NCBI GenBank assembly: GCA_022340285.1 | Contig: JAJDOG010000022.1 | Coordinates: 62,001-126,000 of the forward strand | Length of the DNA: 64,000 bases | Reading direction: 5' to 3' | Source of the DNA: Betaproteobacteria bacterium | GTDB taxonomy: Bacteria; Pseudomonadota; Gammaproteobacteria; Burkholderiales; SG8-39 | Part shown: piece by piece, positions 1 through 64,000 of the stretch | Numbering within the stretch: position 1 is the first letter of the stretch | Layout: each line of letters starts with the position of its first letter | Notes under the pieces: model-generated | Told to the model about the DNA's origin: nothing | What the model saw: the letters and a program-made list of their open reading frames with translations, nothing else | Database searches by the model: none | Translations under genes and position numbers: made by a program

Positions 1-447
1 TCGCGACTCGTGCTGCTGTGCGGTCGGTACGAGGCCGTCGACGAGCGGCTCGTCGAGCGCTGCGTCGACGAGGAACTGTCGATTGGCGATTACGTCCTGT
101 CGGGGGGCGAGCTGGCAGCGATGGCGCTGATCGATGCCGTCGTGCGACAGCTGCCCGGGGTGCTGAACGACGACGAATCTGCGGCGCAAGAGTCGTTCGT
201 GAACGGGCTGCTCGACTGTCCGCACTACACGCGGCCGGAGTCGTACGCGGGCATGCGGGTGCCTGACGTGCTGCTTTCGGGCCACCACGCGGACATCGCG
301 CGCTGGCGGCTCAAGCAGGCGCTAGGACGGACTTGGCTGAGAAGGCCGGATATGCTGGAGCGGCGCGAATTCAGCGCCGAGGAAAAGACGCTCCTCGCGG
401 AGTTTCGCGCGGAGCACGAAGGAATGCGTAAAGGAGCAGGACGATGA
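1..447 (+). CDS. trmD: tRNA (guanine-N1)-methyltransferase TrmD, 5'-truncated by window edge
   Basis: C-terminal part of TrmD, which methylates G37 at N1 next to the anticodon using SAM. The frame is open from the first base and the N-terminal ~100 residues lie outside the window. The visible part carries the trefoil-knot SAM site (CGRYE near the start, then [10 protein letters not shown]) and the C-terminal helical region with HYTRPE and the conserved LLSGHH turn. It overlaps rplS by 4 bases (ATGA), the usual end of the rpsP-rimM-trmD-rplS operon. The family assignment is certain; only the upstream end is unknown. Confidence 0.97.
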
Positions 448-827
448 ATCTGATTCAGAAGCTCGAGCAGGAAGAGATGGCCCGCCTCGGGACCGCCGTG
501 CCCGAGTTCGCCCCGGGCGATACCGTGATCGTTCACGTGAACGTGAAGGAGGGCGAGCGCAAGCGCTTGCAGGCCTACGAGGGTGTCGTGATCGGCAAGC
601 GCAATCGCGGGCTGAACTCGTCGTTCACGGTTCGCAAGATCTCCTCGGGCGAGGGGGTTGAGCGCACGTTTCAGACTTTCTCGCCCCTGATCGCGTCGGT
701 CGAAGTGAAGCGCAAGGGCGACGTGCGCCGCGCGAAGCTCTACTACCTGCGCGGTCGTTCGGGCAAGCGTGCGCGCATCCGCGAGAAGCTGGCGGCCAGA
801 AAAACGCAGGAAGGATCGACGGAGTAA
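444..827 (+). CDS. rplS: 50S ribosomal protein L19
   Basis: L19 of the large ribosomal subunit, located at the 30S-50S interface. The 127 residues match the family length (about 115-130). The sequence opens [12 protein letters not shown] and contains the hallmark [26 protein letters not shown] and [11 protein letters not shown] segments. The start ATG overlaps the trmD stop and is preceded by AAGGAGCAGG, a good ribosome binding site inside trmD. It is the last gene of the operon, followed by a hairpin and a strong intrinsic terminator. Confidence 0.98.
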
Positions 828-898
828 GTTTCTGCATGAGACCCGGTTTGAGGTAGCGCCGGAGCGTTGCTCGCCGCCTCGTGGAAGGTTGCGAACAG

Positions 899-920
899 GA
901 GGAAACCCGCTGGTTTCCTC
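899..920 (+). other. perfect 9-bp hairpin downstream of rplS
   Basis: GAGGAAACC (899-907), loop CGCT, GGTTTCCTC (912-920). It lies in the rplS 3' untranslated region 26 bases before the terminator and has no T-run of its own. Probably an mRNA-stabilising stem or part of a double terminator; function inferred. Confidence 0.5.
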
Positions 921-945
921 GCGTTACCCTCCTTCCTGCAGAGGC

Positions 946-968
946 AAGGCCCGCTAAAGCGGGCCTTT
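946..968 (+). terminator. rho-independent terminator of the trmD-rplS operon
   Basis: Perfect stem GGCCCGC (948-954) with loop TAAA and GCGGGCC (959-965), extended by AA/TT pairs and followed by TTT. It ends the rightward operon and faces the leftward argE, whose stop codon lies 21 bases beyond. Confidence 0.85.
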
Positions 969-988
969 CGCATTTCGGCCGACCTGTA

Positions 989-2167
989 TTAGCGGGAGAG
1001 CTCGCCGACTAGTCGTTCCATGAACGACTCGCAGAGGGCGATCTGTTCGAGGGCGACGAATTCGTTCGGTCGGTGCGCCTGCTCGATGGAGCCGGGCCCG
1101 CAGATGATCGACGGTATGCCCGCTTGCTGGAACAGCCCGGCTTCCGTGGCGTAGGCGACGTGCCCGATCGCGGCGTTACGGGAGAGCGCACGGACGAGCT
1201 CCGCGAGCTTGTGATGCTCCTCGATTTCGAGGCCGGGAACGTCCACGCGAGGCCGGATGTCGATGGCGGTATCCGCGTCGACCCGCTTCATCTCCGGCTC
1301 GAGTACCGAACGGGCGTATGACTCGATCTCGTCGATTAATGCCCGCGGATCGGACCCCGGCAGGTAGCGAAACTCAAACTGGAACTCGCACTCGCGCGGC
1401 ACGATGTTGTGGGCCGTGCCGCCTCGAATCGTCCCGGTCTGCAGCGTGGTGAAAGGGACGTCGAATCCGTCATCGCGAGTGTTGCCCGCTCGGATGCGAT
1501 CGGCCATCTCGCGGATGTAAACGATGAGCTTTGCCGCGTACTCGATGGCGTTCACGCCCTGCGGCGTCAGCGCCGAGTGCGCCTCGCGCCCCCGTACGCG
1601 GCAACCGTACACGTGCATGCCCTTTTGAGCGACGACCACCCGCATTGAAGTCGGCTCGCCCACGATGCATCCCGCGGGGGCAATGCCGTTGGCAGCCAGG
1701 TCGGCGAGCAATCCCCGCACGCCGATGCAGCCCACCTCTTCGTCATAGGACAGCGCGAAGTGAACGGGGGCTCGCAGGTCTGCAGCCAGGAAGCGCGGCG
1801 TCATGGCCAGCGCGACCGCCAGATAGCTCTTCATGTCCGCGGCGCCCCGCCCGTACACGCGGTCGTCTTTGAGCGTCGCTTTGAACGGGTCGGTCTCCCA
1901 AGGTTGTCCATCCACCGGCACGACATCGGTATGACCGGAGAGCACGATGCCGGGCCGGCTTCCCGTCCCGGCCGTAGCAAAAAGATTCGCCTTCTTGCCA
2001 GTCGCGTCATAGGTGAGGCGCGACGCGATGCCGTGCCCCTGCAACCAGTCCCGCACCCATTCGATCAGCCCGAGATTCGACTCGCGGCTGGTGGTGTCGA
2101 AACCGATCAACCGGTCGAGCATTTCCCAGGTGGCGGACCGGATCGGCAGGGCGACTCGTGCGTCCAT
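989..2167 (-). CDS. argE: acetylornithine deacetylase, M20 family
   Basis: Hydrolyses N-acetylornithine to ornithine and acetate in arginine synthesis (cytoplasmic, two-metal M20 enzyme). Metal and catalytic residues are in place: H79 and D81 (SGHTDVVP), bridging D111 (GRGAADMKS), and the E143-E144 pair (SYDEEVG) with the base Glu. A lid domain lies in the middle and a closing GPGSIEQAH motif carries the last His ligand. The start at 2167 gives 392 residues, is preceded by AAAGG at proper spacing and matches the family; the frame stays open to 2281 but those 38 extra residues look non-coding. It shares the leftward direction with aceA but lies beyond the aceA terminator. Succinyl-diaminopimelate desuccinylase is the main alternative within M20, less likely because of the ArgE-like QPWETDPF segment. 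Confidence 0.88.
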   Translation of the reverse strand: MDARVALPIRSATWEMLDRLIGFDTTSRESNLGLIEWVRDWLQGHGIASRLTYDATGKKANLFATAGTGSRPGIVLSGHTDVVPVDGQPWETDPFKATLKDDRVYGRGAADMKSYLAVALAMTPRFLAADLRAPVHFALSYDEEVGCIGVRGLLADLAANGIAPAGCIVGEPTSMRVVVAQKGMHVYGCRVRGREAHSALTPQGVNAIEYAAKLIVYIREMADRIRAGNTRDDGFDVPFTTLQTGTIRGGTAHNIVPRECEFQFEFRYLPGSDPRALIDEIESYARSVLEPEMKRVDADTAIDIRPRVDVPGLEIEEHHKLAELVRALSRNAAIGHVAYATEAGLFQQAGIPSIICGPGSIEQAHRPNEFVALEQIALCESFMERLVGELSR

Positions 2168-2260
2168 CGTTTGGCCTTTGAGGGTCTCGGCAGGGGCGGC
2201 AACGAGACGTTTCGATTCTACACCCGCATTGCGGGCGTAATCGTCGCTGGCGAGGGGCGC

Positions 2261-2293
2261 AAAAAAGCCCGCACGCCGCAAAGCGTGCGGGCC
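2261..2293 (-). terminator. rho-independent terminator of aceA
   Basis: Read leftward: a 9-bp perfect stem GCCCGCACG/CGTGCGGGC (arms 2285-2293 and 2267-2275), then TTTTTT (2266-2261). It lies 17 bases after the aceA stop codon. Confidence 0.9.
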
Positions 2294-2309
2294 CGGCAGG
2301 AGTAGGGCG

Positions 2310-3629
<1,320 letters not shown>

Positions 3630-4344
3630 GTTTCGATACCCTTTGTTGTCCAGCTTGGCTCGCGTTCCGGAGCGGTCCACCGCAGTGGCCTGGCTCCACA
3701 TGCCGGCGGGACCGCACAGCAACGCATTCCGCCCCCGTCGGGCGGGCCTGCGCGCACGCAACGTGCCGCCGATTTGCCCTCGGCGCCGCGTCAACGGCGT
3801 CGGGCGCGTCTCACGTGGCGCCAGAGATCAGAATCTGGCGATCCAACAGATGCATGAACCCGGTAAGGCCCAGACCTGGTGGTCGCTACAACCCCGGTTA
3901 GAGCGGCAGCGGCTCCTGAGATACCCCTGCAAGTATGACAGTCATTGTGCACTCGCACAATTTTTTATTTCGTAGGGGGCATGCGATTTTATGATAGAAA
4001 ACAGCTCATTAGCGGCCTAGCTTTCACAATCCGGGACGCGGTGCCGCCAATAGAAATGGCGTGCTGTTGCGACGCAAGAAGGGTGCAAATGCTCATCCAA
4101 ACGGGATCACGATTCGGCGGCCGCGAGGCGGCGAGAGTTGGCGGATTCGGACGGGTCGAATAGGGATCGTACGGCTCCATCGCGGACGGTCGCTCGGTCC
4201 TGCTCTCAACGCGCACCGTGTAGCGGTCGAGCGCCTACCTATCCATCAGTGGGCGCGCGAGGGGCCAACGAGCCCGGGCTGTTTCGGCAAAAGCCGTAGA
4301 ATCCACTGTCCAACTGCTCGACGTCTCGTCGCCCGGATCGTCAC
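3630..4344. other. 715-bp intergenic region between divergent aceA and ribBX
   Basis: No convincing gene is present. The part up to about 3930 is a long GC-rich leader of aceA. The only AT-rich patch in this neighbourhood (about 3940-4020) holds a dyad and promoter-like boxes. Frames crossing 3945-4216 code for arginine-rich, unconserved peptides with poor codon use. Upstream of ribBX no RFN (FMN riboswitch) core elements could be recognised; TAGAAT at 4297-4302 could be a -10 box for ribBX, but its -35 match is poor. Confidence 0.5.
3932..3961 (-). promoter_or_regulatory. candidate aceA promoter overlapped by a dyad operator
   Basis: Perfect inverted repeat ATTGTGC-ACTC-GCACAAT at 3944-3961. 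Read leftward, its outer half supplies a -35-like TTGTGC (3960-3955), followed after 17 bases by CATACT (3937-3932). This would start the aceA transcript near 3925, leaving a leader of about 295 bases. A dyad covering the -35 box suggests repressor control of the glyoxylate bypass. The boxes are weak matches; on the other strand the same dyad followed by TTTTTATTT resembles a terminator. Confidence 0.4.
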
Positions 4345-5454
4345 ATGACCCTTACACCGATTACGGAACTCATCGCGGACCTCAAGGCCGGTCGGATGAT
4401 CGTGCTCGTCGATGACGAGCACCGCGAGAACGAGGGCGATCTCATTGTGGCGGCGGACTGCGTCACCCCGGATGCGATCAATTTCATGGCCAAGCACGGC
4501 CGGGGGCTGATCTGCATGCCGATCACCGAGGAGCGTGCACGCCAGCTCAAGCTGCCGCTGATGGTGCAGGAGAATCGCGCGCCGCACGGCACGGCGTTCA
4601 CGGTCTCGATCGAGGCGGCGCGGGGTGTCACCACTGGAATCTCTGCATACGATCGGGCGCACACCATCCGGGTCGCAGCGGCCCCCGGTGCGCGGCCCGA
4701 GGACATCGTGACGCCCGGTCACGTGTTTCCGCTGGTTGCCAAAGCCGGTGGGGTGCTCGTGCGCGCGGGCCACACCGAGGCCTGCTGCGATCTCGCGCAG
4801 ATGGCTGGATTCAGCCCCTCCGCGGTGCTCTGCGAGATCATGAAGGACGACGGCACGATGGCGCGCCTTCCGGACCTGGCCATCTTCGCGCAGGAGCACG
4901 GGCTGAAGATCGGCTCGATTGCCGACCTGATCCATTTCCGCAGCCAGAACGAGACGCTCGTCAGGCGGGTGACCGAACGCGACATCGTGACCATGTCCGG
5001 GCCGTTCCGCCTGATCATCTACATCGAGCGGATCAGCGGGGCGACTCACCTCGCGCTGGTGCGCGGCGACGTCGAGCCGCGCAGCGAGACGCTCGTGCGC
5101 GTGCACGAGCCGACGTCGTTCGTCGATCTGCTCGACTCGAGCTCCGGCACACACTCGTGGAGCGTGCAGGAGGCGCTCGATACGATTTCCGCGGCGGGCA
5201 AGGGCGTGATGGTGCTGCTCAACTGCTCTGAAAGCCCGGCACAGTTGATCGAGCGCGTCGCCGTCAGCGCGCCCGATCCGGCCGGAAGATCCGAGCTCCT
5301 CACCTACGGAATCGGGGCGCAGATTCTGCGCGACCTCAACGTCGGCCGCATGCGCCTGATGTCGAAACCGCGCAAGATGCCGAGCGTGGCGGGCTGGGAG
5401 CTCGAGATCACGGGCTACGTGCAGAGGGCTTCCGCGAAGGAGGACTCGGTGTGA
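4345..5454 (+). CDS. ribB: 3,4-dihydroxy-2-butanone-4-phosphate synthase with degenerate GTP cyclohydrolase II-like domain (RibBX type)
   Basis: Makes 3,4-dihydroxy-2-butanone 4-phosphate from ribulose 5-phosphate for riboflavin synthesis. Residues 1 to about 205 are the DHBP synthase domain, with the acidic loop [10 protein letters not shown] at 23-32, the [10 protein letters not shown] motif and TPGHVFPL. Residues from about 210 align with GTP cyclohydrolase II, but the zinc-binding cysteines and the CLTGD..S..CDCG signature are gone; this place reads [17 protein letters not shown]. It therefore very probably lacks GTP cyclohydrolase activity, like the RibBX proteins described in other proteobacteria. 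A separate RibA must be encoded elsewhere. It overlaps ribH by 4 bases. Confidence 0.93.
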
Positions 5455-5915
5455 ACGAGCTCACGACCGAGCTGGAGGGAGAGGGGCTGCGCATCGGCAT
5501 CGTGCGCAGCCGTTTCAACGAGGAGATCGGCAGGGCGTCGCTCGAAGCCTGCACGGCCAGGCTCGCTGAGCTCGGCGTGCGCGCCGAGAACGTGACCGCG
5601 CTGAGCGTCCCCGGCGCACTCGAAGCGCCGCTTGCTCTTCAACGACTTGCCGGCACCGGAAAATATGACGCGCTGATCGCATTGGGCGCGGTAATCCGGG
5701 GCGAGACTTACCATTTCGAGATCGTCGCGAATGAATCGGCCGCCGGAATCGCCCAGGTGGCCCTCGACACGGGCGTGCCGATCGCGAACGGGATACTCAC
5801 CACCAACACCGAGGAACAGGCTCAGGAACGCGCCATGGGGAAAGGTCGCGACTGTGCTGAGGCGGCGGTGGAGATGGCGGCCCTCCTGCGCCTCATAGAC
5901 AGGAAGCACCGATGA
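5451..5915 (+). CDS. ribH: 6,7-dimethyl-8-ribityllumazine synthase
   Basis: Condenses the RibB product with 5-amino-6-ribitylaminouracil to give lumazine, the penultimate riboflavin step. The 154 residues carry the active-site segments SRFN (20-23), VPGALE (53-58) and [12 protein letters not shown] (79-90) with catalytic His88, and the later [12 protein letters not shown]. The GTG start overlaps the ribB stop (GTGA) and follows a strong AAGGAGG site. It is translationally coupled on both sides (ATGA overlap with nusB). Confidence 0.97.
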
Positions 5916-6331
5916 AGGCTTCACGCCGCCGCTCGCGCGAGTTCGCGCTGCAGAGCCTGTATCAGTGGCGGGTTGGCAAGAATCGGGCAGAAGACATCGC
6001 GCGGCAGACCGCGGAGGCCGATAGCTTTGCCAAGGCGGACTCCGAGTACTTCGCTCGCCTTTTCAACGGGACCGTCGCCGAGGCAGAGTCGCTCGAAGCC
6101 GAGATCGCTCCGTTGCTGGATCGCAGGGCGCAGGAACTCGCACCGATCGAGCTTGCCATCCTGCTGCTCGGCGCCTACGAGCTGAAGCATTCCCCCGAGG
6201 TTCCCTATCGCGTCGTGATCAACGAGGCCGTGGAGCTCGCCAAGGCGTACGGTGGGACCGACGGATACAAGTACGTAAACGGCGTGTTGGACAAGCTTGC
6301 GCAGAGACTGCGCGTTGCCGAGCGCGCCTGA
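5912..6331 (+). CDS. nusB: transcription antitermination factor NusB
   Basis: Binds boxA RNA with NusE (S10) during rRNA antitermination. The 139-residue all-helical protein has the RNA-binding arginine-rich N-terminus ([15 protein letters not shown]) and the conserved C-terminal [14 protein letters not shown]...[12 protein letters not shown]. The ATG overlaps the ribH stop. ribH-nusB-thiL order is conserved in proteobacteria. Confidence 0.97.
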
Positions 6332-6364
6332 CCGGGAACCGCGGTCCGGCGAGAGGTGGGCTGG

Positions 6365-7327
6365 ATGCCCTCAGAGTTCGATGTGATCGCGCGTTACTTC
6401 ACGCGGCCTGCGCGCACCGCCGTGCTGGGCGTCGGCGACGATTGCGCCCTGGTCCGGGTTCCCGCGGATCTCGCGCTGGCGGTGACGACCGACCTGCTGG
6501 TCGAGGGCACGCACTTTCTGCCCGGCAGCGATCCGGCCAAGCTCGGTCACAAGGCGCTCGCAGTGAACTTGTCCGACCTGGCTGCGATGGGTGCCGACCC
6601 GCGCTGGACGACGCTCTCGCTCGTCTTGCCCGAGGCGGACCAAGCCTGGCTGGAAAGCTTCGCGAGCGGGCTATTCGAACTTGCGGGCCGCTTCGGCGTG
6701 GAGCTCATCGGCGGTGACACCACGCGTGGACCCCGCGCCGTGTCGATCACGGCACTCGGGACGCTGCCTCCTGGACTGGCCCTGCGCCGCGACGGTGCCC
6801 GCGAATCCGAGGATATCTGGCTGTCGGGAACGACCGGCGATGCGGCATTGGGGCTCGCGCACCTGCAGAGCAGGGTGAAACTGTCCGACGCGGCATTGCG
6901 CCACTGCCTCGCGCGGCTCGAGACACCGCTACCCCTCGTGGAGCTCGGACGTCGCCTGCGGGGCCTCGCGTCGAGCGCAATCGATGTTTCTGACGGCCTG
7001 GTTGCCGATCTTGGCCACATCCTCGAGCGCTCCGGCATCGGCGCGGAGGTATGGCTGGACCGGCTGCCTCGATCCAGGGCGATTGCCGAGTGCGCCGACC
7101 CTGCGCTTGCGTGCGAATCCCTGCTATCCGGCGGCGACGACTACGAGCTCCTGTTCACCGCACCGCAAGCGCGACGCGCCGCGATCCAGGCGCTGGCCTC
7201 GGAAATCGGGTTGCCGCTGGCACGAATCGGCCGCACGGTTGCCGGAGCGGCGGAGGTCAGCGTGCTGGATGAGGCAGGGCAACCCGTTCCGCTGGGTCGC
7301 GGTGGCTACGACCACTTCCGCCCATGA
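6365..7327 (+). CDS. thiL: thiamine-monophosphate kinase
   Basis: Phosphorylates thiamine monophosphate to thiamine diphosphate with ATP. A PurM-like ATPase of 320 residues with SEFDVIARYF at the N-terminus, the Mg-binding GVGDDCA, TTDLLVEGTHF, NLSDLAAMGA and the late SGGDDYELLF motif. ATG 6365 is chosen because GAGAGG lies 8 bases upstream and the N-terminus then matches E. coli ThiL; an in-frame GTG at 6356 would add three residues. It makes the cofactor needed by the TPP-dependent E1 encoded at 18.5-20.5 kb. Confidence 0.95.
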   Translation: MPSEFDVIARYFTRPARTAVLGVGDDCALVRVPADLALAVTTDLLVEGTHFLPGSDPAKLGHKALAVNLSDLAAMGADPRWTTLSLVLPEADQAWLESFASGLFELAGRFGVELIGGDTTRGPRAVSITALGTLPPGLALRRDGARESEDIWLSGTTGDAALGLAHLQSRVKLSDAALRHCLARLETPLPLVELGRRLRGLASSAIDVSDGLVADLGHILERSGIGAEVWLDRLPRSRAIAECADPALACESLLSGGDDYELLFTAPQARRAAIQALASEIGLPLARIGRTVAGAAEVSVLDEAGQPVPLGRGGYDHFRP

Positions 7328-7351
7328 TCGATCCGACGTGATGGGTCGCAC

Positions 7352-7858
7352 GTGATCGAGCGCACACAAACCCGCGGTCTGCGGCCGTCCGCCGTGTTCC
7401 TGTTGTCCCACCCGGCGCACTTCATCGCGCTCGGGTTCGGAACCGGGCTTTCGCCGGCAGCGCCCGGCACGATCGGTACGCTGCTGGCCTTTCCGCTCTA
7501 CGCGGTACTAGGGCGCTGGCTGAGTCCAGCCGGCGTCCTCGCGCTGCTTCCGGCGCTGTTCGCGCTCGGTGTGTGGGCATGCGGGCGGACCGGCCGAGCG
7601 CTGGGTGCGGAAGACCACTCGAGCATGAACTGGGACGAGATTGTCGCTTTTCTGCTGGTGCTGGTGTTCACTCCTCCCGGCCTGGCCTGGCAGGCGGCGG
7701 CGTTCGGCGCGTTCCGGCTATTCGATATCGTGAAGCCGGCGCCGATCCGTTATCTCGACCGCACCGTGAAGGGGGGATTCGGGGTCATGCTCGACGATTT
7801 GCTCGCCGCGTTCTACACGCTGCTCCTGCTCGCCGCCGCGAGAATGGTCCTTGGCTGA
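7352..7858 (+). CDS. pgpA: phosphatidylglycerophosphatase A
   Basis: Inner-membrane phosphatase that converts phosphatidylglycerophosphate to phosphatidylglycerol. The 168 residues contain the family signatures GTGLSPAAPGTIGT, NWDEIVAF, FRLFDIVKPAPI and GGFGVMLDD, with about four hydrophobic segments. Start GTG 7352. It follows thiL by 24 bases; thiL-pgpA adjacency is conserved in proteobacteria. Confidence 0.95.
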   Translation: MIERTQTRGLRPSAVFLLSHPAHFIALGFGTGLSPAAPGTIGTLLAFPLYAVLGRWLSPAGVLALLPALFALGVWACGRTGRALGAEDHSSMNWDEIVAFLLVLVFTPPGLAWQAAAFGAFRLFDIVKPAPIRYLDRTVKGGFGVMLDDLLAAFYTLLLLAAARMVLG

Positions 7859-7947
7859 TGCGCCGTTGATGCCGCGCGACGTTGGCTCTCGCATAGAATC
7901 GGGTCAACGCGGGGCGAAAGCCGGGACCGTCAAGAAGGGCTCCAATC

Positions 7948-8460
7948 GTGCCTGATCCGATGCTCTACTCACTGGCCGAGAGGGTTGGCATGCGCCTCAA
8001 GGCGGACGGACTGCTCCTCGCGTGCGCGGAGTCCTGCACGGGCGGCTGGGTCGCGCAGGCCATTACGGCGGTCGCTGGAAGCTCGGACTGGTTCGACCGC
8101 GGTTTCGTTACTTACTCGAATGCGGCGAAGCAGGAAATGCTCGATGTGCCCATCGAGACGCTAGACCGATTCGGTGCGGTAAGCGAGGAAACGGCGCGCG
8201 CGATGGCGATGGGCGCGCTGGCGCGCAGCCGGGCCGGCATTACGCTCGCCATCACGGGTGTCGCGGGCCCGACCGGTGGAACTCCCGCGAAGCCGGTCGG
8301 GATGGTCTGCTGTGCGTGGGCGCGACGGGACGGCGCGACGGAGAGCAAGACGCTGCGTTTCGCCGGCGATCGCGAGCAGGTACGGCGCCAGTCCGTCATC
8401 GCCGCCCTCGAAGGAGTGCTGGAGCGGCTCGATGACATGCCATCCAGCGGGCCGTTGTGA
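7948..8460 (+). CDS. pncC: nicotinamide-nucleotide amidohydrolase PncC (CinA C-terminal domain)
   Basis: Deamidates NMN to nicotinate mononucleotide in pyridine nucleotide recycling. The 170-residue single-domain form has the diagnostic AESCTGGWVAQAIT with the catalytic Ser, the FVTYSNAAKQEML segment, SEETARAMA and TGVAGPTGGTPAKPVG. Start GTG 7948, with ATG 7960 as alternative. In many proteobacteria this gene directly precedes recA; here about 3.8 kb (methyltransferase plus AmmeMemoRadiSam genes) separates them. Confidence 0.95.
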   Translation: MPDPMLYSLAERVGMRLKADGLLLACAESCTGGWVAQAITAVAGSSDWFDRGFVTYSNAAKQEMLDVPIETLDRFGAVSEETARAMAMGALARSRAGITLAITGVAGPTGGTPAKPVGMVCCAWARRDGATESKTLRFAGDREQVRRQSVIAALEGVLERLDDMPSSGPL

Positions 8461-9365
8461 CGATGACGATCGGTGGCCTGCCTTTTTCACCCGCTCGGCG
8501 ACGTCTGCTCGCCGCATTGCCGCTCGCGGCGCTGCCGTTCGCATCGATCGTGCCCGCATTGGCGCTCGCCCAGCGAAACGCGGCGCCCTATGTTCCGACG
8601 CCGTGGCCCATCGTCGATGCGATGCTCGATCTCGCCCGGATCCGGGCCGATGATCTGCTGGTCGATCTGGGGTGCGGCGACGGGCGCCTCGCAGTGACTG
8701 CGGCCAAACGGTTCGGTGCGCGCGGATACGGCGTCGATATCGATCCGGAGCTCGTCGCACTCGCCAATCGGAATGCCGCGGACGCGGGTGTTGCAGAACG
8801 GGTCCGTTTCGAACAGCGCGACCTCTTCCAGACCGATCTGCGCGATGCCACCGTCCTCACGCTGTACTTGCTTCCGCAGACGGTCGTGGAGCTCGTTCCG
8901 CGAATTTTCGCGCAGATGCCGGCGGGAGCACGCGTGGTGTCGCATGACTACGGGCTTTCGCCCTGGCCACCGGAACGGCACGTCGCGTTCGATGTGCCGG
9001 AAAAAAAGCGCATCACCGGCACCACGTATACCGTGCTCTATCTGTACATCGTCCCGGCGCGGCTGGCGGGTGTGTGGCGACTCGATCTTCCCGAGTCGCT
9101 GATGTCGCGTCCGGCCCGACTGGTCATCACCCAGGAGTCGCTCAAGTCGGCCGCCACATTGACGATCGGGGGCCGGACCGCCGAGGTCGAGGAACTCTTC
9201 GTGCACGGGGACGAGGTGCGAATGCTGCTTCCACCGCTCAGTCCAGGCGGAAAGCGACTCCTGCTCGAAGGGCACGCGCGCGACGGGACGCTGGAAGGCG
9301 CGCTGGAATCCGGGGGAAGCCGGGGCATGTGGCGCGCCTCGCGTCTCAGCACCGAAGTACGGTAG
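8457..9365 (+). CDS. class I SAM-dependent methyltransferase with an N-terminal export-like signal
   Basis: Residues about 60-170 form a Rossmann methyltransferase with motif I VDLGCGDGRLA, motif II YGVDID and DLRDATVLTLYLLPQ as the post-motif region. The target is unknown. The N-terminus (ARRRLLAALPLAALPF... ALALAQ) looks like a signal peptide, possibly Tat-type because of the RRR before the hydrophobic core, ending in an Ala-x-Ala-like site. The C-terminal ~120 residues are probably beta-rich and unassigned. Export would be odd for a SAM-using enzyme, so the N-terminus may instead be a membrane anchor. It overlaps pncC by 4 bases (GTGA); ATG 8463 is an alternative start. Confidence 0.75.
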   Translation: MTMTIGGLPFSPARRRLLAALPLAALPFASIVPALALAQRNAAPYVPTPWPIVDAMLDLARIRADDLLVDLGCGDGRLAVTAAKRFGARGYGVDIDPELVALANRNAADAGVAERVRFEQRDLFQTDLRDATVLTLYLLPQTVVELVPRIFAQMPAGARVVSHDYGLSPWPPERHVAFDVPEKKRITGTTYTVLYLYIVPARLAGVWRLDLPESLMSRPARLVITQESLKSAATLTIGGRTAEVEELFVHGDEVRMLLPPLSPGGKRLLLEGHARDGTLEGALESGGSRGMWRASRLSTEVR

Positions 9366-9451
9366 CCAGCGCCGTCCCTCCGCCCGAAAATATCGCGGTA
9401 GACCCCGAATTTTCACTCCCGTCCGCGGTCGAATGGGAGTAGGTTTTTACT

Positions 9452-10828
9452 ATGGCAGACGCTCCGAGAGTTCGATCTCCCGCCGTCGCCGGGATGTTCT
9501 ATCCCGGCGAGCGCAACGCGCTGGCGCAAGACGTGTCGGCCATGCTCGACGAGGCGCGCGAACGCATGCTGGGACCGGGCTTTCCCAAAGCGCTCATCGT
9601 GCCTCACGCCGGGTACATCTACTCCGGGCCGGTTGCCGCGAACGCCTACGCTCTGCTGAAGCCGGCACGCGGCATCGTGAAGCGCGTCGTCCTGCTGGGG
9701 CCATGTCATCGCGTCGCCGTGCGCGGGCTGGCGCTGCCGGGCGTCGATGCATTCGATACGCCGCTGGGCCGGGTGCCCGTTGACGCCGACGCCGCAAACC
9801 TGGCGCGCACGCTTCCGCAGGTGACCGATTTCCCGCCCACGCATGCGCAGGAGCACTCCCTCGAGGTTCAGCTGCCGTTTCTGCAGGAGGTCCTCGGGGA
9901 TTTCAGCCTGTTGCCGCTCGTCGTCGGGGCCGCAACGGTGGACGATGTCGCGACGGTGATCGACCGGCTGTGGGGTGGATCCGAGACCATCGTCGTGATC
10001 AGTTCTGACCTTTCTCACTACCACCCGTACGACGAAGCGCGGGCGATGGACGAGGCGACCGTGAAGGCCATCTTGGCGATGCGCACGGACATTGACCATG
10101 AGCAGGCATGCGGGGCGACGCCCGTTACCGGATTTCTCGACGTCGCACGGCGTCGCGGCCTGAACCCCGAGCTGCTCGATTTGCGCAATTCCGGCGATAC
10201 GGCCGGCGGGAAGGGTCGTGTCGTTGGCTACGCCTCGCTCGCGTTCTGGGAGGGCGATGCCGCAGCCTATGGCGAGGAACACGGCCGGACACTGGTCAAG
10301 CTCGCACGTGGAGGGATCGCAGCAGCGCTGGGCGGAGAGGGCGCGCAAGCCGCCGCGGAGCCGTGGTTGCTGGAACATCGCGCGACGTTCGTAACGCTCG
10401 TTCAGGACGGCGCGCTGCGCGGATGTATCGGAAGTCTCCAGGCGCGGCGGCCGCTCGGTGCCGATGTCGAATCCAATGCGCGCGCAGCGGCCTTCTCCGA
10501 CCCGCGATTTACTCCGCTGACTGCGCCCGAGCTCGATCGAACCGAGGTCGAGGTATCGGTTCTGTCCCATCCAGTGCGCGTGCTGTTTGCCGACCATCAG
10601 GAGCTCGTGGCCCAGTTGCGCCCGGGTGTGGATGGATTGATCCTGGCCGCCGACGAGCGGCGCGGCACGTTCCTGCCGCAAGTCTGGGAGCAGCTGCGTG
10701 AGCCGGAGACCTTCCTCGCGCATCTGAAGCGCAAGGCCGGACTCAGCGAGGATTTTCCGACCCGCCGGTGCGCAATCTGGCGCTACCAGGTCAGGAAGTG
10801 GTCGGAGCGCGAGCTCGTAGATCAATGA
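9452..10828 (+). CDS. AmmeMemoRadiSam system protein: Memo-family domain fused to AMMECR1 domain
   Basis: A 458-residue fusion of system proteins B and A. Residues 1 to about 275 are a Memo-like domain (related to class III extradiol dioxygenases) with PHAGYIYSGP (51-60), GPCHRVAVRG, EHSLEVQLPF and SSDLSHYHPY, which keep the metal-type His residues. From about 285 to 455 is AMMECR1, with the hallmark LRGCIGS and the AAFSDPRF segment. The fusion and the coupled radical SAM gene downstream (ATGA overlap) are the standard composition of this widely conserved system, whose reaction is not established. The fusion implies the two domains act together. Confidence 0.93.
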   Translation: MADAPRVRSPAVAGMFYPGERNALAQDVSAMLDEARERMLGPGFPKALIVPHAGYIYSGPVAANAYALLKPARGIVKRVVLLGPCHRVAVRGLALPGVDAFDTPLGRVPVDADAANLARTLPQVTDFPPTHAQEHSLEVQLPFLQEVLGDFSLLPLVVGAATVDDVATVIDRLWGGSETIVVISSDLSHYHPYDEARAMDEATVKAILAMRTDIDHEQACGATPVTGFLDVARRRGLNPELLDLRNSGDTAGGKGRVVGYASLAFWEGDAAAYGEEHGRTLVKLARGGIAAALGGEGAQAAAEPWLLEHRATFVTLVQDGALRGCIGSLQARRPLGADVESNARAAAFSDPRFTPLTAPELDRTEVEVSVLSHPVRVLFADHQELVAQLRPGVDGLILAADERRGTFLPQVWEQLREPETFLAHLKRKAGLSEDFPTRRCAIWRYQVRKWSERELVDQ

Positions 10829-11943
10829 CGGGAGCTCGGCAAGGGGCAATGGCCGATCTCTACCCCGCCCGGTGGTGGCACACGCTGGAAGACGGCCGCA
10901 TGCAGTGCGACCTCTGTCCGCGCGACTGCCGGTTGCACGAGGGCCAGCGCGGAGCCTGCTTCGTGCGCCAGCGCGTCGGCGATCGCATGGTGCTGACGAC
11001 CTACGGACGCTCTTCAGGGTTCTGCGTGGACCCGATCGAAAAGAAGCCGCTCAATCACTTCCACCCCGGTTCGTCGGTCCTTTCGTTTGGCACCGCAGGC
11101 TGCAACCTCGCGTGCAAGTTTTGCCAGAACTGGGATATCTCGAAGTCGCGCGAGATGGACACCCTCGCCGATGCGGCGACACCTGAACGTCTGGCCCAGG
11201 TCGCGGCCGAGCTCGGCTGCAAGAGCGTGGCATTCACGTACAACGACCCGGTGATCTTCGCCGAGTACGCGATGGACGTTGCCGATGCCTGTCACGCGGC
11301 CGGGGTCAAGACGGTCGCGGTCACTGCGGGCTACATTCACGCCGAGCCGCGGCGCGAGTTCTACGCGAAAATGGACGCCGCGAATGTCGATCTGAAGGCA
11401 TTCACCGACGAGTTCTACTTCAAGCTCTGCGGCGCCCATCTGGCTCCGGTGCTGGACACGCTCGTCTATCTCAAGCACGCGACCGACGTCTGGATCGAGA
11501 TCACGACTCTCCTGATCCCCGGTCACAACGACAGCGGCACCGAGCTGGGTGCGCTCGCAAAATGGGTCGCGACGGAGCTCGGGCAAGATGTCCCGGTGCA
11601 CTTCACCGCCTTTCATCCCGACTACAAGATGACCGACCTGGCCGCGACACCCGCCGCCACGCTCACTCGCGCGCGGCGGATCGCCGTGGACAACGGCCTC
11701 AAGTACGTCTACACCGGCAACGTGCACGACACCGAGGGCGGGACGACCTTCTGCCCGGGATGCGGCAATGCGGTCATCGTGCGCGACTGGCACCGGATCC
11801 TGAACTATCGCGTCACGGACGACGGCTGCTGCAGGGAATGCGGCGCCGGGATCGCGGGTCGCTTCGGGAAATTCGAGCGCCCGTTCGGGCCGCGGCGGGT
11901 ACCGGTGCGGCTTTCTGCGCGAACCGCCGCCGGGGCATCCTGA
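10825..11943 (+). CDS. amrS: AmmeMemoRadiSam system radical SAM enzyme
   Basis: Radical SAM enzyme whose partners are the Memo and AMMECR1 domains encoded immediately upstream. With the start at ATG 10825 the cluster-binding CxxxCxxC is C93, C97, C100 (GCNLACKFCQNWD). An N-terminal CDLCPRDC knuckle (C28, C31, C35) and a C-terminal zinc-ribbon-like pair (FCPGCGN... CCRECG) add further metal sites, as in the PflA-like AmrS group. ATG 10849 behind AAGGGG is an alternative start. Substrate unknown; the pairing is the main functional clue. Confidence 0.93.
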   Translation: MTGARQGAMADLYPARWWHTLEDGRMQCDLCPRDCRLHEGQRGACFVRQRVGDRMVLTTYGRSSGFCVDPIEKKPLNHFHPGSSVLSFGTAGCNLACKFCQNWDISKSREMDTLADAATPERLAQVAAELGCKSVAFTYNDPVIFAEYAMDVADACHAAGVKTVAVTAGYIHAEPRREFYAKMDAANVDLKAFTDEFYFKLCGAHLAPVLDTLVYLKHATDVWIEITTLLIPGHNDSGTELGALAKWVATELGQDVPVHFTAFHPDYKMTDLAATPAATLTRARRIAVDNGLKYVYTGNVHDTEGGTTFCPGCGNAVIVRDWHRILNYRVTDDGCCRECGAGIAGRFGKFERPFGPRRVPVRLSARTAAGAS

Positions 11944-12265
11944 TCCCCCCGGGGGCGCTTTGCCGCTCACGCCGCGAGCGAGGGGGGCGGGGCATGGCAG
12001 TGATCGGCGCCGAGTCCGTGGGAAGATTCCCTTGCGAAATAAAGTCTTCGCCGCCCGGATTCGCGAGATCACAATGCCCGGGCTCATCTCCTGAGCCAGT
12101 GTGAGCGATACGCTGCGCGGGTCCGATTGCAGCTCGAATTTCATTTCACGCGGGCTGTGATCGCCGCGCCCCGCGCGCCTCTCGCCGCGCGCCTCGGCGC
12201 GGCTCAATCTGCAGCGGCGATTATGGGAGAATAGCGTGTCAGCCCGAGAGGAAGCCACCCACATC
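11944..12265. other. recA upstream region (322 bp)
   Basis: No gene seen. A perfect hairpin GCCGCGC-GCCTCG-GCGCGGC lies at 12184-12203, about 60 bases before recA; it has no T-run. GAGAAT at 12227-12232 could be a -10 box. I could not find a canonical LexA site (CTGT-N8-ACAG) here. Confidence 0.45.
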
Positions 12266-13291
12266 ATGGAAGAGAACAAGAGCAAGGCCCTGGCGGCCGC
12301 GCTGGCCCAGATCGAGAAACAGTTCGGCAAGGGCTCGATCATGCGCATGGATCAACAGGCCGCACCCGACGTCCAAGTCGTGTCGACGGGCTCGCTTGGG
12401 CTCGATATCGCACTGGGCGTCGGCGGCCTGCCGCGCGGCCGCGTGGTCGAAGTCTACGGCCCCGAATCGTCTGGAAAGACCACGTTGTGCCTGCAAGTCG
12501 TTGCGGAAGTGCAGAAGGCGGGCGGAACGGCGGCATACATCGACGCGGAGAATGCGCTCGATCCGCAATACGCCGCCAAGCTCGGCGTCAAGATCGACGA
12601 CCTGCTGATCTCGCAGCCGGATACCGGCGAGCAGGGCCTCGAGATAGCGGACATGCTGGTGCGCTCGGGCTCGGTCGATGCCATCGTGATCGACTCCGTC
12701 GCCGCATTGGTGCCGAGGGCCGAGATCGAGGGCGAGATGGGCGACCAGCTGCCCGGCCTGCAGGCGCGACTGATGAGCCAGGCGCTGCGCAAGCTGACCG
12801 GCAACATCAAGCGCACGAATACCCTGGTGATCTTCATCAACCAGATCCGCATGAAGATCGGCGTGATGTTCGGAAATCCCGAGACGACGACCGGCGGCAA
12901 CGCGCTCAAGTTCTACTCGTCGGTGCGGCTCGACATCCGTCGCATCGGTTCGATCAAGAAGGCCGACGAGGTGATCGGGAGCGAGACGCGCGTCAAGGTG
13001 GTCAAGAACAAGGTCGCGCCCCCGTTCCGCCAGGCCGAGTTCGACATCCTTTACGGCGAGGGCATCTCGCGGCTGGGCGAGATCCTCGAGCTCGGCGTGC
13101 AGGCGGGCGTGGTCGAGAAATCCGGCGCGTGGTACGCCTACAAGAAGGATCGCATCGGCCAGGGCAAGGACAACGCCCGCGAGTACCTGCGTGAGCATCC
13201 CGAGCTCGCATCCGAGCTCGAAGCGAAGATCCGCGAGAAGCTCGGCATCGCGAACCCGGCGGCGCCCGCGCCCGAGACCGTCGAGGCCTGA
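12266..13291 (+). CDS. recA: recombinase RecA
   Basis: DNA-strand exchange protein and co-protease for LexA in the SOS response. The 341 residues carry Walker [10 protein letters not shown] (65-73), the IDAENALDP segment, Walker B VIDSVAAL, the L1 region [17 protein letters not shown] and L2 [20 protein letters not shown]. Start ATG 12266 ([13 protein letters not shown]) matches the family; the frame is open up to a GTG at 12236. AGGAAG lies 13 bases upstream, slightly far. recX follows after 9 bases. Confidence 0.98.
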
Positions 13292-13300
13292 GCGCGCCAC

Positions 13301-13747
13301 GTGAAGAAGGCGCTCACGCTGCGCGGGCGGGCGGTCGCCTACCTCGCGCGGCGCGAGCACACGCGCGCGGAGCTTGCACGCAAACTGGCGCCGCATGCCG
13401 AAACACCCGAGGAATTGGAGGCCGTGCTGGACGATCTGGCCCAGCGCAAACTCGTTTCGGACGAGCGGTTCGCCACCACGCGCAGCGAGTCACTTGCCCG
13501 GAAATTCGGGGCGGCGCGCGTCGTGCGCGAACTTCGCGACAAGGGCGTCGCGGCCGACTCGATCGAGCGCATCTCGGGGGAGCTGAAGGCGAACGAGCTC
13601 GAGCGCGCGCGCGAAGTGTGGCGAAAGCGCTTTGGCGCAGCGCCCCGCAGCGCTGCGGAGCGTGCGAAACAGGGGCGCTTCCTGCAGGGACGAGGGTTCT
13701 CGTTCGAGGTGATAAGGCGCGTCGTCGAAGGATCGGACGAGAAGTGA
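13301..13747 (+). CDS. recX: regulatory protein RecX
   Basis: Binds RecA filaments and limits their growth. A 148-residue, highly charged three-helix-repeat protein with RAVAYLARREHTRAEL, the LDDLAQRKLVSDERFA repeat and a C-terminal RGFSFEVIRRVV. GTG start. Placement directly after recA confirms identity. Confidence 0.93.
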   Translation: MKKALTLRGRAVAYLARREHTRAELARKLAPHAETPEELEAVLDDLAQRKLVSDERFATTRSESLARKFGAARVVRELRDKGVAADSIERISGELKANELERAREVWRKRFGAAPRSAAERAKQGRFLQGRGFSFEVIRRVVEGSDEK

Positions 13748-13751
13748 GGCG

Positions 13752-14105
13752 ATGAAGAGATCGTTGGCGTTCGCGGTGGTGGCGCTCAGTGTCGCAATGG
13801 GCGTTACGGCGTGCGACGTACTCGGCATCGGTTACACGCCCATCAGCGAGATCGTGGCCAGCCCCGCGCGCTTCGAAGGGCAGGAAGTCAAGGTGACCGG
13901 CGTCGTGACGAGCGCGACCAAGATGCCGTTCGTGGATATGAAGGCTTTCGTCATCAAAGCCGATGGCGCCGAGTTGACCGTCACAACGCTCGGGGCCCTT
14001 CCCGCAGTCGACGAGAAGGTGTCGGTGCAAGGCACGATCGAGAGCGCCGCGATCGTGAGCGGTCGCAGCATCGGCCTGCGGCTGGTCGAGAGCCGCCGCC
14101 TCTGA
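13752..14105 (+). CDS. small lipoprotein with predicted OB-fold
   Basis: 117 residues with a lipoprotein signal peptide ending in VTAC, so Cys21 would be lipidated. The mature part (SPARFEGQEVKVTGVV... GTIESAAIV) reads like a short OB-fold of the kind used in periplasmic nucleic-acid- or ligand-binding proteins. Function unknown. It starts 4 bases after recX and may be co-transcribed with it. Confidence 0.65.
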   Translation: MKRSLAFAVVALSVAMGVTACDVLGIGYTPISEIVASPARFEGQEVKVTGVVTSATKMPFVDMKAFVIKADGAELTVTTLGALPAVDEKVSVQGTIESAAIVSGRSIGLRLVESRRL

Positions 14106-14121
14106 GCAGAACTTCGCGCTA

Positions 14122-14907
14122 CTAGATATGCTTCAAGAAACCGCCATCAACCTCGATGGTCGTTCCGGTCATGTAGCTATTCCGCTCGGACACCAGGAAC
14201 GCGGCAACGGTCCCGATTTCGGCCGGCTCCGCCCATCGGCCGAGCAGCGTTTGACCGGCAAAGGCCTGGCGCACGCCCTCCGCGGTCGTGTTGCGCACCT
14301 TTGCCATCGCTTCGGCGCGTGGCCCCCAGGATTCGGTGGCCGTCATCCCCGGGCAGATATTGTTGACCGTGACGCCATGCGGTGCGAGGTCGGCCGCCAT
14401 CAGCTTCGAGAATGCGATGATGGCCGAGTTCGGAAGCGTCGTGGTCAGGGCACCGGGCATCAGCTGCCTGCCGCTCACACCGGACACGTTCAGCATCCGG
14501 CCCGCCTTCGATTTCTTCAGGTGGGGCACTGCAGCGCGCGTCGTCCAGACGTAGGCCATCAAATTCGTGTTGAGAACGACGCCCCATTGCTCCTCGGTCA
14601 GCCCGTCCAACGTACCAGGAACCATGCCGCCCACGTTGTTCACTACGATATCGAGTCCGCCGAGGCCCGTTACGGCGCCTTCGACGAACTTCTCGCAGCC
14701 CGCGCGGCTCGAGAAATCGCACAGGACCCCGACTGCCTTCACGCCCTTCGCCTTCACTTCCGAGACCGCCTTATTGAGATTTTCCTCGCTGCGCCCGGAT
14801 AGTGCGACGTTGCATCCTTCGGCCGCCAGCGCCATGGCAATTGCGTTGCCGATCCCCCGACTCGAGCCCGAGATCGCCGCGTTCTTTCCCTTCAGTCCCA
14901 GATCCAT
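14122..14907 (-). CDS. divergent SDR-family oxidoreductase lacking the usual catalytic Tyr
   Basis: Rossmann fold of 261 residues, with the cofactor loop SGSSRGIG (13-20), NNVGG (90-94), catalytic-position Ser142 and the closing MTGTTIEVDGGF. In the YxxxK active site Lys168 is present but position 164, where Tyr is expected, is Ile (SAIIAFSK). Such proteins form a recognised divergent SDR branch whose chemistry is unclear. Probably co-transcribed with the YciI protein upstream (47-base gap). Substrate unknown. Confidence 0.85.
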   Translation of the reverse strand: MDLGLKGKNAAISGSSRGIGNAIAMALAAEGCNVALSGRSEENLNKAVSEVKAKGVKAVGVLCDFSSRAGCEKFVEGAVTGLGGLDIVVNNVGGMVPGTLDGLTEEQWGVVLNTNLMAYVWTTRAAVPHLKKSKAGRMLNVSGVSGRQLMPGALTTTLPNSAIIAFSKLMAADLAPHGVTVNNICPGMTATESWGPRAEAMAKVRNTTAEGVRQAFAGQTLLGRWAEPAEIGTVAAFLVSERNSYMTGTTIEVDGGFLKHI

Positions 14908-14954
14908 CCATGCCTCCTTGGAGTCGCGATTAGGCGGCGAATTGAACGCGCCCT

Positions 14955-15233
14955 TCAGCCGATCCGCTTGTTGAATGCGCGGACTTCGACCGTTTCCCAG
15001 ATGCCCGCATTGTACAGGGGGTCGGCGCGCTGGAATCTCTCGATCTCGGCGCGGTCGGCGGCTTCGACCAGGAACAGACTGCCGACGGTCTTCGTGCCGT
15101 CATCGGAGACAAGCGGTCCCGACATGACGACCTTGATCGGGTTTTTCGCGAGATATTCGATGTGCCCGGAAATCGCCTGACGACGCTTTTCCTCCACGCC
15201 CGGTCGGTCGATGCAGAAAATGATGAACAGCAT
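14955..15233 (-). CDS. YciI-family protein
   Basis: A 92-residue ferredoxin-like alpha+beta protein of the YCII family, with the typical MLFIIFCIDRPG start, HIEYLAKN, SGPLVSDDG and ADPLYNAGIWETVEVRAFNK end. Family members often assist small-molecule catabolism but have no general assigned reaction. It leads the leftward pair with the SDR gene, divergent from the MetE-like gene. Confidence 0.85.
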   Translation of the reverse strand: MLFIIFCIDRPGVEEKRRQAISGHIEYLAKNPIKVVMSGPLVSDDGTKTVGSLFLVEAADRAEIERFQRADPLYNAGIWETVEVRAFNKRIG

Positions 15234-15535
15234 GATGGCGCCTCCTCGCGTTTCGGACTAAGCGGTGAACCGGCGCAGAGCGGGCATCGCACAGCGGGCA
15301 CCGCAAGACGACGGCAAGGCAATTGTAAACATCACGGACGAACGGCATCGTCACGCGCCGTGTTGCGGGGTCACGCAACGCTGCCGCAGTGCAGCGCCGG
15401 CAAGTCCGCCGTAGATGGGCGGTGTCCCACGGCCCCGGAGAGAACCGCCGCCGCTTGTTCCAAAATTCCGCCGTGATAGGATCGATTGCACGCGGAACAC
15501 CGCACCCGATTCAGCACAAGCGAGGAGGAGAGTTC
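15234..15535. other. divergent promoter region (302 bp) between YciI and MetE-like genes
   Basis: No gene seen. A rightward promoter-like pair TTGTTC (15455-15460), 16 bases, TAGGAT (15477-15482) precedes the MetE-like gene by about 50 bases. No leftward boxes stood out. Confidence 0.35.
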
Positions 15536-16720
15536 ATGTTCAAGGCGACCGACAAGATCGTGCTTCCAACCACCATCATCGGCTCCTTGCCACGCCCGGC
15601 GTGGTACACGGAGAACCTCGGCACGCGTTCGTTTCTCGATGCGATGGTGAACTCGCGCTATCGCGAGCAGTACACCGATGCAGTTTCCGTCTATCTACGG
15701 GACCAGGAGCTCGCGGGGCTCGACATTTGCACCGACGGCGACTGCCGTTTCGACGAGGACGTCGGCGGGCAGAGCTGGACGAGCTATCCGCCGCATCACA
15801 TGTCGGGCTTCGAGCACGATCATCCCAAACTGGCCCGGGCAGGGGCCGGGGGCATCGGGTTTCCGCGCGGTCACATCCTCCATGACTACCTGGAGGCGCG
15901 GGTCATGCCGACGATCATCGGCCCTGTCGGGCGCGGTGAAATGCAGTACGCCGAGTTGTGGAAAACCGCGCAGCGCCTGACCAGGAAGCCGCTCAAGTTC
16001 GGCACCGTAACGCCGGAGCTGGTGGCGTTCGCCGTGCAGGACAAGCACTACAAGGATCTGCCGTCACGCATCATGGCGCTTAGCGACGCGTTCAACGAGG
16101 AGCTGCATGACCTTGCCGATGCCGGTTGCCCCGTCATCCAGATGGAGGAGCCGCAGATCCACCTCCTCGCTGCCCGAGGGATCGTCGACAAGGTGATCAA
16201 TCCCGAGTTCATGCTCAAGGTCTTCAACAACACCGTCAAGGGGCTGCGCGCGAAGACCGAGGTTTGGTGTCACACGTGCTGGGGAAACCCGTCGCAGCAG
16301 CGCATGTTCGCGTCGGTCCAGAGCTACAAGCCCGCGCTCGAGCTCCTCAATCAGGTCGACGCGGATGTCATCACGTTCGAGACGCGCAGCTCTGGCGCCA
16401 TCGACCTGGAGGCGATCGGGAAGCAGATCACCGGGAAGAAAGTCGGCATCGGTGTGATCGACCATCACACGCTGCAGGTCGAGAGCCCGCAGGAGGTTGC
16501 CGACGCGTTGCGTCTCGCGCTGAAGCACATTCCAGCCGAGCGACTCGTGGTCTGCTCGGATTGCGGAATGGGGCGCGAAGGGATGAGCCGTCGTCACGCG
16601 GTCTACAAGATGGTGTCGCTGGTGCTCGGGACGAACGCGGTGCGCAAGGAGCTCGGCGTGCCCGAAGCCGAGTGTCTGGCCGCCGATCCCAAGTTCTCGC
16701 TCGTGCGGACCTCGGCTTGA
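15536..16720 (+). CDS. MetE core-like cobalamin-independent methionine synthase family protein
   Basis: A 394-residue protein equivalent to the C-terminal (catalytic) half of MetE, without the N-terminal folate-binding half. Zinc ligands are preserved: H246 and C248 (WCHTCWGN), E282 (TFETRS) and C340 (VCSDCGMG). Start ATG 15536 follows a strong CGAGGAGGAG site. Such short homologues probably transfer methyl groups between small thiols or methylated substrates rather than make methionine from folate; the actual methyl donor is not known. It is the first gene of the rightward accessory island. Confidence 0.85.
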   Translation: MFKATDKIVLPTTIIGSLPRPAWYTENLGTRSFLDAMVNSRYREQYTDAVSVYLRDQELAGLDICTDGDCRFDEDVGGQSWTSYPPHHMSGFEHDHPKLARAGAGGIGFPRGHILHDYLEARVMPTIIGPVGRGEMQYAELWKTAQRLTRKPLKFGTVTPELVAFAVQDKHYKDLPSRIMALSDAFNEELHDLADAGCPVIQMEEPQIHLLAARGIVDKVINPEFMLKVFNNTVKGLRAKTEVWCHTCWGNPSQQRMFASVQSYKPALELLNQVDADVITFETRSSGAIDLEAIGKQITGKKVGIGVIDHHTLQVESPQEVADALRLALKHIPAERLVVCSDCGMGREGMSRRHAVYKMVSLVLGTNAVRKELGVPEAECLAADPKFSLVRTSA

Positions 16721-17108
16721 GGGTTTCGTACGCAACCTCCCACGCAAGAGGCCCGCACCGGCGGGCCGGCGCGGGTGGACAAAAAATCGATAGAAATTGA
16801 CACGGGTACGGCATTTCGATAACGTGCCCCGTACCGAGGAGATCGGAAAACTTGGCGCCGGAGTTCGCACGCCGGTGCGTTCCGTAAGGTCCGTGACGTT
16901 GCCGTCGACGTTGCAGTCGACGTCGATGTCGGCGTTTACGACGCTCGTCGTGTACGCTCAGGCGTCGACGTTCAGCCTTGCGACCCTGCGGCGCACCTCG
17001 CGCCCGCACGCGGATCGCCGGCTTCGCGAATCTCTGGAAAGAATGCCCGCCAGAACGGCGCATCGACGTGCTGCCGTTTTGGCCTGACGACACAGCAAGG
17101 AGGCAGGG
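16721..17108. other. 388-bp gap between MetE-like and M24 genes
   Basis: Starts with a 7-bp hairpin GGCCCGC-ACCG-GCGGGCC (16750-16767) that may attenuate transcription from the MetE-like gene, but it lacks a T-run. A promoter follows at 16797-16825. From about 16890 to 16975 there are repeated GTCGACGT(T/C) words. No frame with a credible start or codon use spans it. Confidence 0.5.
16797..16825 (+). promoter_or_regulatory. sigma70-type promoter for the M24/2-oxoacid dehydrogenase operon
   Basis: A consensus TTGACA (16797-16802), 17-base spacer, TAACGT (16820-16825). This places the start about 275 bases before the M24 gene. The -35 match is perfect and the -10 moderate; it suggests the island from 17.1 kb onward is a separate transcription unit. 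Confidence 0.5.
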
Positions 17109-18413
17109 ATGACTCGCAAGAAAGGCAGCGAACCGGTTGTCGTCAATCCCGAGGATGTCGACCCGCATCACCGCTGGCATCGGCCGCTACAGGCTCCCGG
17201 GACGACCCAGGTCGATTTCGAGGAGCGCGTCGACTTTCGTCGACTGCACCGATACCGCCTCGCACGTACCCGTCAGTCGCTCGCGAAGACCGGTTTCGGG
17301 GCGATCCTTTGCTTCGACCAGTACAACATCCGCTACATCTCGAGCACGGTGATCGGTGAATGGGCGCGCGACAAGCTGATCCGCTACACGCTGCTCACCG
17401 GCAACGGCGAACCCTATGTCTGGGATTTCGGTTCGGCTGCACGTCACCACAAGCTCAACTGTCCGTGGCTGGATGACGACCACTGCCGCGCGGGCAATCC
17501 GGGCATGCGCGGCGCGATCGGCCCGAAGGTCGGGCTGTTCGAACAGGCTGCAAAGGAGATCAAGGACATCCTTGTTCAGGAGGGTGTCGCGAACATGCCG
17601 CTCGGGCTGGATCTTTGCGAGCCGCCCATGCTGTTCGCGTTGCAAAAGCAGGGCCTCGACATCCGCGACGGGCAGCAGATGATGCTCGACGCACGCGAAG
17701 TGAAGAGCCACGACGAGATCACGATGCTCAACATCGCGTCGGCGATGGTGGACGGCACCTACCAGGACATCGCCGAAGCGCTGAAACCCGGTGTCAAGGA
17801 GAGCCAGATCGTGGCCCTGGCGACCAAGCGCTTGTTCGAACTCGGTGCCGATTCGGTCGAGGCGATCAACGCAATCGCCGGCGAGCGCTGCAGCCCGCAC
17901 CCGCACAACTTCACCGACCGGATCATCCGGCCTGGCGACCAGGCGTTCTTCGACGTCATGTGCACCTTCATGGGCTATCGCACGTGCTACTACCGCACGT
18001 TCAGCGTCGGGCGCGCCACCGCTCCGCAGCTGACTGCCTACAAGAAGGCGCGCGAGTGGATGGATCGCGCCATCGAGCTCCTCAAACCGGGCATGTCGAC
18101 CGACAGGGTTGCGAACGCGTTCCCGACGGCGCAAGAGATCGGTTTCGACTCGGAGATGGCGGCGTTCGGTCTCAACTTCTGCCATGGCCTCGGCCTGGGC
18201 TTGCACGAGCGGCCGCTCATCTCGCGGCTCAACTCGTACGCGGAGCCCTATGAACTGAAAGCCGGCATGGTGTTCGCGGTGGAGACGTACTGTCCCGCCA
18301 CCGACGGCATCTCCGCGGCGCGTATCGAGGAAGAGGTCGTGCTGACGCCGGACGGCGCGAAGATCATTACGCTCTATCCCGCCGACGAGCTGCCGATCGC
18401 GAACAAGTACTGA
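17109..18413 (+). CDS. M24 (aminopeptidase P/creatinase-fold) protein with a replaced metal ligand
   Basis: A 434-residue pita-bread-fold protein. The N-terminal half (FGAILCFDQYNIRYIS) is creatinase/prolidase-like. In the C-terminal half the metal ligands are D282, H359 (CHGLGLGLHE), E392 (VETYCPA) and E407/408 (ARIEEEV). The second Asp, expected 11 residues after D282, is Cys293 (FFDVMCTFMGYRTCYYRTF). A canonical dinuclear peptidase site is therefore unlikely; a mononuclear or non-peptidase role, as in the M24-fold DMSP lyase DddP, is possible but not shown. AAGGAGG precedes the ATG. It lies 126 bases before the E1 alpha gene. Confidence 0.85.
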   Translation: MTRKKGSEPVVVNPEDVDPHHRWHRPLQAPGTTQVDFEERVDFRRLHRYRLARTRQSLAKTGFGAILCFDQYNIRYISSTVIGEWARDKLIRYTLLTGNGEPYVWDFGSAARHHKLNCPWLDDDHCRAGNPGMRGAIGPKVGLFEQAAKEIKDILVQEGVANMPLGLDLCEPPMLFALQKQGLDIRDGQQMMLDAREVKSHDEITMLNIASAMVDGTYQDIAEALKPGVKESQIVALATKRLFELGADSVEAINAIAGERCSPHPHNFTDRIIRPGDQAFFDVMCTFMGYRTCYYRTFSVGRATAPQLTAYKKAREWMDRAIELLKPGMSTDRVANAFPTAQEIGFDSEMAAFGLNFCHGLGLGLHERPLISRLNSYAEPYELKAGMVFAVETYCPATDGISAARIEEEVVLTPDGAKIITLYPADELPIANKY

Positions 18414-18539
18414 GGTCGCGACAACTTCGCTCAGTCGGAGCGAGCGGGCGCGGATGCATCGACGCCCAAAGCCATTCGCGGGCGGGCGCAGCGATATTCA
18501 CCCGTAACCACTCGTGGCAACGCAATCGTTCGAGGACCC

Positions 18540-19571
18540 ATGGCTACAACAGTCAAACGAAAACCCAAAGCGGCCTCCGCCGCGGTCACGGAAATCGATC
18601 GCGACACGCGACTCCGGCTGTACCAGCTCCAGCTCGAACTCAGGTACTGCGAAAAGCGCGCGTACGATCTCTTTCTCCAGAACCTGATAAAGGGCACCAG
18701 CCACCTGGCGCTCGGCCAAGAGGCGATTGCCGCAGCGTTCGGCGTTGCTATGCGGCCGGACGATTGGACGTTCTGCACCTACCGTGGACACGCCCACACT
18801 CAGGCGCGCGGCGCCTCCATGGAGGGCGTGCTCGGGGAGCTGATGGGGCGCGTTTGCGGGCTCCTCAAGGGCAAGGGCGGATCGATGCACCTCACGGACG
18901 TCGAGAAAGGAGCAATGGGCTCCTATGCGATCGTCGGCGCCCACCTGCCCATCGCCGTTGGCGCCGCATTGTCGGCGCAATATCGCGGCACCAAGCAGGT
19001 GGCGGTCTGCTTTTTCGGCGACGGCACCACGAACATCGGCGCTTTTCACGAGGCCCTCAACCTTGCCGTGGTGTGGAAGCTTCCGGTCGTATTCGTGTGC
19101 GAGAACAATCTCTACATGGAATACACGCCGATCAGTGCCGTGACGGCGGTCGAGCATCCGGCAGCCGATCGCGCATCAGCCTATGGGCTGGAATCGATCA
19201 TCGTGGACGGGAATGATGCGGACGAGGTCTATCGTGTCGCCCAAGCCGCGCTCGCCAGGGCGCGCGACGGCGACGGACCGAGCCTGATCGAGGCAAAGAC
19301 TTATCGGCACAGCGGTCATTCACGGGCTGACCCCGCCAAGTACCGTCCGCCGGGCGAGCTGGAGAAGTGGCTCGAGCGCGATCCGCTGAAGATCTACCGC
19401 GAGCGGCTCGTGAAGCTCGGCGTATCCAGGCAGGTGCTCGATGACATGGAGGCGGAAGCGATGCGCCAGGTCGACGCTGCGACCGAAACGGCGAAGGCGT
19501 CCCCGCCGCCTCCGCTTGAACTGATCGATCGCGACGTCTGGGCAGATGGAGGCTCGTCATGGCGGAACTGA
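18540..19571 (+). CDS. 2-oxoacid dehydrogenase E1 component, alpha subunit (TPP-dependent)
   Basis: Decarboxylates a 2-oxoacid using thiamine diphosphate, together with the beta subunit. A 343-residue protein with the TPP/Mg motif GDGTTNIG (160-167) through ENN (188-190) and the phosphorylation-loop-like SYRHSGHSR region near 260 (TYRHSGHSRAD). It resembles pyruvate/acetoin dehydrogenase alpha subunits; the substrate cannot be read from the sequence. It overlaps the E1 beta gene by 13 bases, implying equal production. Confidence 0.93.
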   Translation: MATTVKRKPKAASAAVTEIDRDTRLRLYQLQLELRYCEKRAYDLFLQNLIKGTSHLALGQEAIAAAFGVAMRPDDWTFCTYRGHAHTQARGASMEGVLGELMGRVCGLLKGKGGSMHLTDVEKGAMGSYAIVGAHLPIAVGAALSAQYRGTKQVAVCFFGDGTTNIGAFHEALNLAVVWKLPVVFVCENNLYMEYTPISAVTAVEHPAADRASAYGLESIIVDGNDADEVYRVAQAALARARDGDGPSLIEAKTYRHSGHSRADPAKYRPPGELEKWLERDPLKIYRERLVKLGVSRQVLDDMEAEAMRQVDAATETAKASPPPPLELIDRDVWADGGSSWRN

Positions 19572-20536
19572 CCTATCGGGATGCCGTCTCCGCTGGCATC
19601 GCCCAGGAGATGCGCCGTGACGAGCGCGTGGTGTTCTTCGGCGAGGACGTCGCAGAGGCGGGAGGTGTGTTCAAGACGACCGTGGGGCTTCTAGAGGAGT
19701 TCGGGCCGAAGCGGGTGCGCGATACGCCGATTTCCGAGCAGGCGATCATCGGCGCGGCGATGGGCGCAGCAATGACCGGTTTGCGCCCGATCGCGGAGAT
19801 CATGTTCTCGGACTTCTTCGCGGTCTGCTGGGATCTCGTCGCCAATCAGATCGCCAAGACGCGGTACATGACCGCGGGCCAGGTCACCATCCCGCTCGTG
19901 CTGCGCACCGCCAACGGCGGAGGCGTCCGGTTCGGTGCCCAGCATTCGCAGAGCGTGGAGAACTGGGCGATGGCGATTCCCGGGTTGAAGGTCGTCGCGC
20001 CGTCGTCGTCGGCGGATGTCGTGGGGCTCATGGCTGCCGCGGTGCGGAGTGACGACCCGGTGCTTTTCTTCGAGCACAAGTTCCTCTTCGGCAACAAGGG
20101 AGAGGTGCCCGATGGTGAGCACGTCGACGAGCTCGGCGTCGCCAAGGTGGTCCGCGAGGGCAAGGACGCGACCATCATCGCGCTCGCCGCGATGGTGCCG
20201 CGATCCCTTGCCGCGGCCCAAGAGCTCGAAGCCGACCACGGCATTTCCGCCACCGTCGTTGACGTACGCTCGCTCGTACCTCTCGACACCCGGACGATAC
20301 TCGGCGAGGTCGCGAAGACTGGCCGCATGTTCACGGTCGAGGAGAATCCCCGGCTTTGCGGGTGGGGCGCGGAGATCGCCTCGATCGCGGCAGAGGAGTG
20401 CTTCTACGATCTCGACGGGCCGATCGTGCGGATTACCACGCCGCACGTGCCGTTGCCTGCTGCCGATGCACTCGAGGACGCGACGATACCTTCGGTGGCG
20501 CGCATCGTCGAGACGGTTCGTACGTCGATGGGTTGA
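19559..20536 (+). CDS. 2-oxoacid dehydrogenase E1 component, beta subunit
   Basis: 325 residues, standard length, with transketolase pyrimidine-binding and C-terminal domains. Conserved EDVAEAGGVFKTT, FGPKRVRDTPISEQAI, AQHSQS and the EENPRLCGWGAEI segment near the C-terminus are present. Partner of the overlapping alpha subunit in an alpha2-beta2 E1 that passes the acyl group to the lipoyl arm of the E2 encoded 9 bases downstream. Confidence 0.95.
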   Translation: MAELTYRDAVSAGIAQEMRRDERVVFFGEDVAEAGGVFKTTVGLLEEFGPKRVRDTPISEQAIIGAAMGAAMTGLRPIAEIMFSDFFAVCWDLVANQIAKTRYMTAGQVTIPLVLRTANGGGVRFGAQHSQSVENWAMAIPGLKVVAPSSSADVVGLMAAAVRSDDPVLFFEHKFLFGNKGEVPDGEHVDELGVAKVVREGKDATIIALAAMVPRSLAAAQELEADHGISATVVDVRSLVPLDTRTILGEVAKTGRMFTVEENPRLCGWGAEIASIAAEECFYDLDGPIVRITTPHVPLPAADALEDATIPSVARIVETVRTSMG

Positions 20537-20545
20537 GGAGAGGGT

Positions 20546-21796
20546 ATGGATGTCGTGATGCCGCAGCTCGGCGAGACGGTGACCGAAGGCACCGTCGTCA
20601 CCTGGCACAAGAAGACCGGCGAGGCGGTGAAGGCGGACGAGCTGCTGTTCGACGTCGAGACTGACAAGGTTGCGATGGAGGTGCCGGCGCCCGCCGGCGG
20701 CGTGCTGAAGGAGATCCTGGTCCCGGAAGGCGAGACGGTGGCGGTCGGAACGAGGCTAGCCGTGATCGAAGTGGCCGGTGCGGCAGCGGCGGCGGCAAGC
20801 GTTCCGGCGGCCGCCGCAACCGCCGCGCGTCCCGACGCGCCGGCTGTTGGGGCCCGCGCTGCGGCGGCCAGGCCCGACACGGCGGCGAGAGGATCGGCGG
20901 GCGAGCCGCCGCTCTCCCCGGTCGTCAGGCGTCTCCTTGCGGAGCACGACCTCGATCCGTCGACGATCAAGGGAACCGGCCGGGACGGGCGAATCACGCG
21001 CGAGGACGTCCTCGCCGCGGCCGGCGCTGGAGCGAAGCCGACCCCGGCCACGGCCCCGCGACCACCCGAAAGGAAGGGCGAGGGGAAGGGAGAGGTCGTT
21101 CCGCTCACGCGGATTCGCAAGCAGATCGGCGCACACATGGTGCGCTCGAAGGCGACGAGCCCGCACGTGCTGCAGGCGGTCGAGGTCGACTTCCACGCGG
21201 TCGAAGCCGTGCGCGGCGCGCGCGGCAAGGCATGGCGCGAGCGCGAGGGATTCGGATTGACCTATCTTCCGTTCATCGCCCGGGCGGCGATCGATGCGAT
21301 CGCCGAGTTTCCCAGGATCAACGCGTCCATCGACGGCGACAACCTGGTCGTTCACCCGCACGTGCATCTCGGCATTGCGGTGGATCTCGGCTTCGAGGGG
21401 TTGATGGTGCCGGTGATCCGGGATGCTCAGGGGAAGTCGGTTGCCGAGCTGGCCCGCGCGATCAACGCGTATGCAGACCGCGCCCGGAGCGGCTCGATCG
21501 TCCCTGACGATCTCGCGGGCGGGACTTACACCATTTCCAATTCCGGGCCATTCGGCACGCTCATCACCGCGCCGATCATCAACCAGCCGCAGGTTGCGAT
21601 CCTTTCGTCCGACGGCGTGAGGAAGAAACCCGTGGTCGTGGAAAGCGCGGGGGGCGATGCCATCGCGATCCGCCCGGTGGGCGTGATTGCGCAGTCGTTC
21701 GATCATCGCGCTTTCGACGGCGCGTACTCCGCGGCGTTCCTCAAGCGCCTGCGCGAGATCATCGAAACTCAGGACTGGTCCGGGGCGCTCGGGTGA
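20546..21796 (+). CDS. 2-oxoacid dehydrogenase E2 component (dihydrolipoamide acyltransferase)
   Basis: 416 residues: lipoyl domain 1-76 with lipoylated Lys41 (ETDKVAME), an Ala/Pro-rich linker, peripheral-subunit-binding domain about 124-157 and an acyltransferase core from about 185 with catalytic DHRAFDG (His387, Asp391). One lipoyl domain only. The core motif and branched-chain-like layout do not settle substrate specificity. No dihydrolipoamide dehydrogenase gene follows, so E3 must be shared with another complex. Confidence 0.94.
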   Translation: MDVVMPQLGETVTEGTVVTWHKKTGEAVKADELLFDVETDKVAMEVPAPAGGVLKEILVPEGETVAVGTRLAVIEVAGAAAAAASVPAAAATAARPDAPAVGARAAAARPDTAARGSAGEPPLSPVVRRLLAEHDLDPSTIKGTGRDGRITREDVLAAAGAGAKPTPATAPRPPERKGEGKGEVVPLTRIRKQIGAHMVRSKATSPHVLQAVEVDFHAVEAVRGARGKAWREREGFGLTYLPFIARAAIDAIAEFPRINASIDGDNLVVHPHVHLGIAVDLGFEGLMVPVIRDAQGKSVAELARAINAYADRARSGSIVPDDLAGGTYTISNSGPFGTLITAPIINQPQVAILSSDGVRKKPVVVESAGGDAIAIRPVGVIAQSFDHRAFDGAYSAAFLKRLREIIETQDWSGALG

Positions 21797-21883
21797 GCGC
21801 CCGAGCCGCGCCGGGCCGGTGCACCGCTGCGATTGCCTGCAGCGTATCGACGCTAAGACAACCGAGAAACTGAAGGGGGGACC

Positions 21884-22906
21884 ATGATCAATGCCGCAAT
21901 CGTTGGACTCGGCTGGTGGGGCAAGACGCTGGTGGAGTCAGTCCAAGGGAGCGACGCGATCCGGTTCGTCGCCGGCGCGACGCGCACCGTCACGCCGGAG
22001 GTGGAGGAGTTCGCCCGAACCCAGGGCTTCACGCTGCGCGGGAGCTTCGAGGACCTGCTGAAGGACCGGAAGGTGAACGCGGTGGTGCTCGCCACGCCGC
22101 ACTCCATGCACGTCCAGCAGATCGCCGCGGCGGCGCGCCGACGCAAGCACGTCTTCTGCGAGAAGCCGCTTGCATTGACCAAGGCCGAGGCCACGCGCGC
22201 CGTGAAGGCGGTGCAAAAGAAGGGCGTCACGCTCGGTCTGGGATACAACCGTCGATTGCATCCGACCATGATGGACCTGCGCGAGCGGGTCCGGAACGGT
22301 GCTCTCGGCACGATCCTGCACGTCGAGGGAACGATGAGCTCCCCGAACGCGCTGATGCTCAAACCCGAGCACTGGCGGGCGAACCCTGAGGAAACCCCAT
22401 GCGGGGGGCTGACGCCGATGGGTGTGCATTTCGTCGACGCCCTGATCGACAATTTTGGCGAGGTCGAGGACGTGTACTGCATGAGCATGCGCCGCGCCGT
22501 TCAGATCGAGACCGACGATACGACATCGGTTCTCTTTCGCATGAAGGACGGCATGTCCGGCTATCTCGTTACCATGATGGCGACTGGCGGCTGCTTCAGG
22601 CTGCAGGTCTACGGCTCGCAGGGCTGGATCCGGTACGACGGGGTGACTCACGTCGCCGGCGCGTCCTCCGAGGAGCGGCGCACGCGCCTTTTCGGCAGCT
22701 GCACCTTCCAGCCGGTGAAAGGGCCGGCCGAGACCTGGCAGGCCGATGCCTACGATACCTCGCGTGCGGCGCTCGAAGCATTTGCCCGGGCCGCGGAAGG
22801 CGGACCGCCATTTCCGATCACGACCCAGGAGATGATCCACGGCGCGGCGGTCACCGAGGCCATCATCAAGTCGGCTGCTGCGGGCAAGACGAAAAAGGTG
22901 CTCTGA
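21884..22906 (+). CDS. Gfo/Idh/MocA-family oxidoreductase
   Basis: 340-residue NAD(P)-dependent dehydrogenase of the glucose-fructose/inositol family. Rossmann start AAIVGLGWWG, the EKPLALT motif with the catalytic-type Lys, and the GGLTPMGVHFVD segment carrying the family His. Members oxidise sugars, inositols or related polyols; the substrate here is unknown. Preceded by GAAGGGGGG at good spacing. Together with the TIM-barrel and HIBADH-type genes downstream it suggests breakdown of a polyol-like or sugar-acid-like compound. Confidence 0.88.
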   Translation: MINAAIVGLGWWGKTLVESVQGSDAIRFVAGATRTVTPEVEEFARTQGFTLRGSFEDLLKDRKVNAVVLATPHSMHVQQIAAAARRRKHVFCEKPLALTKAEATRAVKAVQKKGVTLGLGYNRRLHPTMMDLRERVRNGALGTILHVEGTMSSPNALMLKPEHWRANPEETPCGGLTPMGVHFVDALIDNFGEVEDVYCMSMRRAVQIETDDTTSVLFRMKDGMSGYLVTMMATGGCFRLQVYGSQGWIRYDGVTHVAGASSEERRTRLFGSCTFQPVKGPAETWQADAYDTSRAALEAFARAAEGGPPFPITTQEMIHGAAVTEAIIKSAAAGKTKKVL

Positions 22907-22986
22907 GCCGCTGGCGATCCGTGCTTCTCGGCGCGGCGGTGTGAGTGTCGACCGCGCAAGCAACCATTCGATCGAAGGGATAACAC

Positions 22987-24183
22987 ATGGATCTGGGCGG
23001 CAATCTCGGCCATCTGACTTACTCCACGCTCGTGCATCCCGGAGACACGTGGGACGAGATGTGGGACAGCCTCACGCGCTACGTACCCGCGGTGAAGCAA
23101 CGCTTCTCGCCGGACAAGCGGTTCGGCGTATCGCTTCGTATCTCCGGCAAGTCGGCCGAGACCCTCACGGCCGATCCTGAGGAGCGCGCGAAGCTGAAGG
23201 CGTTCCTCGCCGACAACGACATGTACCTCTTCACGGTGAACGCGTTTCCGCACGGTCCCTTCAAGGGGCAGCCGGTCAAGGAGCTCGTCTACGAGCCCGA
23301 CTGGCGCTCCGACGAGCGGGCGAACTACACGATGATGGTCGCGGATATCCTCGCCGAAGTCGCGCCGGAGGGGGTTGCGCCTTCCATCCAGAGCCCGCCC
23401 TGTGGATTCAAACCGCGCGTGACCGGAAGCGACGTTGTCGATGCATATACGCGGCAGGTGCTGAAGACAGTTGCGCATCTAGTGAAGCTCGAGGAGCGCA
23501 CCGGAAGACGAGTAACGCTCGCGCTCGAGCCGGAGCCGAGCTGCTTCATGGAGCTTACCTCCGAGGTCATCGACTACTTCACCAAGCACCTCTACGCGGA
23601 CACGTCTGCCGCGACCCTTGCCAAGGCGACCGGACGTTCCGCCAAGCAGGCGCACGACGCGCTGCGCCGACATCTCGGGACGGTCTTCGACATCTGCCAC
23701 CAGGCAGTCGAGTACGAGAACATCGCGGATTCGTTAAAGTCGCTGAAGCGCGCGGGAATTCCCGTATTCAAGCTGCAGGCTGCGGCGGCCGTCCGAATAC
23801 CCGAGGTCAATCGGGACGTCGTCAATGCGCTCAAGGCTTACGACGATCCGGTGTACCTGCATCAGACCATCGAGCACAAGGACGGCAAGTCGCGGCAGTT
23901 CCTCGACCTGCCCCAGGCGTTCGACGCGTGGGAGCGTGACCCCGGTCCGCGGGAATGGCGCATTCACTTCCACGTCCCAGTGTTCCTCGAGGATCTCGGC
24001 GACTTCAAGACGACACGCCCCGCCATCGAGGAGGCGCTGAGAGTCCACAAGGCAGATCCGGTCTCGGATCAGGTCGAGATCGAAACCTACACTTGGGACG
24101 TACTTCCCGATCATCTCAAGACCGGCGACATCACCGACTACGTGGTGCACGAGCTGGATTGGGTGAAGGGCGAGTTGACATGA
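22987..24183 (+). CDS. EboE-like xylose-isomerase-fold TIM-barrel protein
   Basis: 398 residues resembling the metabolite-traffic protein EboE family within the sugar-phosphate isomerase/epimerase-like TIM barrels. Family-like traits are LGHLTYSTLVHPGDTWDEMW at the start, ALEPEPSCFME, VFDICHQAVEYE and the HFHVPVF segment, which could supply metal-binding Glu/His. In eukaryotic-like and cyanobacterial ebo clusters the role is precursor handling, but none of the other ebo genes is here, so a catabolic isomerase is more likely. Start ATG 22987 follows GAAGGG. Confidence 0.7.
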   Translation: MDLGGNLGHLTYSTLVHPGDTWDEMWDSLTRYVPAVKQRFSPDKRFGVSLRISGKSAETLTADPEERAKLKAFLADNDMYLFTVNAFPHGPFKGQPVKELVYEPDWRSDERANYTMMVADILAEVAPEGVAPSIQSPPCGFKPRVTGSDVVDAYTRQVLKTVAHLVKLEERTGRRVTLALEPEPSCFMELTSEVIDYFTKHLYADTSAATLAKATGRSAKQAHDALRRHLGTVFDICHQAVEYENIADSLKSLKRAGIPVFKLQAAAAVRIPEVNRDVVNALKAYDDPVYLHQTIEHKDGKSRQFLDLPQAFDAWERDPGPREWRIHFHVPVFLEDLGDFKTTRPAIEEALRVHKADPVSDQVEIETYTWDVLPDHLKTGDITDYVVHELDWVKGELT

Positions 24184-24199
24184 TTCGAGGGAGCGGAAA

Positions 24200-25081
24200 A
24201 TGAAGGTCGGAATCATCGGGCTGGGCCGGATGGGCCAGGGAATCGCCAGCCGGGTTGCCGGCGCGGGCCATGATCTTTGTGTCTACAACCGCACCGCGGA
24301 CAAGGCCGCAGCGCTTGCGAAAGCGGGTGCGAAGATCGCAAAGTCGGTCGCGGGCGCGTGCGAAGGCCGCGAGGTCCTGATCACCATGCTCGCCCACGAC
24401 GAGGCGCTCGACGAGGTCACGCGGGGCCCGAGCGGCGTCCTCGCGTCGCTGCCCAAGGGTTCGATACACGTCGCGATGGGCACGCACAGCATTCTCGCCA
24501 CCCGTGCTGTCAGCCAGGCACACGCCGATGCTGGACAGCTTTTCGTTGCTGCGCCGGTGCAGGGCCGCCCCGAGGTGGCCGCCGCCGGCCAGATCGGCAT
24601 CTTTGCCGCCGGGCCCGCCGATGCTGTGACCCGTTGTCGGCCGCTCTTCGACGTCATCGGCCGGAAGACGTACGAGGCGGGAACCGATCAGACGACCGCT
24701 GCCGCGATCAAGGTCGCGCACAACATGGTGCTTGGATGCGCGATCGAGGCGCTCGGGGAGGGGTTCGTCCTCGCGGAGAAGTACGGCGTGAAGCGCCAGC
24801 TTTTCTACGAAGTGCTTACCGACGTCCTGTTCGCCTGCCCTGCCTACAAGGGATACGGTAAGCTCATCGCCGACGAGGACTACGACAAGATCGGCATCAC
24901 CGCGCGGCTCGCTCTCAAGGACGCGGACCTCGCGTTCGCCGCCGCAGAAGACGTCACGGTTCCGCTACCTAGTGCCAATGCATGGCGCGACCGGCTGCTC
25001 GGCGCGATTGCGCACGGGCTCGCCGAGAAGGATCAGTCGGTCATCGCGCACGCGCAGGCGAAGGCGAGCGGGTTGCGCTAG
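24200..25081 (+). CDS. NAD(P)-dependent oxidoreductase, 3-hydroxyisobutyrate dehydrogenase family
   Basis: 293 residues, beta-hydroxyacid dehydrogenase fold. The N-terminal GLGRMGQGIA binds the dinucleotide and Lys171 (KVAHN) is the catalytic lysine. Asn30-Arg31 after the second strand (VYNRT) suggests NADP preference. The usual substrate-binding GGxxGA loop reads APVQGRPEVA, as in related glyoxylate/succinic semialdehyde reductases of this family. Last gene of the island operon, 16 bases after the TIM-barrel gene. Confidence 0.88.
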   Translation: MKVGIIGLGRMGQGIASRVAGAGHDLCVYNRTADKAAALAKAGAKIAKSVAGACEGREVLITMLAHDEALDEVTRGPSGVLASLPKGSIHVAMGTHSILATRAVSQAHADAGQLFVAAPVQGRPEVAAAGQIGIFAAGPADAVTRCRPLFDVIGRKTYEAGTDQTTAAAIKVAHNMVLGCAIEALGEGFVLAEKYGVKRQLFYEVLTDVLFACPAYKGYGKLIADEDYDKIGITARLALKDADLAFAAAEDVTVPLPSANAWRDRLLGAIAHGLAEKDQSVIAHAQAKASGLR

Positions 25082-25395
25082 CGATTCTCCTGTGAGTTCG
25101 TTTGCCGCGGGCTGGCGGGGCAGCGTCCATGCCCGTCCGGCGCCTTGGGCCGCAGACGTGCCCACCTATGGGTGCCCGCCTCGCGGCGGGCAGTCGACCC
25201 ACGACTACCCGCACACGAGCCACCCATGACGGAGGGCGCGGCCCAAAGGCGCCGGCCAGTCATCGAACGCAGCTCCGAGTGAAGTCGGTGCCGTGGGAAG
25301 GCCTTCGGTGCTCATCAAGACAGGGTGCCTCCATGTGGCGAGGCAGCCCACGTCATGACCGGTGATATCATCGCCCACCCGAGGGAGGAGCACAA
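25082..25395. other. 314-bp gap containing a structured repeat element
   Basis: No gene seen. Most of it is occupied by the folded element at 25137-25255 (listed separately). A possible promoter -10 (ATATCATC, about 25364-25371) and GAGGGAGGAG site immediately precede the DoxX gene. Confidence 0.5.
25137..25255. repeat. long inverted repeat enclosing a nested perfect hairpin (possible structured RNA)
   Basis: Outer arms CCGGCGCCTTGGGCCGC (25137-25153) and GCGGCCCAAAGGCGCCGG (25238-25255) are reverse complements apart from one extra A. Inside lies a perfect 8-bp hairpin TGCCCGCC-TCGC-GGCGGGCA (25173-25192) and a small CCCA/TGGG stem. No T-run follows on either strand, so it is not a simple terminator. 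Confidence 0.6.
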
Positions 25396-25803
25396 ATGAC
25401 CGGAGCCGAATCCGCTTACCTCGCCGCGCGTGTGCTCTCGTGCGGCATCTGGATCGCCGCAGGCTGGTACAAGGCGAAGCATTTCAACAAGACCGTCGGC
25501 GAGATGACCGACCATGGGATCCCGTTCCCGCGCTTCGTGTTGCCCTGGGTGCTGGCGCTCGAATTCGTCGGGTCCGCAATGCTCATCTTCGATTATCACG
25601 TCTGGGCGGCGGCGCTCGCCTGGATCGTGTTCACCATTCCGGCGAGCATCATCTATCACCTGCGTTTCATGGTGCGCCAAGGCATCATCGACTTCGTGCA
25701 GTTTCTGCTCTTCTGGAAGAACGTTTCCATCACGGGCGGGCTCATCGCCCTGATTCTGCTGGACCCTTCGCGCCCGCCGTGGTTCTTCTCTGCCAACAAC
25801 TGA
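25396..25803 (+). CDS. DoxX-family membrane protein
   Basis: 135 residues with four predicted transmembrane segments (approximately 10-25, 47-65, 70-88, 108-125) and the DoxX-like layout. Family members are small inner-membrane proteins linked to quinone or thiosulfate redox chemistry in some organisms, but most have no assigned role. Preceded by GAGGGAGGAG. Its own upstream region separates it from the island operon. Confidence 0.7.
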   Translation: MTGAESAYLAARVLSCGIWIAAGWYKAKHFNKTVGEMTDHGIPFPRFVLPWVLALEFVGSAMLIFDYHVWAAALAWIVFTIPASIIYHLRFMVRQGIIDFVQFLLFWKNVSITGGLIALILLDPSRPPWFFSANN

Positions 25804-25858
25804 CGGGGCCGGTGATACAAGTCGCCCGCCCGGTCTGAATTCACGGCCTGCCCCATTC

Positions 25859-26899
25859 ATGTCGTCCGAATCACCAGTGTCCGGTTGGGCGGAGGAGATG
25901 CGCTCCGCGCATCTCTACCGGGTGATCGCCGAGGTCGAGAAGGCGTCGGTCCGCGGCGGACTCTTCCGCGAGCTCGCCGGCGAGGCGGAGAACCAGGCAC
26001 GTATCTGGGCGGGGCTCGCACGACAGGCCGGTATGGTGGTGCCCGAGTATCACCCCGACCTGCGCACGCAGATCGTCGCCCGACTGGTGCGACGCTACGG
26101 CCCGCGCGCACTGCGCAGCGTGCTTGCCGCGATGAAGGTGCGCGGCCTTTCCATCTACACGCAGCCGGTGCTCGGCCATCCACGGCCCGTCTCGGTGGAC
26201 GAGACCGAAGCGCGGCATCGCGGCGTCCAGTCGGGCCAGAACCTGCGGGCCGCGGTCTTCGGTGTGAACGACGGGTTGATCTCCAACTGCAGTCTCATCC
26301 TCGGCGTTGCGGGGGCCACGTCGGGCAGCACCGTGATCGTGCTCTCCGGAGTGGCCGGGTTGCTGGCGGGGGCGTTCTCAATGGCGGCAGGCGAGTACAT
26401 CTCGATGCGGTCACAGCGCGAGATGTACGAGTACCAGATCGGGCTGGAGCGCAAGGAGCTTGCGCAATACCCGGATGAAGAGGCCGAGGAGCTTGCGCTG
26501 ATCTACACGGCACGCGGGCTTGCGCGCGAGGAGGCGGTCGCCCTGGCGAAAAGCTCGCTGGCCGACCCGGAAAGCGCGCTCGATACGCTGGCCCGCGAGG
26601 AGCTCGGCCTCAATCCCGACGAGCTCGGCTCGCCGTGGGGCGCCGCGATCGCGTCGTTCGCCTCGTTCGCGATCGGAGCGCTGGTGCCGCTTCTGCCGTA
26701 TCTGGTTCTCGCACGCGGCCCCGCGTTGTACACGTCGATCGGCATAACCGGCGCGGCGCTTTTCGGCGTGGGCGCGATCATCAGCCTGTTCACGGGTCGC
26801 AGTGCCGTGCGGGACGGGCTGCGGATGCTTGCGATCGGTGGAGCGGCCGGCGCGCTCACCTATGGCTTTGGGAGCCTCCTGGGCGTCAGCTTGTCGTGA
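25859..26899 (+). CDS. ferritin-like/VIT1-CCC1 fusion, predicted iron/manganese transporter
   Basis: 346 residues. Residues 1 to about 95 are a ferritin-like helical domain (AHLYRVIAEVEKAS... EAENQARIWAGLA), and about 125-346 a CCC1/VIT1-type domain with the signature NDGLISNCSLILGVAGA, AGAFSMAAGEYISM and a charged cytoplasmic loop rich in Glu (metal-binding M/C region), plus five membrane helices. This arrangement matches MbfA-type membrane-bound ferritin exporters, although not every Glu of the ferritin site was verified. Likely exports or sequesters Fe2+ or Mn2+. Confidence 0.85.
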   Translation: MSSESPVSGWAEEMRSAHLYRVIAEVEKASVRGGLFRELAGEAENQARIWAGLARQAGMVVPEYHPDLRTQIVARLVRRYGPRALRSVLAAMKVRGLSIYTQPVLGHPRPVSVDETEARHRGVQSGQNLRAAVFGVNDGLISNCSLILGVAGATSGSTVIVLSGVAGLLAGAFSMAAGEYISMRSQREMYEYQIGLERKELAQYPDEEAEELALIYTARGLAREEAVALAKSSLADPESALDTLAREELGLNPDELGSPWGAAIASFASFAIGALVPLLPYLVLARGPALYTSIGITGAALFGVGAIISLFTGRSAVRDGLRMLAIGGAAGALTYGFGSLLGVSLS

Positions 26900-26939
26900 G
26901 CGTCCGGCCCGCAGGGCGCGCGAACGAGGCTTGCGTAAC

Positions 26940-28205
26940 ATGCTAGTGCTGCAAAGCGTTGCCGGATTCGTGCTTCTGCACGCCATTGCCTGGGGTCTCA
27001 GCGAGAGACACCGCGCCATAGCGTGGCGGACGGTGCTCGCGGGCATGGTTCTCACACTGGGCCTGGGCGTGCTGTTCCTGAAGGTCCCGGTGTTCGGCGA
27101 AGTCTTCCTGGTACTGAACAGGGTGGTCGCGGCGCTCAACCACGCGACCGAGGCGGGCGCGACGTTCGTGTTCGGCTACCTTGGCGGCGGACCGCTACCC
27201 TTCGAGGAACGACCGTCGACCTCTTCGTTCGTCCTCGCGTTCCGCGCGCTGCCGATCGTGCTGGTGATGAGCGCCCTTTCCGCGCTGCTTTTTCACTGGC
27301 GCGTGCTGCCGTGGGTGGTGGGAATCTTCGCGGCAGTGCTCAGGCGCAGCATGGGAATCGGCGGAGCGGTCGGTCTGTCCGCTGCCGCGAATATCTTCGT
27401 CGGGATGGTCGAGGCGCCGTTGCTGGTGCGACCCTACATCGCCGCCATGAGCCGAAGCGACCTCTTCGTCACCATGACGTGCGGCATGGCGACCATCGCC
27501 GGCACGGTCATGGTGCTCTACGCGAGCATCCTCGGGAACGTGCTGCCTGGTGCCCTCGGCCACATTCTGGTCGCTTCGCTCATCTCGGCGCCGGCTGCAA
27601 TCGTCGTGGCACTGCTGATGGTTCCGCAGGAACCTCGTTCCGAGGCGAGGGAGGCGCCCGATTCGGTTGATCGAATCGTCCTGCCGAGGCGCGCCGCCAG
27701 CAGCATGGACGCCATCACGCAGGGCACAATCGAAGGCGTAGCGCTGCTCATCAATATCGTGGCGATGCTGCTCGTGCTCGTGGCGCTCGTGAGTCTCGTC
27801 AACTTGGGACTTGCCGCGCTTCCCGACGTGGCCGGGGCACCGGTGACGCTCCAGCGGATCCTTGGCCACGCGCTGGCACCACTCGTGTGGCTGGCAGGCA
27901 TTCCGTGGGCCGAGGCGACGACTGCCGGTGCCCTGATGGGAACCAAGACGATTCTGAACGAGCTTGTCGCCTATATCGACCTCGCGAAGCTGCCCGCGGA
28001 TGCGCTGTCCCCGCGGTCGCGGCTCGTGATGACCTTTGCGCTCTGCGGGTTCGCGAATTTCGGCAGCCTCGGAATCATGATCGGTGGGCTTGCGACCATG
28101 GCGCCCGAGCGGCGCGGCGAGATCGTCTCGCTCGGGACGAAGACTCTGGTGTCGGGAACTCTGGCGACCCTCATCACCGGTGCAGTCGTCGGAATTTTCT
28201 ACTGA
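26940..28205 (+). CDS. concentrative nucleoside transporter (NupC/CNT family)
   Basis: 421 residues with about ten membrane segments. CNT hallmarks are the GIGGAVGLSAAANIFVGMVEAPLLVRPYI stretch (here the EAP motif), TCGMATIAGTVMVLY and the late GTKTILNELVAY and CGFANFGSLGI segments. Sodium- or proton-coupled uptake of nucleosides expected. Start ATG 26940, 40 bases after the VIT gene. Confidence 0.9.
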   Translation: MLVLQSVAGFVLLHAIAWGLSERHRAIAWRTVLAGMVLTLGLGVLFLKVPVFGEVFLVLNRVVAALNHATEAGATFVFGYLGGGPLPFEERPSTSSFVLAFRALPIVLVMSALSALLFHWRVLPWVVGIFAAVLRRSMGIGGAVGLSAAANIFVGMVEAPLLVRPYIAAMSRSDLFVTMTCGMATIAGTVMVLYASILGNVLPGALGHILVASLISAPAAIVVALLMVPQEPRSEAREAPDSVDRIVLPRRAASSMDAITQGTIEGVALLINIVAMLLVLVALVSLVNLGLAALPDVAGAPVTLQRILGHALAPLVWLAGIPWAEATTAGALMGTKTILNELVAYIDLAKLPADALSPRSRLVMTFALCGFANFGSLGIMIGGLATMAPERRGEIVSLGTKTLVSGTLATLITGAVVGIFY

Positions 28206-28258
28206 CCGACCACGCGAAGTGGGAGAATCTCCTGCGGAAAGTTTCGGCGCTGGGAGCG

Positions 28259-29902
28259 ATGGCGGACGACGCAAAACGAACAATCGGACGATTCGAGCTC
28301 GACTCCGAGCTCGGCCGCGGGGCAATGGGCGTGGTCTGGAAAGCGGTGGATCCACTCATTGGGCGCCCCGTTGCGATCAAGACGATCGAAGCTGCGCACT
28401 TCGATTTCGATCCCGAGGCTCGCGAGCGATTTCTGCGCGAGGCGCGTGCGGCGGGGCGTCTGAGTCATCCCAATATCGTGACGATATTCGACGCCGGAAC
28501 CACGGGCGAGGACGCGTATATCGTGATGGAGCTGATCGCGGGCCGCACGCTGAGCCAAATGATTGCGGCAGGCAATCGCTTCCCCGCGTTCACGGTCGCC
28601 GACATCGGCGCGCAGATCGCTGAGGCGCTCGACTACGCCCACGCACACGGCGTGGTCCATCGCGACATCAAGCCCGCAAACATCATGCTGACGCCGGGCG
28701 GGCTGGTAAAGATCACCGATTTCGGCGTGGCGCGGCTCGAGGATTCCGCGCGTACGCGGGTCGGCACGGTGCTCGGCTCACCGCGCTACATGTCTCCCGA
28801 GCAGGTGAGGGGCCACCAGGTCGACGGCCGGAGCGATATCTATTCCCTAGGCGTGCTCCTCTACGAGCTGGTCACCGGGGTTTGCCCATTCGGCGCATCG
28901 GGCTCCGGCGATCTGATGAAGCTCATGAAGGACATCGTGGAAGGCAATCGCGCGCCGCTCCGGGATCTTGCGCCTCACGCCCCGAAGGCGTTCGAGGCGA
29001 TCACCGAGCGCGCGATGCGCAAGGATCCGGCGGAGCGCTACGCGCGCGGCGCCGGCGTGGTGAACGATCTGCGCCATTACAAGATACTCAACCGCTCGCT
29101 CGATCCCGATGAGCCGGTGACCCTCATTCTGCCGCCGCAGGACACACGACCCGCCGCGGAAGCGCCGGAGGAACCGAGCACGGCGCGAGCGACGGAGCCT
29201 GGCGGCGCGGCGTCCGGGCTCGGCGAGGACGGTGAATCGGGACTGCTCGCCGAACTCAAGCGGCGCGCCGGACCCGCTGGTTCGCGCAACGCGGGCGTGT
29301 CCCGCTCGGCAGCTGCCACGCGCGATCTCGACCTCCGCATGCGCACTGCGCTTGCCTACCTGCAGGAGTTCGCGCGCTACCTCGGCGCTTTGCGGCCCGG
29401 CATCCAGCGGGAATATCCTTTCGTGACCGAGACGTTCCGCGGCGTGACGGTGACCGAGGCCTTCACGGGCTATCAGACGATCGGCGACGGACCGGACTCC
29501 CTGCTCGAGTCGATCACGCTGACCGTCAATTGCTTCGCGCCGCAGCAGTTCCGATTCGAGCGGCCCCCCAATTCGGTGAAGCCTTTCGTGGAGTTCCTCA
29601 ACGAGTGCGCGCTCCGCCACACGATCTCGCGGGTGCGTAACGAGCGTGGCGAGATGACGGGCGCCGTGTTCCGAGTGCTCGGCGAGATCCGTATCGAGGT
29701 GCGGCTCGCCGCCGACTACGTAGGCGCGAAGATTGACATCAAGGCCCGCAATCTGGAGCAGTTCGGCGAGTCGGCATTCGTCGTCTCGGGAGACGCCCTC
29801 GATCGCTCGCTACTGGACGAGCTGGGCTGGCTCTTGCTCGGGCGGCCGAACCACTTCGGGCTGGTCGCGGAGCGCTCGGTCGCGATGCCCGCGTCGAGCT
29901 GA
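28259..29902 (+). CDS. Hanks-type serine/threonine protein kinase with an unassigned C-terminal domain
   Basis: 547 residues. The kinase domain (about 10-275) is complete: glycine loop GRGAMGVVWK, Lys41 (VAIK), catalytic HRDIKPAN (134-141), DFG (154-156) and SPEQ as the APE equivalent. A proline/alanine-rich linker follows, then a soluble C-terminal region (about 350-547) that I do not recognise. There is no transmembrane segment or PASTA repeat, so it is cytosolic. GGGAG lies 2 bases before ATG 28259. Targets unknown; no phosphatase gene is adjacent. Confidence 0.9.
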   Translation: MADDAKRTIGRFELDSELGRGAMGVVWKAVDPLIGRPVAIKTIEAAHFDFDPEARERFLREARAAGRLSHPNIVTIFDAGTTGEDAYIVMELIAGRTLSQMIAAGNRFPAFTVADIGAQIAEALDYAHAHGVVHRDIKPANIMLTPGGLVKITDFGVARLEDSARTRVGTVLGSPRYMSPEQVRGHQVDGRSDIYSLGVLLYELVTGVCPFGASGSGDLMKLMKDIVEGNRAPLRDLAPHAPKAFEAITERAMRKDPAERYARGAGVVNDLRHYKILNRSLDPDEPVTLILPPQDTRPAAEAPEEPSTARATEPGGAASGLGEDGESGLLAELKRRAGPAGSRNAGVSRSAAATRDLDLRMRTALAYLQEFARYLGALRPGIQREYPFVTETFRGVTVTEAFTGYQTIGDGPDSLLESITLTVNCFAPQQFRFERPPNSVKPFVEFLNECALRHTISRVRNERGEMTGAVFRVLGEIRIEVRLAADYVGAKIDIKARNLEQFGESAFVVSGDALDRSLLDELGWLLLGRPNHFGLVAERSVAMPASS

Positions 29903-30025
29903 TCGGCCGGCCGGAGCGGCCCTATTTGCATCGCCCCGGGATTCCGGCGAAAATCACATTCTTTCAACTATTTGAAGCCCGCTCCGACGGCTTCCGCCGC
30001 GGGGCGGCGGGTAGAGCTTGCGGCC

Positions 30026-32641
30026 ATGAAATCCGCCGACATACGCGCCAGTTTCCTGGACTTCTTCGCCAAGCGCGATCACAGCGTCGTGGCGTCGAGT
30101 CCGCTCGTGCCGGCGAACGATCCGACACTGCTTTTCACGAACTCCGGGATGGTCCAGTTCAAGGACGTTTTCCTGGGGCGCGAGAGCCGGCCGTACCGCC
30201 GCGCGACCACCGCGCAGCGATGCCTGCGGGCGGGCGGCAAGCACAACGATCTCGAGAACGTCGGGTACACCGCCCGGCACCACACATTCTTCGAGATGCT
30301 CGGGAACTTCAGTTTCGGTGATTACTTCAAGCGCGATGCGATTCGCTATGCCTGGGAGCTGCTCACGCGAGTATGGGGACTGCCCGGCGAGCGCATGTGG
30401 ATCACGGTGTACGAAACGGACGACGAGGCTTTCGACATCTGGACCAAGGATGTAGGTGTTCCGGTGAATCGAGTGGTGCGGATCGGCGACAAGCCGGGGG
30501 CGGGGAAGTACCAGAGTGACAACTTCTGGCAGATGGGCGACACCGGGCCCTGCGGCCCGTGCTCGGAGATCTTCTGGGACCACGGTCCGGGCGTCTCGGG
30601 TGGCCCGCCCGGCTCGGCGGACGCCGACGGTGACCGGTACATCGAGATCTGGAACCTGGTCTTCATGCAGTTCAATCGCGATGAGGCGGGCGTGCTGCAC
30701 CCGCTGCCGAAGCCTTCGGTGGATACCGGCATGGGTCTGGAGCGCATCGCGGCGGTGCTGCAGGGCGTGCACTCCAACTACGAGATCGATCTCTTTCAGG
30801 ATCTGATCAAGGCTGCGGCGCGAGACACCGGGACGCGGGACCTCACGGACAATTCGCTCAAGGTCATCGCGGATCACATCCGCGCGTGCGCGTTCCTGAT
30901 CGTCGACGGCGTGATTCCGGGCAACGAAGGGCGTGGCTACGTGCTCCGCCGCATCATCCGCCGCGCCCTGCGCCACGGCTACCAGCTCGGTCAGAAGGAA
31001 CCGTTTTTCTACCGGCTCGTGGATGATCTGGCGCGCGTCATGGGGTCGGCCTACCCGGAGTTGTCCAAGGCTCAGGAGCGCGTGAAGCAGGTGCTGCGGG
31101 CCGAGGAGGAGCGCTTCGGAGACACGCTCGAGCACGGCATGAAAGTCCTCGAGGGCGCGCTCACGCGGGAGGATCGGATGCTGGACGGCGAGACCGTGTT
31201 CCAGCTCTACGACACATTCGGTTTCCCGGTGGATCTCACTGCCGACATCGCGCGCGGGCGCAACGTGATGATCGACCACGCGGGATTCGAAGCGGCGATG
31301 GAGCGTCAGCGCGAGCAGGCGCGGGCCGCGTCGAAGTTCAAGATGTCGGCGGGCGTCGAGTATCACGGCAAGCCCACCGAATTCCAGGGCTACGAAACGC
31401 TCGAGACCGACGGAATGGTGGTCGCGATCTATCGGGAAGGCACGCAGGTCGAGGAGATCCAGTCCGGCGAGACGGCGGCGGTGGTCCTGGATCGCACGCC
31501 GTTCTACGCGGAGTCGGGCGGACAGGTCGGCGACCGCGGCGAGCTCGTCGGCTCCGGGGGCACCTTCGTCGTGAACGACACGCAGAAGATCCAGCCGGAA
31601 GTCTTCGGGCACCACGGGCGGCTTACCACCGGCCGGCTGCGCGTCGGCGAGGTGGTGAAGGCCAGGGTTGATGCGGTGGCGCGCGCGCGCGCGGCGTGGA
31701 ATCACTCCGCGACCCATCTGATGCACGCCGCATTGCGTCAGGTGCTCGGCCCGCACGTCCAGCAGAAGGGTTCGCTCGTCGATCCCGAGCGGACGCGCTT
31801 CGATTTCGCGCATAACGAGCCGATGACCGAGGAGGAGATCCGGAAGGTCGAGGCGCTGGTCAACCGCGAGATCCGCCGCAACAGCGACGTGTCCGCGCGG
31901 ATCATGAGGTACGACGACGCGATTCGCGCCGGTGCGCTCGCCTTCTTTGGCGACAAGTACGGGGACGAGGTCCGCGTGCTGCAGATGGGGGATTTCTCCA
32001 CCGAGCTCTGCGGCGGTACGCACGTGCGCCGGACCGGCGACATCGGCTTCTTCAAGATCGTCTCGGAGACCGGCATCGCGGCCGGCGTGCGCCGCGTCGA
32101 GGCCGTGACCGCGGATGGCGCGTTGGCGCTGGTCCAAGAGCAGGAGGCAAGGCTCGCCGAGGCGGCCGAGGCGCTGAAAGCGCAACCCACCGAGATCACG
32201 ACGAAGATCCAGCAGATGCTCGACAACGTCAAGTCGCTGGAGAAAGAGCTTGCGCGCCTGAAATCGCGCGTCGCGGCCGCGCAGGGCGACGATCTGGTCG
32301 CACAGGCCGAGGAGGTTAAGGGTGTGAAGGTTCTCGCTGCGACGCTGGATGGCGCTGACGCAAAGGCCCTGCGCGAGACCCTGGACAAGCTCAAGGACAA
32401 GCTCCGGACCGCGACGATCGTCCTGGCGGCGAGCGATGGCGGCAAGGTCAGCCTGATCGCCGGTGTAACGCCTGACCTCACCGGGAAGGTCAAGGCCGGC
32501 GACCTCGTCAATTTCGTCGCGCAGCAAGTCGGAGGGAAGGGCGGCGGACGACCCGACATGGCGCAAGCCGGCGGCAACGAGCCCGCCAAGGTGCCCGCTG
32601 CCCTCGGCTCCGTAAAGGGCTGGGTCGCCGAACGTCTGTGA
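30026..32641 (+). CDS. alaS: alanine--tRNA ligase
   Basis: 871 residues, full length, charging tRNA-Ala. Class II catalytic core at the N-terminus ([23 protein letters not shown], motif 2 [22 protein letters not shown]), editing domain with HxxxH (NHSATHLMH near residue 559) and CGGTH (near 662), and the C-terminal C-Ala region ending [12 protein letters not shown]. The start is ATG 30026 (MKSADIR), where family similarity begins; an in-frame ATG at 29972 adds 18 atypical residues. Confidence 0.98.
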
Positions 32642-32650
32642 CGATGCTCC

Positions 32651-32668
32651 CTGCCGCCACGGCGGCAG
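32651..32668. other. perfect hairpin downstream of alaS
   Basis: CTGCCGC-CACG-GCGGCAG, 10 bases after the alaS stop. No T-run. TAGAAT at 32688-32693 just after it may be the -10 box for aroG. Confidence 0.4.
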
Positions 32669-32724
32669 CGGCCACGCCAAATTCGGCTAGAATCAAGAAC
32701 TTCCACTGAAGCTGGAATCGAGAG

Positions 32725-33849
32725 ATGCCGCAGTCCGGCAAAGTGCGCCCCGTCGCGCCGAACGATGATCCGGTGCCGGCCTATCAGGTCGACGACGTTC
32801 GCATTCGCGAGATCAAGGAGCTGATCCCGCCGGCTCATCTGTTGCGCGAATTTCCGACCACTCCCGCTTCGGAAGCCGTGACCTTCAACGCTCGCACGGC
32901 GATCCACCGTGTCCTGCATCGTGCGGACGATCGCCTGCTCGTGGTCGTCGGCCCCTGCTCGATCCACGACGTGCGCGCGGCGCGCGAGTATGCGGGACGC
33001 CTGATCGAGCTGAGGCGTGAGCTCGAGCAGGATCTCATCATCGTCATGCGCGTCTATTTCGAGAAGCCGCGCACGACGGTCGGATGGAAGGGGCTGATCA
33101 ACGACCCGAATCTCGACGGGAGCTTCCAGATCAACAAGGGCCTGCGCATCGCTCGCAAGCTCCTCTGGGAAGTGAACGAGCTCGGATTGCCGTGCGGCAC
33201 CGAGTACCTCGACATGATCTCGCCCCAGTACTATGCGGATCTGATCAGCTGGGGCGCGATCGGCGCGCGCACCACGGAGAGTCAGGTGCACCGGGAGCTT
33301 GCATCGGGACTGTCCTGCCCGGTCGGGTTCAAGAACGGCACCGACGGCAACGTGCGCATCGCGGTGGATGCCATCAAGGCGGCGCAGTCGCCGCATCACT
33401 TTCTGTCGGTGACCAAGGGCGGGCACTCGGCCATCGTGTCGACGAACGGCAACGAGGATTGCCACATCATCCTGCGCGGCGGCAGCCGGCCGAACTACGA
33501 CGGTGGAAGCGTTGACCAGGCATGCCAGGCGCTCGCCGCCGCGGGGCTCGCCCAGCGCCTGATGATCGACCTCTCGCACGGCAACAGCCGCAAGGACTAC
33601 CGGAACCAGATGGAAGTCGGCAGGGACGTCGCAAAGCAGGTCGCCGGTGGCGACGAGCGGATCTTCGGCGTGATGATCGAATCCCATCTGAAGCCTGGCC
33701 GCCAGGACCTCGTCACCGGCCGGGACCTCGAGTACGGGCAGAGCATCACCGACGCCTGCATCGGCTGGGAAGAAACCGTGCCTCTGCTGCACGGTTTCGC
33801 CGATGCGGTGCGCACGCGGCGCATCGCGCTGCAGGACCGCTCGGAGTAG
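32725..33849 (+). CDS. aroG: 3-deoxy-7-phosphoheptulonate synthase (class I, AroG type)
   Basis: Condenses PEP and erythrose 4-phosphate, first step of the shikimate pathway. 374 residues with the conserved GPCSIHD, MRVYFEKPRTTVGWKGLINDP stretch, GARTTESQ, PVGFKNGTDG and DLSHGNS motifs of the feedback-regulated type I family. Which aromatic amino acid inhibits it cannot be read reliably. It appears to be a single-gene unit. Confidence 0.96.
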   Translation: MPQSGKVRPVAPNDDPVPAYQVDDVRIREIKELIPPAHLLREFPTTPASEAVTFNARTAIHRVLHRADDRLLVVVGPCSIHDVRAAREYAGRLIELRRELEQDLIIVMRVYFEKPRTTVGWKGLINDPNLDGSFQINKGLRIARKLLWEVNELGLPCGTEYLDMISPQYYADLISWGAIGARTTESQVHRELASGLSCPVGFKNGTDGNVRIAVDAIKAAQSPHHFLSVTKGGHSAIVSTNGNEDCHIILRGGSRPNYDGGSVDQACQALAAAGLAQRLMIDLSHGNSRKDYRNQMEVGRDVAKQVAGGDERIFGVMIESHLKPGRQDLVTGRDLEYGQSITDACIGWEETVPLLHGFADAVRTRRIALQDRSE

Positions 33850-33919
33850 TGCAACTGCTTCCTGAGGGAGCGCCGCGCGTTCCCCGGCCGCGCGGCTGCG
33901 AGCGGCGGAGAGACTTCGA

Positions 33920-34672
33920 TTGAACGAGCTCGTGCCGTTCTCGGCGGGCGAGCTCGCGGCCATCGCGGCAATCGTTCTCCTCGCCTACGTCGTGTTGGGC
34001 ACCAGCGGGTTTGGGTCGGCCGTCGTCGGCATCCCGTTGCTCGCGCACGTCGTTCCGCTCCGCTATGCAGTGCCCCTGGTTCTGCTGCTCGATGTCGTCG
34101 GCATGCTGATCCAGGGCGCCCGCGTTCGCAGGCAGATCAACGGTACGGAGCTGCGACGGCTGGTGCCGTTCATGGTGCTCGGCATCGCCCTGGGTACGAC
34201 CTTGCTGGCCAATCTTCCGCAGCGCGCGCTGGTCGCGATGCTCGGCTGCCTTGCCGTGGGCTATGGGTTGCTCAACCTGGCCGGCGGAACTCCCGCACGG
34301 CGGATGAGCGCGGCCTGGGCGGTACCGACCGGCGTGGCGGGCGGCACGATGGGCGCGCTGTTCGGCACGGGTGGGCCGATCTACGTCATCTATCTCTCGC
34401 GACGCCTCTCAGACGTGACCGAGCTGCGGGCGACGATTACTGCGGTGCTCATGGTCTCGGTGGCCACCCGAGTGGCGATCTTTGCGGTCTCCGGGCTGCT
34501 TGAGCAGGACGGATTAATGGTCGTCGCGGCGGTGATGCTGCCCGTAATGTTCGCGGGGTTGAGCATCGGCTGGCGGATGCACGCGCGGCTCCCGCAGGGA
34601 GTCGTGCGCCGGGTCCTCTACGCGTTGCTCATCCTAGCGGGCGTCTCGCTGCTCGTCCGGGCAATTGCCTAG
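33920..34672 (+). CDS. TauE/SafE-family permease
   Basis: 250 residues with about eight transmembrane segments and the paired GFG/GTGGP motifs of the sulfite exporter TauE/SafE (DUF81) family (GTSGFGSAVVGIPLL near the N-terminus, GALFGTGGPIYVIYL in the middle). Substrates in this family are small anions such as sulfite or organosulfonates; here it is unknown. TTG start, supported by GGAGAG upstream; it follows aroG by 70 bases. Confidence 0.8.
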   Translation: MNELVPFSAGELAAIAAIVLLAYVVLGTSGFGSAVVGIPLLAHVVPLRYAVPLVLLLDVVGMLIQGARVRRQINGTELRRLVPFMVLGIALGTTLLANLPQRALVAMLGCLAVGYGLLNLAGGTPARRMSAAWAVPTGVAGGTMGALFGTGGPIYVIYLSRRLSDVTELRATITAVLMVSVATRVAIFAVSGLLEQDGLMVVAAVMLPVMFAGLSIGWRMHARLPQGVVRRVLYALLILAGVSLLVRAIA

Positions 34673-34808
34673 CCCGATCGTCGGGCGGGGCCAAGGGACC
34701 CGCCCGGTCTGTGGCTTATTGCTGCGGCCCGTAGCGTAAACCGGTATCGCCCGCGTGAACGATTTGTCATAATGCCCCGGGCTCGTAACCCGCCTCACCG
34801 GGGATTCG

Positions 34809-35372
34809 ATGGCCGAGACGATCGAAGACTCTAGACTGCCGCAGCTCGAGCACCTGGGCGACGCCACACAGTTTGCCGGGAAGCTGCATGGCATGATCAA
34901 CTACGCGCCGCTTTTCGAGAACTTCAGCCTTCCCGAGATCCGTCTGATGGCGCACTTCATGCAAAGCTACCGTGCGGAGGCGGGCCAGGAAATCCTCCGC
35001 GAGGGCGAGCCGGGCGATTTCATGATGATCGTGCTCGAAGGGCGAGTCGAAGTCTTCAAGCAGGACCGCTGGAACGCGCCGCGCGTGATCGCGACCGTCG
35101 AGGAGGGCAAGACGCTCGGCGAGATGTCCATGATCGACGGGGAGCCTCGCTTTGCGACCTGCGTGGCGACCGAGCCCACCCTGATCGCGGTGCTCACGCG
35201 CGAAAGCCTCGCCCGAATCATTCTCGAGCAGCCGATCCTCGGGGCAAAGATCCTGATGGAGCTCGCGCTGATGCTCTCACAGCGGTTGCGCCAGACCAGC
35301 CTCAAGCTAGTGAGCTACCTGGACAAGCAGAAGGAGCTGCAAGAGCAGATCCAGGGGCCCGGGTTCGTCTAG
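34809..35372 (+). CDS. stand-alone cyclic nucleotide-binding domain protein
   Basis: 187 residues. A Crp/Fnr-type cNMP-binding beta-roll spans about 35-150, with the phosphate-binding cassette GEMSMIDGEPRFATC. The C-terminal helix (QTSLKLVSYLDKQKELQEQ) is short and there is no helix-turn-helix, so it is not a transcription factor by itself. Probably a cAMP/cGMP- or redox-responsive regulatory subunit; partner unknown. Confidence 0.8.
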   Translation: MAETIEDSRLPQLEHLGDATQFAGKLHGMINYAPLFENFSLPEIRLMAHFMQSYRAEAGQEILREGEPGDFMMIVLEGRVEVFKQDRWNAPRVIATVEEGKTLGEMSMIDGEPRFATCVATEPTLIAVLTRESLARIILEQPILGAKILMELALMLSQRLRQTSLKLVSYLDKQKELQEQIQGPGFV

Positions 35373-35404
35373 TCGGCCGCCTGAGAATGCGCGCCCAGCT
35401 GCGG

Positions 35405-36109
35405 TTACGCGGAGGCGGACTGGGTGGCCGCGCCGCCGTGCGCGGCCGACCACTCGGCGGGCGCATGCAGGAACTTCTCGACCTCCGTGAGCGTGCGGGT
35501 CTCGAAGTAGCCGAGCTGCTTGGCGGCCTCGAGAACGTCCCACCACGTCGCCAGCGAGTGCAGCGTGACGCCGAGTTCATTGAGTATCTTGGTGCTCTCC
35601 GCGAAGATCGAGTAATAGAAGATCACGAAGACGTGATCGACCTTCGCCCCGGCATTGCGCAGCGCCTGGCAGAAATTGATCTTGCTGCGACCGTCCGTAG
35701 TGAGGTCCTCGACGAGCAGCGCGCGGACTCCCTCCGGCATGTAACCCTCGATCTGCGCGTTACGCCCGAAGCCCTTCGGCTTCTTGCGCACGTACTGCAT
35801 CGGCAGCATCAACGCGTCGGCAATCCATGCGGCGAAAGGGATTCCGGCGGTCTCCCCGCCGACGACGGTGTCGATGGACTCGAAGCCGATCTCCCGCAAG
35901 ATGGTCGAAGCGGAAAAGTCGATCAGCGTGCGGCGCAGCCGCGGATAGGAGATCAGCTTGCGGCAATCGATGTACACCGGACTTGCCCAGCCCGAGGTGA
36001 AGATGAAGGGCTTGTCGGCATTGAACAGGACCGCCTCGATCTCGAGGAGCATCCTAGCAGTGGTTCGCGATACCAGGTCACGATCGGCAAAGCTGAATGC
36101 AGCAGTCAT
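35405..36109 (-). CDS. pyrE: orotate phosphoribosyltransferase
   Basis: Converts orotate and PRPP to OMP in pyrimidine synthesis. 234 residues with [32 protein letters not shown], the Lys-rich loop [10 protein letters not shown] and the PRPP motif [13 protein letters not shown]. It is slightly longer at the C-terminus than E. coli PyrE (213), ending in a low-complexity Ala/Ser tail. Convergent with the cNMP-binding gene. Confidence 0.95.
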
Positions 36110-36265
36110 CGGGAAGGCCGGGAGTCACGAGACGCTGGTATTGTCTCACACGGCTCCTCGCGTCGGTGCGAGCGGGGCGCCGCCCCCGTACAATGGAGAC
36201 AACGATGGAGCGATCTGCTGCGACCAACCGCTACGAGGGGTTGCTGCGCCACGGAGATCTGACCT

Positions 36266-36535
36266 ATGCGTGACCAGGGACAGCCCTCGCTCCGCATCCC
36301 GCTCGACTGGGTGATCGTCGATGCCTTGGGCGCGATTCTCGCCGGCGCAGGGGCCTATGGTCTCCTTGCGGGGCCAGGAGCGTTGCTGCCGATACTTGCC
36401 AATCCGGGAGTCGCGTGGCTTTGCATCGCGTGCGGGATCGGCTTGATGGCGCTCGCCCTTGCGCAGATTTTCCGGCGAATCATGCGGCACAACGCCGACC
36501 GAGCCGGCATGCGTGCGCCGCGAGACGGAGGCTGA
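36266..36535 (+). CDS. small two-helix membrane protein, unknown
   Basis: 89 residues with two hydrophobic segments (about 15-37 and 46-67) and a basic C-terminal tail. GGAG lies 9 bases before ATG 36266. No recognisable family. The convergent CDF gene begins 30 bases beyond its end. Codon use is like that of its neighbours. Confidence 0.55.
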   Translation: MRDQGQPSLRIPLDWVIVDALGAILAGAGAYGLLAGPGALLPILANPGVAWLCIACGIGLMALALAQIFRRIMRHNADRAGMRAPRDGG

Positions 36536-36565
36536 CGAGCTTTCTCGCGCAGGGTCGGATCCGGG

Positions 36566-37507
36566 TCAGCGCTCGTCGCGACCCGTGGTGATGTGCCGGT
36601 CCAGTCCGATGTCCTCGAACGAAGTGGGGTCCTCCCGAGGCTCCAAGTGAGTGAGGACCGATGCGGATGGTACTCGCGCGCGGATGTCGGCCTCGATGCG
36701 CTCGAGCACGTCGTGGCCCTGCTGCACGGTCCACTCGCCGGGAACGAGAACGTGCACCGAGACGAACGAGCGCCCCGCGGCCTCGCGCGTGCGTAACGCG
36801 TGATAGCGCACGCCTTCTCTCTCGTAACCGTCCAGCACCGTCTCGATCGCGCGACGCTCGTCGGCAGGCAGTGCGCGATCCAGCAGGCCGAGAAAGGATC
36901 TCCGGATGAGCGTCGTTCCGGACCACAGGATGTGTGCGGCGACCGCAAGCGCCACCAGCGGATCGATCCGCTGCCATCCGGTTGCAGCCACCAGAAAGAT
37001 CGCGACGACCACGCCGGCGGTCGTCCAGACATCGGTCATCAGGTGCTTAGCATCCGCTTCGAGCGCAATCGACCGGTATTGCCGCCCGGCGCGCCGTAGC
37101 ACCATCGCGACGGCAAGGTTCACCATCGCGGCGACCGCCGAGATGGCCACGCCCGTCCCGATGCTCGTCAGGGGGCGCGGAGTGATGAGTCGATCCAACG
37201 CGGCCACGGCGATAGCCGCCGCGGCCACGAGAATGAGCGTCCCCTCGAAGCCGCTCGCGAAATACTCGGCCTTGCTGTACCCGAAGGCATGGTCATCGTC
37301 GGGCGGTCGCGCGGCGAGGGAAAGCATGAACAGGGTGACGAGCGCCGCCGCCAGATTCACCAGAGACTCCAATGCGTCGGAGAGGAGTCCGACCGAGCCG
37401 GTTATCCACCACGCGGCGCCCTTCAAGAAAATAGTCGCGAGCGCCGCTACGATGGAGAGCCAGGCGTAGCGGTGAAGGCGGTTCCGATTCACGGTACGAT
37501 TCTGCAC
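36566..37507 (-). CDS. cation diffusion facilitator (CDF) family transporter
   Basis: 313 residues, six membrane helices plus a cytoplasmic C-terminal domain. The second helix reads [11 protein letters not shown], and helix 5 carries DAKHLMTD (HxxxD), the zinc-site pair; compared with E. coli FieF the first-site pair D45/D49 reads E/N, so metal preference may differ. The C-terminal domain includes [21 protein letters not shown]. Expected role: proton-coupled efflux of Zn2+, Fe2+ or similar divalent cations. Confidence 0.87.
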
Positions 37508-37586
37508 CGCGCGCCAACGCCCTGCACGCGCTCGACCCCCGTATTGCCGGAAGGACCTGCCCGGGAACTACGCGCGGGCGCGATGC

Positions 37587-38384
37587 TCACCAGAATTTCT
37601 GGCAATCACCCTTGGCGATCATCGGCCCCGTCGCGATGCCGCCGGAGCCTTTTGCGGGTTCCATCGTGATCGCGAGCGCCGGGAAGTTTCCCAGGGCCTG
37701 GTCGGCCGCGGACGCGAGTTGAATCGTGCCCTTCTCGACTCCCGGGATCATTCCGAGCGAACGAGGTTTCTCGTTTGGCTCCGTCGGAAGGGCCCAGAGC
37801 TCGTAGCCCATGCCGCCGCCAGGATTCGACATGCCGATTCGCCGGAACCACAACTCGTTCGACTCGCGGTTCGCGTACGCGAGAAAGACGATCTTGCCGG
37901 CGTCGTCGCGCAGCACCGCCACGTACGCCGGCTGCATCTTCTTCGATTGGACCTCGACGAGCCGCTCGACCGGCACCTCGACAGGCACCTCGACCACGCG
38001 CGGCTCCCGAACGGCCACGGCGACGAGCAACGCTGCCGCCATGCCGCTTGTGACCAATCCAGTCGTGCGCCAGAAGGAGAGACTCTCCCAGAACCCGGCC
38101 CGGCCAGTTCCCCTCCCGGCCAGGCTGGAGTCTCTGCCAGGCGAACGGGCATCGGCGCCGATCCGCGCTTCGATGGCCTTCCACACCCGGCGCGACGGCT
38201 GAACGGGATCGATGGCATCGGCCAAGGGAACGAGCCGCGCCTGCCACGCCTCGACGCAGCGTCGCAGCGCCGCGTCCTCTCGCGCCCAGCCCTCGAAGCG
38301 CAGGCGCGCCCGGCCGCGCAGCGTGCCGAGCACGTACTCCGCAGCGAGTCTGTCCTGCAGCTCCGGTTTGTCCCGATATCTCAT
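37587..38384 (-). CDS. anti-sigma factor, RskA/anti-sigma-K type
   Basis: 265 residues. Cytoplasmic N-terminal sigma-binding region (RLAAEYVLGTLRGRARLRFE), one transmembrane helix near 108-126, a repetitive valine/proline/glutamate spacer and a periplasmic RskA-like domain (GYELWALP... GMIPGVEKGTIQL). It follows the sigma gene by 4 bases, so the two are made together; the predicted job is to hold the sigma factor at the membrane until an envelope or redox signal releases it. Confidence 0.88.
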   Translation of the reverse strand: MRYRDKPELQDRLAAEYVLGTLRGRARLRFEGWAREDAALRRCVEAWQARLVPLADAIDPVQPSRRVWKAIEARIGADARSPGRDSSLAGRGTGRAGFWESLSFWRTTGLVTSGMAAALLVAVAVREPRVVEVPVEVPVERLVEVQSKKMQPAYVAVLRDDAGKIVFLAYANRESNELWFRRIGMSNPGGGMGYELWALPTEPNEKPRSLGMIPGVEKGTIQLASAADQALGNFPALAITMEPAKGSGGIATGPMIAKGDCQKFW

Positions 38385-38388
38385 CTGC

Positions 38389-38964
38389 TCACTGATTTTC
38401 GGCGAGGCAGCTCTTCAGCCGCTCGAGTCCCCGCCGGATCCACGTCTTCACCGTTCCCAGTGGTTGTCGCATGTGCTCGGCCAACTCCGAGTGCGACAGC
38501 CCCTCGAAGAATGCCAGCATGATGGCTTGGCGCATCTTGCCATCGAGCTTCGCCAGGCATTTCCCCAGCGCCTGCGCATCGCTGGATCGCTCCAGCAATG
38601 CGTGGGGTCCGAGTTCCTCGCTCGGTACTGCGGCCAACATGTCCTCGCCGCTTTCATCGTCCCGTGCGAGCGGCACCTCGATTCTCGGCCGTCGCAGCGT
38701 GTCGAGACAGCGGTTTCGGACGATGCTGGTCATCCACGTCATCGGCGCCGACAGAGCCGCCGAATAGGTCCTCGCGTTGGTCCAAATGCTGACGTAGCAC
38801 TCCTGCAACACCTCCTCGGCCAAATCCTCTCTTCGCAACATACGGATAGCAACGCCAAACAGTTTCGGCGACGTGGCATCGTACAGCCGGGCGAAAGCGG
38901 CTGAGTCGCCCTGCCCGCAGGCCTGGAGCAGATCAGCTAACTCTTTGTTTTGTTGTGGTTCCAT
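38389..38964 (-). CDS. ECF RNA polymerase sigma factor (SigK/RpoE-like)
   Basis: 191 residues. Region 2 (FARLYDATSPKLFGVAIRML... EVLQECYVSIW) recognises -10 DNA and binds polymerase; region 4 (AIMLAFFEGLSHSELAEHM... GTVKTWIRRGLERLK) is the -35-binding helix-turn-helix. First gene of the sigma/anti-sigma pair. ECF operons are normally autoregulated, but no matching promoter was defined upstream. Confidence 0.93.
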   Translation of the reverse strand: MEPQQNKELADLLQACGQGDSAAFARLYDATSPKLFGVAIRMLRREDLAEEVLQECYVSIWTNARTYSAALSAPMTWMTSIVRNRCLDTLRRPRIEVPLARDDESGEDMLAAVPSEELGPHALLERSSDAQALGKCLAKLDGKMRQAIMLAFFEGLSHSELAEHMRQPLGTVKTWIRRGLERLKSCLAENQ

Positions 38965-39131
38965 GCTTCTTGCCCGGCGCGCGGCGCAAGGGCGAGGCGG
39001 TCCGGGTGTCGGATCAAATGTCGGTACTCAAGCGCATCTGGTCACAGTTCCCGGTTTGGGCCGAATTTGGACCGGGTCCCGGCCGCGAAACAGGTGGCAC
39101 CCCGAAGGGCCGGGGAGCACGCCCGGCGCGC

Positions 39132-39683
39132 TCACCGGTTTTTCCCCTTTTGCCAGAGAATATCTTCCGACCCCGCGTGGCGATTGAGCACGCGGCCGAG
39201 GACGAACAGCAGGTCGGAGAGCCGATTCAGATAGATTCGAGCCTCATCCGAAATGGCTTCCGACCGCGCCAAGGCGACCAAGCTTCGCTCGGTCCGCCGG
39301 CATACCGTGCGGGCGAAATGCGCGAGCGCGGCGGTGCGCGATCCGCCCGGCAGAATGAATTCCTTCAGTGGCGGAAGATCGCCATTGAACGTTTCAGTCA
39401 GCGTTTCGATCCGCTTCACCTGATTGCCATGCAGGGCGACACGGCCGGGAATGCTAAGCTCTCCTCCCAGATCGAAGAGATCGTGCTGGATCCCGGTCAA
39501 CGCGTCCGCGACCGCCTGCGGCAGCGGTTCGGCAAGGAGCACCCCGATCGCGGAATTCAGCTCATCGACGTCGCCGATGGCGACAATGCGGGCGCTGTCC
39601 TTCGGCACGCGCGACCCGTCACCGAGGCCGGTCTCCCCGGAATCGCCGGTACGAGTCGTAATCTTCGAAAGTCGGTGGCCCAT
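39132..39683 (-). CDS. PduO-type ATP:cob(I)alamin adenosyltransferase
   Basis: Makes adenosylcobalamin from ATP and cob(I)alamin. 183 residues with the ATP-binding KITTRTGDSGETGLGDGSR start, RRTERSLV helix and YLNRLSDLLFVLGRVLN. No B12-dependent mutase is in the window, so it probably serves B12 salvage. The MetE-like protein here is cobalamin-independent, giving no direct link. Confidence 0.94.
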   Translation of the reverse strand: MGHRLSKITTRTGDSGETGLGDGSRVPKDSARIVAIGDVDELNSAIGVLLAEPLPQAVADALTGIQHDLFDLGGELSIPGRVALHGNQVKRIETLTETFNGDLPPLKEFILPGGSRTAALAHFARTVCRRTERSLVALARSEAISDEARIYLNRLSDLLFVLGRVLNRHAGSEDILWQKGKNR

Positions 39684-39969
39684 CGCGTCGTGCCGCAGAC
39701 TATAGCATGTGGCCTTGGCGGCTCCTTCGACCGAAGTGCGTGTTCAACGGTGCATCCGATTGTGTGGCGCAGCGCGTACAAGAGAGGAAAGAGAGACGCC
39801 GCCGACCGTAAGCTCGCAGCGAAATCCGCGACGAATGAATTCGCCGGCCACCGCGGTCGCGGCGCGGGCGCTAGAGGCATTGCCGCTGCGGCGTTGTACT
39901 CCGGCCGATGCGAAAATCGGCGGTGCGCCAAAGTGGTGCGCAGTGAGATGGCGAAAGGATTCTTGACCG

Positions 39970-40935
39970 ATGCTTGCGACGCTTCCCTACCTTGCGGACA
40001 CTGATTTTCCCGCGATCACCCGCAAAGGGCTCGAGGTCTTGCAGGTCAATCTCGGCTATCGCTGCAATCAGAGCTGCCTGCACTGCCACGTGAACGCCGG
40101 TCCGCATCGGACGGAGGAGATGGGCGCCGAAAATGTCGCGACGGTGATCGATTTCCTGTCCGTGTCCGGTGTAGGGACGCTCGACATCACGGGCGGTGCG
40201 CCCGAACTCAATCCGCACTTCCGGCACCTGGTAACGCAGGCTCGGTCGCTCGGGGTTCGCGTGATGGATCGTTGCAATCTCACGATCCTGCTCGAGCCGG
40301 GACACGAGGATCTTGCCGATTTTCTGGCCGCAAACTCGGTCGAGGTTGTGGCGTCGCTTCCGTGTTATCTCGAAGACAATGTCGACCGCCAGCGGGGCAA
40401 GGGGGTCTTCGGCCGCAGCGTCACGGCGCTTCGCCGACTGAATGCCCTGGGCTATGGCCGTCCCGCGGGCGACCTCAAGCTGAATCTCGTCTATAACCCG
40501 CAGGGCCCGTCGCTGCCTCCCGAGCAAGACGCCCTGGAGGACGCATATCGTGCGCACCTGCGGACAAATTTCGGCGTGGAATTCAACTCGCTCTTCACCC
40601 TCGCCAATATGCCGATCCAGCGGTTCGGCAGCACACTGCTGTCCAAGGGGCAGTTCAGCGAGTACATGGCGCTGTTGCGCGGCAGCCACCGTGACGAGAA
40701 TCTCGAGCACGTGATGTGCCGATCCCTGCTGTCCGTGGACTGGCAGGGCTACGTCTACGACTGCGACTTCAATCAGATGCTCGGTCTGCCGCTCCGGATC
40801 AACGGGAAGTCCCGCGAGCGGCTCGTGGACCTCATCGGGAGAGACCTTTCCGGCACGCCGATCGCCGTCGCGGATCACTGTTTCGGATGTACGGCGGGGC
40901 AGGGGTCGAGCTGCGGGGGTGCGCTCGGTGAGTGA
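39970..40935 (+). CDS. arsS: ArsS-type radical SAM/Cys-rich protein (DUF3641 family)
   Basis: 321 residues. The CxxxCxxC radical SAM motif is C32, C36, C39 (RCNQSCLHCHV), and the GxxGTLDITGGAPEL segment is the SAM-binding glycine-rich area. The C-terminal part has MCRSLLSVDWQGYVYDCDFNQM and the tail CFGCTAGQGSSC (C304, C307, C315) typical of this family. Some relatives carry selenocysteine in this region; here it is all Cys. ArsS of cyanobacteria makes arsenosugar by transferring a 5'-deoxyadenosyl group; no arsM is present, so another acceptor is possible. It heads a six-gene cluster. Confidence 0.88.
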   Translation: MLATLPYLADTDFPAITRKGLEVLQVNLGYRCNQSCLHCHVNAGPHRTEEMGAENVATVIDFLSVSGVGTLDITGGAPELNPHFRHLVTQARSLGVRVMDRCNLTILLEPGHEDLADFLAANSVEVVASLPCYLEDNVDRQRGKGVFGRSVTALRRLNALGYGRPAGDLKLNLVYNPQGPSLPPEQDALEDAYRAHLRTNFGVEFNSLFTLANMPIQRFGSTLLSKGQFSEYMALLRGSHRDENLEHVMCRSLLSVDWQGYVYDCDFNQMLGLPLRINGKSRERLVDLIGRDLSGTPIAVADHCFGCTAGQGSSCGGALGE

Positions 40936-41223
40936 CCCGCGTCCGGGCCGCCACTGCCTGACAGGCTATCGCTACCCCCCGGCCAGTCTCGCTCGCGAGC
41001 CGGAGCTGTTCGCGGAGACGCTGTACATCGTCGGCGGTCTCCACGGCAACCTTCCAGCCCTCGACGTCGTCGAATGCCTCGCGGGCGGGCAGCCCCGGCC
41101 TCGCTGCCGATGAGCGCAGTGGCGCGAATCGGCGATTCGCGCATCGCGATCGTGCACGGCGATGCGGAATCGCTCGCGGGTTGGGGATTCGCACGCGACT
41201 CCGCAGGGTCCGCTTTCGCCTGA
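40928..41223 (+). pseudogene. remnant of a metallophosphoesterase-like gene of the ArsS cluster
   Basis: Two pieces in different frames. 40928-41113 (GTG start, overlapping the arsS end) codes for LTGYRYPPASLAREPEL... TLYIVGGLHGNLPALD, the N-terminal start of a metallophosphoesterase-like family I know from such clusters. From about 41095 a second frame reads ASLPMSAVARIGD then SRIAIVHGDAESLAGWGFARD, the C-terminal part, stopping at 41223. The ~110+ residues in between (including most metal ligands) are missing and the frame changes, indicating an internal deletion. Identity is from recall, hence moderate confidence. Confidence 0.55.
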
Positions 41224-41282
41224 TGGGGTTGTTGCTTCGGATGTAATGTGGTGAGCCGCCTCCACAGGACAAGGAGAAACCG

Positions 41283-43484
41283 ATGACCAAGGGCCGGATC
41301 GCGCTGATCGTCGTCATCGTCGTGCTGATCGCGGCCTTTTTCGCGTTCGACCTCGCCCGATTCTTCAGCATCGGGTATTTCAAGTCCCAGCAGGCCGCAT
41401 TCGACGAGCTCTACGGCGCGAATCCGTTGATGACCGTGGCGGTGTTCTTCCTCATCTACGTCGCGGTCACCGGGCTTTCGCTGCCCGGTGCGGCGCTTAT
41501 GACCCTGGTGGCAGGCGCGCTGTTCCACCTCTTGTGGGGCACCGTGATCGTCTCTTTCGCATCGACAATGGGCGCCACGCTTGCGTTCCTGGTGAGCCGG
41601 TTCTTGCTGCGTGACTGGGTGCAGGGAAAGTTCGGCGACAAGCTGCGCGCGATCAACGAAGGCGTGGCACGCGAGGGCGCGTTCTATCTGTTCACGCTGC
41701 GGCTCGTGCCGCTGTTCCCGTTCTTCGTGATCAATCTGGTCATGGGCCTGACGCCGATGCGAACGCGAACGTTCTACTGGGTGAGCCAGCTCGGGATGCT
41801 GGCGGGGACGATCGTCTACGTCAACGCGGGCACCCAGATCGCGCGTATCGAATCGCTCAAGGGCATCTTGTCACCTGGTCTGCTCATCTCGTTTGCGTTG
41901 CTCGGCGTGTTTCCGCTGATCGCGAAGCGGACCGTCGCATTCTTCCGCTTGAGGAAGGTGTACGCGCGCTGGCCGAAACCGACGGTCTTCGACCGCAACG
42001 TCGTCGTCATCGGCGCCGGTTCCGCCGGGCTCGTTTCGGCGTACATCTCGGCGGCGGTCAAGGCGAAAGTGACGATCGTCGAGAAGCATCTGATGGGAGG
42101 CGACTGCCTCAACACGGGATGCGTCCCGTCGAAGGCGCTCATCCGCTCCGCAAAGCTTCTGTCGCACATCCATCGCGCCAAAGAGTTCGGAATTCGGTCC
42201 GCATCGGCCGAATTCGACTTCGCGGACGTCATGGAGCGGGTGCAGCGCGTCGTGAAGACCGTCGCGCCGCACGACTCGGCGGAACGCTACACGGGCCTCG
42301 GCGTCGAGGTCATCGAGGGCGAGGCGCGCATCACTTCCCCATGGACCGTCGAGGTCACGACCGCGGAGGGCACGCGCACGCTGACCACGCGCGCCATCGT
42401 CATCGCCGCAGGCGCCCGCCCGTTCGTCCCGCCGATTCCGGGGATCGAGGACGTCGGTTACTTGACCTCGGACAACATCTGGGCGCTGCGCGCGCTGCCG
42501 AAGCGCCTGGTGGTGCTGGGCGGCGGACCGATCGGTTCCGAACTGACGCAGGCGTTCGCACGGTTCGGCGCGCACGTCACGCAGGTCGAGATGCTGCCCC
42601 GCATTCTGATCCGCGAGGATCCGGAGGTCTCGGAGATGGTGGCCGAGCGTTTCCGGTCCGAGGAGATCGAGGTGCTCGTGGCGCACAAGGCGAAGGCATT
42701 CAGAGTGGAGAATGGCGAGAAGGTGATGATTGCGGAGCACGCCGGACGCGAAGTGCGCATCCCGTTCGATACGCTCCTCGTGGCGGTGGGGCGGGTCGCC
42801 AACACGCAAGGGTACGGACTGGAGGAGCTCGGGATCGGCACGACGAAGGCGCGCACCGTCGAGACGAATGAGTATCTCGAGACGATCTACCCCAACATCT
42901 ACGCGTGTGGGGACGTAGCGGGGCCGTTCCAGTTCACCCACACCGCGTCGCATCAAGCCTGGTTTGCAGCCGTGAACGCGCTCTTCGGCACGTTCCGCAA
43001 GTTCAAGGCGGACTACTCGGTGATCCCCTGGGCGACTTTCACCGAGCCGGAGGTTGCGCGCGTCGGCCTGAACGAGACCGAAGCGCGAGAGAAGGGTATT
43101 GCGCACGAAGTCACGACCTACGGCATCGATGATCTCGACCGGGCCATCGCCGACGAGGAAGCGCACGGCTTCGTCAAGGTGCTTACGGTACCGGGAAAGG
43201 ACAAGATCCTCGGCGTGACCATCGTCGGCGAGCACGCCGGAGATCTGATCGCGGAGTACGTCGCCGCAATGAAGCACGGTCTCGGGCTCAACAAGATCCT
43301 CGGCACGATCCACATCTATCCCACGCTCGCCGAGGCGAACAAGTACGCCGCCGGCAACTGGAAGCGTGCGCACGCGCCTGCGACGGCGTTAAGGTGGCTC
43401 GAGCGCTATCACGCGTGGCGGCGCGGGGGAAAGACTGCCGGCCGCGAGGGCGGCGCGGAGGCCAGGCGATCGGCCGAGGCGTAG
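41283..43484 (+). CDS. TVP38/TMEM64 membrane domain fused to a mercuric-reductase-like FAD oxidoreductase
   Basis: 733 residues in one frame. Residues 1 to about 230 form a TVP38/TMEM64 (SNARE-associated/VTT) domain with six or so membrane helices and LRLVPLFPFFVINLVMG. From about 235 a class I disulfide reductase follows: FAD motif VIGAGSAGL (242-250), redox pair C275/C280 (GDCLNTGCVPSK), NAD-binding GGGPIGSELTQ, and a dimerisation domain with HIYPTLAEANK. No N-terminal heavy-metal-associated domain is present. Such fusions tie thiol/disulfide (or selenol) reduction to the membrane. AAGGAGAAACCG precedes the ATG. Confidence 0.92.
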   Translation: MTKGRIALIVVIVVLIAAFFAFDLARFFSIGYFKSQQAAFDELYGANPLMTVAVFFLIYVAVTGLSLPGAALMTLVAGALFHLLWGTVIVSFASTMGATLAFLVSRFLLRDWVQGKFGDKLRAINEGVAREGAFYLFTLRLVPLFPFFVINLVMGLTPMRTRTFYWVSQLGMLAGTIVYVNAGTQIARIESLKGILSPGLLISFALLGVFPLIAKRTVAFFRLRKVYARWPKPTVFDRNVVVIGAGSAGLVSAYISAAVKAKVTIVEKHLMGGDCLNTGCVPSKALIRSAKLLSHIHRAKEFGIRSASAEFDFADVMERVQRVVKTVAPHDSAERYTGLGVEVIEGEARITSPWTVEVTTAEGTRTLTTRAIVIAAGARPFVPPIPGIEDVGYLTSDNIWALRALPKRLVVLGGGPIGSELTQAFARFGAHVTQVEMLPRILIREDPEVSEMVAERFRSEEIEVLVAHKAKAFRVENGEKVMIAEHAGREVRIPFDTLLVAVGRVANTQGYGLEELGIGTTKARTVETNEYLETIYPNIYACGDVAGPFQFTHTASHQAWFAAVNALFGTFRKFKADYSVIPWATFTEPEVARVGLNETEAREKGIAHEVTTYGIDDLDRAIADEEAHGFVKVLTVPGKDKILGVTIVGEHAGDLIAEYVAAMKHGLGLNKILGTIHIYPTLAEANKYAAGNWKRAHAPATALRWLERYHAWRRGGKTAGREGGAEARRSAEA

Positions 43485-43486
43485 CC

Positions 43487-44299
43487 ATGAGGATCCTGCG
43501 GCTGCTCCTCGTTTCAATGCTGACGCTCGGGCCCTGCGCGGCGCACGCCAAATTCGATCACTCGCATCGAACCTGGAACGAGCTCCTTGGCCGGCACGTG
43601 GTGGTACTCGAGGGCGGGAAGGCGTCCAGAGTCCGCTATGCGCACTTCCAGAAGGATCGCGCTGCGCTTCAGCGCTATCTCGAATCGCTTTCCGCGGTGA
43701 AGCGGGCGGAATTCGACGGCTGGTCGAAGTCGGAGCGCCTCGCCTTCCTGATCAACGCCTACAACGCGTTCACGGTGGAACTCGTCCTGCGGAACTATCC
43801 GGGCATCGCGTCGATTCGCGACGTGGGAAACCTTTTCACGAGTGCCTGGCGCAAGCGCTTCTTCACGCTGCTGGGCGAGGAACGTCATCTTGACGCCATC
43901 GAGCATGGCCTCATACGCAAACCCGGCGCGTTCGACGACCCGCGAATCCACTTCGCGGTCAACTGCGCATCGGTGGGCTGTCCGATGCTTCGCGAAGAGG
44001 CCTATGTCGCGACCCGCCTCGATGCGCAGCTCGAGAATCAGACGGTCCGTTTTCTTTCGGATCGGTCGCGCAACCGCTACGACCCCGGCAGGAAGGTGCT
44101 CGAGGTCTCGAAGATCTTCGATTGGTATCGTGAGGATTTCGAATCCGGGTTGCAAGGCATCGAATCCCGCGAGGAGTTCTTCGCGATGCACGCGAGTCTG
44201 CTAGCTGACTCCGCAGTGCACCGGCAGGCGATCGCGTCCGGTGCCGTGCCTATACGCTTTCTCGAATACGATTGGACCCTGAACGACGCCAAGCGATAA
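43487..44299 (+). CDS. DUF547 protein with signal peptide
   Basis: 270 residues with a cleavable signal peptide (MRILRLLLVSMLTLGPCAAHA). The DUF547 domain covers most of the rest, with LAFLINAYNAFTVELVL, IHFAVNCASVGCPML and KIFDWYREDF as family signatures. Conserved Cys in NCASVGCP suggests a catalytic cysteine nucleophile (as in transglutaminase-like relatives), unproven. Starts 2 bases after the flavoenzyme stop; periplasmic location inferred. Confidence 0.87.
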   Translation: MRILRLLLVSMLTLGPCAAHAKFDHSHRTWNELLGRHVVVLEGGKASRVRYAHFQKDRAALQRYLESLSAVKRAEFDGWSKSERLAFLINAYNAFTVELVLRNYPGIASIRDVGNLFTSAWRKRFFTLLGEERHLDAIEHGLIRKPGAFDDPRIHFAVNCASVGCPMLREEAYVATRLDAQLENQTVRFLSDRSRNRYDPGRKVLEVSKIFDWYREDFESGLQGIESREEFFAMHASLLADSAVHRQAIASGAVPIRFLEYDWTLNDAKR

Positions 44300-44303
44300 C
44301 CGC

Positions 44304-45635
44304 ATGCGCATCTCGATCATTGTCCCTACATTGAACGAAGCGGCGTGCATCGATGCCACGCTCGGCGCGTTGGCCTCGCTGCGGGCACGAGGACACGAAG
44401 TGATCGTGGTGGACGGCGGATCGTCCGACGCGACCATGGCGCTGTCCGCGGACAAGGCGGATCGCGTGATCACCGCATCGCGCGGCCGGGCAACCCAGAT
44501 GAATGCGGGCGCCAACGCAGCATCGGGCGACGTTCTGGTCTTCGTGCACGCCGACACCCGGCTTCCCGGCGAGGCCGACCTCTCGATCGCGCGGGAGCTG
44601 GCCCGGAGCGGGAGGGCGTGGGGCAGGTTTGACGTGTCGATCGACAGCCGGCATCCGCTGCTCGGCATCGTAGGCAACGCGATGAACTTGCGGTCCCGGC
44701 TCACGGGAATCGCGACAGGTGACCAGGCGATGTTCATGCGACGCGCGGAGTTCGACGCGGTCGGCGGCTTCCCCTCCCTCGCGCTGATGGAGGACGTCGC
44801 CATGAGCCGCCTCTTGAAGCGTCGGACGCCGCCGGTCTGTCTCAGGGATCGTGTCGTCACATCGGCGCGCAGATGGGAGTCGAAGGGCGTCCTGCAGACG
44901 ATCGCGCTCATGTGGTGGCTGCGGTGGCGCTACTTTCTCGGCACGTCGCCCGAGCGGCTCGCGCGGAGCTATGAGGGTCTGGCGAGGCAGACAACCGTCA
45001 TCGTCTTCGCCAAGGCGCCGGTTCCGGGAGAAGCCAAGACGCGGCTCATTCCGCGACTCGGCGCGCAGGGCGCGGCGCGACTGCACGCAGCGCTCGTCGA
45101 GCGCTCGCTCGAGACTGCCCGCGCCGCCGGGCTCGGTGGCGTGGAGCTTTGCTGTGCGCCCGACGCCACGCATCCGTTCTTTGCCACGTGCGCGGGACGG
45201 TACGGCGTGGCACTCACTGCGCAGACCCACGACGATCTCGGTGCGCGGATGTTCTCGGCGCTTGATCGGGTCGTGCCGCGCACCGGACCGGCATTGCTGA
45301 TCGGCACGGATTGCCCGGCGCTCACGCCAGAGCATCTGTGTGAAGCGGCCGGCGCATTGGCGGCAGGGCACGACGCCGTGCTGGGTCCGGCCGAGGATGG
45401 CGGCTACGTGCTGGTGGGGCTTGCGCGCACGTCCCCACGGCTCTTCGAGGGAATTGCGTGGGGCGGGCCGGATGTGATGCGCATCACGCGCGCGCGGCTT
45501 GCCGAGCTCGGCTGGCGTTGGCACGAGCTCCCGCAGTTATGGGACGTCGATCGTCCGGCCGATCTTGCGCGGCTCGCGGAGCGAATCGAGGACGGCTCGC
45601 GCTACATGGAGGCGGCGATGCATGCCGGGGCCTGA
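44304..45635 (+). CDS. GT2 glycosyltransferase (TIGR04283) fused to DUF2064 nucleotidyltransferase-like domain (TIGR04282)
   Basis: 443 residues. Residues 1 to about 225 are GT2 with PTLNEA, VVDGGSSD (36-43), HADT (82-85) and the acidic LMEDVAMSRRLL-type position (ED 163-164). From about 230 the DUF2064 domain begins FAKAPVPGEAKTRL, continuing with IGTDCPALT and AEDGGYVLVGL. These are the families called rSAM/selenodomain-associated transferase 2 and 1, usually separate neighbouring genes but fused here. Expected to handle an activated sugar used by the pathway. No leader peptide, 4 bases after DUF547. Confidence 0.9.
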   Translation: MRISIIVPTLNEAACIDATLGALASLRARGHEVIVVDGGSSDATMALSADKADRVITASRGRATQMNAGANAASGDVLVFVHADTRLPGEADLSIARELARSGRAWGRFDVSIDSRHPLLGIVGNAMNLRSRLTGIATGDQAMFMRRAEFDAVGGFPSLALMEDVAMSRLLKRRTPPVCLRDRVVTSARRWESKGVLQTIALMWWLRWRYFLGTSPERLARSYEGLARQTTVIVFAKAPVPGEAKTRLIPRLGAQGAARLHAALVERSLETARAAGLGGVELCCAPDATHPFFATCAGRYGVALTAQTHDDLGARMFSALDRVVPRTGPALLIGTDCPALTPEHLCEAAGALAAGHDAVLGPAEDGGYVLVGLARTSPRLFEGIAWGGPDVMRITRARLAELGWRWHELPQLWDVDRPADLARLAERIEDGSRYMEAAMHAGA

Positions 45636-45662
45636 CCGCGCTTCCGTAGGTACTGCAGGGCG

Positions 45663-46772
45663 ATGAAGCGTCTGCTGCTTGTCGGCGGCGGCCATAGCCA
45701 CGTTGCCGTGCTGCGCAGCCTTGGCGAAGACCCGATTTCGGGCGTTGAAGCAACCCTGATCAGCCCGGAACGGTTCACGCCGTACTCCGGAATGCTCCCG
45801 GGCCTCATCGCAGGCCACTACGCGCACCGCGATTGCCACATCGATCTCGCGGCACTCGCCCGCTTCGCGCGCTGCGAGCACGTCGAGGACGCTGTGACGA
45901 AGCTGGATCTCACGCGCCAAGTTGCTGTGACGACAGGCGGCGTCGAGCGAAGCTGGGATGTCGTATCGCTGGATATCGGTTCCACCCCGGACATGGCAGG
46001 CGTGCCGGGTGCGCGCGAGCGGGCCATAGCGGTGAAGCCGGTGCACCGCCTGCTCGCCGCACTGGATGAACTCGTGGCCGGCGCGCGTCGGGGCGTCCTG
46101 CGCCGCCTTCTTTTCGTCGGAGGCGGCGCAGCAAGCGTCGAGGTCCTGCTTGCGCTTCAGTATCGTCTCGCCAAGGAGGGGGCGCGGGACGTGAAGATGC
46201 TGCTCGCCACCGACGCCGATGCGCCATTGCCCGGTCACAACGCGCGCGTTCGCAAGATCTTCGTGCGCGTCCTCGCGGACCGGGGCGTGCGCGTCCATGC
46301 GCAGAGCCGGATCGTGCGGGTCGACCAGGACGCGGCGGTGACCGATGGCGGTGAGCGGATCGCATTCGACTCGCTCGTGTGGGCAACCGGCGCGGGCGCC
46401 GCGGCCTGGCCCGGGGAATCGGGCCTCGCGACCGATCCGGACGGATTCGTGCTGGTCGACGACACCCTGCAGTCGATCTCGCATCACGGGGTGTTCGCCG
46501 CCGGCGACATCGCCACGCAGCGCGGCCATCCCAGACCGAAATCGGGCGTGTTCGCCGTACGGCACGGCGGCCCGCTCGCCCGCAACCTGCGCAGCGCGCT
46601 CGCCGGCGAGCGGCTCGAGCGCTTCGCTCCGCAGCGCGACGCCCTGGGTCTGATCTCGACAGGCGACCGCTACGCGGTCATGTCCCGCGGGCGCTGGGCG
46701 CTGAAGGGCGCGTGGGTATGGCGCTGGAAGGACTGGATCGATCGTCGCTTCATGCGCCGATACGCGTTCTGA
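45663..46772 (+). CDS. pyridine nucleotide-disulfide-type oxidoreductase resembling the N-terminal domain fused to SelD
   Basis: 369 residues. FAD-binding LLLVGGGHSHVAVLR (4-18, GGGHSH 8-13), SPERFTPYSGMLPGLIAGHY, LSLDIGSTPD-like middle and the second dinucleotide motif FVGGGAASVE. The C-terminal FAADIATQ... KSGVFAVRHGGPLARNL is typical of the family found N-terminal to selenophosphate synthetase in cyanobacteria. The SelD part itself is absent here. It closes the rightward cluster, 27 bases after the transferase. Confidence 0.88.
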   Translation: MKRLLLVGGGHSHVAVLRSLGEDPISGVEATLISPERFTPYSGMLPGLIAGHYAHRDCHIDLAALARFARCEHVEDAVTKLDLTRQVAVTTGGVERSWDVVSLDIGSTPDMAGVPGARERAIAVKPVHRLLAALDELVAGARRGVLRRLLFVGGGAASVEVLLALQYRLAKEGARDVKMLLATDADAPLPGHNARVRKIFVRVLADRGVRVHAQSRIVRVDQDAAVTDGGERIAFDSLVWATGAGAAAWPGESGLATDPDGFVLVDDTLQSISHHGVFAAGDIATQRGHPRPKSGVFAVRHGGPLARNLRSALAGERLERFAPQRDALGLISTGDRYAVMSRGRWALKGAWVWRWKDWIDRRFMRRYAF

Positions 46773-46788
46773 ACTGGACCCATCGGCC

Positions 46789-49020
46789 TCACAGCGGCCG
46801 CCCCAGGAAGAAGTATGCCGAGTGGTTGCCTCCGGTCGCCGCGCCGTAGGCGAGGTACACCGGACCGAGCGGCGTGTCCACCGCGACGAAGAGCGAGCCG
46901 CCGGTCTGCCAGCCGCTAGGGTTGGATTCCACCAGAGGGTCGGCCACGCGACCGTACTCCAGCGACCCACCCAGATAGGTCCCCTTGAAGAGCGCACCGC
47001 GCTGTAGCTGGTAGGTGTAGACCAGCCGGCCGAACGCGAGCTCGGCGCCGTAGAGCTGGAACGTCTTCAACCCGGACAGCTGCAGGAAGCCGCCGAGCGA
47101 GAACTGGTCGTAGCCCGGCAGCGTGTTCCGCAGCGCCCCCCCGGCCTTCAGGCCGAGGCTCAGCGCGTGCGGGCCGAACGAGTACGCGCCGAGGAAGTCG
47201 ACGTCCCACTTGGTGTAGCTGTCATCCGCGCCCAGTCCCGGCTCGGAGTCGAACACGGTTGCGGTGAAGCCGAAGCCGTTGCGTGGAAAATCGAGGCTGT
47301 CGAGCTGGTCCACCTTGACGCGCAGCCTTACCGCGCCCTGCTGCACGGACTGGGGGACGACCTCCGGCGGACCGGTTGCGATCTGCGAGTTCTGCCTGCC
47401 GGCGAGCACGCCGACCCGCACCTCGCCGTAGCGGGTGAACTGGCTTCCCACGTCGAGCGCACCGCGGAAGTAGTCCCTCTCGACCTGGGCGACCCGGGTC
47501 TGGCCGACGAAGAGATCGATCGGGGTCCGCTCCACCGTGAAGCTCGGCGCGACGAAGAAGTAGCCCTCCGGATGGAGCGGCTGGTAGAGCTCGGTGTAGA
47601 AGCGGTCTGTGCGGCCCACCTGCAGGTCGGTTCGCCATTCGGCGCCGAGCGAGTTCAGCCAAGTCGCCCGGTAGCTGCCGAGCAGGTTGAAGAACGATGA
47701 ATTGGACGAGAAGTCGGTCGACAGCGTCAGCCCGAACCGCAGGTAGTTGGGTCCCCAGGACTTCTCCAGCGCGTCAACGGTCAGCACGCGCTTGCCCTTC
47801 TCCTCGATGAGCCGGTAGTCCACGTGCTCGAAATCGCCGCTGCCGTAGATGCGCTGCATGTCGCGCGAGAGCTTCTCGGCGTCGGGCGCCTCGCCTGCCT
47901 TGGTGTCCATCGCGCCGAGCACCGTCTCGGGGTTGACCCGCTCCATGCCCGAGACGCGGATCTCGTCGATCGGCGCCGAGTCGGTGGTGGGAAGAACGAC
48001 CTGACGCGCGCGCAAGGCGAGGTAGTCCTTCTTGGGGACGCTCAAGCGGGCGAGCTTGTCCGCGAACTTGCGCGCGGACTTTTCCCCGGCGGCCGCGATG
48101 GCGGGCATGCGGTCGAAGTCGCTCACGGTGAACCCCTCCAGGTCCACGTTGATCAGGACGTCCTTGTCCGTGAGCTCGCTGAGGCTCTGCTTCACGTTTT
48201 GCTCGGTCAGGATCGACAGCATCTGCTGCCCGACGGCAACGAGTGATTTCAGTTCGCCGCGCTTCATCAGCGGTGTGCCGACGTTCACGGCGATGACGAC
48301 GTCGCCGCACAGCTTGCGGCCCACGTCGACCGGAATGTTTCGCACCACCATCCCGTCGACGAGCAGGTCCCCACCCACTTTCGCCGGCGCGATCACGCCC
48401 GGAATGGCGAGGCTCGCACGCATCGCCCGCGCGACTTCGCCACGGCGCAGGACGACCATGTCGCCGTTCTCGAGATTGGTCGCCACGGCCCGGTACGGAA
48501 TCGGCAGGCGGTCGAAGTCGACGAATCCCTTGATCTTCACCGCCCGTCGCAGGAAAGCCTCCAGTCCCACTCCCGAGACCACGCCCGACTGCAGCTCGAG
48601 GTCCCCATCCTTCACACCGATCTCGGGCGTGGCGTAGTTCCGAAGGTCGTCGGCTTTGCGCCGGATTGGCTTCTCCTGGCGCGGCGGATCGTCGTTCAAG
48701 ACGTCTGCGAGCCCCACGCCAGCGAGCAGTTCGTCCATCTCCGCGATGGTCGCGCCCGTGGCATACGCACCGCCGACCACCGATCCCATGCTGGTCCCCA
48801 CGACGCAGTCCACCGGGATCCGCAGCTCCTCGAGCACCTTGAGCACGCCGACGTGCGCCGCGCCGCGCGCGCCGCCGCCCGAGAGGACGAGCGCGATACG
48901 CGGGCGCTTTGCCGCGTCAGCGGATTGCGCCCTCGCATTTGGCGATGCGGCGAACGATATCGCCACCGTCAGACATGCGGCGACGAATGCAAGGGAGAGC
49001 GGGCGCATTGAGTGGCGCAT
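46789..49020 (-). CDS. plpD: patatin-like phospholipase with POTRA and outer-membrane beta-barrel (PlpD, type Vd autotransporter)
   Basis: 743 residues. Signal peptide to about 31, patatin domain with oxyanion GGGARG (48-53), nucleophile Ser77 (GTSMG) and Asp222-Gly223 (VDGMV). A POTRA-like segment lies around 335-410 (IDEIRVSGMERVNPETVLGAM), then a 16-strand-like barrel from about 415, ending YFFLGRPL. Start chosen at ATG 49020; the frame is open to 49242 but those 74 residues are Arg/Ser-rich with no export signal. Secreted phospholipase A1 is the predicted activity; no other secretion gene needed. Confidence 0.9.
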   Translation of the reverse strand: MRHSMRPLSLAFVAACLTVAISFAASPNARAQSADAAKRPRIALVLSGGGARGAAHVGVLKVLEELRIPVDCVVGTSMGSVVGGAYATGATIAEMDELLAGVGLADVLNDDPPRQEKPIRRKADDLRNYATPEIGVKDGDLELQSGVVSGVGLEAFLRRAVKIKGFVDFDRLPIPYRAVATNLENGDMVVLRRGEVARAMRASLAIPGVIAPAKVGGDLLVDGMVVRNIPVDVGRKLCGDVVIAVNVGTPLMKRGELKSLVAVGQQMLSILTEQNVKQSLSELTDKDVLINVDLEGFTVSDFDRMPAIAAAGEKSARKFADKLARLSVPKKDYLALRARQVVLPTTDSAPIDEIRVSGMERVNPETVLGAMDTKAGEAPDAEKLSRDMQRIYGSGDFEHVDYRLIEEKGKRVLTVDALEKSWGPNYLRFGLTLSTDFSSNSSFFNLLGSYRATWLNSLGAEWRTDLQVGRTDRFYTELYQPLHPEGYFFVAPSFTVERTPIDLFVGQTRVAQVERDYFRGALDVGSQFTRYGEVRVGVLAGRQNSQIATGPPEVVPQSVQQGAVRLRVKVDQLDSLDFPRNGFGFTATVFDSEPGLGADDSYTKWDVDFLGAYSFGPHALSLGLKAGGALRNTLPGYDQFSLGGFLQLSGLKTFQLYGAELAFGRLVYTYQLQRGALFKGTYLGGSLEYGRVADPLVESNPSGWQTGGSLFVAVDTPLGPVYLAYGAATGGNHSAYFFLGRPL

Positions 49021-49195
49021 GGCTGATCGTCCTGTCGGTGCACCGGTTGACCGTGGCCTTTTGGCGGCAGATGGCGTCCCGAATCTAGCAGACTGGTCGG
49101 CGCTTGCAGGTGCCGTGCGGGCAAGGACGTTGTCTGGGCGCCACGAATCGTCCAAACTGCGGGGCGACGAGTGTCGACGTGCGCGGGGGCATCGA

Positions 49196-49780
49196 ATGAC
49201 AAGTGACACGGAGGTCGGCGCCGCGGGAGGCGTGACGGTCAAAACCGCAGTCCGCGCGAGCGAACCGGCGGACGTGCCCGCGATTGCGGCGATCTACGCT
49301 CACCACGTTCTCGAAGGCCTCGCATCATTCGAGATCGTTCCCCCGGACGCAACGGAGATCGCCCGCCGCCGGGACGAGATTCTCGTGCGCGGGCTGCCCT
49401 ACATCGTGGCCGAACTTGAGGGAAAGATCGCTGGCTATGCCTACGCGGCCGCGTACCGGCCGCGCCCTGCCTATCGCTATGCGCTGGAGGACTCGGTGTA
49501 CGTGGACCCCGCGGCCGCGCGGCGCGGCATCGGTCGTGCGCTGCTCGACTCGCTCATCGCGACGTGTGCGGCGCTCGGCTACCGGCAGATGATCGCGGTG
49601 ATCGGCGACAGCGGCAACGCCGCGTCGATCGGACTGCACGAGGCGTGCGGATTCGCGCGGACCGGACTGTTGCCGAGCGTGGGCTACAAGCAGGGGCGCT
49701 GGGTGGATAGCGTGCTCATGCAACGGTCACTGGGACCCGGCGACACGACCTTGCCGGTGCGTGGCGGGGCGGCCGAATAA
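49196..49780 (+). CDS. GNAT N-acetyltransferase, phosphinothricin/methionine sulfoximine type
   Basis: 194 residues. The core resembles MddA/Pat acetyltransferases: IAAIYAHHVLEGLASFE, LPYIVAELEGKIAGYAYA, the acetyl-CoA loop VDPAAARRGIGRALL and SIGLHEACGF...GYKQGRW. Such enzymes acetylate methionine sulfone/sulfoximine or related amino acids. Start ATG 49196, 15 residues before the conserved core. Divergent from the patatin gene. Confidence 0.87.
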   Translation: MTSDTEVGAAGGVTVKTAVRASEPADVPAIAAIYAHHVLEGLASFEIVPPDATEIARRRDEILVRGLPYIVAELEGKIAGYAYAAAYRPRPAYRYALEDSVYVDPAAARRGIGRALLDSLIATCAALGYRQMIAVIGDSGNAASIGLHEACGFARTGLLPSVGYKQGRWVDSVLMQRSLGPGDTTLPVRGGAAE

Positions 49781-49887
49781 TGCCTGCGTCGCGACGTCAG
49801 CTTGCGCCGGAAGGCGCGAGATGCTATCGAGAAAGAGGCACTTCGCTGTAGAACCGCAAGAACGGTGCACACCAGAGGAGGCAAGAC

Positions 49888-50301
49888 ATGGCCGACAGCA
49901 TTCGCAAAGCCGATTACTTCGCGATCCAGGTACCGAACCGGCCGGGAGCCGGCGCACGCATTCTCGCCGGACTCAAAGCCGAGGGCGTCAATCTGATTGC
50001 CTTCACCGGTTTTCCGAACGGAAAGACTGCGCAGGTCGACCTGGTTCCGGAGCGAACCGCGGCCCTCAGGCGGGCCGCCAAGAAGATGAAGCTGCGGCTC
50101 GGCCAGCGTAAGACCTGCTTCGTGGTTCGCGGGGACGACCGCGTCGGTGCGCTCTCGAATATGCTGCAGCGGCTAGCAGCCGCAAAGATCAATGTCACGG
50201 CGCTCGATGCGGTGATCGGCGGCAAAGGGCGCTACGGTGCAGTCTTCTGGGTGAAGCCACAGAAAGTCGCCCGCGCAAAGCGGCTCTTGGGCGCGCGCTA
50301 G
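49888..50301 (+). CDS. ACT-domain protein
   Basis: 137 residues built of two ACT-like ferredoxin folds (VPNRPGAGARILAGLKAEGVNL; then GDDRVGALSNMLQRLAAAKINV). Free ACT proteins bind amino acids and regulate other enzymes; ligand and partner unknown. AGAGGAGG precedes ATG 49888 at proper distance. 108 bases after the GNAT gene. Confidence 0.8.
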   Translation: MADSIRKADYFAIQVPNRPGAGARILAGLKAEGVNLIAFTGFPNGKTAQVDLVPERTAALRRAAKKMKLRLGQRKTCFVVRGDDRVGALSNMLQRLAAAKINVTALDAVIGGKGRYGAVFWVKPQKVARAKRLLGAR

Positions 50302-50307
50302 CGCGGC

Positions 50308-50351
50308 AAAAAAATCCCCGGGGCGGCTGAGGAGGAGGGTGCGCCGCCCCG
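50308..50351 (-). terminator. leftward rho-independent terminator with no annotated gene upstream
   Basis: Read leftward: 9-bp stem GCCGCCCCG complement pair (arms 50343-50351 and 50319-50327), then GGGA and TTTTTTT (50314-50308). It could stop antisense transcription into the ACT gene or end a small RNA. Confidence 0.55.
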
Positions 50352-50373
50352 AGGGTCCACAGGAGAGAAAACA

Positions 50374-50457
50374 ATGCTGCGCGGGCCTCGCCCCGGTGGC
50401 CCGGAGGCGCTTTGCCCCACACCGCGAGGCGCGCCCCGCAACGATTCCGGAGTTTAG
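50374..50457 (+). CDS. possible 27-codon small ORF
   Basis: ATG 50374 behind AGGAGAGAAAACA, a near-ideal ribosome site, and a TAG at 50455. The peptide is Pro/Arg/Gly-rich (MLRGPRPGGPEALCPT...) with no known family. Possibly a leader peptide or chance; it lies inside the proposed leftward transcript. Confidence 0.2.
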   Translation: MLRGPRPGGPEALCPTPRGAPRNDSGV

Positions 50458-50689
50458 AGCCCGTCTAATTATCTGTCCAATCGATCTGAGCAATCAGGGT
50501 AATCGATACAACGGATAATATTCAAAACACAGCGAGAGGGGAATCCCCTGTCCTTGTCAGGGCGGTGGTGCCGGGCTTTCGTATCGGCGTGACATGAAAG
50601 AGAAGTGCCCAGCGCCAGTCGTGGGGCGTCCGCGTTGCCGGGAGATGACATTGGTCAGGGTGATCGGTTCCGGCTAGCATATCGCCCGT

Positions 50690-51667
50690 ATGGATATGCG
50701 CGACGTCGATCTGAATCTGCTCGTGGCGCTGGAGGCGCTGCTCTCCCAGCGCAGCGTCACGCGCGCGGCGCAGCAGCTGGGTCTAAGCCAACCGGCGATG
50801 TCCGCCGCGCTGGCCCGGTTGCGTACGCTGTTCAATGATCCACTGCTGCTGCGAACGGCGCGCGGCATGCTGCCCACCGCCAAGGGCGTTGAGCTCGCGG
50901 CACCGGTCAAGCAGGTCCTCGATGAGATCGGACGAATCGTCAGCCAAGCTGGTGTCTTCGATCCGGCGCGCGCAGAGGTGACGTTCACCATCACTGCATC
51001 GGACTACGTGGAGTTCACCATTCTGCCGCGCCTGGTGGACCACCTCGAAGCGCGCGCTCCGGGTTGCAGGCTGGCCGTGCGGCCGATCAGTTTTGCAACC
51101 CTCCCGGAACAGCTCGAGCGGGGGGAGGTCGACCTCGCGGTCGTGAGCGCGACCAACGCGCCGGAGAACACGCGCTTGCGGCCGCTCTATCCGGAATGGT
51201 TCGTGTGTGCAGTGCGGCGCGGGCATCCGCGCGCGACCAAGCAAGTCACCCTGGACGAGTTCTGCGCGCTGGAGCATGTCCTGATCTCGCCCAGCGGCGG
51301 CGCATTCGTCGCCCAGACCGATGCGGCGCTTGCCGCGCTCGGCCGCAGCCGCAGCGTGCGGCTATCGGTCCCGCACTTTCTCCTGATTCCCGAGATCCTC
51401 GCGCGCTCGGACATGATGGCCGTGGTGCCGGAGCGCCTCGCGCGCGCGCACGCCGATCGACTCCATATCATGGAGGTGCCTTTCGAGCTGCCGCCGTTCA
51501 CGATCGCGCAGGTTTGGCACGAACGGACCCACCGCGATCCGGCGCGGGTGTGGCTGCGCCAGGCGCTCGCGGACCTCATGGAGAAGGACGGCGCGACGTT
51601 GTCGCGCATCCCGCGTCAGCACAAGCGCAGTCGCCGGGGCGACCGCCGTGCCACGCAGGCGGTGTGA
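50690..51667 (+). CDS. LysR-family transcriptional regulator
   Basis: 325 residues. N-terminal winged HTH (DLNLLVALEALLSQRSVTRAAQQLGLSQ) with the family's typical LSQPAMSAALARLR recognition helix, and a periplasmic-binding-like effector domain (VTFTITASDYVEF...) resembling NodD/aromatic-acid regulators. A basic, unstructured C-terminal tail (RQHKRSRRGDRRATQAV) is unusual. Target genes are not evident; the leftward cupin-esterase-SLC13 genes point toward it and end 160 bases away. Confidence 0.9.
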   Translation: MDMRDVDLNLLVALEALLSQRSVTRAAQQLGLSQPAMSAALARLRTLFNDPLLLRTARGMLPTAKGVELAAPVKQVLDEIGRIVSQAGVFDPARAEVTFTITASDYVEFTILPRLVDHLEARAPGCRLAVRPISFATLPEQLERGEVDLAVVSATNAPENTRLRPLYPEWFVCAVRRGHPRATKQVTLDEFCALEHVLISPSGGAFVAQTDAALAALGRSRSVRLSVPHFLLIPEILARSDMMAVVPERLARAHADRLHIMEVPFELPPFTIAQVWHERTHRDPARVWLRQALADLMEKDGATLSRIPRQHKRSRRGDRRATQAV

Positions 51668-51702
51668 GCGGTAGGATCGGCATTCGAGTGACGCGCCCCA
51701 CG

Positions 51703-51766
51703 GCGCGTAGCGCGCCTTCAAAGAAGCTCGGTGTCGTCGTGCGAATAGGCCGGCGCGCACGCGCAC
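51703..51766. repeat. 64-bp direct repeat, copy 1
   Basis: Identical to 51814-51877 over 64 bases, 111 bp apart. Copy 2 contains the last 49 bases of the cupin gene and its stop; copy 1 is a stray duplicate of that 3' end after LysR. Confidence 0.9.
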
Positions 51767-51813
51767 CCGGTCGAACAAGGTGGCGATGCCCCCTTGTATA
51801 TCCCCCCGAGTCA

Positions 51814-51877
51814 GCGCGTAGCGCGCCTTCAAAGAAGCTCGGTGTCGTCGTGCGAATAGGCCGGCGCGCACGCGCAC
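51814..51877. repeat. 64-bp direct repeat, copy 2
   Basis: Second identical copy of 51703-51766. Covers the 3' end of the cupin gene (stop at 51829). Confidence 0.9.
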
Positions 51878-52185
51878 AGGAGGACTAGCGCTTCCTCCCC
51901 CGTGTTCTCCAGCCGGTGCGGCGTGCCGGGCGGGATGCAGACCGTGTCTCCCGCGCGCACCGCGAAGCGCTCCGTGCCGAGGGTCATCAAGCCGGCTCCA
52001 TGGGTGAAGTAATAGATCTCCTCGGTCGCGCGATGCCTATGCAGCAGGGTGCTCGCGCCGGGCGCCACCGTCGCCTCCGCGAGGCTCTGACGACGATTGC
52101 CATGCGTGTCGGGATGCATCAGCTCGCGAATTCGTGACCCGTCCCGGGTGATGAACGGTTCGATCTCGGCATAGCGCGTGCGCAT
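51829..52185 (-). CDS. cupin-domain protein
   Basis: 118-residue single-domain cupin. Metal-type motif 1 is LLHRHRATEEIYYFTHGAG and motif 2 PPGTPHRLENTG. Function unknown; similar proteins bind or isomerise small polar metabolites. Its start overlaps the esterase stop by one base. The last 49 bases are duplicated just downstream. Confidence 0.85.
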   Translation of the reverse strand: MRTRYAEIEPFITRDGSRIRELMHPDTHGNRRQSLAEATVAPGASTLLHRHRATEEIYYFTHGAGLMTLGTERFAVRAGDTVCIPPGTPHRLENTGEEALVLLCACAPAYSHDDTELL

Positions 52186-52823
52186 CAGTAGGCCTGCGCC
52201 TTTTTGAGAAGTTCCGCCACCCGTTCGGCCAGCCGCGCGTAGCCCCGGGCGTTCGGATGGATGGGGTCCGACTTGAGCTCGTTGTCGGTAAGGATTTCCG
52301 CCAGTGCATCCCGCTCGATCGGGAGGTCGAGCTCGTCGGCGAGCTCAGTGTAGACCGGATGCGCCGACGGGAACAGCCCGGGCTTCGGCACGGCGACGAG
52401 TACCACGGGAACGCCGCGGTCGCGCGCAACGCGCACCATCGCACGGAGATTTCCGGCGAGGGCACCCGTGTCCAGACTGCGCAGCAGATCGTTGCCGCCG
52501 TGACAGAGGATGAGCAGTTGCGGACGAACTTGGTCGAGAACGACCGGCAGGCGCGCGAGCCCCTGAGCGCTGACCTCACCGGGCACACCGGCCGACATCA
52601 CCTTGCGCCCGATCAACCTCTCGAGCGCAGCGGGATAGCTGCTCGACGCGCTTGCGCCCGTGCCGTAGGTCAGGCTGTCGCCGAAGGCGAGCACGACGGC
52701 ATCGTTGCCGAGCGGTGGAATCCGCGGCACGCCCGGGCCGCAACCCGGCAGCGCGATCGCCAGGGCGAACAGGGCGAGACTCGCCATGGCGCGCGCGAAT
52801 TGCAGCAGGACGACGCTTCGCAT
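52185..52823 (-). CDS. SGNH-type arylesterase/lysophospholipase, lipoprotein
   Basis: 212 residues, TesA-like. Lipoprotein signal with lipobox PGC at Cys28. GDSLT motif with nucleophile Ser50, oxyanion GGND and catalytic D186/H189 (DPIHPN). Predicted periplasmic, membrane-anchored esterase. It sits between SLC13 and cupin genes in a tight leftward operon. Confidence 0.9.
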   Translation of the reverse strand: MRSVVLLQFARAMASLALFALAIALPGCGPGVPRIPPLGNDAVVLAFGDSLTYGTGASASSSYPAALERLIGRKVMSAGVPGEVSAQGLARLPVVLDQVRPQLLILCHGGNDLLRSLDTGALAGNLRAMVRVARDRGVPVVLVAVPKPGLFPSAHPVYTELADELDLPIERDALAEILTDNELKSDPIHPNARGYARLAERVAELLKKAQAY

Positions 52824-52825
52824 CT

Positions 52826-54661
52826 TCAATACAGCGGAAAGAAGCGCGGCACCAGCAGCGACAGGGAGGCCCACATGATGACGAGCAGCGGCAGGCCGCT
52901 ACGCACGAAGTCCGCGAACCGGTAGCCCGCGGCGCTCATCACGAGCAGGTTGGTCTGGTAGGCCATCGGTGTGACGTAGCAGAGGTTGGCGCCGAAAAGA
53001 ATGGCCAGGACGAACGGTTCCGGCGCCGCACCCAGACCCTTCGCGACCTGGATTGCGATCGGCGTGCCGACGGCGGCAGCGGCATTGTTCGACACGAAAT
53101 TCGTGATCAGCGCCATGAGCAGCATCAGCAGGGACGCGATCCAGTGCGGTGAAAGTCCCTGGACGACGCGCAGAAAGCTGCCGGCGAGAAAATCGATACC
53201 GCCGGTAAACGTCAGCGCCTGACCAAGCGCGAGGCTCGCCGCGACGAGCAGCACCACTTTCGAGCTCAGTGCGGCGCGCGCTTCCTGCCAGTTGATGCAA
53301 CCGGTGGCGACGAGCAGGGTGACGCCCACGAGCGCTCCGATCGAAATCGGCACGAGCTTCGTCGCCGCGGCCGCGACCACGGCGACGATGATCGCGATGG
53401 CGATGGGCGCCTTGCGCGAGCGCGGCAGCATGATCGTCTCGTCCAGCATGAGCAGGCCGGTGTACTCGCGCAGCTCCTGCAGGTGTTCCTCGTTGCCCTG
53501 CACGAGCAGCACGTCCCCGACCTGCAGCACGGTCTCGTTCACATCCTTGGGCTTGACCGCCCTCGCCCCGGAAGGCCGGTGCAGCGCAAGGACCGCCACA
53601 CCGTACACGTCTGTGAAGCGCAGACGCTGCAGCGTCGTCTTCGCGACGAGCGAATCCTCCGTGACGACGACCTGTACGAGTCGCTGATCGCCCTTCTTGA
53701 GGGGATGCTCTTCGTCGACCGGATGCTCCTGATCGCCCGGATCGTAGAGCGTCGCGCCGAGAAGCTGCTCGTACTCCTTCAGATTGGCGGGGGTATCGCT
53801 GACGTGCAGCCGGTCGCCCGCTCGAAGCGTGAGCGAGGGTAGCCTGGAGAGAAACAAGCCGTCCCCGCGCTCGATATCCTCGATGCGGATGCGCCCGTCG
53901 GTCTTCTCGCGCACCTCGCTCAGCTTGCGGCCGTTGGCGAACCCGTCCTCGTGGATGTTCAGCACTGCGGCGAAACGCCGCGGGGGCTCCTGCTGGATCG
54001 GGCTCGACCGGTTCTTGAGCAGCCGCGGCAGGACCACCCAGATGTACAAGAGACCGCCGATTCCGGCCAGCATCACGATCGGGTAGAACTCGAAGACGGT
54101 GAAGCGCCGCACGCCGAGGTCCGCGGCGATCGACACGACGAGCAGGTTGGTGGAAGTCCCGATCGAGGTCGCCATGCCGCCCAACAGCACGGCGTAATTC
54201 ATCGGCAGAAGCGTGCTTCCCGCCGGCGTGCTGGTGCGCAACGCGACACCCAGCAGGATCGGCATCATCACGACGACGACCGGCGTGTCGTTCACGATAC
54301 CGCTCGCCACGAAGCAGAACACGAGCACGGTGGCGAGCGCGACGCGTGGCGAGCGTCCCCAGATCCGCGCGATTCCCCGGGCCGCGGGATCCAGCGCGCC
54401 GGTCACCGCGAGCCCCTTGCCGATGATCATCAGACCGCAGATTGCCACCAGCGCCTCGTGCCCGAAGCCGAGGAAGAGCGAGACCGGAGAAAAGTCCACG
54501 CCGCCGCGCTGGTACGGGAAGATCTGGAATCCAAGCGTGAGCGCCGCGAGCACGCCGACGCTGGTCGTCTGAATGGGGATCTGCTCGCGCATGAAGAGCG
54601 CGAACGCGACCAGCGTCAGCAGCAGGACGGCAATTGCGTGCGCATCGAGCGAGCCAGCCAT
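52826..54661 (-). CDS. SLC13/DASS-family permease with two TrkA-C domains
   Basis: 611 residues from ATG 54661 (frame open to 54679). Membrane helices at both ends flank a cytoplasmic pair of TrkA-C-like domains (about 215-395; GDRLHVSDTP, VGDVLLVQGN). The SNTSTNLL-type signature reads ATSIGTSTNLLV and the second NNAAAAVGTPIA. Predicted sodium-coupled uptake of dicarboxylate, sulfate or related anions under nucleotide control. First gene of the leftward operon. Confidence 0.9.
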   Translation of the reverse strand: MAGSLDAHAIAVLLLTLVAFALFMREQIPIQTTSVGVLAALTLGFQIFPYQRGGVDFSPVSLFLGFGHEALVAICGLMIIGKGLAVTGALDPAARGIARIWGRSPRVALATVLVFCFVASGIVNDTPVVVVMMPILLGVALRTSTPAGSTLLPMNYAVLLGGMATSIGTSTNLLVVSIAADLGVRRFTVFEFYPIVMLAGIGGLLYIWVVLPRLLKNRSSPIQQEPPRRFAAVLNIHEDGFANGRKLSEVREKTDGRIRIEDIERGDGLFLSRLPSLTLRAGDRLHVSDTPANLKEYEQLLGATLYDPGDQEHPVDEEHPLKKGDQRLVQVVVTEDSLVAKTTLQRLRFTDVYGVAVLALHRPSGARAVKPKDVNETVLQVGDVLLVQGNEEHLQELREYTGLLMLDETIMLPRSRKAPIAIAIIVAVVAAAATKLVPISIGALVGVTLLVATGCINWQEARAALSSKVVLLVAASLALGQALTFTGGIDFLAGSFLRVVQGLSPHWIASLLMLLMALITNFVSNNAAAAVGTPIAIQVAKGLGAAPEPFVLAILFGANLCYVTPMAYQTNLLVMSAAGYRFADFVRSGLPLLVIMWASLSLLVPRFFPLY

Positions 54662-54724
54662 GTGCCCCGATTCTCGCACGCGGGGCGTCGGGGAGGGCCG
54701 TTGGCGTCTCCCGATCGGGCAGCG

Positions 54725-55576
54725 CTACAGCTTGACCGCGAGCACCGGGACCTTGCTCTCTGCAATGACGCTCGCTGCGACGCTGCCGACCATGACGCGC
54801 TCCCATCCGGTGCGGCCGTGCGTGCCCATGACGATGAGGTCCGCCCCGCGCGCCGCAGCGGTCTCGAGGATGAGCTTTTCCGGATTGCCGCGCAGCACGA
54901 CCTTGTCCACCTCGATGCCCCGTTCCGCGAGGTGATCGTGAACTCGCGTGGCGGCGTCGTCCGCCTGCGCGGCCCGCTCCTCACTGAAGGATTCGCGGAC
55001 CGTCGAGATCACCGTCACCGCAACCTTGCATAGGCTGGCGATCCTGGCCGCCGCAACCGCCGCTGCATCGGAAAACCGGGAGCCGTCGGTCGCGAGCAGT
55101 ATCCGGGTCTGCCACATGCCCGCACCTTCGGGGACGACGAGAACGCTGCATTTTGCGCGGCCCACGACTTTCGAAGTCGCATCGCCGATCATGCGCTGCA
55201 TCAATCCGCGTTTGCCGCGCCGGCCCATCACGATCACGTCCGAGCCGTTCTTCTCGGCGGCGGTAACGATCTCGACATACGGGTCGAGTCCGCGACGCAG
55301 GATCGTCTCGCTGGCAATGCCGCGCTTGACCGCTTCCTCGTGCAGGCGGTCGAGCAACGCGCGCGATTCCTGCTCGGCGGCCTGCATGAGCTCCGGCGCG
55401 ACTTCCTCCGCCGCGGGGTTCGTGATGGCCACGCTCACGAGCTGGAGCGTGCCGCCGCACTTCTCCGTCATCGCCAGGGCGACCTGCTCGGCGTCCGCGC
55501 AGTACTCCGAGCCGTCGCTGGCGAGCAGGATCCGCTCGAACCGCCCGATGGGTGATAGTTGGTCGTCGGTAGACAC
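54725..55576 (-). CDS. tandem universal stress protein (UspA x2)
   Basis: 283 residues, two Usp folds. ATP-binding G-x2-G-x9-G-type loops: GRRGKRGLMQRMIGDATSKV in the first, GTHGRTGWERVMVGS in the second. Members bind nucleotides and act in stress adaptation. Upstream of and facing the SLC13 operon; gap 63 bases. Confidence 0.9.
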   Translation of the reverse strand: MSTDDQLSPIGRFERILLASDGSEYCADAEQVALAMTEKCGGTLQLVSVAITNPAAEEVAPELMQAAEQESRALLDRLHEEAVKRGIASETILRRGLDPYVEIVTAAEKNGSDVIVMGRRGKRGLMQRMIGDATSKVVGRAKCSVLVVPEGAGMWQTRILLATDGSRFSDAAAVAAARIASLCKVAVTVISTVRESFSEERAAQADDAATRVHDHLAERGIEVDKVVLRGNPEKLILETAAARGADLIVMGTHGRTGWERVMVGSVAASVIAESKVPVLAVKL

Positions 55577-55611
55577 GCTGTGCGACTCGCGTTGACTTGC
55601 GTTAACCCGTG

Positions 55612-56049
55612 TCAGTATCCGCCCGTCATGAACCCGGAGGCGGCGGCGAGGAGAATCACGATCTGCCCCGCGACCATCGCGATGTATGCGCGATCGCGCG
55701 TGCCCATGTAGGCACGCAGGAGTCGCATATGACAGACGATGCTCACTGCCGAGAGCATAGCGACTCCGGCAACATTCAGGTAATCAGCCTGGCCCAGAAG
55801 CCGCAGCCAGCCCCATCCCGCGGGCGCACCGACTGCGGCCAGATACTCGTTGACGGGCAGGGACCAGTAGCGGGGCAGCGTCTCGAGCGGTACATGCGCC
55901 GGGATGACTCCGGCGACATAGAGCGCGAATGCTACGACGAGAAAGAGAAAACCGATGCGGGTCCCGATATCCAGCCAGCGCGCGTAAATGAGCTGTTGCG
56001 GCGACGCGTAGGGATTCGCCGGCGGATCGCGATCTTCGGATGACTGCAT
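55612..56049 (-). CDS. membrane protein, unknown (four helices)
   Basis: 145 residues, soluble N-terminus then about four hydrophobic segments. In the same direction as and 2 bases after the TauE permease, so the two proteins probably cooperate, perhaps as a permease and its accessory. No family recognised with confidence (DUF1634-type membrane partners of TauE are one possibility). Confidence 0.55.
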   Translation of the reverse strand: MQSSEDRDPPANPYASPQQLIYARWLDIGTRIGFLFLVVAFALYVAGVIPAHVPLETLPRYWSLPVNEYLAAVGAPAGWGWLRLLGQADYLNVAGVAMLSAVSIVCHMRLLRAYMGTRDRAYIAMVAGQIVILLAAASGFMTGGY

Positions 56050-56051
56050 GG

Positions 56052-57020
56052 TCAATTCCAGACTCCGAGGCCAAGGAGGAGCGCCCGCAGGCCCGCGACG
56101 AGCAGCAGGGCGATGATGATAAGGCGCACCGCCGAGGCGGGCACGCGGGTGAGCACGCGAACGCCTACCCTGGCGCCGAGCATGATGCCGATGATCGACG
56201 GGACCGTGATGATCGGAAGCACGGCGCCCTGATTCAGATACACCCACGCGGCCGAGCTGCTCACGATGGAAAGCATGAAGCTGCTGGTCGCCACCGCGAC
56301 CTTCAGTGGCGCACCCATGAGGAGATTCAGGGCCGGAACCGATGCCCACCCGGCGCCGAGTCCGAAGAGACCGCCCAAGATTCCGATCCCGGTAAACAGG
56401 ACGAGTCCGAGCGGCGTGCGATGCACCTGCCATGCAATCTCCCGGCGCGTCCCCGCGTCGAAGTAGATCCCGTGGATGCGGAGCGCCGCGGCGAGCGGGT
56501 CGGTCTGCGGAACATGGGGAAACTCGGATTTCTTCGCCATCCACATCAATGCGACGATGGCGAGTATCGTCAGCCCGAGCCCGGTCTGTACGAGGCGCAC
56601 CGGGAGCGCCAGGCCGGCAACCGCGCCGACGATCGATGCGGCCGAACCGATCAGCGCGAGCGGCATGGTGAGTCGCAGGTTCGCCATGCCGGTGCGGAGC
56701 AGGCTCGGTCCCGCGGAGAGCGCGCCCGCCAGGGCGATCATCAAGCCCGCACCCCGCACGAAGTCCAGATGGAACGGGAAGAAGCCGCCGACGATCGGGA
56801 CGAACAGGACGCCACCGCCGAGCCCGGCGATCACCGCGACGATGCCGAGAAGGAACGTCACGACGAAAAGCAGCAGCGGCCAGACCCACCAAGGGAGCGT
56901 GCTGAACGAGGCGCCGGCGTCGGCCGCCAGTGCGGGCCCCACCAGGCATGCCACCGCGGCGGCACACGCAATCGTAAGAAATCTCTCCCTGAGCACGCTT
57001 TTCTCTGGTGATACCGCCAC
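56052..57020 (-). CDS. TauE/SafE-family sulfite exporter-type permease
   Basis: 322 residues with eight or nine membrane helices. Paired GLGGG (VIAGLGGGVLFVPIV) and GLGAGW (FGLGAGWASVPALN) signatures. The N-terminus (ACLVGPALAADAG) may be a signal segment. A second, longer TauE-type permease distinct from 33920-34672. Confidence 0.85.
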   Translation of the reverse strand: MAVSPEKSVLRERFLTIACAAAVACLVGPALAADAGASFSTLPWWVWPLLLFVVTFLLGIVAVIAGLGGGVLFVPIVGGFFPFHLDFVRGAGLMIALAGALSAGPSLLRTGMANLRLTMPLALIGSAASIVGAVAGLALPVRLVQTGLGLTILAIVALMWMAKKSEFPHVPQTDPLAAALRIHGIYFDAGTRREIAWQVHRTPLGLVLFTGIGILGGLFGLGAGWASVPALNLLMGAPLKVAVATSSFMLSIVSSSAAWVYLNQGAVLPIITVPSIIGIMLGARVGVRVLTRVPASAVRLIIIALLLVAGLRALLLGLGVWN

Positions 57021-57216
57021 GGAACCGCGCGACGCAAACGGCGGAGCGTTGCGATACAGTCCTCGTTACGCCGCGCCGCTCGACGAATGCCTGATCGTAA
57101 CAAACGTGGCCGTGGGTCCCTCGAAACTTTGTAAATGCGCGATTCGACGCTACTTATTCCGCTTGCCGCCGAACAGCTAGAATGCGGCTGGTGAAGGGCG
57201 CACAGCGGGAGAGACC

Positions 57217-58701
57217 ATGAACGTGCGAATCGCCGGCATCGACGCGGACCGCCAGGCCAAGGTGGCCGCGCGCCTCGGACAGTTGCTGCCCGAGGCATCC
57301 GTGCTGCATCACCAAGAGGACACGCGGCCCTACGAGTGCGACGGGCTGTCGGCGTACCGTGAGCTGCCGATGGTCGTCGCCCTGCCCGCAAGCGAGGGCG
57401 AAGTCCAGGCGGTGCTGAAGGTCTGCAATGATCTGAACGTCAAGGTGATCGCCCGCGGTGCCGGGACGGGCCTGTCCGGCGGCGCGCTGCCCTCGCGCGA
57501 GGGCGTGCTGCTCTCCACTGCGAAGATGGGCAAGATCATCCACGTCGATCCGGTTGCCCGCGTCGCGCGCGTGCAGCCGGGTGTCCGCAACCTGTCCATC
57601 ACGGAGGCCGCGGCACCCTACGGGCTCTATTTCGCGCCCGACCCTTCGTCGCAGATCGCCTGCACGATAGGCGGAAACGTCGCCGAGAATGCGGGTGGAG
57701 TCCATTGCCTCAAGTACGGCCTGACCGTGCACAACGTGATGCGCGTGCGCGGCGTGACCATCGCGGGCGAGGTGATCGAGCTCGGATCCGAGGCGCTCGA
57801 CGCGGCGGGATACGACCTGCTGGCGCTGGCGGTCGGCAGCGAGGGCATGCTGATGGTGATCACCGAGGTGACGGTGCGCCTGGTGCCGAAGCCCGAGCTC
57901 GCGCGCTGCATACTGGCCGCCTACGACGACGTCGAGAAGGCGGGCAACGCGGTCGCCGACGTGATCGCGGCCGGCATCATTCCCGCCGGACTGGAGATGA
58001 TGGACCAGCCCGCGACGCGTGCGGTCGAGGAATTCGTACATGCGAACTACCCGCTGGACGCAAAGGCGATCCTGCTCTGCGAATCGGACGGAACACCCGA
58101 GGAGGTCGCCGAGGAGATCGAGCGCATGACCGAAGTGCTCCGGAAATCCGGTGCCACGGAGATCCGCGTATCGCGCGACGAGGCTGAGCGCCTCAAGTTC
58201 TGGGCCGGGCGCAAGGCTGCATTTCCGGCGGTCGGACGGATCTCACCCGACTATTACTGCATGGACGGCACCATACCGCGCAAGCGCCTCGGCGAGATGC
58301 TGCATGCCATCGCGAGGCTCGAGAAGAAATATCGGTTGCGGTGCCCGAACGTCTTTCACGCGGGAGACGGCAATCTGCACCCCCTGATCCTGTTCGACGC
58401 AAACGATCCGGACGAGCTCCATCGCACCGAGCAATTCGCCGCCGAGGTGCTCGAGCTATCGGTTGCGTATGGCGGGACCGTGACGGGCGAGCACGGCGTC
58501 GGAATCGAGAAGATCAACCAGATGTGTGTGCAGTTCTCGCCCGAAGAGCTCGAGATGTTTCGCGGCGTGAAGCGCGCATTCGACCCGCCCGGCCTGCTCA
58601 ACCCCGACAAGAATATCCCGACGCTGCGACGCTGCGCCGAGTACGGAAAGATGCACGTGCATCGCGGACAGCTGCCGCATCCCGAACTGCCCCGGTTCTG
58701 A
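57217..58701 (+). CDS. glcD: glycolate oxidase FAD-linked subunit
   Basis: Flavin subunit of glycolate dehydrogenase (glycolate to glyoxylate). 494 residues with an FAD_binding_4 domain (RGAGTGLSGGALP, GVRNLSITE... CTIGGNVAENAGGVHCLKYG) and a FAD-oxidase C-terminal domain ending YGGTVTGEHGVG. First gene of glcDEF; TAGAAT at 57178 may be its -10. Confidence 0.95.
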   Translation: MNVRIAGIDADRQAKVAARLGQLLPEASVLHHQEDTRPYECDGLSAYRELPMVVALPASEGEVQAVLKVCNDLNVKVIARGAGTGLSGGALPSREGVLLSTAKMGKIIHVDPVARVARVQPGVRNLSITEAAAPYGLYFAPDPSSQIACTIGGNVAENAGGVHCLKYGLTVHNVMRVRGVTIAGEVIELGSEALDAAGYDLLALAVGSEGMLMVITEVTVRLVPKPELARCILAAYDDVEKAGNAVADVIAAGIIPAGLEMMDQPATRAVEEFVHANYPLDAKAILLCESDGTPEEVAEEIERMTEVLRKSGATEIRVSRDEAERLKFWAGRKAAFPAVGRISPDYYCMDGTIPRKRLGEMLHAIARLEKKYRLRCPNVFHAGDGNLHPLILFDANDPDELHRTEQFAAEVLELSVAYGGTVTGEHGVGIEKINQMCVQFSPEELEMFRGVKRAFDPPGLLNPDKNIPTLRRCAEYGKMHVHRGQLPHPELPRF

Positions 58702-58721
58702 GGCATCGCGAGCGTCGACCG

Positions 58722-59789
58722 ATGACGGACGCAGTGAACTCCCTTGTCGAGACGATCCGCGCCGCTGCGGAGGCGGGGCGCGGGCTGCGCCTGCGCGGCG
58801 GCGGGACGAAGGATTTCTACGGCCAGGCGCTGCATGGAGCTGTGCTGGATACGCGCGGGCACGCCGGCATCGTCGCGTACGAGCCGACGGAACTCGTGGT
58901 CACGGTACGGGGCGGCACGCGTCTTACCGAACTCGAGGCGACCCTGGCGGAAAAGGGGCAGATGCTCCCCTTCGAACCGCCGCACTTCGGTGCCGATGCG
59001 ACGATCGGAGGTGCAGTGGCCGCCGGGCTTTCCGGACCGCGGCGGCAATCGGCCGGCGCACTGCGTGACTTTGTGCTGGGGGTGCGCATTCTCGACGGTC
59101 GCGGGCAGGACCTCACCTTCGGCGGCCAGGTGATGAAGAACGTAGCGGGCTACGATGTCTCGCGGCTCATCGCGGGGTCGATGGGCACGCTCGGCCTGAT
59201 TCTCGAGGTCTCGCTCAAGGTGCTGCCGATTCCGGTCACCGAGGCCACGCTGCAACTCGAGTTACCCCAGGACAAAGCGATCGAGATCATGAACCGGTGG
59301 GGCGGCAAGCCGCTGCCGGTCAGCGCCACGGCGTGGACTGACGGTGATCTCTGGGTGCGCCTGTCCGGCGCCGAGGCAGCGGTGCGCGCCGCGCGCGAGA
59401 AGATTGGCGGCGAAGTCGTCGATGACGCCGGGGCGGCCGCTTTCTGGACAGCTCTCCGCGAGCATACCGAGCCTTTCTTTCGCGATGCGGTCCCGCTATG
59501 GCGCGTCTCGGTGCCATCCACCACGGCGGCGCTCGAGGTCCCGGGCGAGCAGCTCATCGAGTGGGGTGGCAGCCTGCGCTGGCTCACGACCGGAGCCGAT
59601 GCGCGCGTGATTCGCGAGCTCGCCGCTAGAGCGGGTGGACACGCCACGCTCTTTCGCGGGGGAGACAAGGCGGAGACAGGCGTGTTTCACCCGCTGGCGC
59701 CGGCCGTCGCGCGAATCCACGCAAACCTCAAGCGTGAATTCGACCCCCACGGGGTCCTCAATCGCGGCCGGATGTATCCGGAATTCTAG
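58722..59789 (+). CDS. glcE: glycolate oxidase subunit GlcE
   Basis: 355 residues. A second, partial FAD-binding domain (LRLRGGGTKDFYG, VVTVRGGTRLTELEATL, GGQVMKNVAGYDVSRL) without the FAD-oxidase C-domain. Structural/FAD partner of GlcD. Start ATG 58722, 20 bases after glcD. Confidence 0.94.
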   Translation: MTDAVNSLVETIRAAAEAGRGLRLRGGGTKDFYGQALHGAVLDTRGHAGIVAYEPTELVVTVRGGTRLTELEATLAEKGQMLPFEPPHFGADATIGGAVAAGLSGPRRQSAGALRDFVLGVRILDGRGQDLTFGGQVMKNVAGYDVSRLIAGSMGTLGLILEVSLKVLPIPVTEATLQLELPQDKAIEIMNRWGGKPLPVSATAWTDGDLWVRLSGAEAAVRAAREKIGGEVVDDAGAAAFWTALREHTEPFFRDAVPLWRVSVPSTTAALEVPGEQLIEWGGSLRWLTTGADARVIRELAARAGGHATLFRGGDKAETGVFHPLAPAVARIHANLKREFDPHGVLNRGRMYPEF

Positions 59790-59794
59790 TCGGG

Positions 59795-61018
59795 ATGGAG
59801 ACGCATCTCGCCGAGTTCATCAAGGACACGCCTGCCGGCAGGGAGGCCGAATCCATCCTGCGCAAGTGCGTGCACTGCGGGTTCTGTACGGCGACTTGCC
59901 CGACGTACCAGCTGCTTGGCGACGAGCTCGACGGACCGCGCGGGCGCATCTACCTGATGAAGCAGGCGCTCGAGGGGCAGCCGGTCAGCGCGAAGACCCT
60001 TCTGCACCTCGATCGCTGCCTGACGTGCCGGAGCTGCGAAACGACCTGCCCGTCGGGCGTCCAGTACGGACGGCTGCTCGACATCGGTCGTGGCGTGGTC
60101 AACGAGCGGGTCGGACGGTCGATGCTCGATCGGGCGCGACGCAGGGCGTTGGCTTTCGTGCTCCCGCGTCGCGGGCTCTTTGCTTCCCTGCTTGCACTCG
60201 GCCAGAGCGTTCGTCCGCTCATGCCGGGCGCGCTGAAGGAGAAGGTGCCGGAAGCGGCGGCGCCCGCGGGCGCGTGGCCCGCGACGGAGCACGCGCGCAG
60301 AATGATTGCGCTGGCCGGATGCGTGCAACCCGTGCTCGCGCCCGATATCAACGCCGCGGCCGCACGCGTGCTCGACCGCCTTGGCATTTCTCTCATCGAA
60401 GCCGCTGGCGCGGGATGTTGCGGGGCGGTTCGGTTCCATCTCGACTACCAGGCAGACGGCCTCGATGACATGCGCGCGATGATCGATGCATGGTGGCCGC
60501 ACGTCGAGGCCGGCGTTGAGGCGATCGTCATGACGGCAAGCGGTTGCGGCGCGACGGTGAAGGAGTACGGGCATCTTCTCGCGGGCGATCCGAAATACGC
60601 GGACAAGGCCCGCCGCATCAGCTCGCTCACGCGCGACTTGAGCGAGGTGCTGGACGCAGAGCTCGAGCGGCTCCCGAACCCCTCCGGGGAAGGCGCGCGC
60701 GTTGCGTTTCATTCGCCTTGCACGCTTCAACACGGACAGCAGATTCGGGGAGTTACCGAGCGCGTTCTGACCCGCGCCGGATTCCGGCTGGTCCCGGTGC
60801 CCGACGCGCACCTGTGCTGCGGCTCCGCCGGAACCTATTCCATCCTGCAGGAGGCGCTTTCGAAGGAGTTGAAGCGGAACAAGCTCGCCGCCCTCCAGGC
60901 GGGTATGCCCGACCTGATCGCCACCGCGAACATCGGTTGCCTCGCGCATCTTGCGGTCGGTGCCCAAGTTCCGGTCCAGCATTGGATCGTCGCCCTCGAC
61001 AAGCGTTTCGCGGCTTGA
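59795..61018 (+). CDS. glcF: glycolate oxidase iron-sulfur subunit GlcF
   Basis: 407 residues with two CxxCxxCxxxCP [4Fe-4S] motifs (CVHCGFCTATCP and CLTCRSCETTCP) and two CCG domains (GAGCCGAV, LCCGSAGTYS). Passes electrons from GlcDE to quinone at the membrane. Five bases after glcE. Confidence 0.95.
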   Translation: METHLAEFIKDTPAGREAESILRKCVHCGFCTATCPTYQLLGDELDGPRGRIYLMKQALEGQPVSAKTLLHLDRCLTCRSCETTCPSGVQYGRLLDIGRGVVNERVGRSMLDRARRRALAFVLPRRGLFASLLALGQSVRPLMPGALKEKVPEAAAPAGAWPATEHARRMIALAGCVQPVLAPDINAAAARVLDRLGISLIEAAGAGCCGAVRFHLDYQADGLDDMRAMIDAWWPHVEAGVEAIVMTASGCGATVKEYGHLLAGDPKYADKARRISSLTRDLSEVLDAELERLPNPSGEGARVAFHSPCTLQHGQQIRGVTERVLTRAGFRLVPVPDAHLCCGSAGTYSILQEALSKELKRNKLAALQAGMPDLIATANIGCLAHLAVGAQVPVQHWIVALDKRFAA

Positions 61019-61079
61019 GTCTGCGCGACAGGCTCTGCGGCAGCGTGTAGGCTTCGCGGTCTTCCAGCCCGTCATCGCC

Positions 61080-62039
61080 ATGCCTTCTCAGCTCGCCAGC
61101 GGTGTTGCGCTTGCGATGATCGCGGTCATCGTCTGGGGCGCGCAGTTCCCGATCGCCAAGAGCGCGTTTGCGTTCGTCGATCCGTACCACGTGTCGGCCA
61201 TCCGCTATGTGCTGGGCACGCTGCTGCTCGTGCCGGTAGTCGCCGCGCTCCAGGGCCCGAATTCGTTGCGCTACTACGGCCGCCTGTGGCCAGCATCGTT
61301 GCTCGGCTTGATCGGCATGACCGGATCGCCGCTTCTCGTGTTTGCGGGTCTTTCGCTGACGGGCCCGGAGCACACGGCGATCATCATCTCGTTGCAGCCT
61401 TCCATGACGGCGATCGCCGATTGGCTCGTGCGCGGGCGCCGGCCCACCCGCTTCACGCTCGCGTGCATCGTGACCGCCTTCGTCGGTGTCGTGCTCGTCG
61501 TGACGCGCGGCGGCGCCGCGACGTCGCCCGGGCGCGAAGAATGGCTCGGCGACATACTCGTCCTCGCGGGCGCGCTGTGCTGGGTCGCCTATACGATGGG
61601 GACCGAGTTGTTCCGGGGCTGGTCGACGCTCAAGCTGACCGTGCTCACCCTCATCCCGGGCTCGATAGGACTGGTCCTCGCGACCGCCGCGCTGGTGCCG
61701 CTCGGTGTGGCGACGGTTCCGACCGGGAGCGCCATGCAGATGGTCAGCGGGCAGCTGGCGTTTCTCGCCGTGGTCGGCGTGGCCGCCTCCTTCATCTGCT
61801 GGAACGCCGGGAGCCGCAGGATCGGCGCGCTGAACGCGATGCTGTTGCTCAATCTGATTCCCGTCGTCACGTTCACGATCGGATTTCTGCAGGGGAGGCG
61901 TTTCGTCTTGTCGGAGCTGGTGGGCGCCGCGATGGTCATCGGCGCGCTGGGCGCGAACAATCTCTACCTGCGGCGCACGGCGCGCGCGGCCGCCGCGCGT
62001 GCGGCCGCCATTGGCGATAATCGGCCTCGGCCGGCCTGA
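61080..62039 (+). CDS. EamA/DMT-family permease
   Basis: 319 residues, ten helices in two EamA repeats (IVWGAQFPIAKSAFAF; LAGALCWVAYTMGTEL). Exports or imports small metabolites; substrate unknown. Follows glcF by 61 bases, so glycolate transport is only a context-based guess. Confidence 0.87.
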   Translation: MPSQLASGVALAMIAVIVWGAQFPIAKSAFAFVDPYHVSAIRYVLGTLLLVPVVAALQGPNSLRYYGRLWPASLLGLIGMTGSPLLVFAGLSLTGPEHTAIIISLQPSMTAIADWLVRGRRPTRFTLACIVTAFVGVVLVVTRGGAATSPGREEWLGDILVLAGALCWVAYTMGTELFRGWSTLKLTVLTLIPGSIGLVLATAALVPLGVATVPTGSAMQMVSGQLAFLAVVGVAASFICWNAGSRRIGALNAMLLLNLIPVVTFTIGFLQGRRFVLSELVGAAMVIGALGANNLYLRRTARAAAARAAAIGDNRPRPA

Positions 62040-62071
62040 TCCGCACACGCGGAGCGGCAGCTCGAGATCCT

Positions 62072-63865
62072 ATGGCGCGAAGACGAGACGATATTCCCGA
62101 TCGGCCTGCAAGCAGGGATCTGAGGTTGCTCGCGCGGATCGGTGGCTTCCTGAAGCCGTATCGGGGCCGCATCGCCATCGCGGTGGTGGCGCTGCTGGTA
62201 GCCGCCGGCTGCGTGCTCGTGCTGGGTCAGGGCTTGCGGCAAGTCATCGATGCCGGATTCGCGGCGCGCGATCCCGCGTCGCTCGACCGCGCATTGATCG
62301 GCCTGCTGGTCGTGGTGGGGGTGCTCTCGGTCGCGACTTTCGCACGCTTCTACTCGGTATCGTGGCTGGGAGAGCGGATCACCGCCGACCTGCGCCGCGC
62401 CGTGTTCGGCCGCATCCTCGATCTGCCGCCCGGATTCTTCGAGGCGACTCGCACGGGGGAGGTGATCTCGCGGCTCACCAACGATACCGCGCTGCTCGAA
62501 GTCGTGATCGGCTCGTCCGCGTCGTTCGCGGTCCGCAACTTTCTCATCACGACGGGGAGCCTCGTAATGCTGATCGTCACCAGCCCGAAGCTCACGGCGC
62601 TGGTGGTGCTCGGCGTGCCACTGGTCGTGGTGCCGATCCTGCTTTTCGGCCGGCGCGTGCGGCGGTTGTCCCGCGCCACGCAGGACCGCGTCGCGGACGT
62701 CTCGGCGTATGTCGACGAGGCGCTGCACGAGATTCGGACCGTGCAGGCCTACGGGCACGAGCCGCACGATCGCCGACTGTTCGCCGAGCGCGTGGAAAGC
62801 ACGTTCGTCACGGCGTTACGCCGCATCCGTCAGCGCGCCGCGCTGATTTCAATGGTGATCCTGCTTTCGTTCGGGTCGGTCGGCGTGATCCTCTGGATCG
62901 GTGGTCATGATGTCCTAGCGGGGCGCTTGAGCGCAGGGCAGCTCTCGGCTTTCGTGTTCTACGCCGTGCTGGTCGCTGGCGGGGCAGCGGCCATTTCGGA
63001 GGTCATCGGCGATCTGCAGCGCGCCGCCGGGGCGACGGAACGGCTGCTGGAGCTCCTCGCCACCGAGCCGGAGATTCGCGCGCCGTCCAATCCGCTCGCG
63101 CTTCCGGACCCGCCGCGCGGCGGCTTCGATTTCGCGGACGTTACCTTCTTCTATCCGTCGCGTCCGGATGCTCCGGCGCTTGCCGATTTCACACTCACCG
63201 TGCGATCCGGCGAGCGCATCGCGCTGGTCGGACCATCGGGGGCAGGCAAGTCCACCGTCTTCCAGCTGCTGCTGCGCTACTACGAGCCCGGTCGAGGCGA
63301 GATTCGGGTCGACGGTTGCGAAGTTCGGCGCGCCGACCCGCGCATGGTCCGCAGCCGCTTCGCGCTCGTGCCGCAAGATCCCGTGATCTTCGCCGCATCG
63401 GTGCGGGAGAACGTTCGCTACGCACGACCCGATGCCAGCGATGTCGAGGTGGTGGAGGCGTGCCGCGCGGCGTATGCGATGGAGTTCATCGAGCGCCTGC
63501 CCGAGGGGCTCGATTCCTACCTCGGGGAGCGCGGCGTGCGGTTATCCGGCGGTCAGAGACAGCGGCTGTCCATAGCGCGCGCCCTGCTTGCCGACCGGGC
63601 GGTACTACTGCTCGACGAGGCGACGAGCTCGCTCGATGCGCAAAGCGAGCGGTACGTGCAGCTCGCGCTTGCTCATCTCATGGAAGGTCGAACCACTTTG
63701 ATCATCGCGCACCGATTTTCCACCGTGCAGGGCGTCGACCGCATCGTGGTCATGGACCAGGGGCGCATCGTCGCGTCCGGCACGCATGGCGAGCTCATGC
63801 GGGCCGGTGGCCTTTACGCGCGGCTCGCGGCGCTGCAGTTCATGGCCGAGGCGGAGACCGCATGA
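62072..63865 (+). CDS. ABC exporter, fused membrane and ATPase domains (MsbA/lipid-A-exporter-like)
   Basis: 597 residues. Type 1 exporter membrane domain (about 30-320), then an ATPase domain with Walker A GPSGAGKST (near 386), signature LSGGQRQR (near 491) and Walker B AVLLLDEATS. One fused half-transporter, active as a homodimer. Overlaps the next gene by 4 bases. Confidence 0.92.
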   Translation: MARRRDDIPDRPASRDLRLLARIGGFLKPYRGRIAIAVVALLVAAGCVLVLGQGLRQVIDAGFAARDPASLDRALIGLLVVVGVLSVATFARFYSVSWLGERITADLRRAVFGRILDLPPGFFEATRTGEVISRLTNDTALLEVVIGSSASFAVRNFLITTGSLVMLIVTSPKLTALVVLGVPLVVVPILLFGRRVRRLSRATQDRVADVSAYVDEALHEIRTVQAYGHEPHDRRLFAERVESTFVTALRRIRQRAALISMVILLSFGSVGVILWIGGHDVLAGRLSAGQLSAFVFYAVLVAGGAAAISEVIGDLQRAAGATERLLELLATEPEIRAPSNPLALPDPPRGGFDFADVTFFYPSRPDAPALADFTLTVRSGERIALVGPSGAGKSTVFQLLLRYYEPGRGEIRVDGCEVRRADPRMVRSRFALVPQDPVIFAASVRENVRYARPDASDVEVVEACRAAYAMEFIERLPEGLDSYLGERGVRLSGGQRQRLSIARALLADRAVLLLDEATSSLDAQSERYVQLALAHLMEGRTTLIIAHRFSTVQGVDRIVVMDQGRIVASGTHGELMRAGGLYARLAALQFMAEAETA

Positions 63866-64000
63866 CCATGCGAGCCGTTTTGATCCTGATCCTGTGGTTG
63901 ACCGGCGCCGGAGCACAGGCGCAGGACGACATTCTGAAGGTGGGGTCGAAGCGATTCACCGAGTCGTACATCCTCGGGGAGATCATCCGCCAGAGCGCAG
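63862..64000 (+). CDS. glycine betaine/osmoprotectant-binding protein, 3'-truncated by window edge
   Basis: Starts ATG 63862 (overlapping the ABC stop, ATGA) or ATG 63868. A signal peptide (AVLILILWLTGAGAQA) is followed by DDILKVGSKRFTESYILGEII, the start of the OpuAC/OsmF/ProX family of quaternary-amine binding proteins. The rest is beyond the window; the ABC exporter next to it is not its expected importer. Confidence 0.75.
   Translation, partial: MTMRAVLILILWLTGAGAQAQDDILKVGSKRFTESYILGEIIRQSA

What the first reader, a model, noticed from the sequence alone, without database searches (positions are those of the whole stretch)
25137..25255. 119-bp element with a 17-bp outer stem and a nested perfect hairpin
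Seen: near-perfect inverted arms 84 bases apart enclosing an 8-bp GC-rich hairpin; no T-run on either strand. It sits between the island operon and DoxX. It could be a small RNA, a regulatory leader, or a mobile palindromic element.
Basis: seen in the sequence. Interest (0 to 1): 0.5.

Follow-up and report, generated by a model that had tools for sequence, protein, structure and literature searches.

The report
Mobile hairpin repeat with conserved fold
The 119-base hairpin is one copy of a scattered, apparently mobile bacterial DNA repeat whose long fold is kept by matching changes in both arms, on one strand only, and which matched no family in the public RNA library.

Summary
The inverted arms are real, but they are the middle of a larger repeat, about 25113-25295, that folds almost end to end (z -6.4 and -6.2). 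Its own genome has 23 DNA matches: six near full length, the rest partial or mosaic. A covariance model of the minus-strand core (25142-25248) finds 11 copies here, 23 in a congener, and patchy copies elsewhere (6 of 98 genomes of the family, 4 of 399 of the order). Covariation is strong: 97% of cells pair, 74 double-change cells against 24 shuffled (0/500). Wobbles are G-U on the minus strand (81 against 4 A-C), so one strand carries the fold. In the loci searched, 12 of 12 close pairs diverge; 9 of 15 partial copies join the left end of one hairpin to the right end of the other. Two congeners lack the element at this site. No Rfam match; no Y1 transposase in this genome. Best reading: a non-autonomous, REPIN/ERIC-like mobile repeat with a strand-specific hairpin. 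Whether that strand acts as ssDNA or RNA is open.

The parts
25113..25295 (.). Whole repeat element (A-type hairpin plus short conserved tail) as shared with other genomic copies
   Evidence: BLAST matches to other copies span query 32-214 of window:25082-25395; 80-83% identity in the 5 other near-full copies
25142..25248 (-). Structured core, 107 model positions, 35 pairs; minus strand is the folding strand
   Evidence: R1 match 96.5 bits (the window is one of the 19 sequences R1 was built from); covariation; G-U against A-C asymmetry
25137..25153 (.).
25238..25255 (.). 3' outer arm, one bulged base
25180..25219 (-). Apical hairpin; loop (minus strand GTGGGTC, family consensus GTGTGTT) at 25196-25202
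   Evidence: alignments A1 and A3; stem sequence replaced with compensation in L082, L016, L252 and G425 copies
25165..25179 (-). Asymmetric bulge 1 region (minus strand CGGG-(n)-ACCC), conserved across relatives
25148..25163 (-). Asymmetric bulge 2 region (minus strand GGGCACGTCTGCGGCC; typical GACGCGCTTTGCGGC or GGGCGTTTGCGGCC)
25275..25288 (.). Short conserved tail CCGAgtgaagTCGG, start of the spacer of the composite unit
   Evidence: recurs as CCGA-N6-TCGG in L002, L005 and L017, degenerate in L003
24200..25081 (+). Upstream gene: 3-hydroxyisobutyrate/6-phosphogluconate dehydrogenase-like (PF03446, PF14833)
25396..25803 (+). Downstream gene: DoxX family (PF07681)

Best explanation
It is a single-hairpin derivative of a non-autonomous mobile intergenic repeat. 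Shown: the family is multi-copy, dispersed, mosaic and patchily distributed; its core folds on one strand only; the stems change by matched double changes while two asymmetric bulges and the apical loop stay; in three lineages copies also occur as divergent pairs. Inferred: the unit that spreads is the divergent pair (left hairpin on the minus strand, short spacer, right hairpin on the plus strand). Each hairpin extrudes as folded single-stranded DNA and is recognised by its bulges, wobble pairs and loop by an enzyme supplied in trans, in the manner of IS200/REP elements, so structure rather than stem sequence is conserved. Single hairpins (as here) and left-end/right-end chimeras are deletion products. 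The enzyme is unknown; it need not be a RAYT, since none was found in this genome.
For: Copies: 23 DNA places, 28 with a chimeric query, 11 by covariance model in this genome and 23 in G002. Patchy: 6 of 98, 4 of 399, 1 of 369 in the class sample, the own genome; G484 12, G485 8, G486 1, G487 2, G488 1, G489 1 (genomes chosen because they hold a copy). Covariation. One-strand fold: 81 GU against 4 AC cells, minus MFE lower in 19 of 19. Divergent pairs: 12 of 12 close neighbours among the loci searched, gaps -11 to 287 nt. Chimeras: 9 of 15 partial copies printed join A-left to D-right. No element at this site in G001 and G003 (R1 with filters off finds at best 9.9 and 13.0 bits). REP-like motif GGGGTGGT within 350 bp of 12 of 26 copies in the genus, 8 of these at 45-54 bp on the A side; 0 in the 64-kb window. 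REPIN and TnpAREP papers give the precedent for ssDNA, bulge and strand-specific recognition (PMC3116915, PMC8266576, passages).
Against: No transposase was found: PF01797 has no match at E<=1e-3 in G000, G002 and G003 and one split gene in G001, although G002 holds core copies up to 96% identical, which suggests recent spread. Target-site duplications were not established (a few flanks looked at by eye). No transposition intermediate can be seen here. Most copies in G000 are single hairpins, not pairs. The third G425 pair (C15) does not follow the left/right subfamilies of the other two. The structure data fit an RNA as well.
Confidence: 0.55

Rival explanations
1. A structured RNA (independent small RNA or 3' untranslated element) that acts after transcription of the minus strand, for example as an RNA stability or protein-binding element; the repeats spread by some DNA route but are kept for the RNA.
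For: Covariation plus G-U rather than A-C wobbles on one strand; conserved bulges and GUGUGUU loop. In rough gene calls the element follows a gene on its own strand more often than not: after removing 2 duplicate places, ++ 11 and +- 16 against -- 4 and -+ 4, 8 more with one neighbour missing. ERIC is a precedent for mRNA effects that depend on orientation (PMC2229807, passages).
Against: No Rfam match, which does not exclude a new family. Ten neighbouring proteins at seven loci share no theme. The window copy is antisense to both neighbours. 12 of 12 close pairs are divergent, which suits DNA ends better than RNA genes. Gene calls are crude, and a place between convergent genes is common for intergenic repeats (recalled).
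Confidence: 0.3
2. The matched arm changes are not selected: templated correction of quasi-palindromes (template switching between arms) keeps the hairpin, and the family is merely decaying repeat debris.
For: Double changes outnumber one-sided ones even between close copies: among 15 pairs at >=90% identity 18 double, 13 single-sided, 8 broken. G001 at ffh-rpsP seems to keep only fused outer arms (by eye; R1 13.6 bits).
Against: Correction should remove bulges and wobbles, yet two asymmetric bulges, the apical loop and U-G at columns 45/80 (20 of 34), 56/72 (14 of 34) and G-U at 61/67 (31 of 34) persist through wholesale stem replacement (A3 fitted to the model), mostly in the sense that suits one strand. 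The same fold occurs in distant Betaproteobacteria.
Confidence: 0.13
3. A member of the REP/REPIN system proper, mobilised by a RAYT (Y1 transposase).
For: Inverted doublet architecture, REP-like neighbours at near-fixed distance, REPIN precedent.
Against: Each half is itself a hairpin of 107 core positions rather than a 20-40-bp palindrome. No Y1_Tnp match in 3 of 4 genomes of the genus, including the richest. No GTAG/CGTC tag was noticed (not searched).
Confidence: 0.12

Closest known systems
REPIN / BIME (REP doublets)
   Same: Inverted pair of palindromes as the presumed replicative unit, extragenic, non-coding, compensatory changes common (PMC3116915, passages)
   Different: Each hairpin is several times larger with two conserved asymmetric bulges; no RAYT found in this genome; ordinary REP-like repeats lie outside the pair as separate modules
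ERIC/IRU, YPAL/RU-2, Correia/NEMIS and other bacterial MITE-like repeats
   Same: Roughly 100-170-bp intergenic palindromic repeats, dispersed, some with size variants (PMC2229807, passages)
   Different: No sequence relation tested; here arm sequence turns over completely between genomes while the fold is kept; fixed long terminal inverted repeats and TSDs were not established
BRE, Beta-proteobacterial repeat element (Bordetella, Polaromonas, Delftia)
   Same: Betaproteobacterial GC-rich, mostly intergenic repeat with mobile features, overlapping the sRNA genes bprJ1/bprJ2 (PMC3110155: passages and section 14)
   Different: BRE is about 90 bp and some loci hold tandem arrays; ours was seen singly or in divergent pairs. 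Its sequence is not in the text, so identity could not be tested; R1 matched only 4 of 399 genomes of the order
IS200/IS605 ends and integron attC sites
   Same: One-strand folded DNA in which unpaired features matter for strand choice (likeness drawn in PMC8266576, passages)
   Different: No tnpA in this genome; orfB and integron integrases were not searched; copies are dispersed, not in arrays

Membership tests
REP/REPIN (RAYT-mobilised) | RAYT (Y1_Tnp, PF01797) gene in the genome | tested here: not met
   no match in G000 (100% complete), G002 and G003; one split gene in G001
REP/REPIN (RAYT-mobilised) | Inverted doublets as a recurrent arrangement | tested here: met
   12 of 12 close pairs divergent in 3 lineages; but many copies are single
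REP/REPIN (RAYT-mobilised) | 20-40-bp palindrome | tested here: not met
   core is 107 model positions, whole element about 183 bp
REP/REPIN (RAYT-mobilised) | GTAG or CGTC tag | not tested
   not searched
MITE | Multi-copy, short, dispersed | tested here: met
MITE | Fixed-sequence terminal inverted repeats shared with an autonomous element | tested here: inconclusive
   ends of the composite share at most about TCAGCG by eye; in the 12 pairs the gap is at most 287 nt, so no gene-bearing version was met
MITE | Empty sites / target-site duplication | tested here: inconclusive
   site lacks the element in G001 and G003 but flanks are too diverged for an exact junction; TSDs only glanced at by eye
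Known Rfam RNA family | Covariance-model match | tested here: not met
   0 at gathering for the window; 7 loci with copies at E<=1 give only a sub-threshold PYLIS_2 elsewhere in L140
Structured RNA (new) | Covariation with controls and strand-specific wobble | tested here: met
   also expected of a folded ssDNA element
Structured RNA (new) | Transcript | not testable with these tools
   no RNA-seq
Intrinsic terminator | Stem followed by T-run | tested here: not met
   no T-run on either strand (by eye)
BRE (Bordetella) | Sequence similarity | not testable with these tools
   sequence not in the text of PMC3110155

The most novel reading that the evidence does not exclude
A new class of mobile structured element of Betaproteobacteria: paired, divergent, ~107-nt strand-specific hairpins with two conserved asymmetric bulges, moved as folded single-stranded DNA (or through an RNA) by an enzyme that is not a RAYT and has not been identified.
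Probability: 0.3. Interest if true: 0.75.

Novelty: new variant of a known kind. Interest (0 to 1): 0.55.

Why it matters
Bacterial palindromic repeats are usually traced by sequence, so families whose arms turn over completely are easily missed. This one was recovered across lineages by its fold, and its bulges, wobbles and divergent pairing give concrete predictions about what recognises it. A genome with near-identical copies and no detected RAYT makes the question of the mobilising enzyme directly testable.

Tried and rejected
Rfam at gathering (window) and at E<=1 (7 loci): no usable match. Plasmid and phage records with a 531-bp G002 unit: none. IMG/VR pattern scan: 32 loci, none matching R1 at E<=0.1, so those pattern hits look like chance. 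Of 94 genome contigs pattern loci, 23 hold strong R1 matches (over 50 bits), in 8 genomes; the other 71 were treated as chance, although one of them (L117, from the carrier FR_12) has a weak partial match. Adjacent transposase: 10 of the 26 ORFs listed near the element at eight loci were scanned, from seven loci; eight gave enzyme, transporter or phospholipase-like families and two gave nothing; the other 16 were not scanned. Intrinsic terminator: no T-run. Regulatory leader: the window copy is antisense to both neighbours. Literature: one search returned nothing; the listings led to passages on REPIN, TnpAREP, palindromic REPs (PMC3733652), small mobile repeats and BRE; no title or abstract start in those listings describes this element, but only open-licence papers are held.

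Limits. Gene orientation rests on crude ORF calls; its 45 rows include 2 duplicate places (L131=L261, L124=L269) and 8 with a missing neighbour. One search used 26 chosen copies of the genus. A3 is fitted to the R1 structure, so its pair counts lean towards it; A1 (MAFFT) is the fairer test, but the structure was derived from A1. Cells and wobbles count sequences, not events. Searches of many genomes used stricter filters and capped candidates (9-39 scored per genome), so counts there are lower bounds. The readings of decayed remnants at ffh-rpsP in G001 and G003 are by eye; R1 scores them at chance level (13.6 and 12.8 bits).

Full report
OBSERVATION. The arms at 25137-25153 and 25238-25255 are there (17 against 18 nt, one bulge, 84 bases apart). 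The 156-nt stretch 25120-25275 folds with z -6.4 (plus) and -6.2 (minus), 0 of 200 shuffles as good in either case. The foldback continues outside the reported coordinates, and the repeated unit runs from about 25113 to 25295. It lies between a 3-hydroxyisobutyrate-dehydrogenase-like gene (24200-25081) and DoxX (25396-25803), both on the plus strand.

COPIES. In the window's own assembly (4.37 Mb, 120 contigs) DNA search gives 23 places at E<=0.01 including itself: six near-full copies (80-83% identity for the five others) and partial ones; a few of the 23 places lie close together and may belong to one copy. Of 15 partial copies printed, nine (L008-L014, L018, L021) begin with the left arm of this element and go on, directly or after a short insert, into a second module (GAGGACGCGCCTTGCGGCACCATGAGCCCGACACGGGCC or part of it). 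That module proved to be the right arm of a second, homologous hairpin. Calling the hairpins A and D, these chimeras keep the left end of A and the right end of D and lack the middle. In the congener G002 four units are printed; three show a REP-like repeat outside both hairpins, inverted to each other, and the fourth runs off its contig.

RELATIVES. DNA similarity reaches only the 4 genomes of the genus (own included) among 61 tested. One pattern scan of GTDB genomes gave 94 loci, of which 23 carry strong R1 matches, in 8 genomes titled Burkholderiales, Betaproteobacteria or Proteobacteria MAGs: SJ14, FR_12, REEB99, BP4.bin38, RIFCSPLOWO2_12_FULL_62_13, RYN_582, Prado217, K_Offshore_80m_m1_178. 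Copies per genome by model: G000 11, G002 23, G001 5, G003 1, G091 1, G015 1, i.e. 6 of 98 genomes of the family. In the order 4 of 399 had matches, adding G397 (1) and G425 (5). The six genomes reached through loci had 12, 8, 1, 2, 1 and 1 (G488 there and G091 share contig number and coordinates, so are probably one genome). In the class sample only the own genome of 369. Multi-genome counts are lower bounds.

STRUCTURE. On 19 minus-strand cores aligned by MAFFT (A1) RNAalifold gives 35 pairs, 20 with double changes. Counted on that structure, 97.0% of cells pair (shuffled 86.2), 74 cells have double changes (shuffled 24.1, 0/500), covariation score 0.378 (shuffled 0.175; slid by 1-3 columns at most 0.087). 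On 34 sequences fitted to the model (A3) 26 of 35 pairs have double changes and the score is 0.514 against 0.183 shuffled. Stems are replaced wholesale: L082, L016, L252 and the G425 copies have unrelated apical stems that still pair. What stays is the apical loop (GUGUGUU in most), an asymmetric bulge after CCGGG before ACCC, and a second asymmetric bulge around GACGCGCUUUGCGGC. Some relatives have another apical domain altogether (L241, L247 and several G484 copies).

STRAND. Of 663 pair cells on A1, 81 are G-U and 4 A-C; in the best structure of the opposite strand they are about equal (10, 13). The minus strand is the more stable in 19 of 19. Cells are not independent: most wobbles come from a few columns conserved as U-G or G-U, and at one of these (30/78) an alternative U-A pair is possible. 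For the window alone the shuffle-corrected z does not favour the minus strand. R1 separates the strands, e.g. 106 against 25.9 bits for L150. So one strand, as RNA or as single-stranded DNA, is what folds.

ARCHITECTURE. Among the loci searched, all 12 pairs of close, distinct matches are (-) then (+), with gaps of -11 to 287 nt, in three lineages: the genus (C46 of G000; C71, C59, C84, C2, C75 of G002), G425 (C10, C38, C15) and G484 (C181, C248, C68, the last with one weak partner of 25 bits). In G425 the left hairpins of C10 and C38 are 92% and the right ones 89% alike, against 74% and 79% between left and right within each pair, so these pairs seem to have been copied as units; the third pair (C15) does not fit. 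A REP-like motif GGGGTGGT lies within 350 bp of 12 of 26 copies examined in the genus, in 8 of them at 45-54 bp on the A side, and does not occur in the 64-kb window.

SITES. At the orthologue of this locus G003 has a short-chain dehydrogenase gene (PF00106) and G001 what looks like its remnant (by eye); neither holds the element (R1 with filters off at best 13.0 and 9.9 bits). Between ffh and rpsP (SRP54 and Ribosomal_S16 domains) G000 has a full element in one orientation and G002 a full one in the other (80.4 bits). By eye G003 has a decayed one and G001 only fused outer arms, but R1 does not recognise these (12.8 and 13.6 bits).

CONTEXT. With rough gene calls for 45 hits (2 duplicates), orientation relative to the folding strand was: +- 17, ++ 12, -- 4, -+ 4, one neighbour missing 8. 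The window copy is of the -- kind. Ten neighbouring proteins from seven loci include no transposase (10 of 26 listed ORFs). PF01797 has no match in G000, G002 and G003 and one split gene in G001.

MECHANISM. Best reading: a non-autonomous mobile repeat in which a pair of divergent one-strand hairpins is the recognised structure, with single hairpins and chimeras as deletion products; the one in the window is a single left-type hairpin with a remnant of spacer. Shown: repetition, mosaicism, patchiness, fold conservation, strand asymmetry, pairing. Inferred: mobility as ssDNA, recognition in trans, unit borders. The RNA reading is not excluded. A third possibility, templated correction of the arms, is suggested by the high share of double changes among close copies (18 double, 13 one-sided, 8 broken in 15 pairs of >=90% identity), but it does not explain the persistence of bulges and wobbles in one strand's sense.

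KNOWN KINDS. It works like REPIN/BIME, ERIC or other MITE-like repeats, and is best filed as a new variant of that kind. It is not shown to be a member of the RAYT-dependent REP system, because the RAYT test failed in the genome itself. The Bordetella BRE is the nearest published betaproteobacterial repeat met, but its sequence could not be compared.

Noticed in passing
G002 loci L242, L091, L093; G000 loci L225, L226: A separate REP-like repeat, CCCCTCCTT..AAGGAGGGGTG-hairpin-GGGGTGGTT, recurs in G002 (many matches to query positions 1-45) though no Y1_Tnp/RAYT match was found in three of the four genomes of the genus.
   Followed up: partly
L227 (G000), L287 (G002), L285 (G001), L286 (G003): The ffh-rpsP interval carries a full element in G000 and in G002, in opposite orientations; G001 and G003 show possible remnants by eye that R1 does not recognise.
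   Followed up: partly
L288 (G001), L289 (G003): At the orthologue of the window locus a short-chain dehydrogenase gene lies between the dehydrogenase and DoxX in G003, with an apparent remnant in G001; in the window the gene is gone and the element is there.
   Followed up: partly
G484 loci L261 (1195-1316), L275 (1779-1900), L277, L279; G485 locus L280: Some relatives keep the basal stem and bulges (GGGTCCCGG..CCACCCGC) but have a different, larger apical domain, so the top of the hairpin seems exchangeable.
   Followed up: no
L020 (G000:C50:93525): The outer arms of an A-type element enclose a REP-like repeat in place of the usual interior.
   Followed up: no
G002 contigs C7, C44, C48, C75, C84: Several copies lie at contig ends, so assemblies break in these repeats and copy numbers in draft genomes are probably underestimates.
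   Followed up: no
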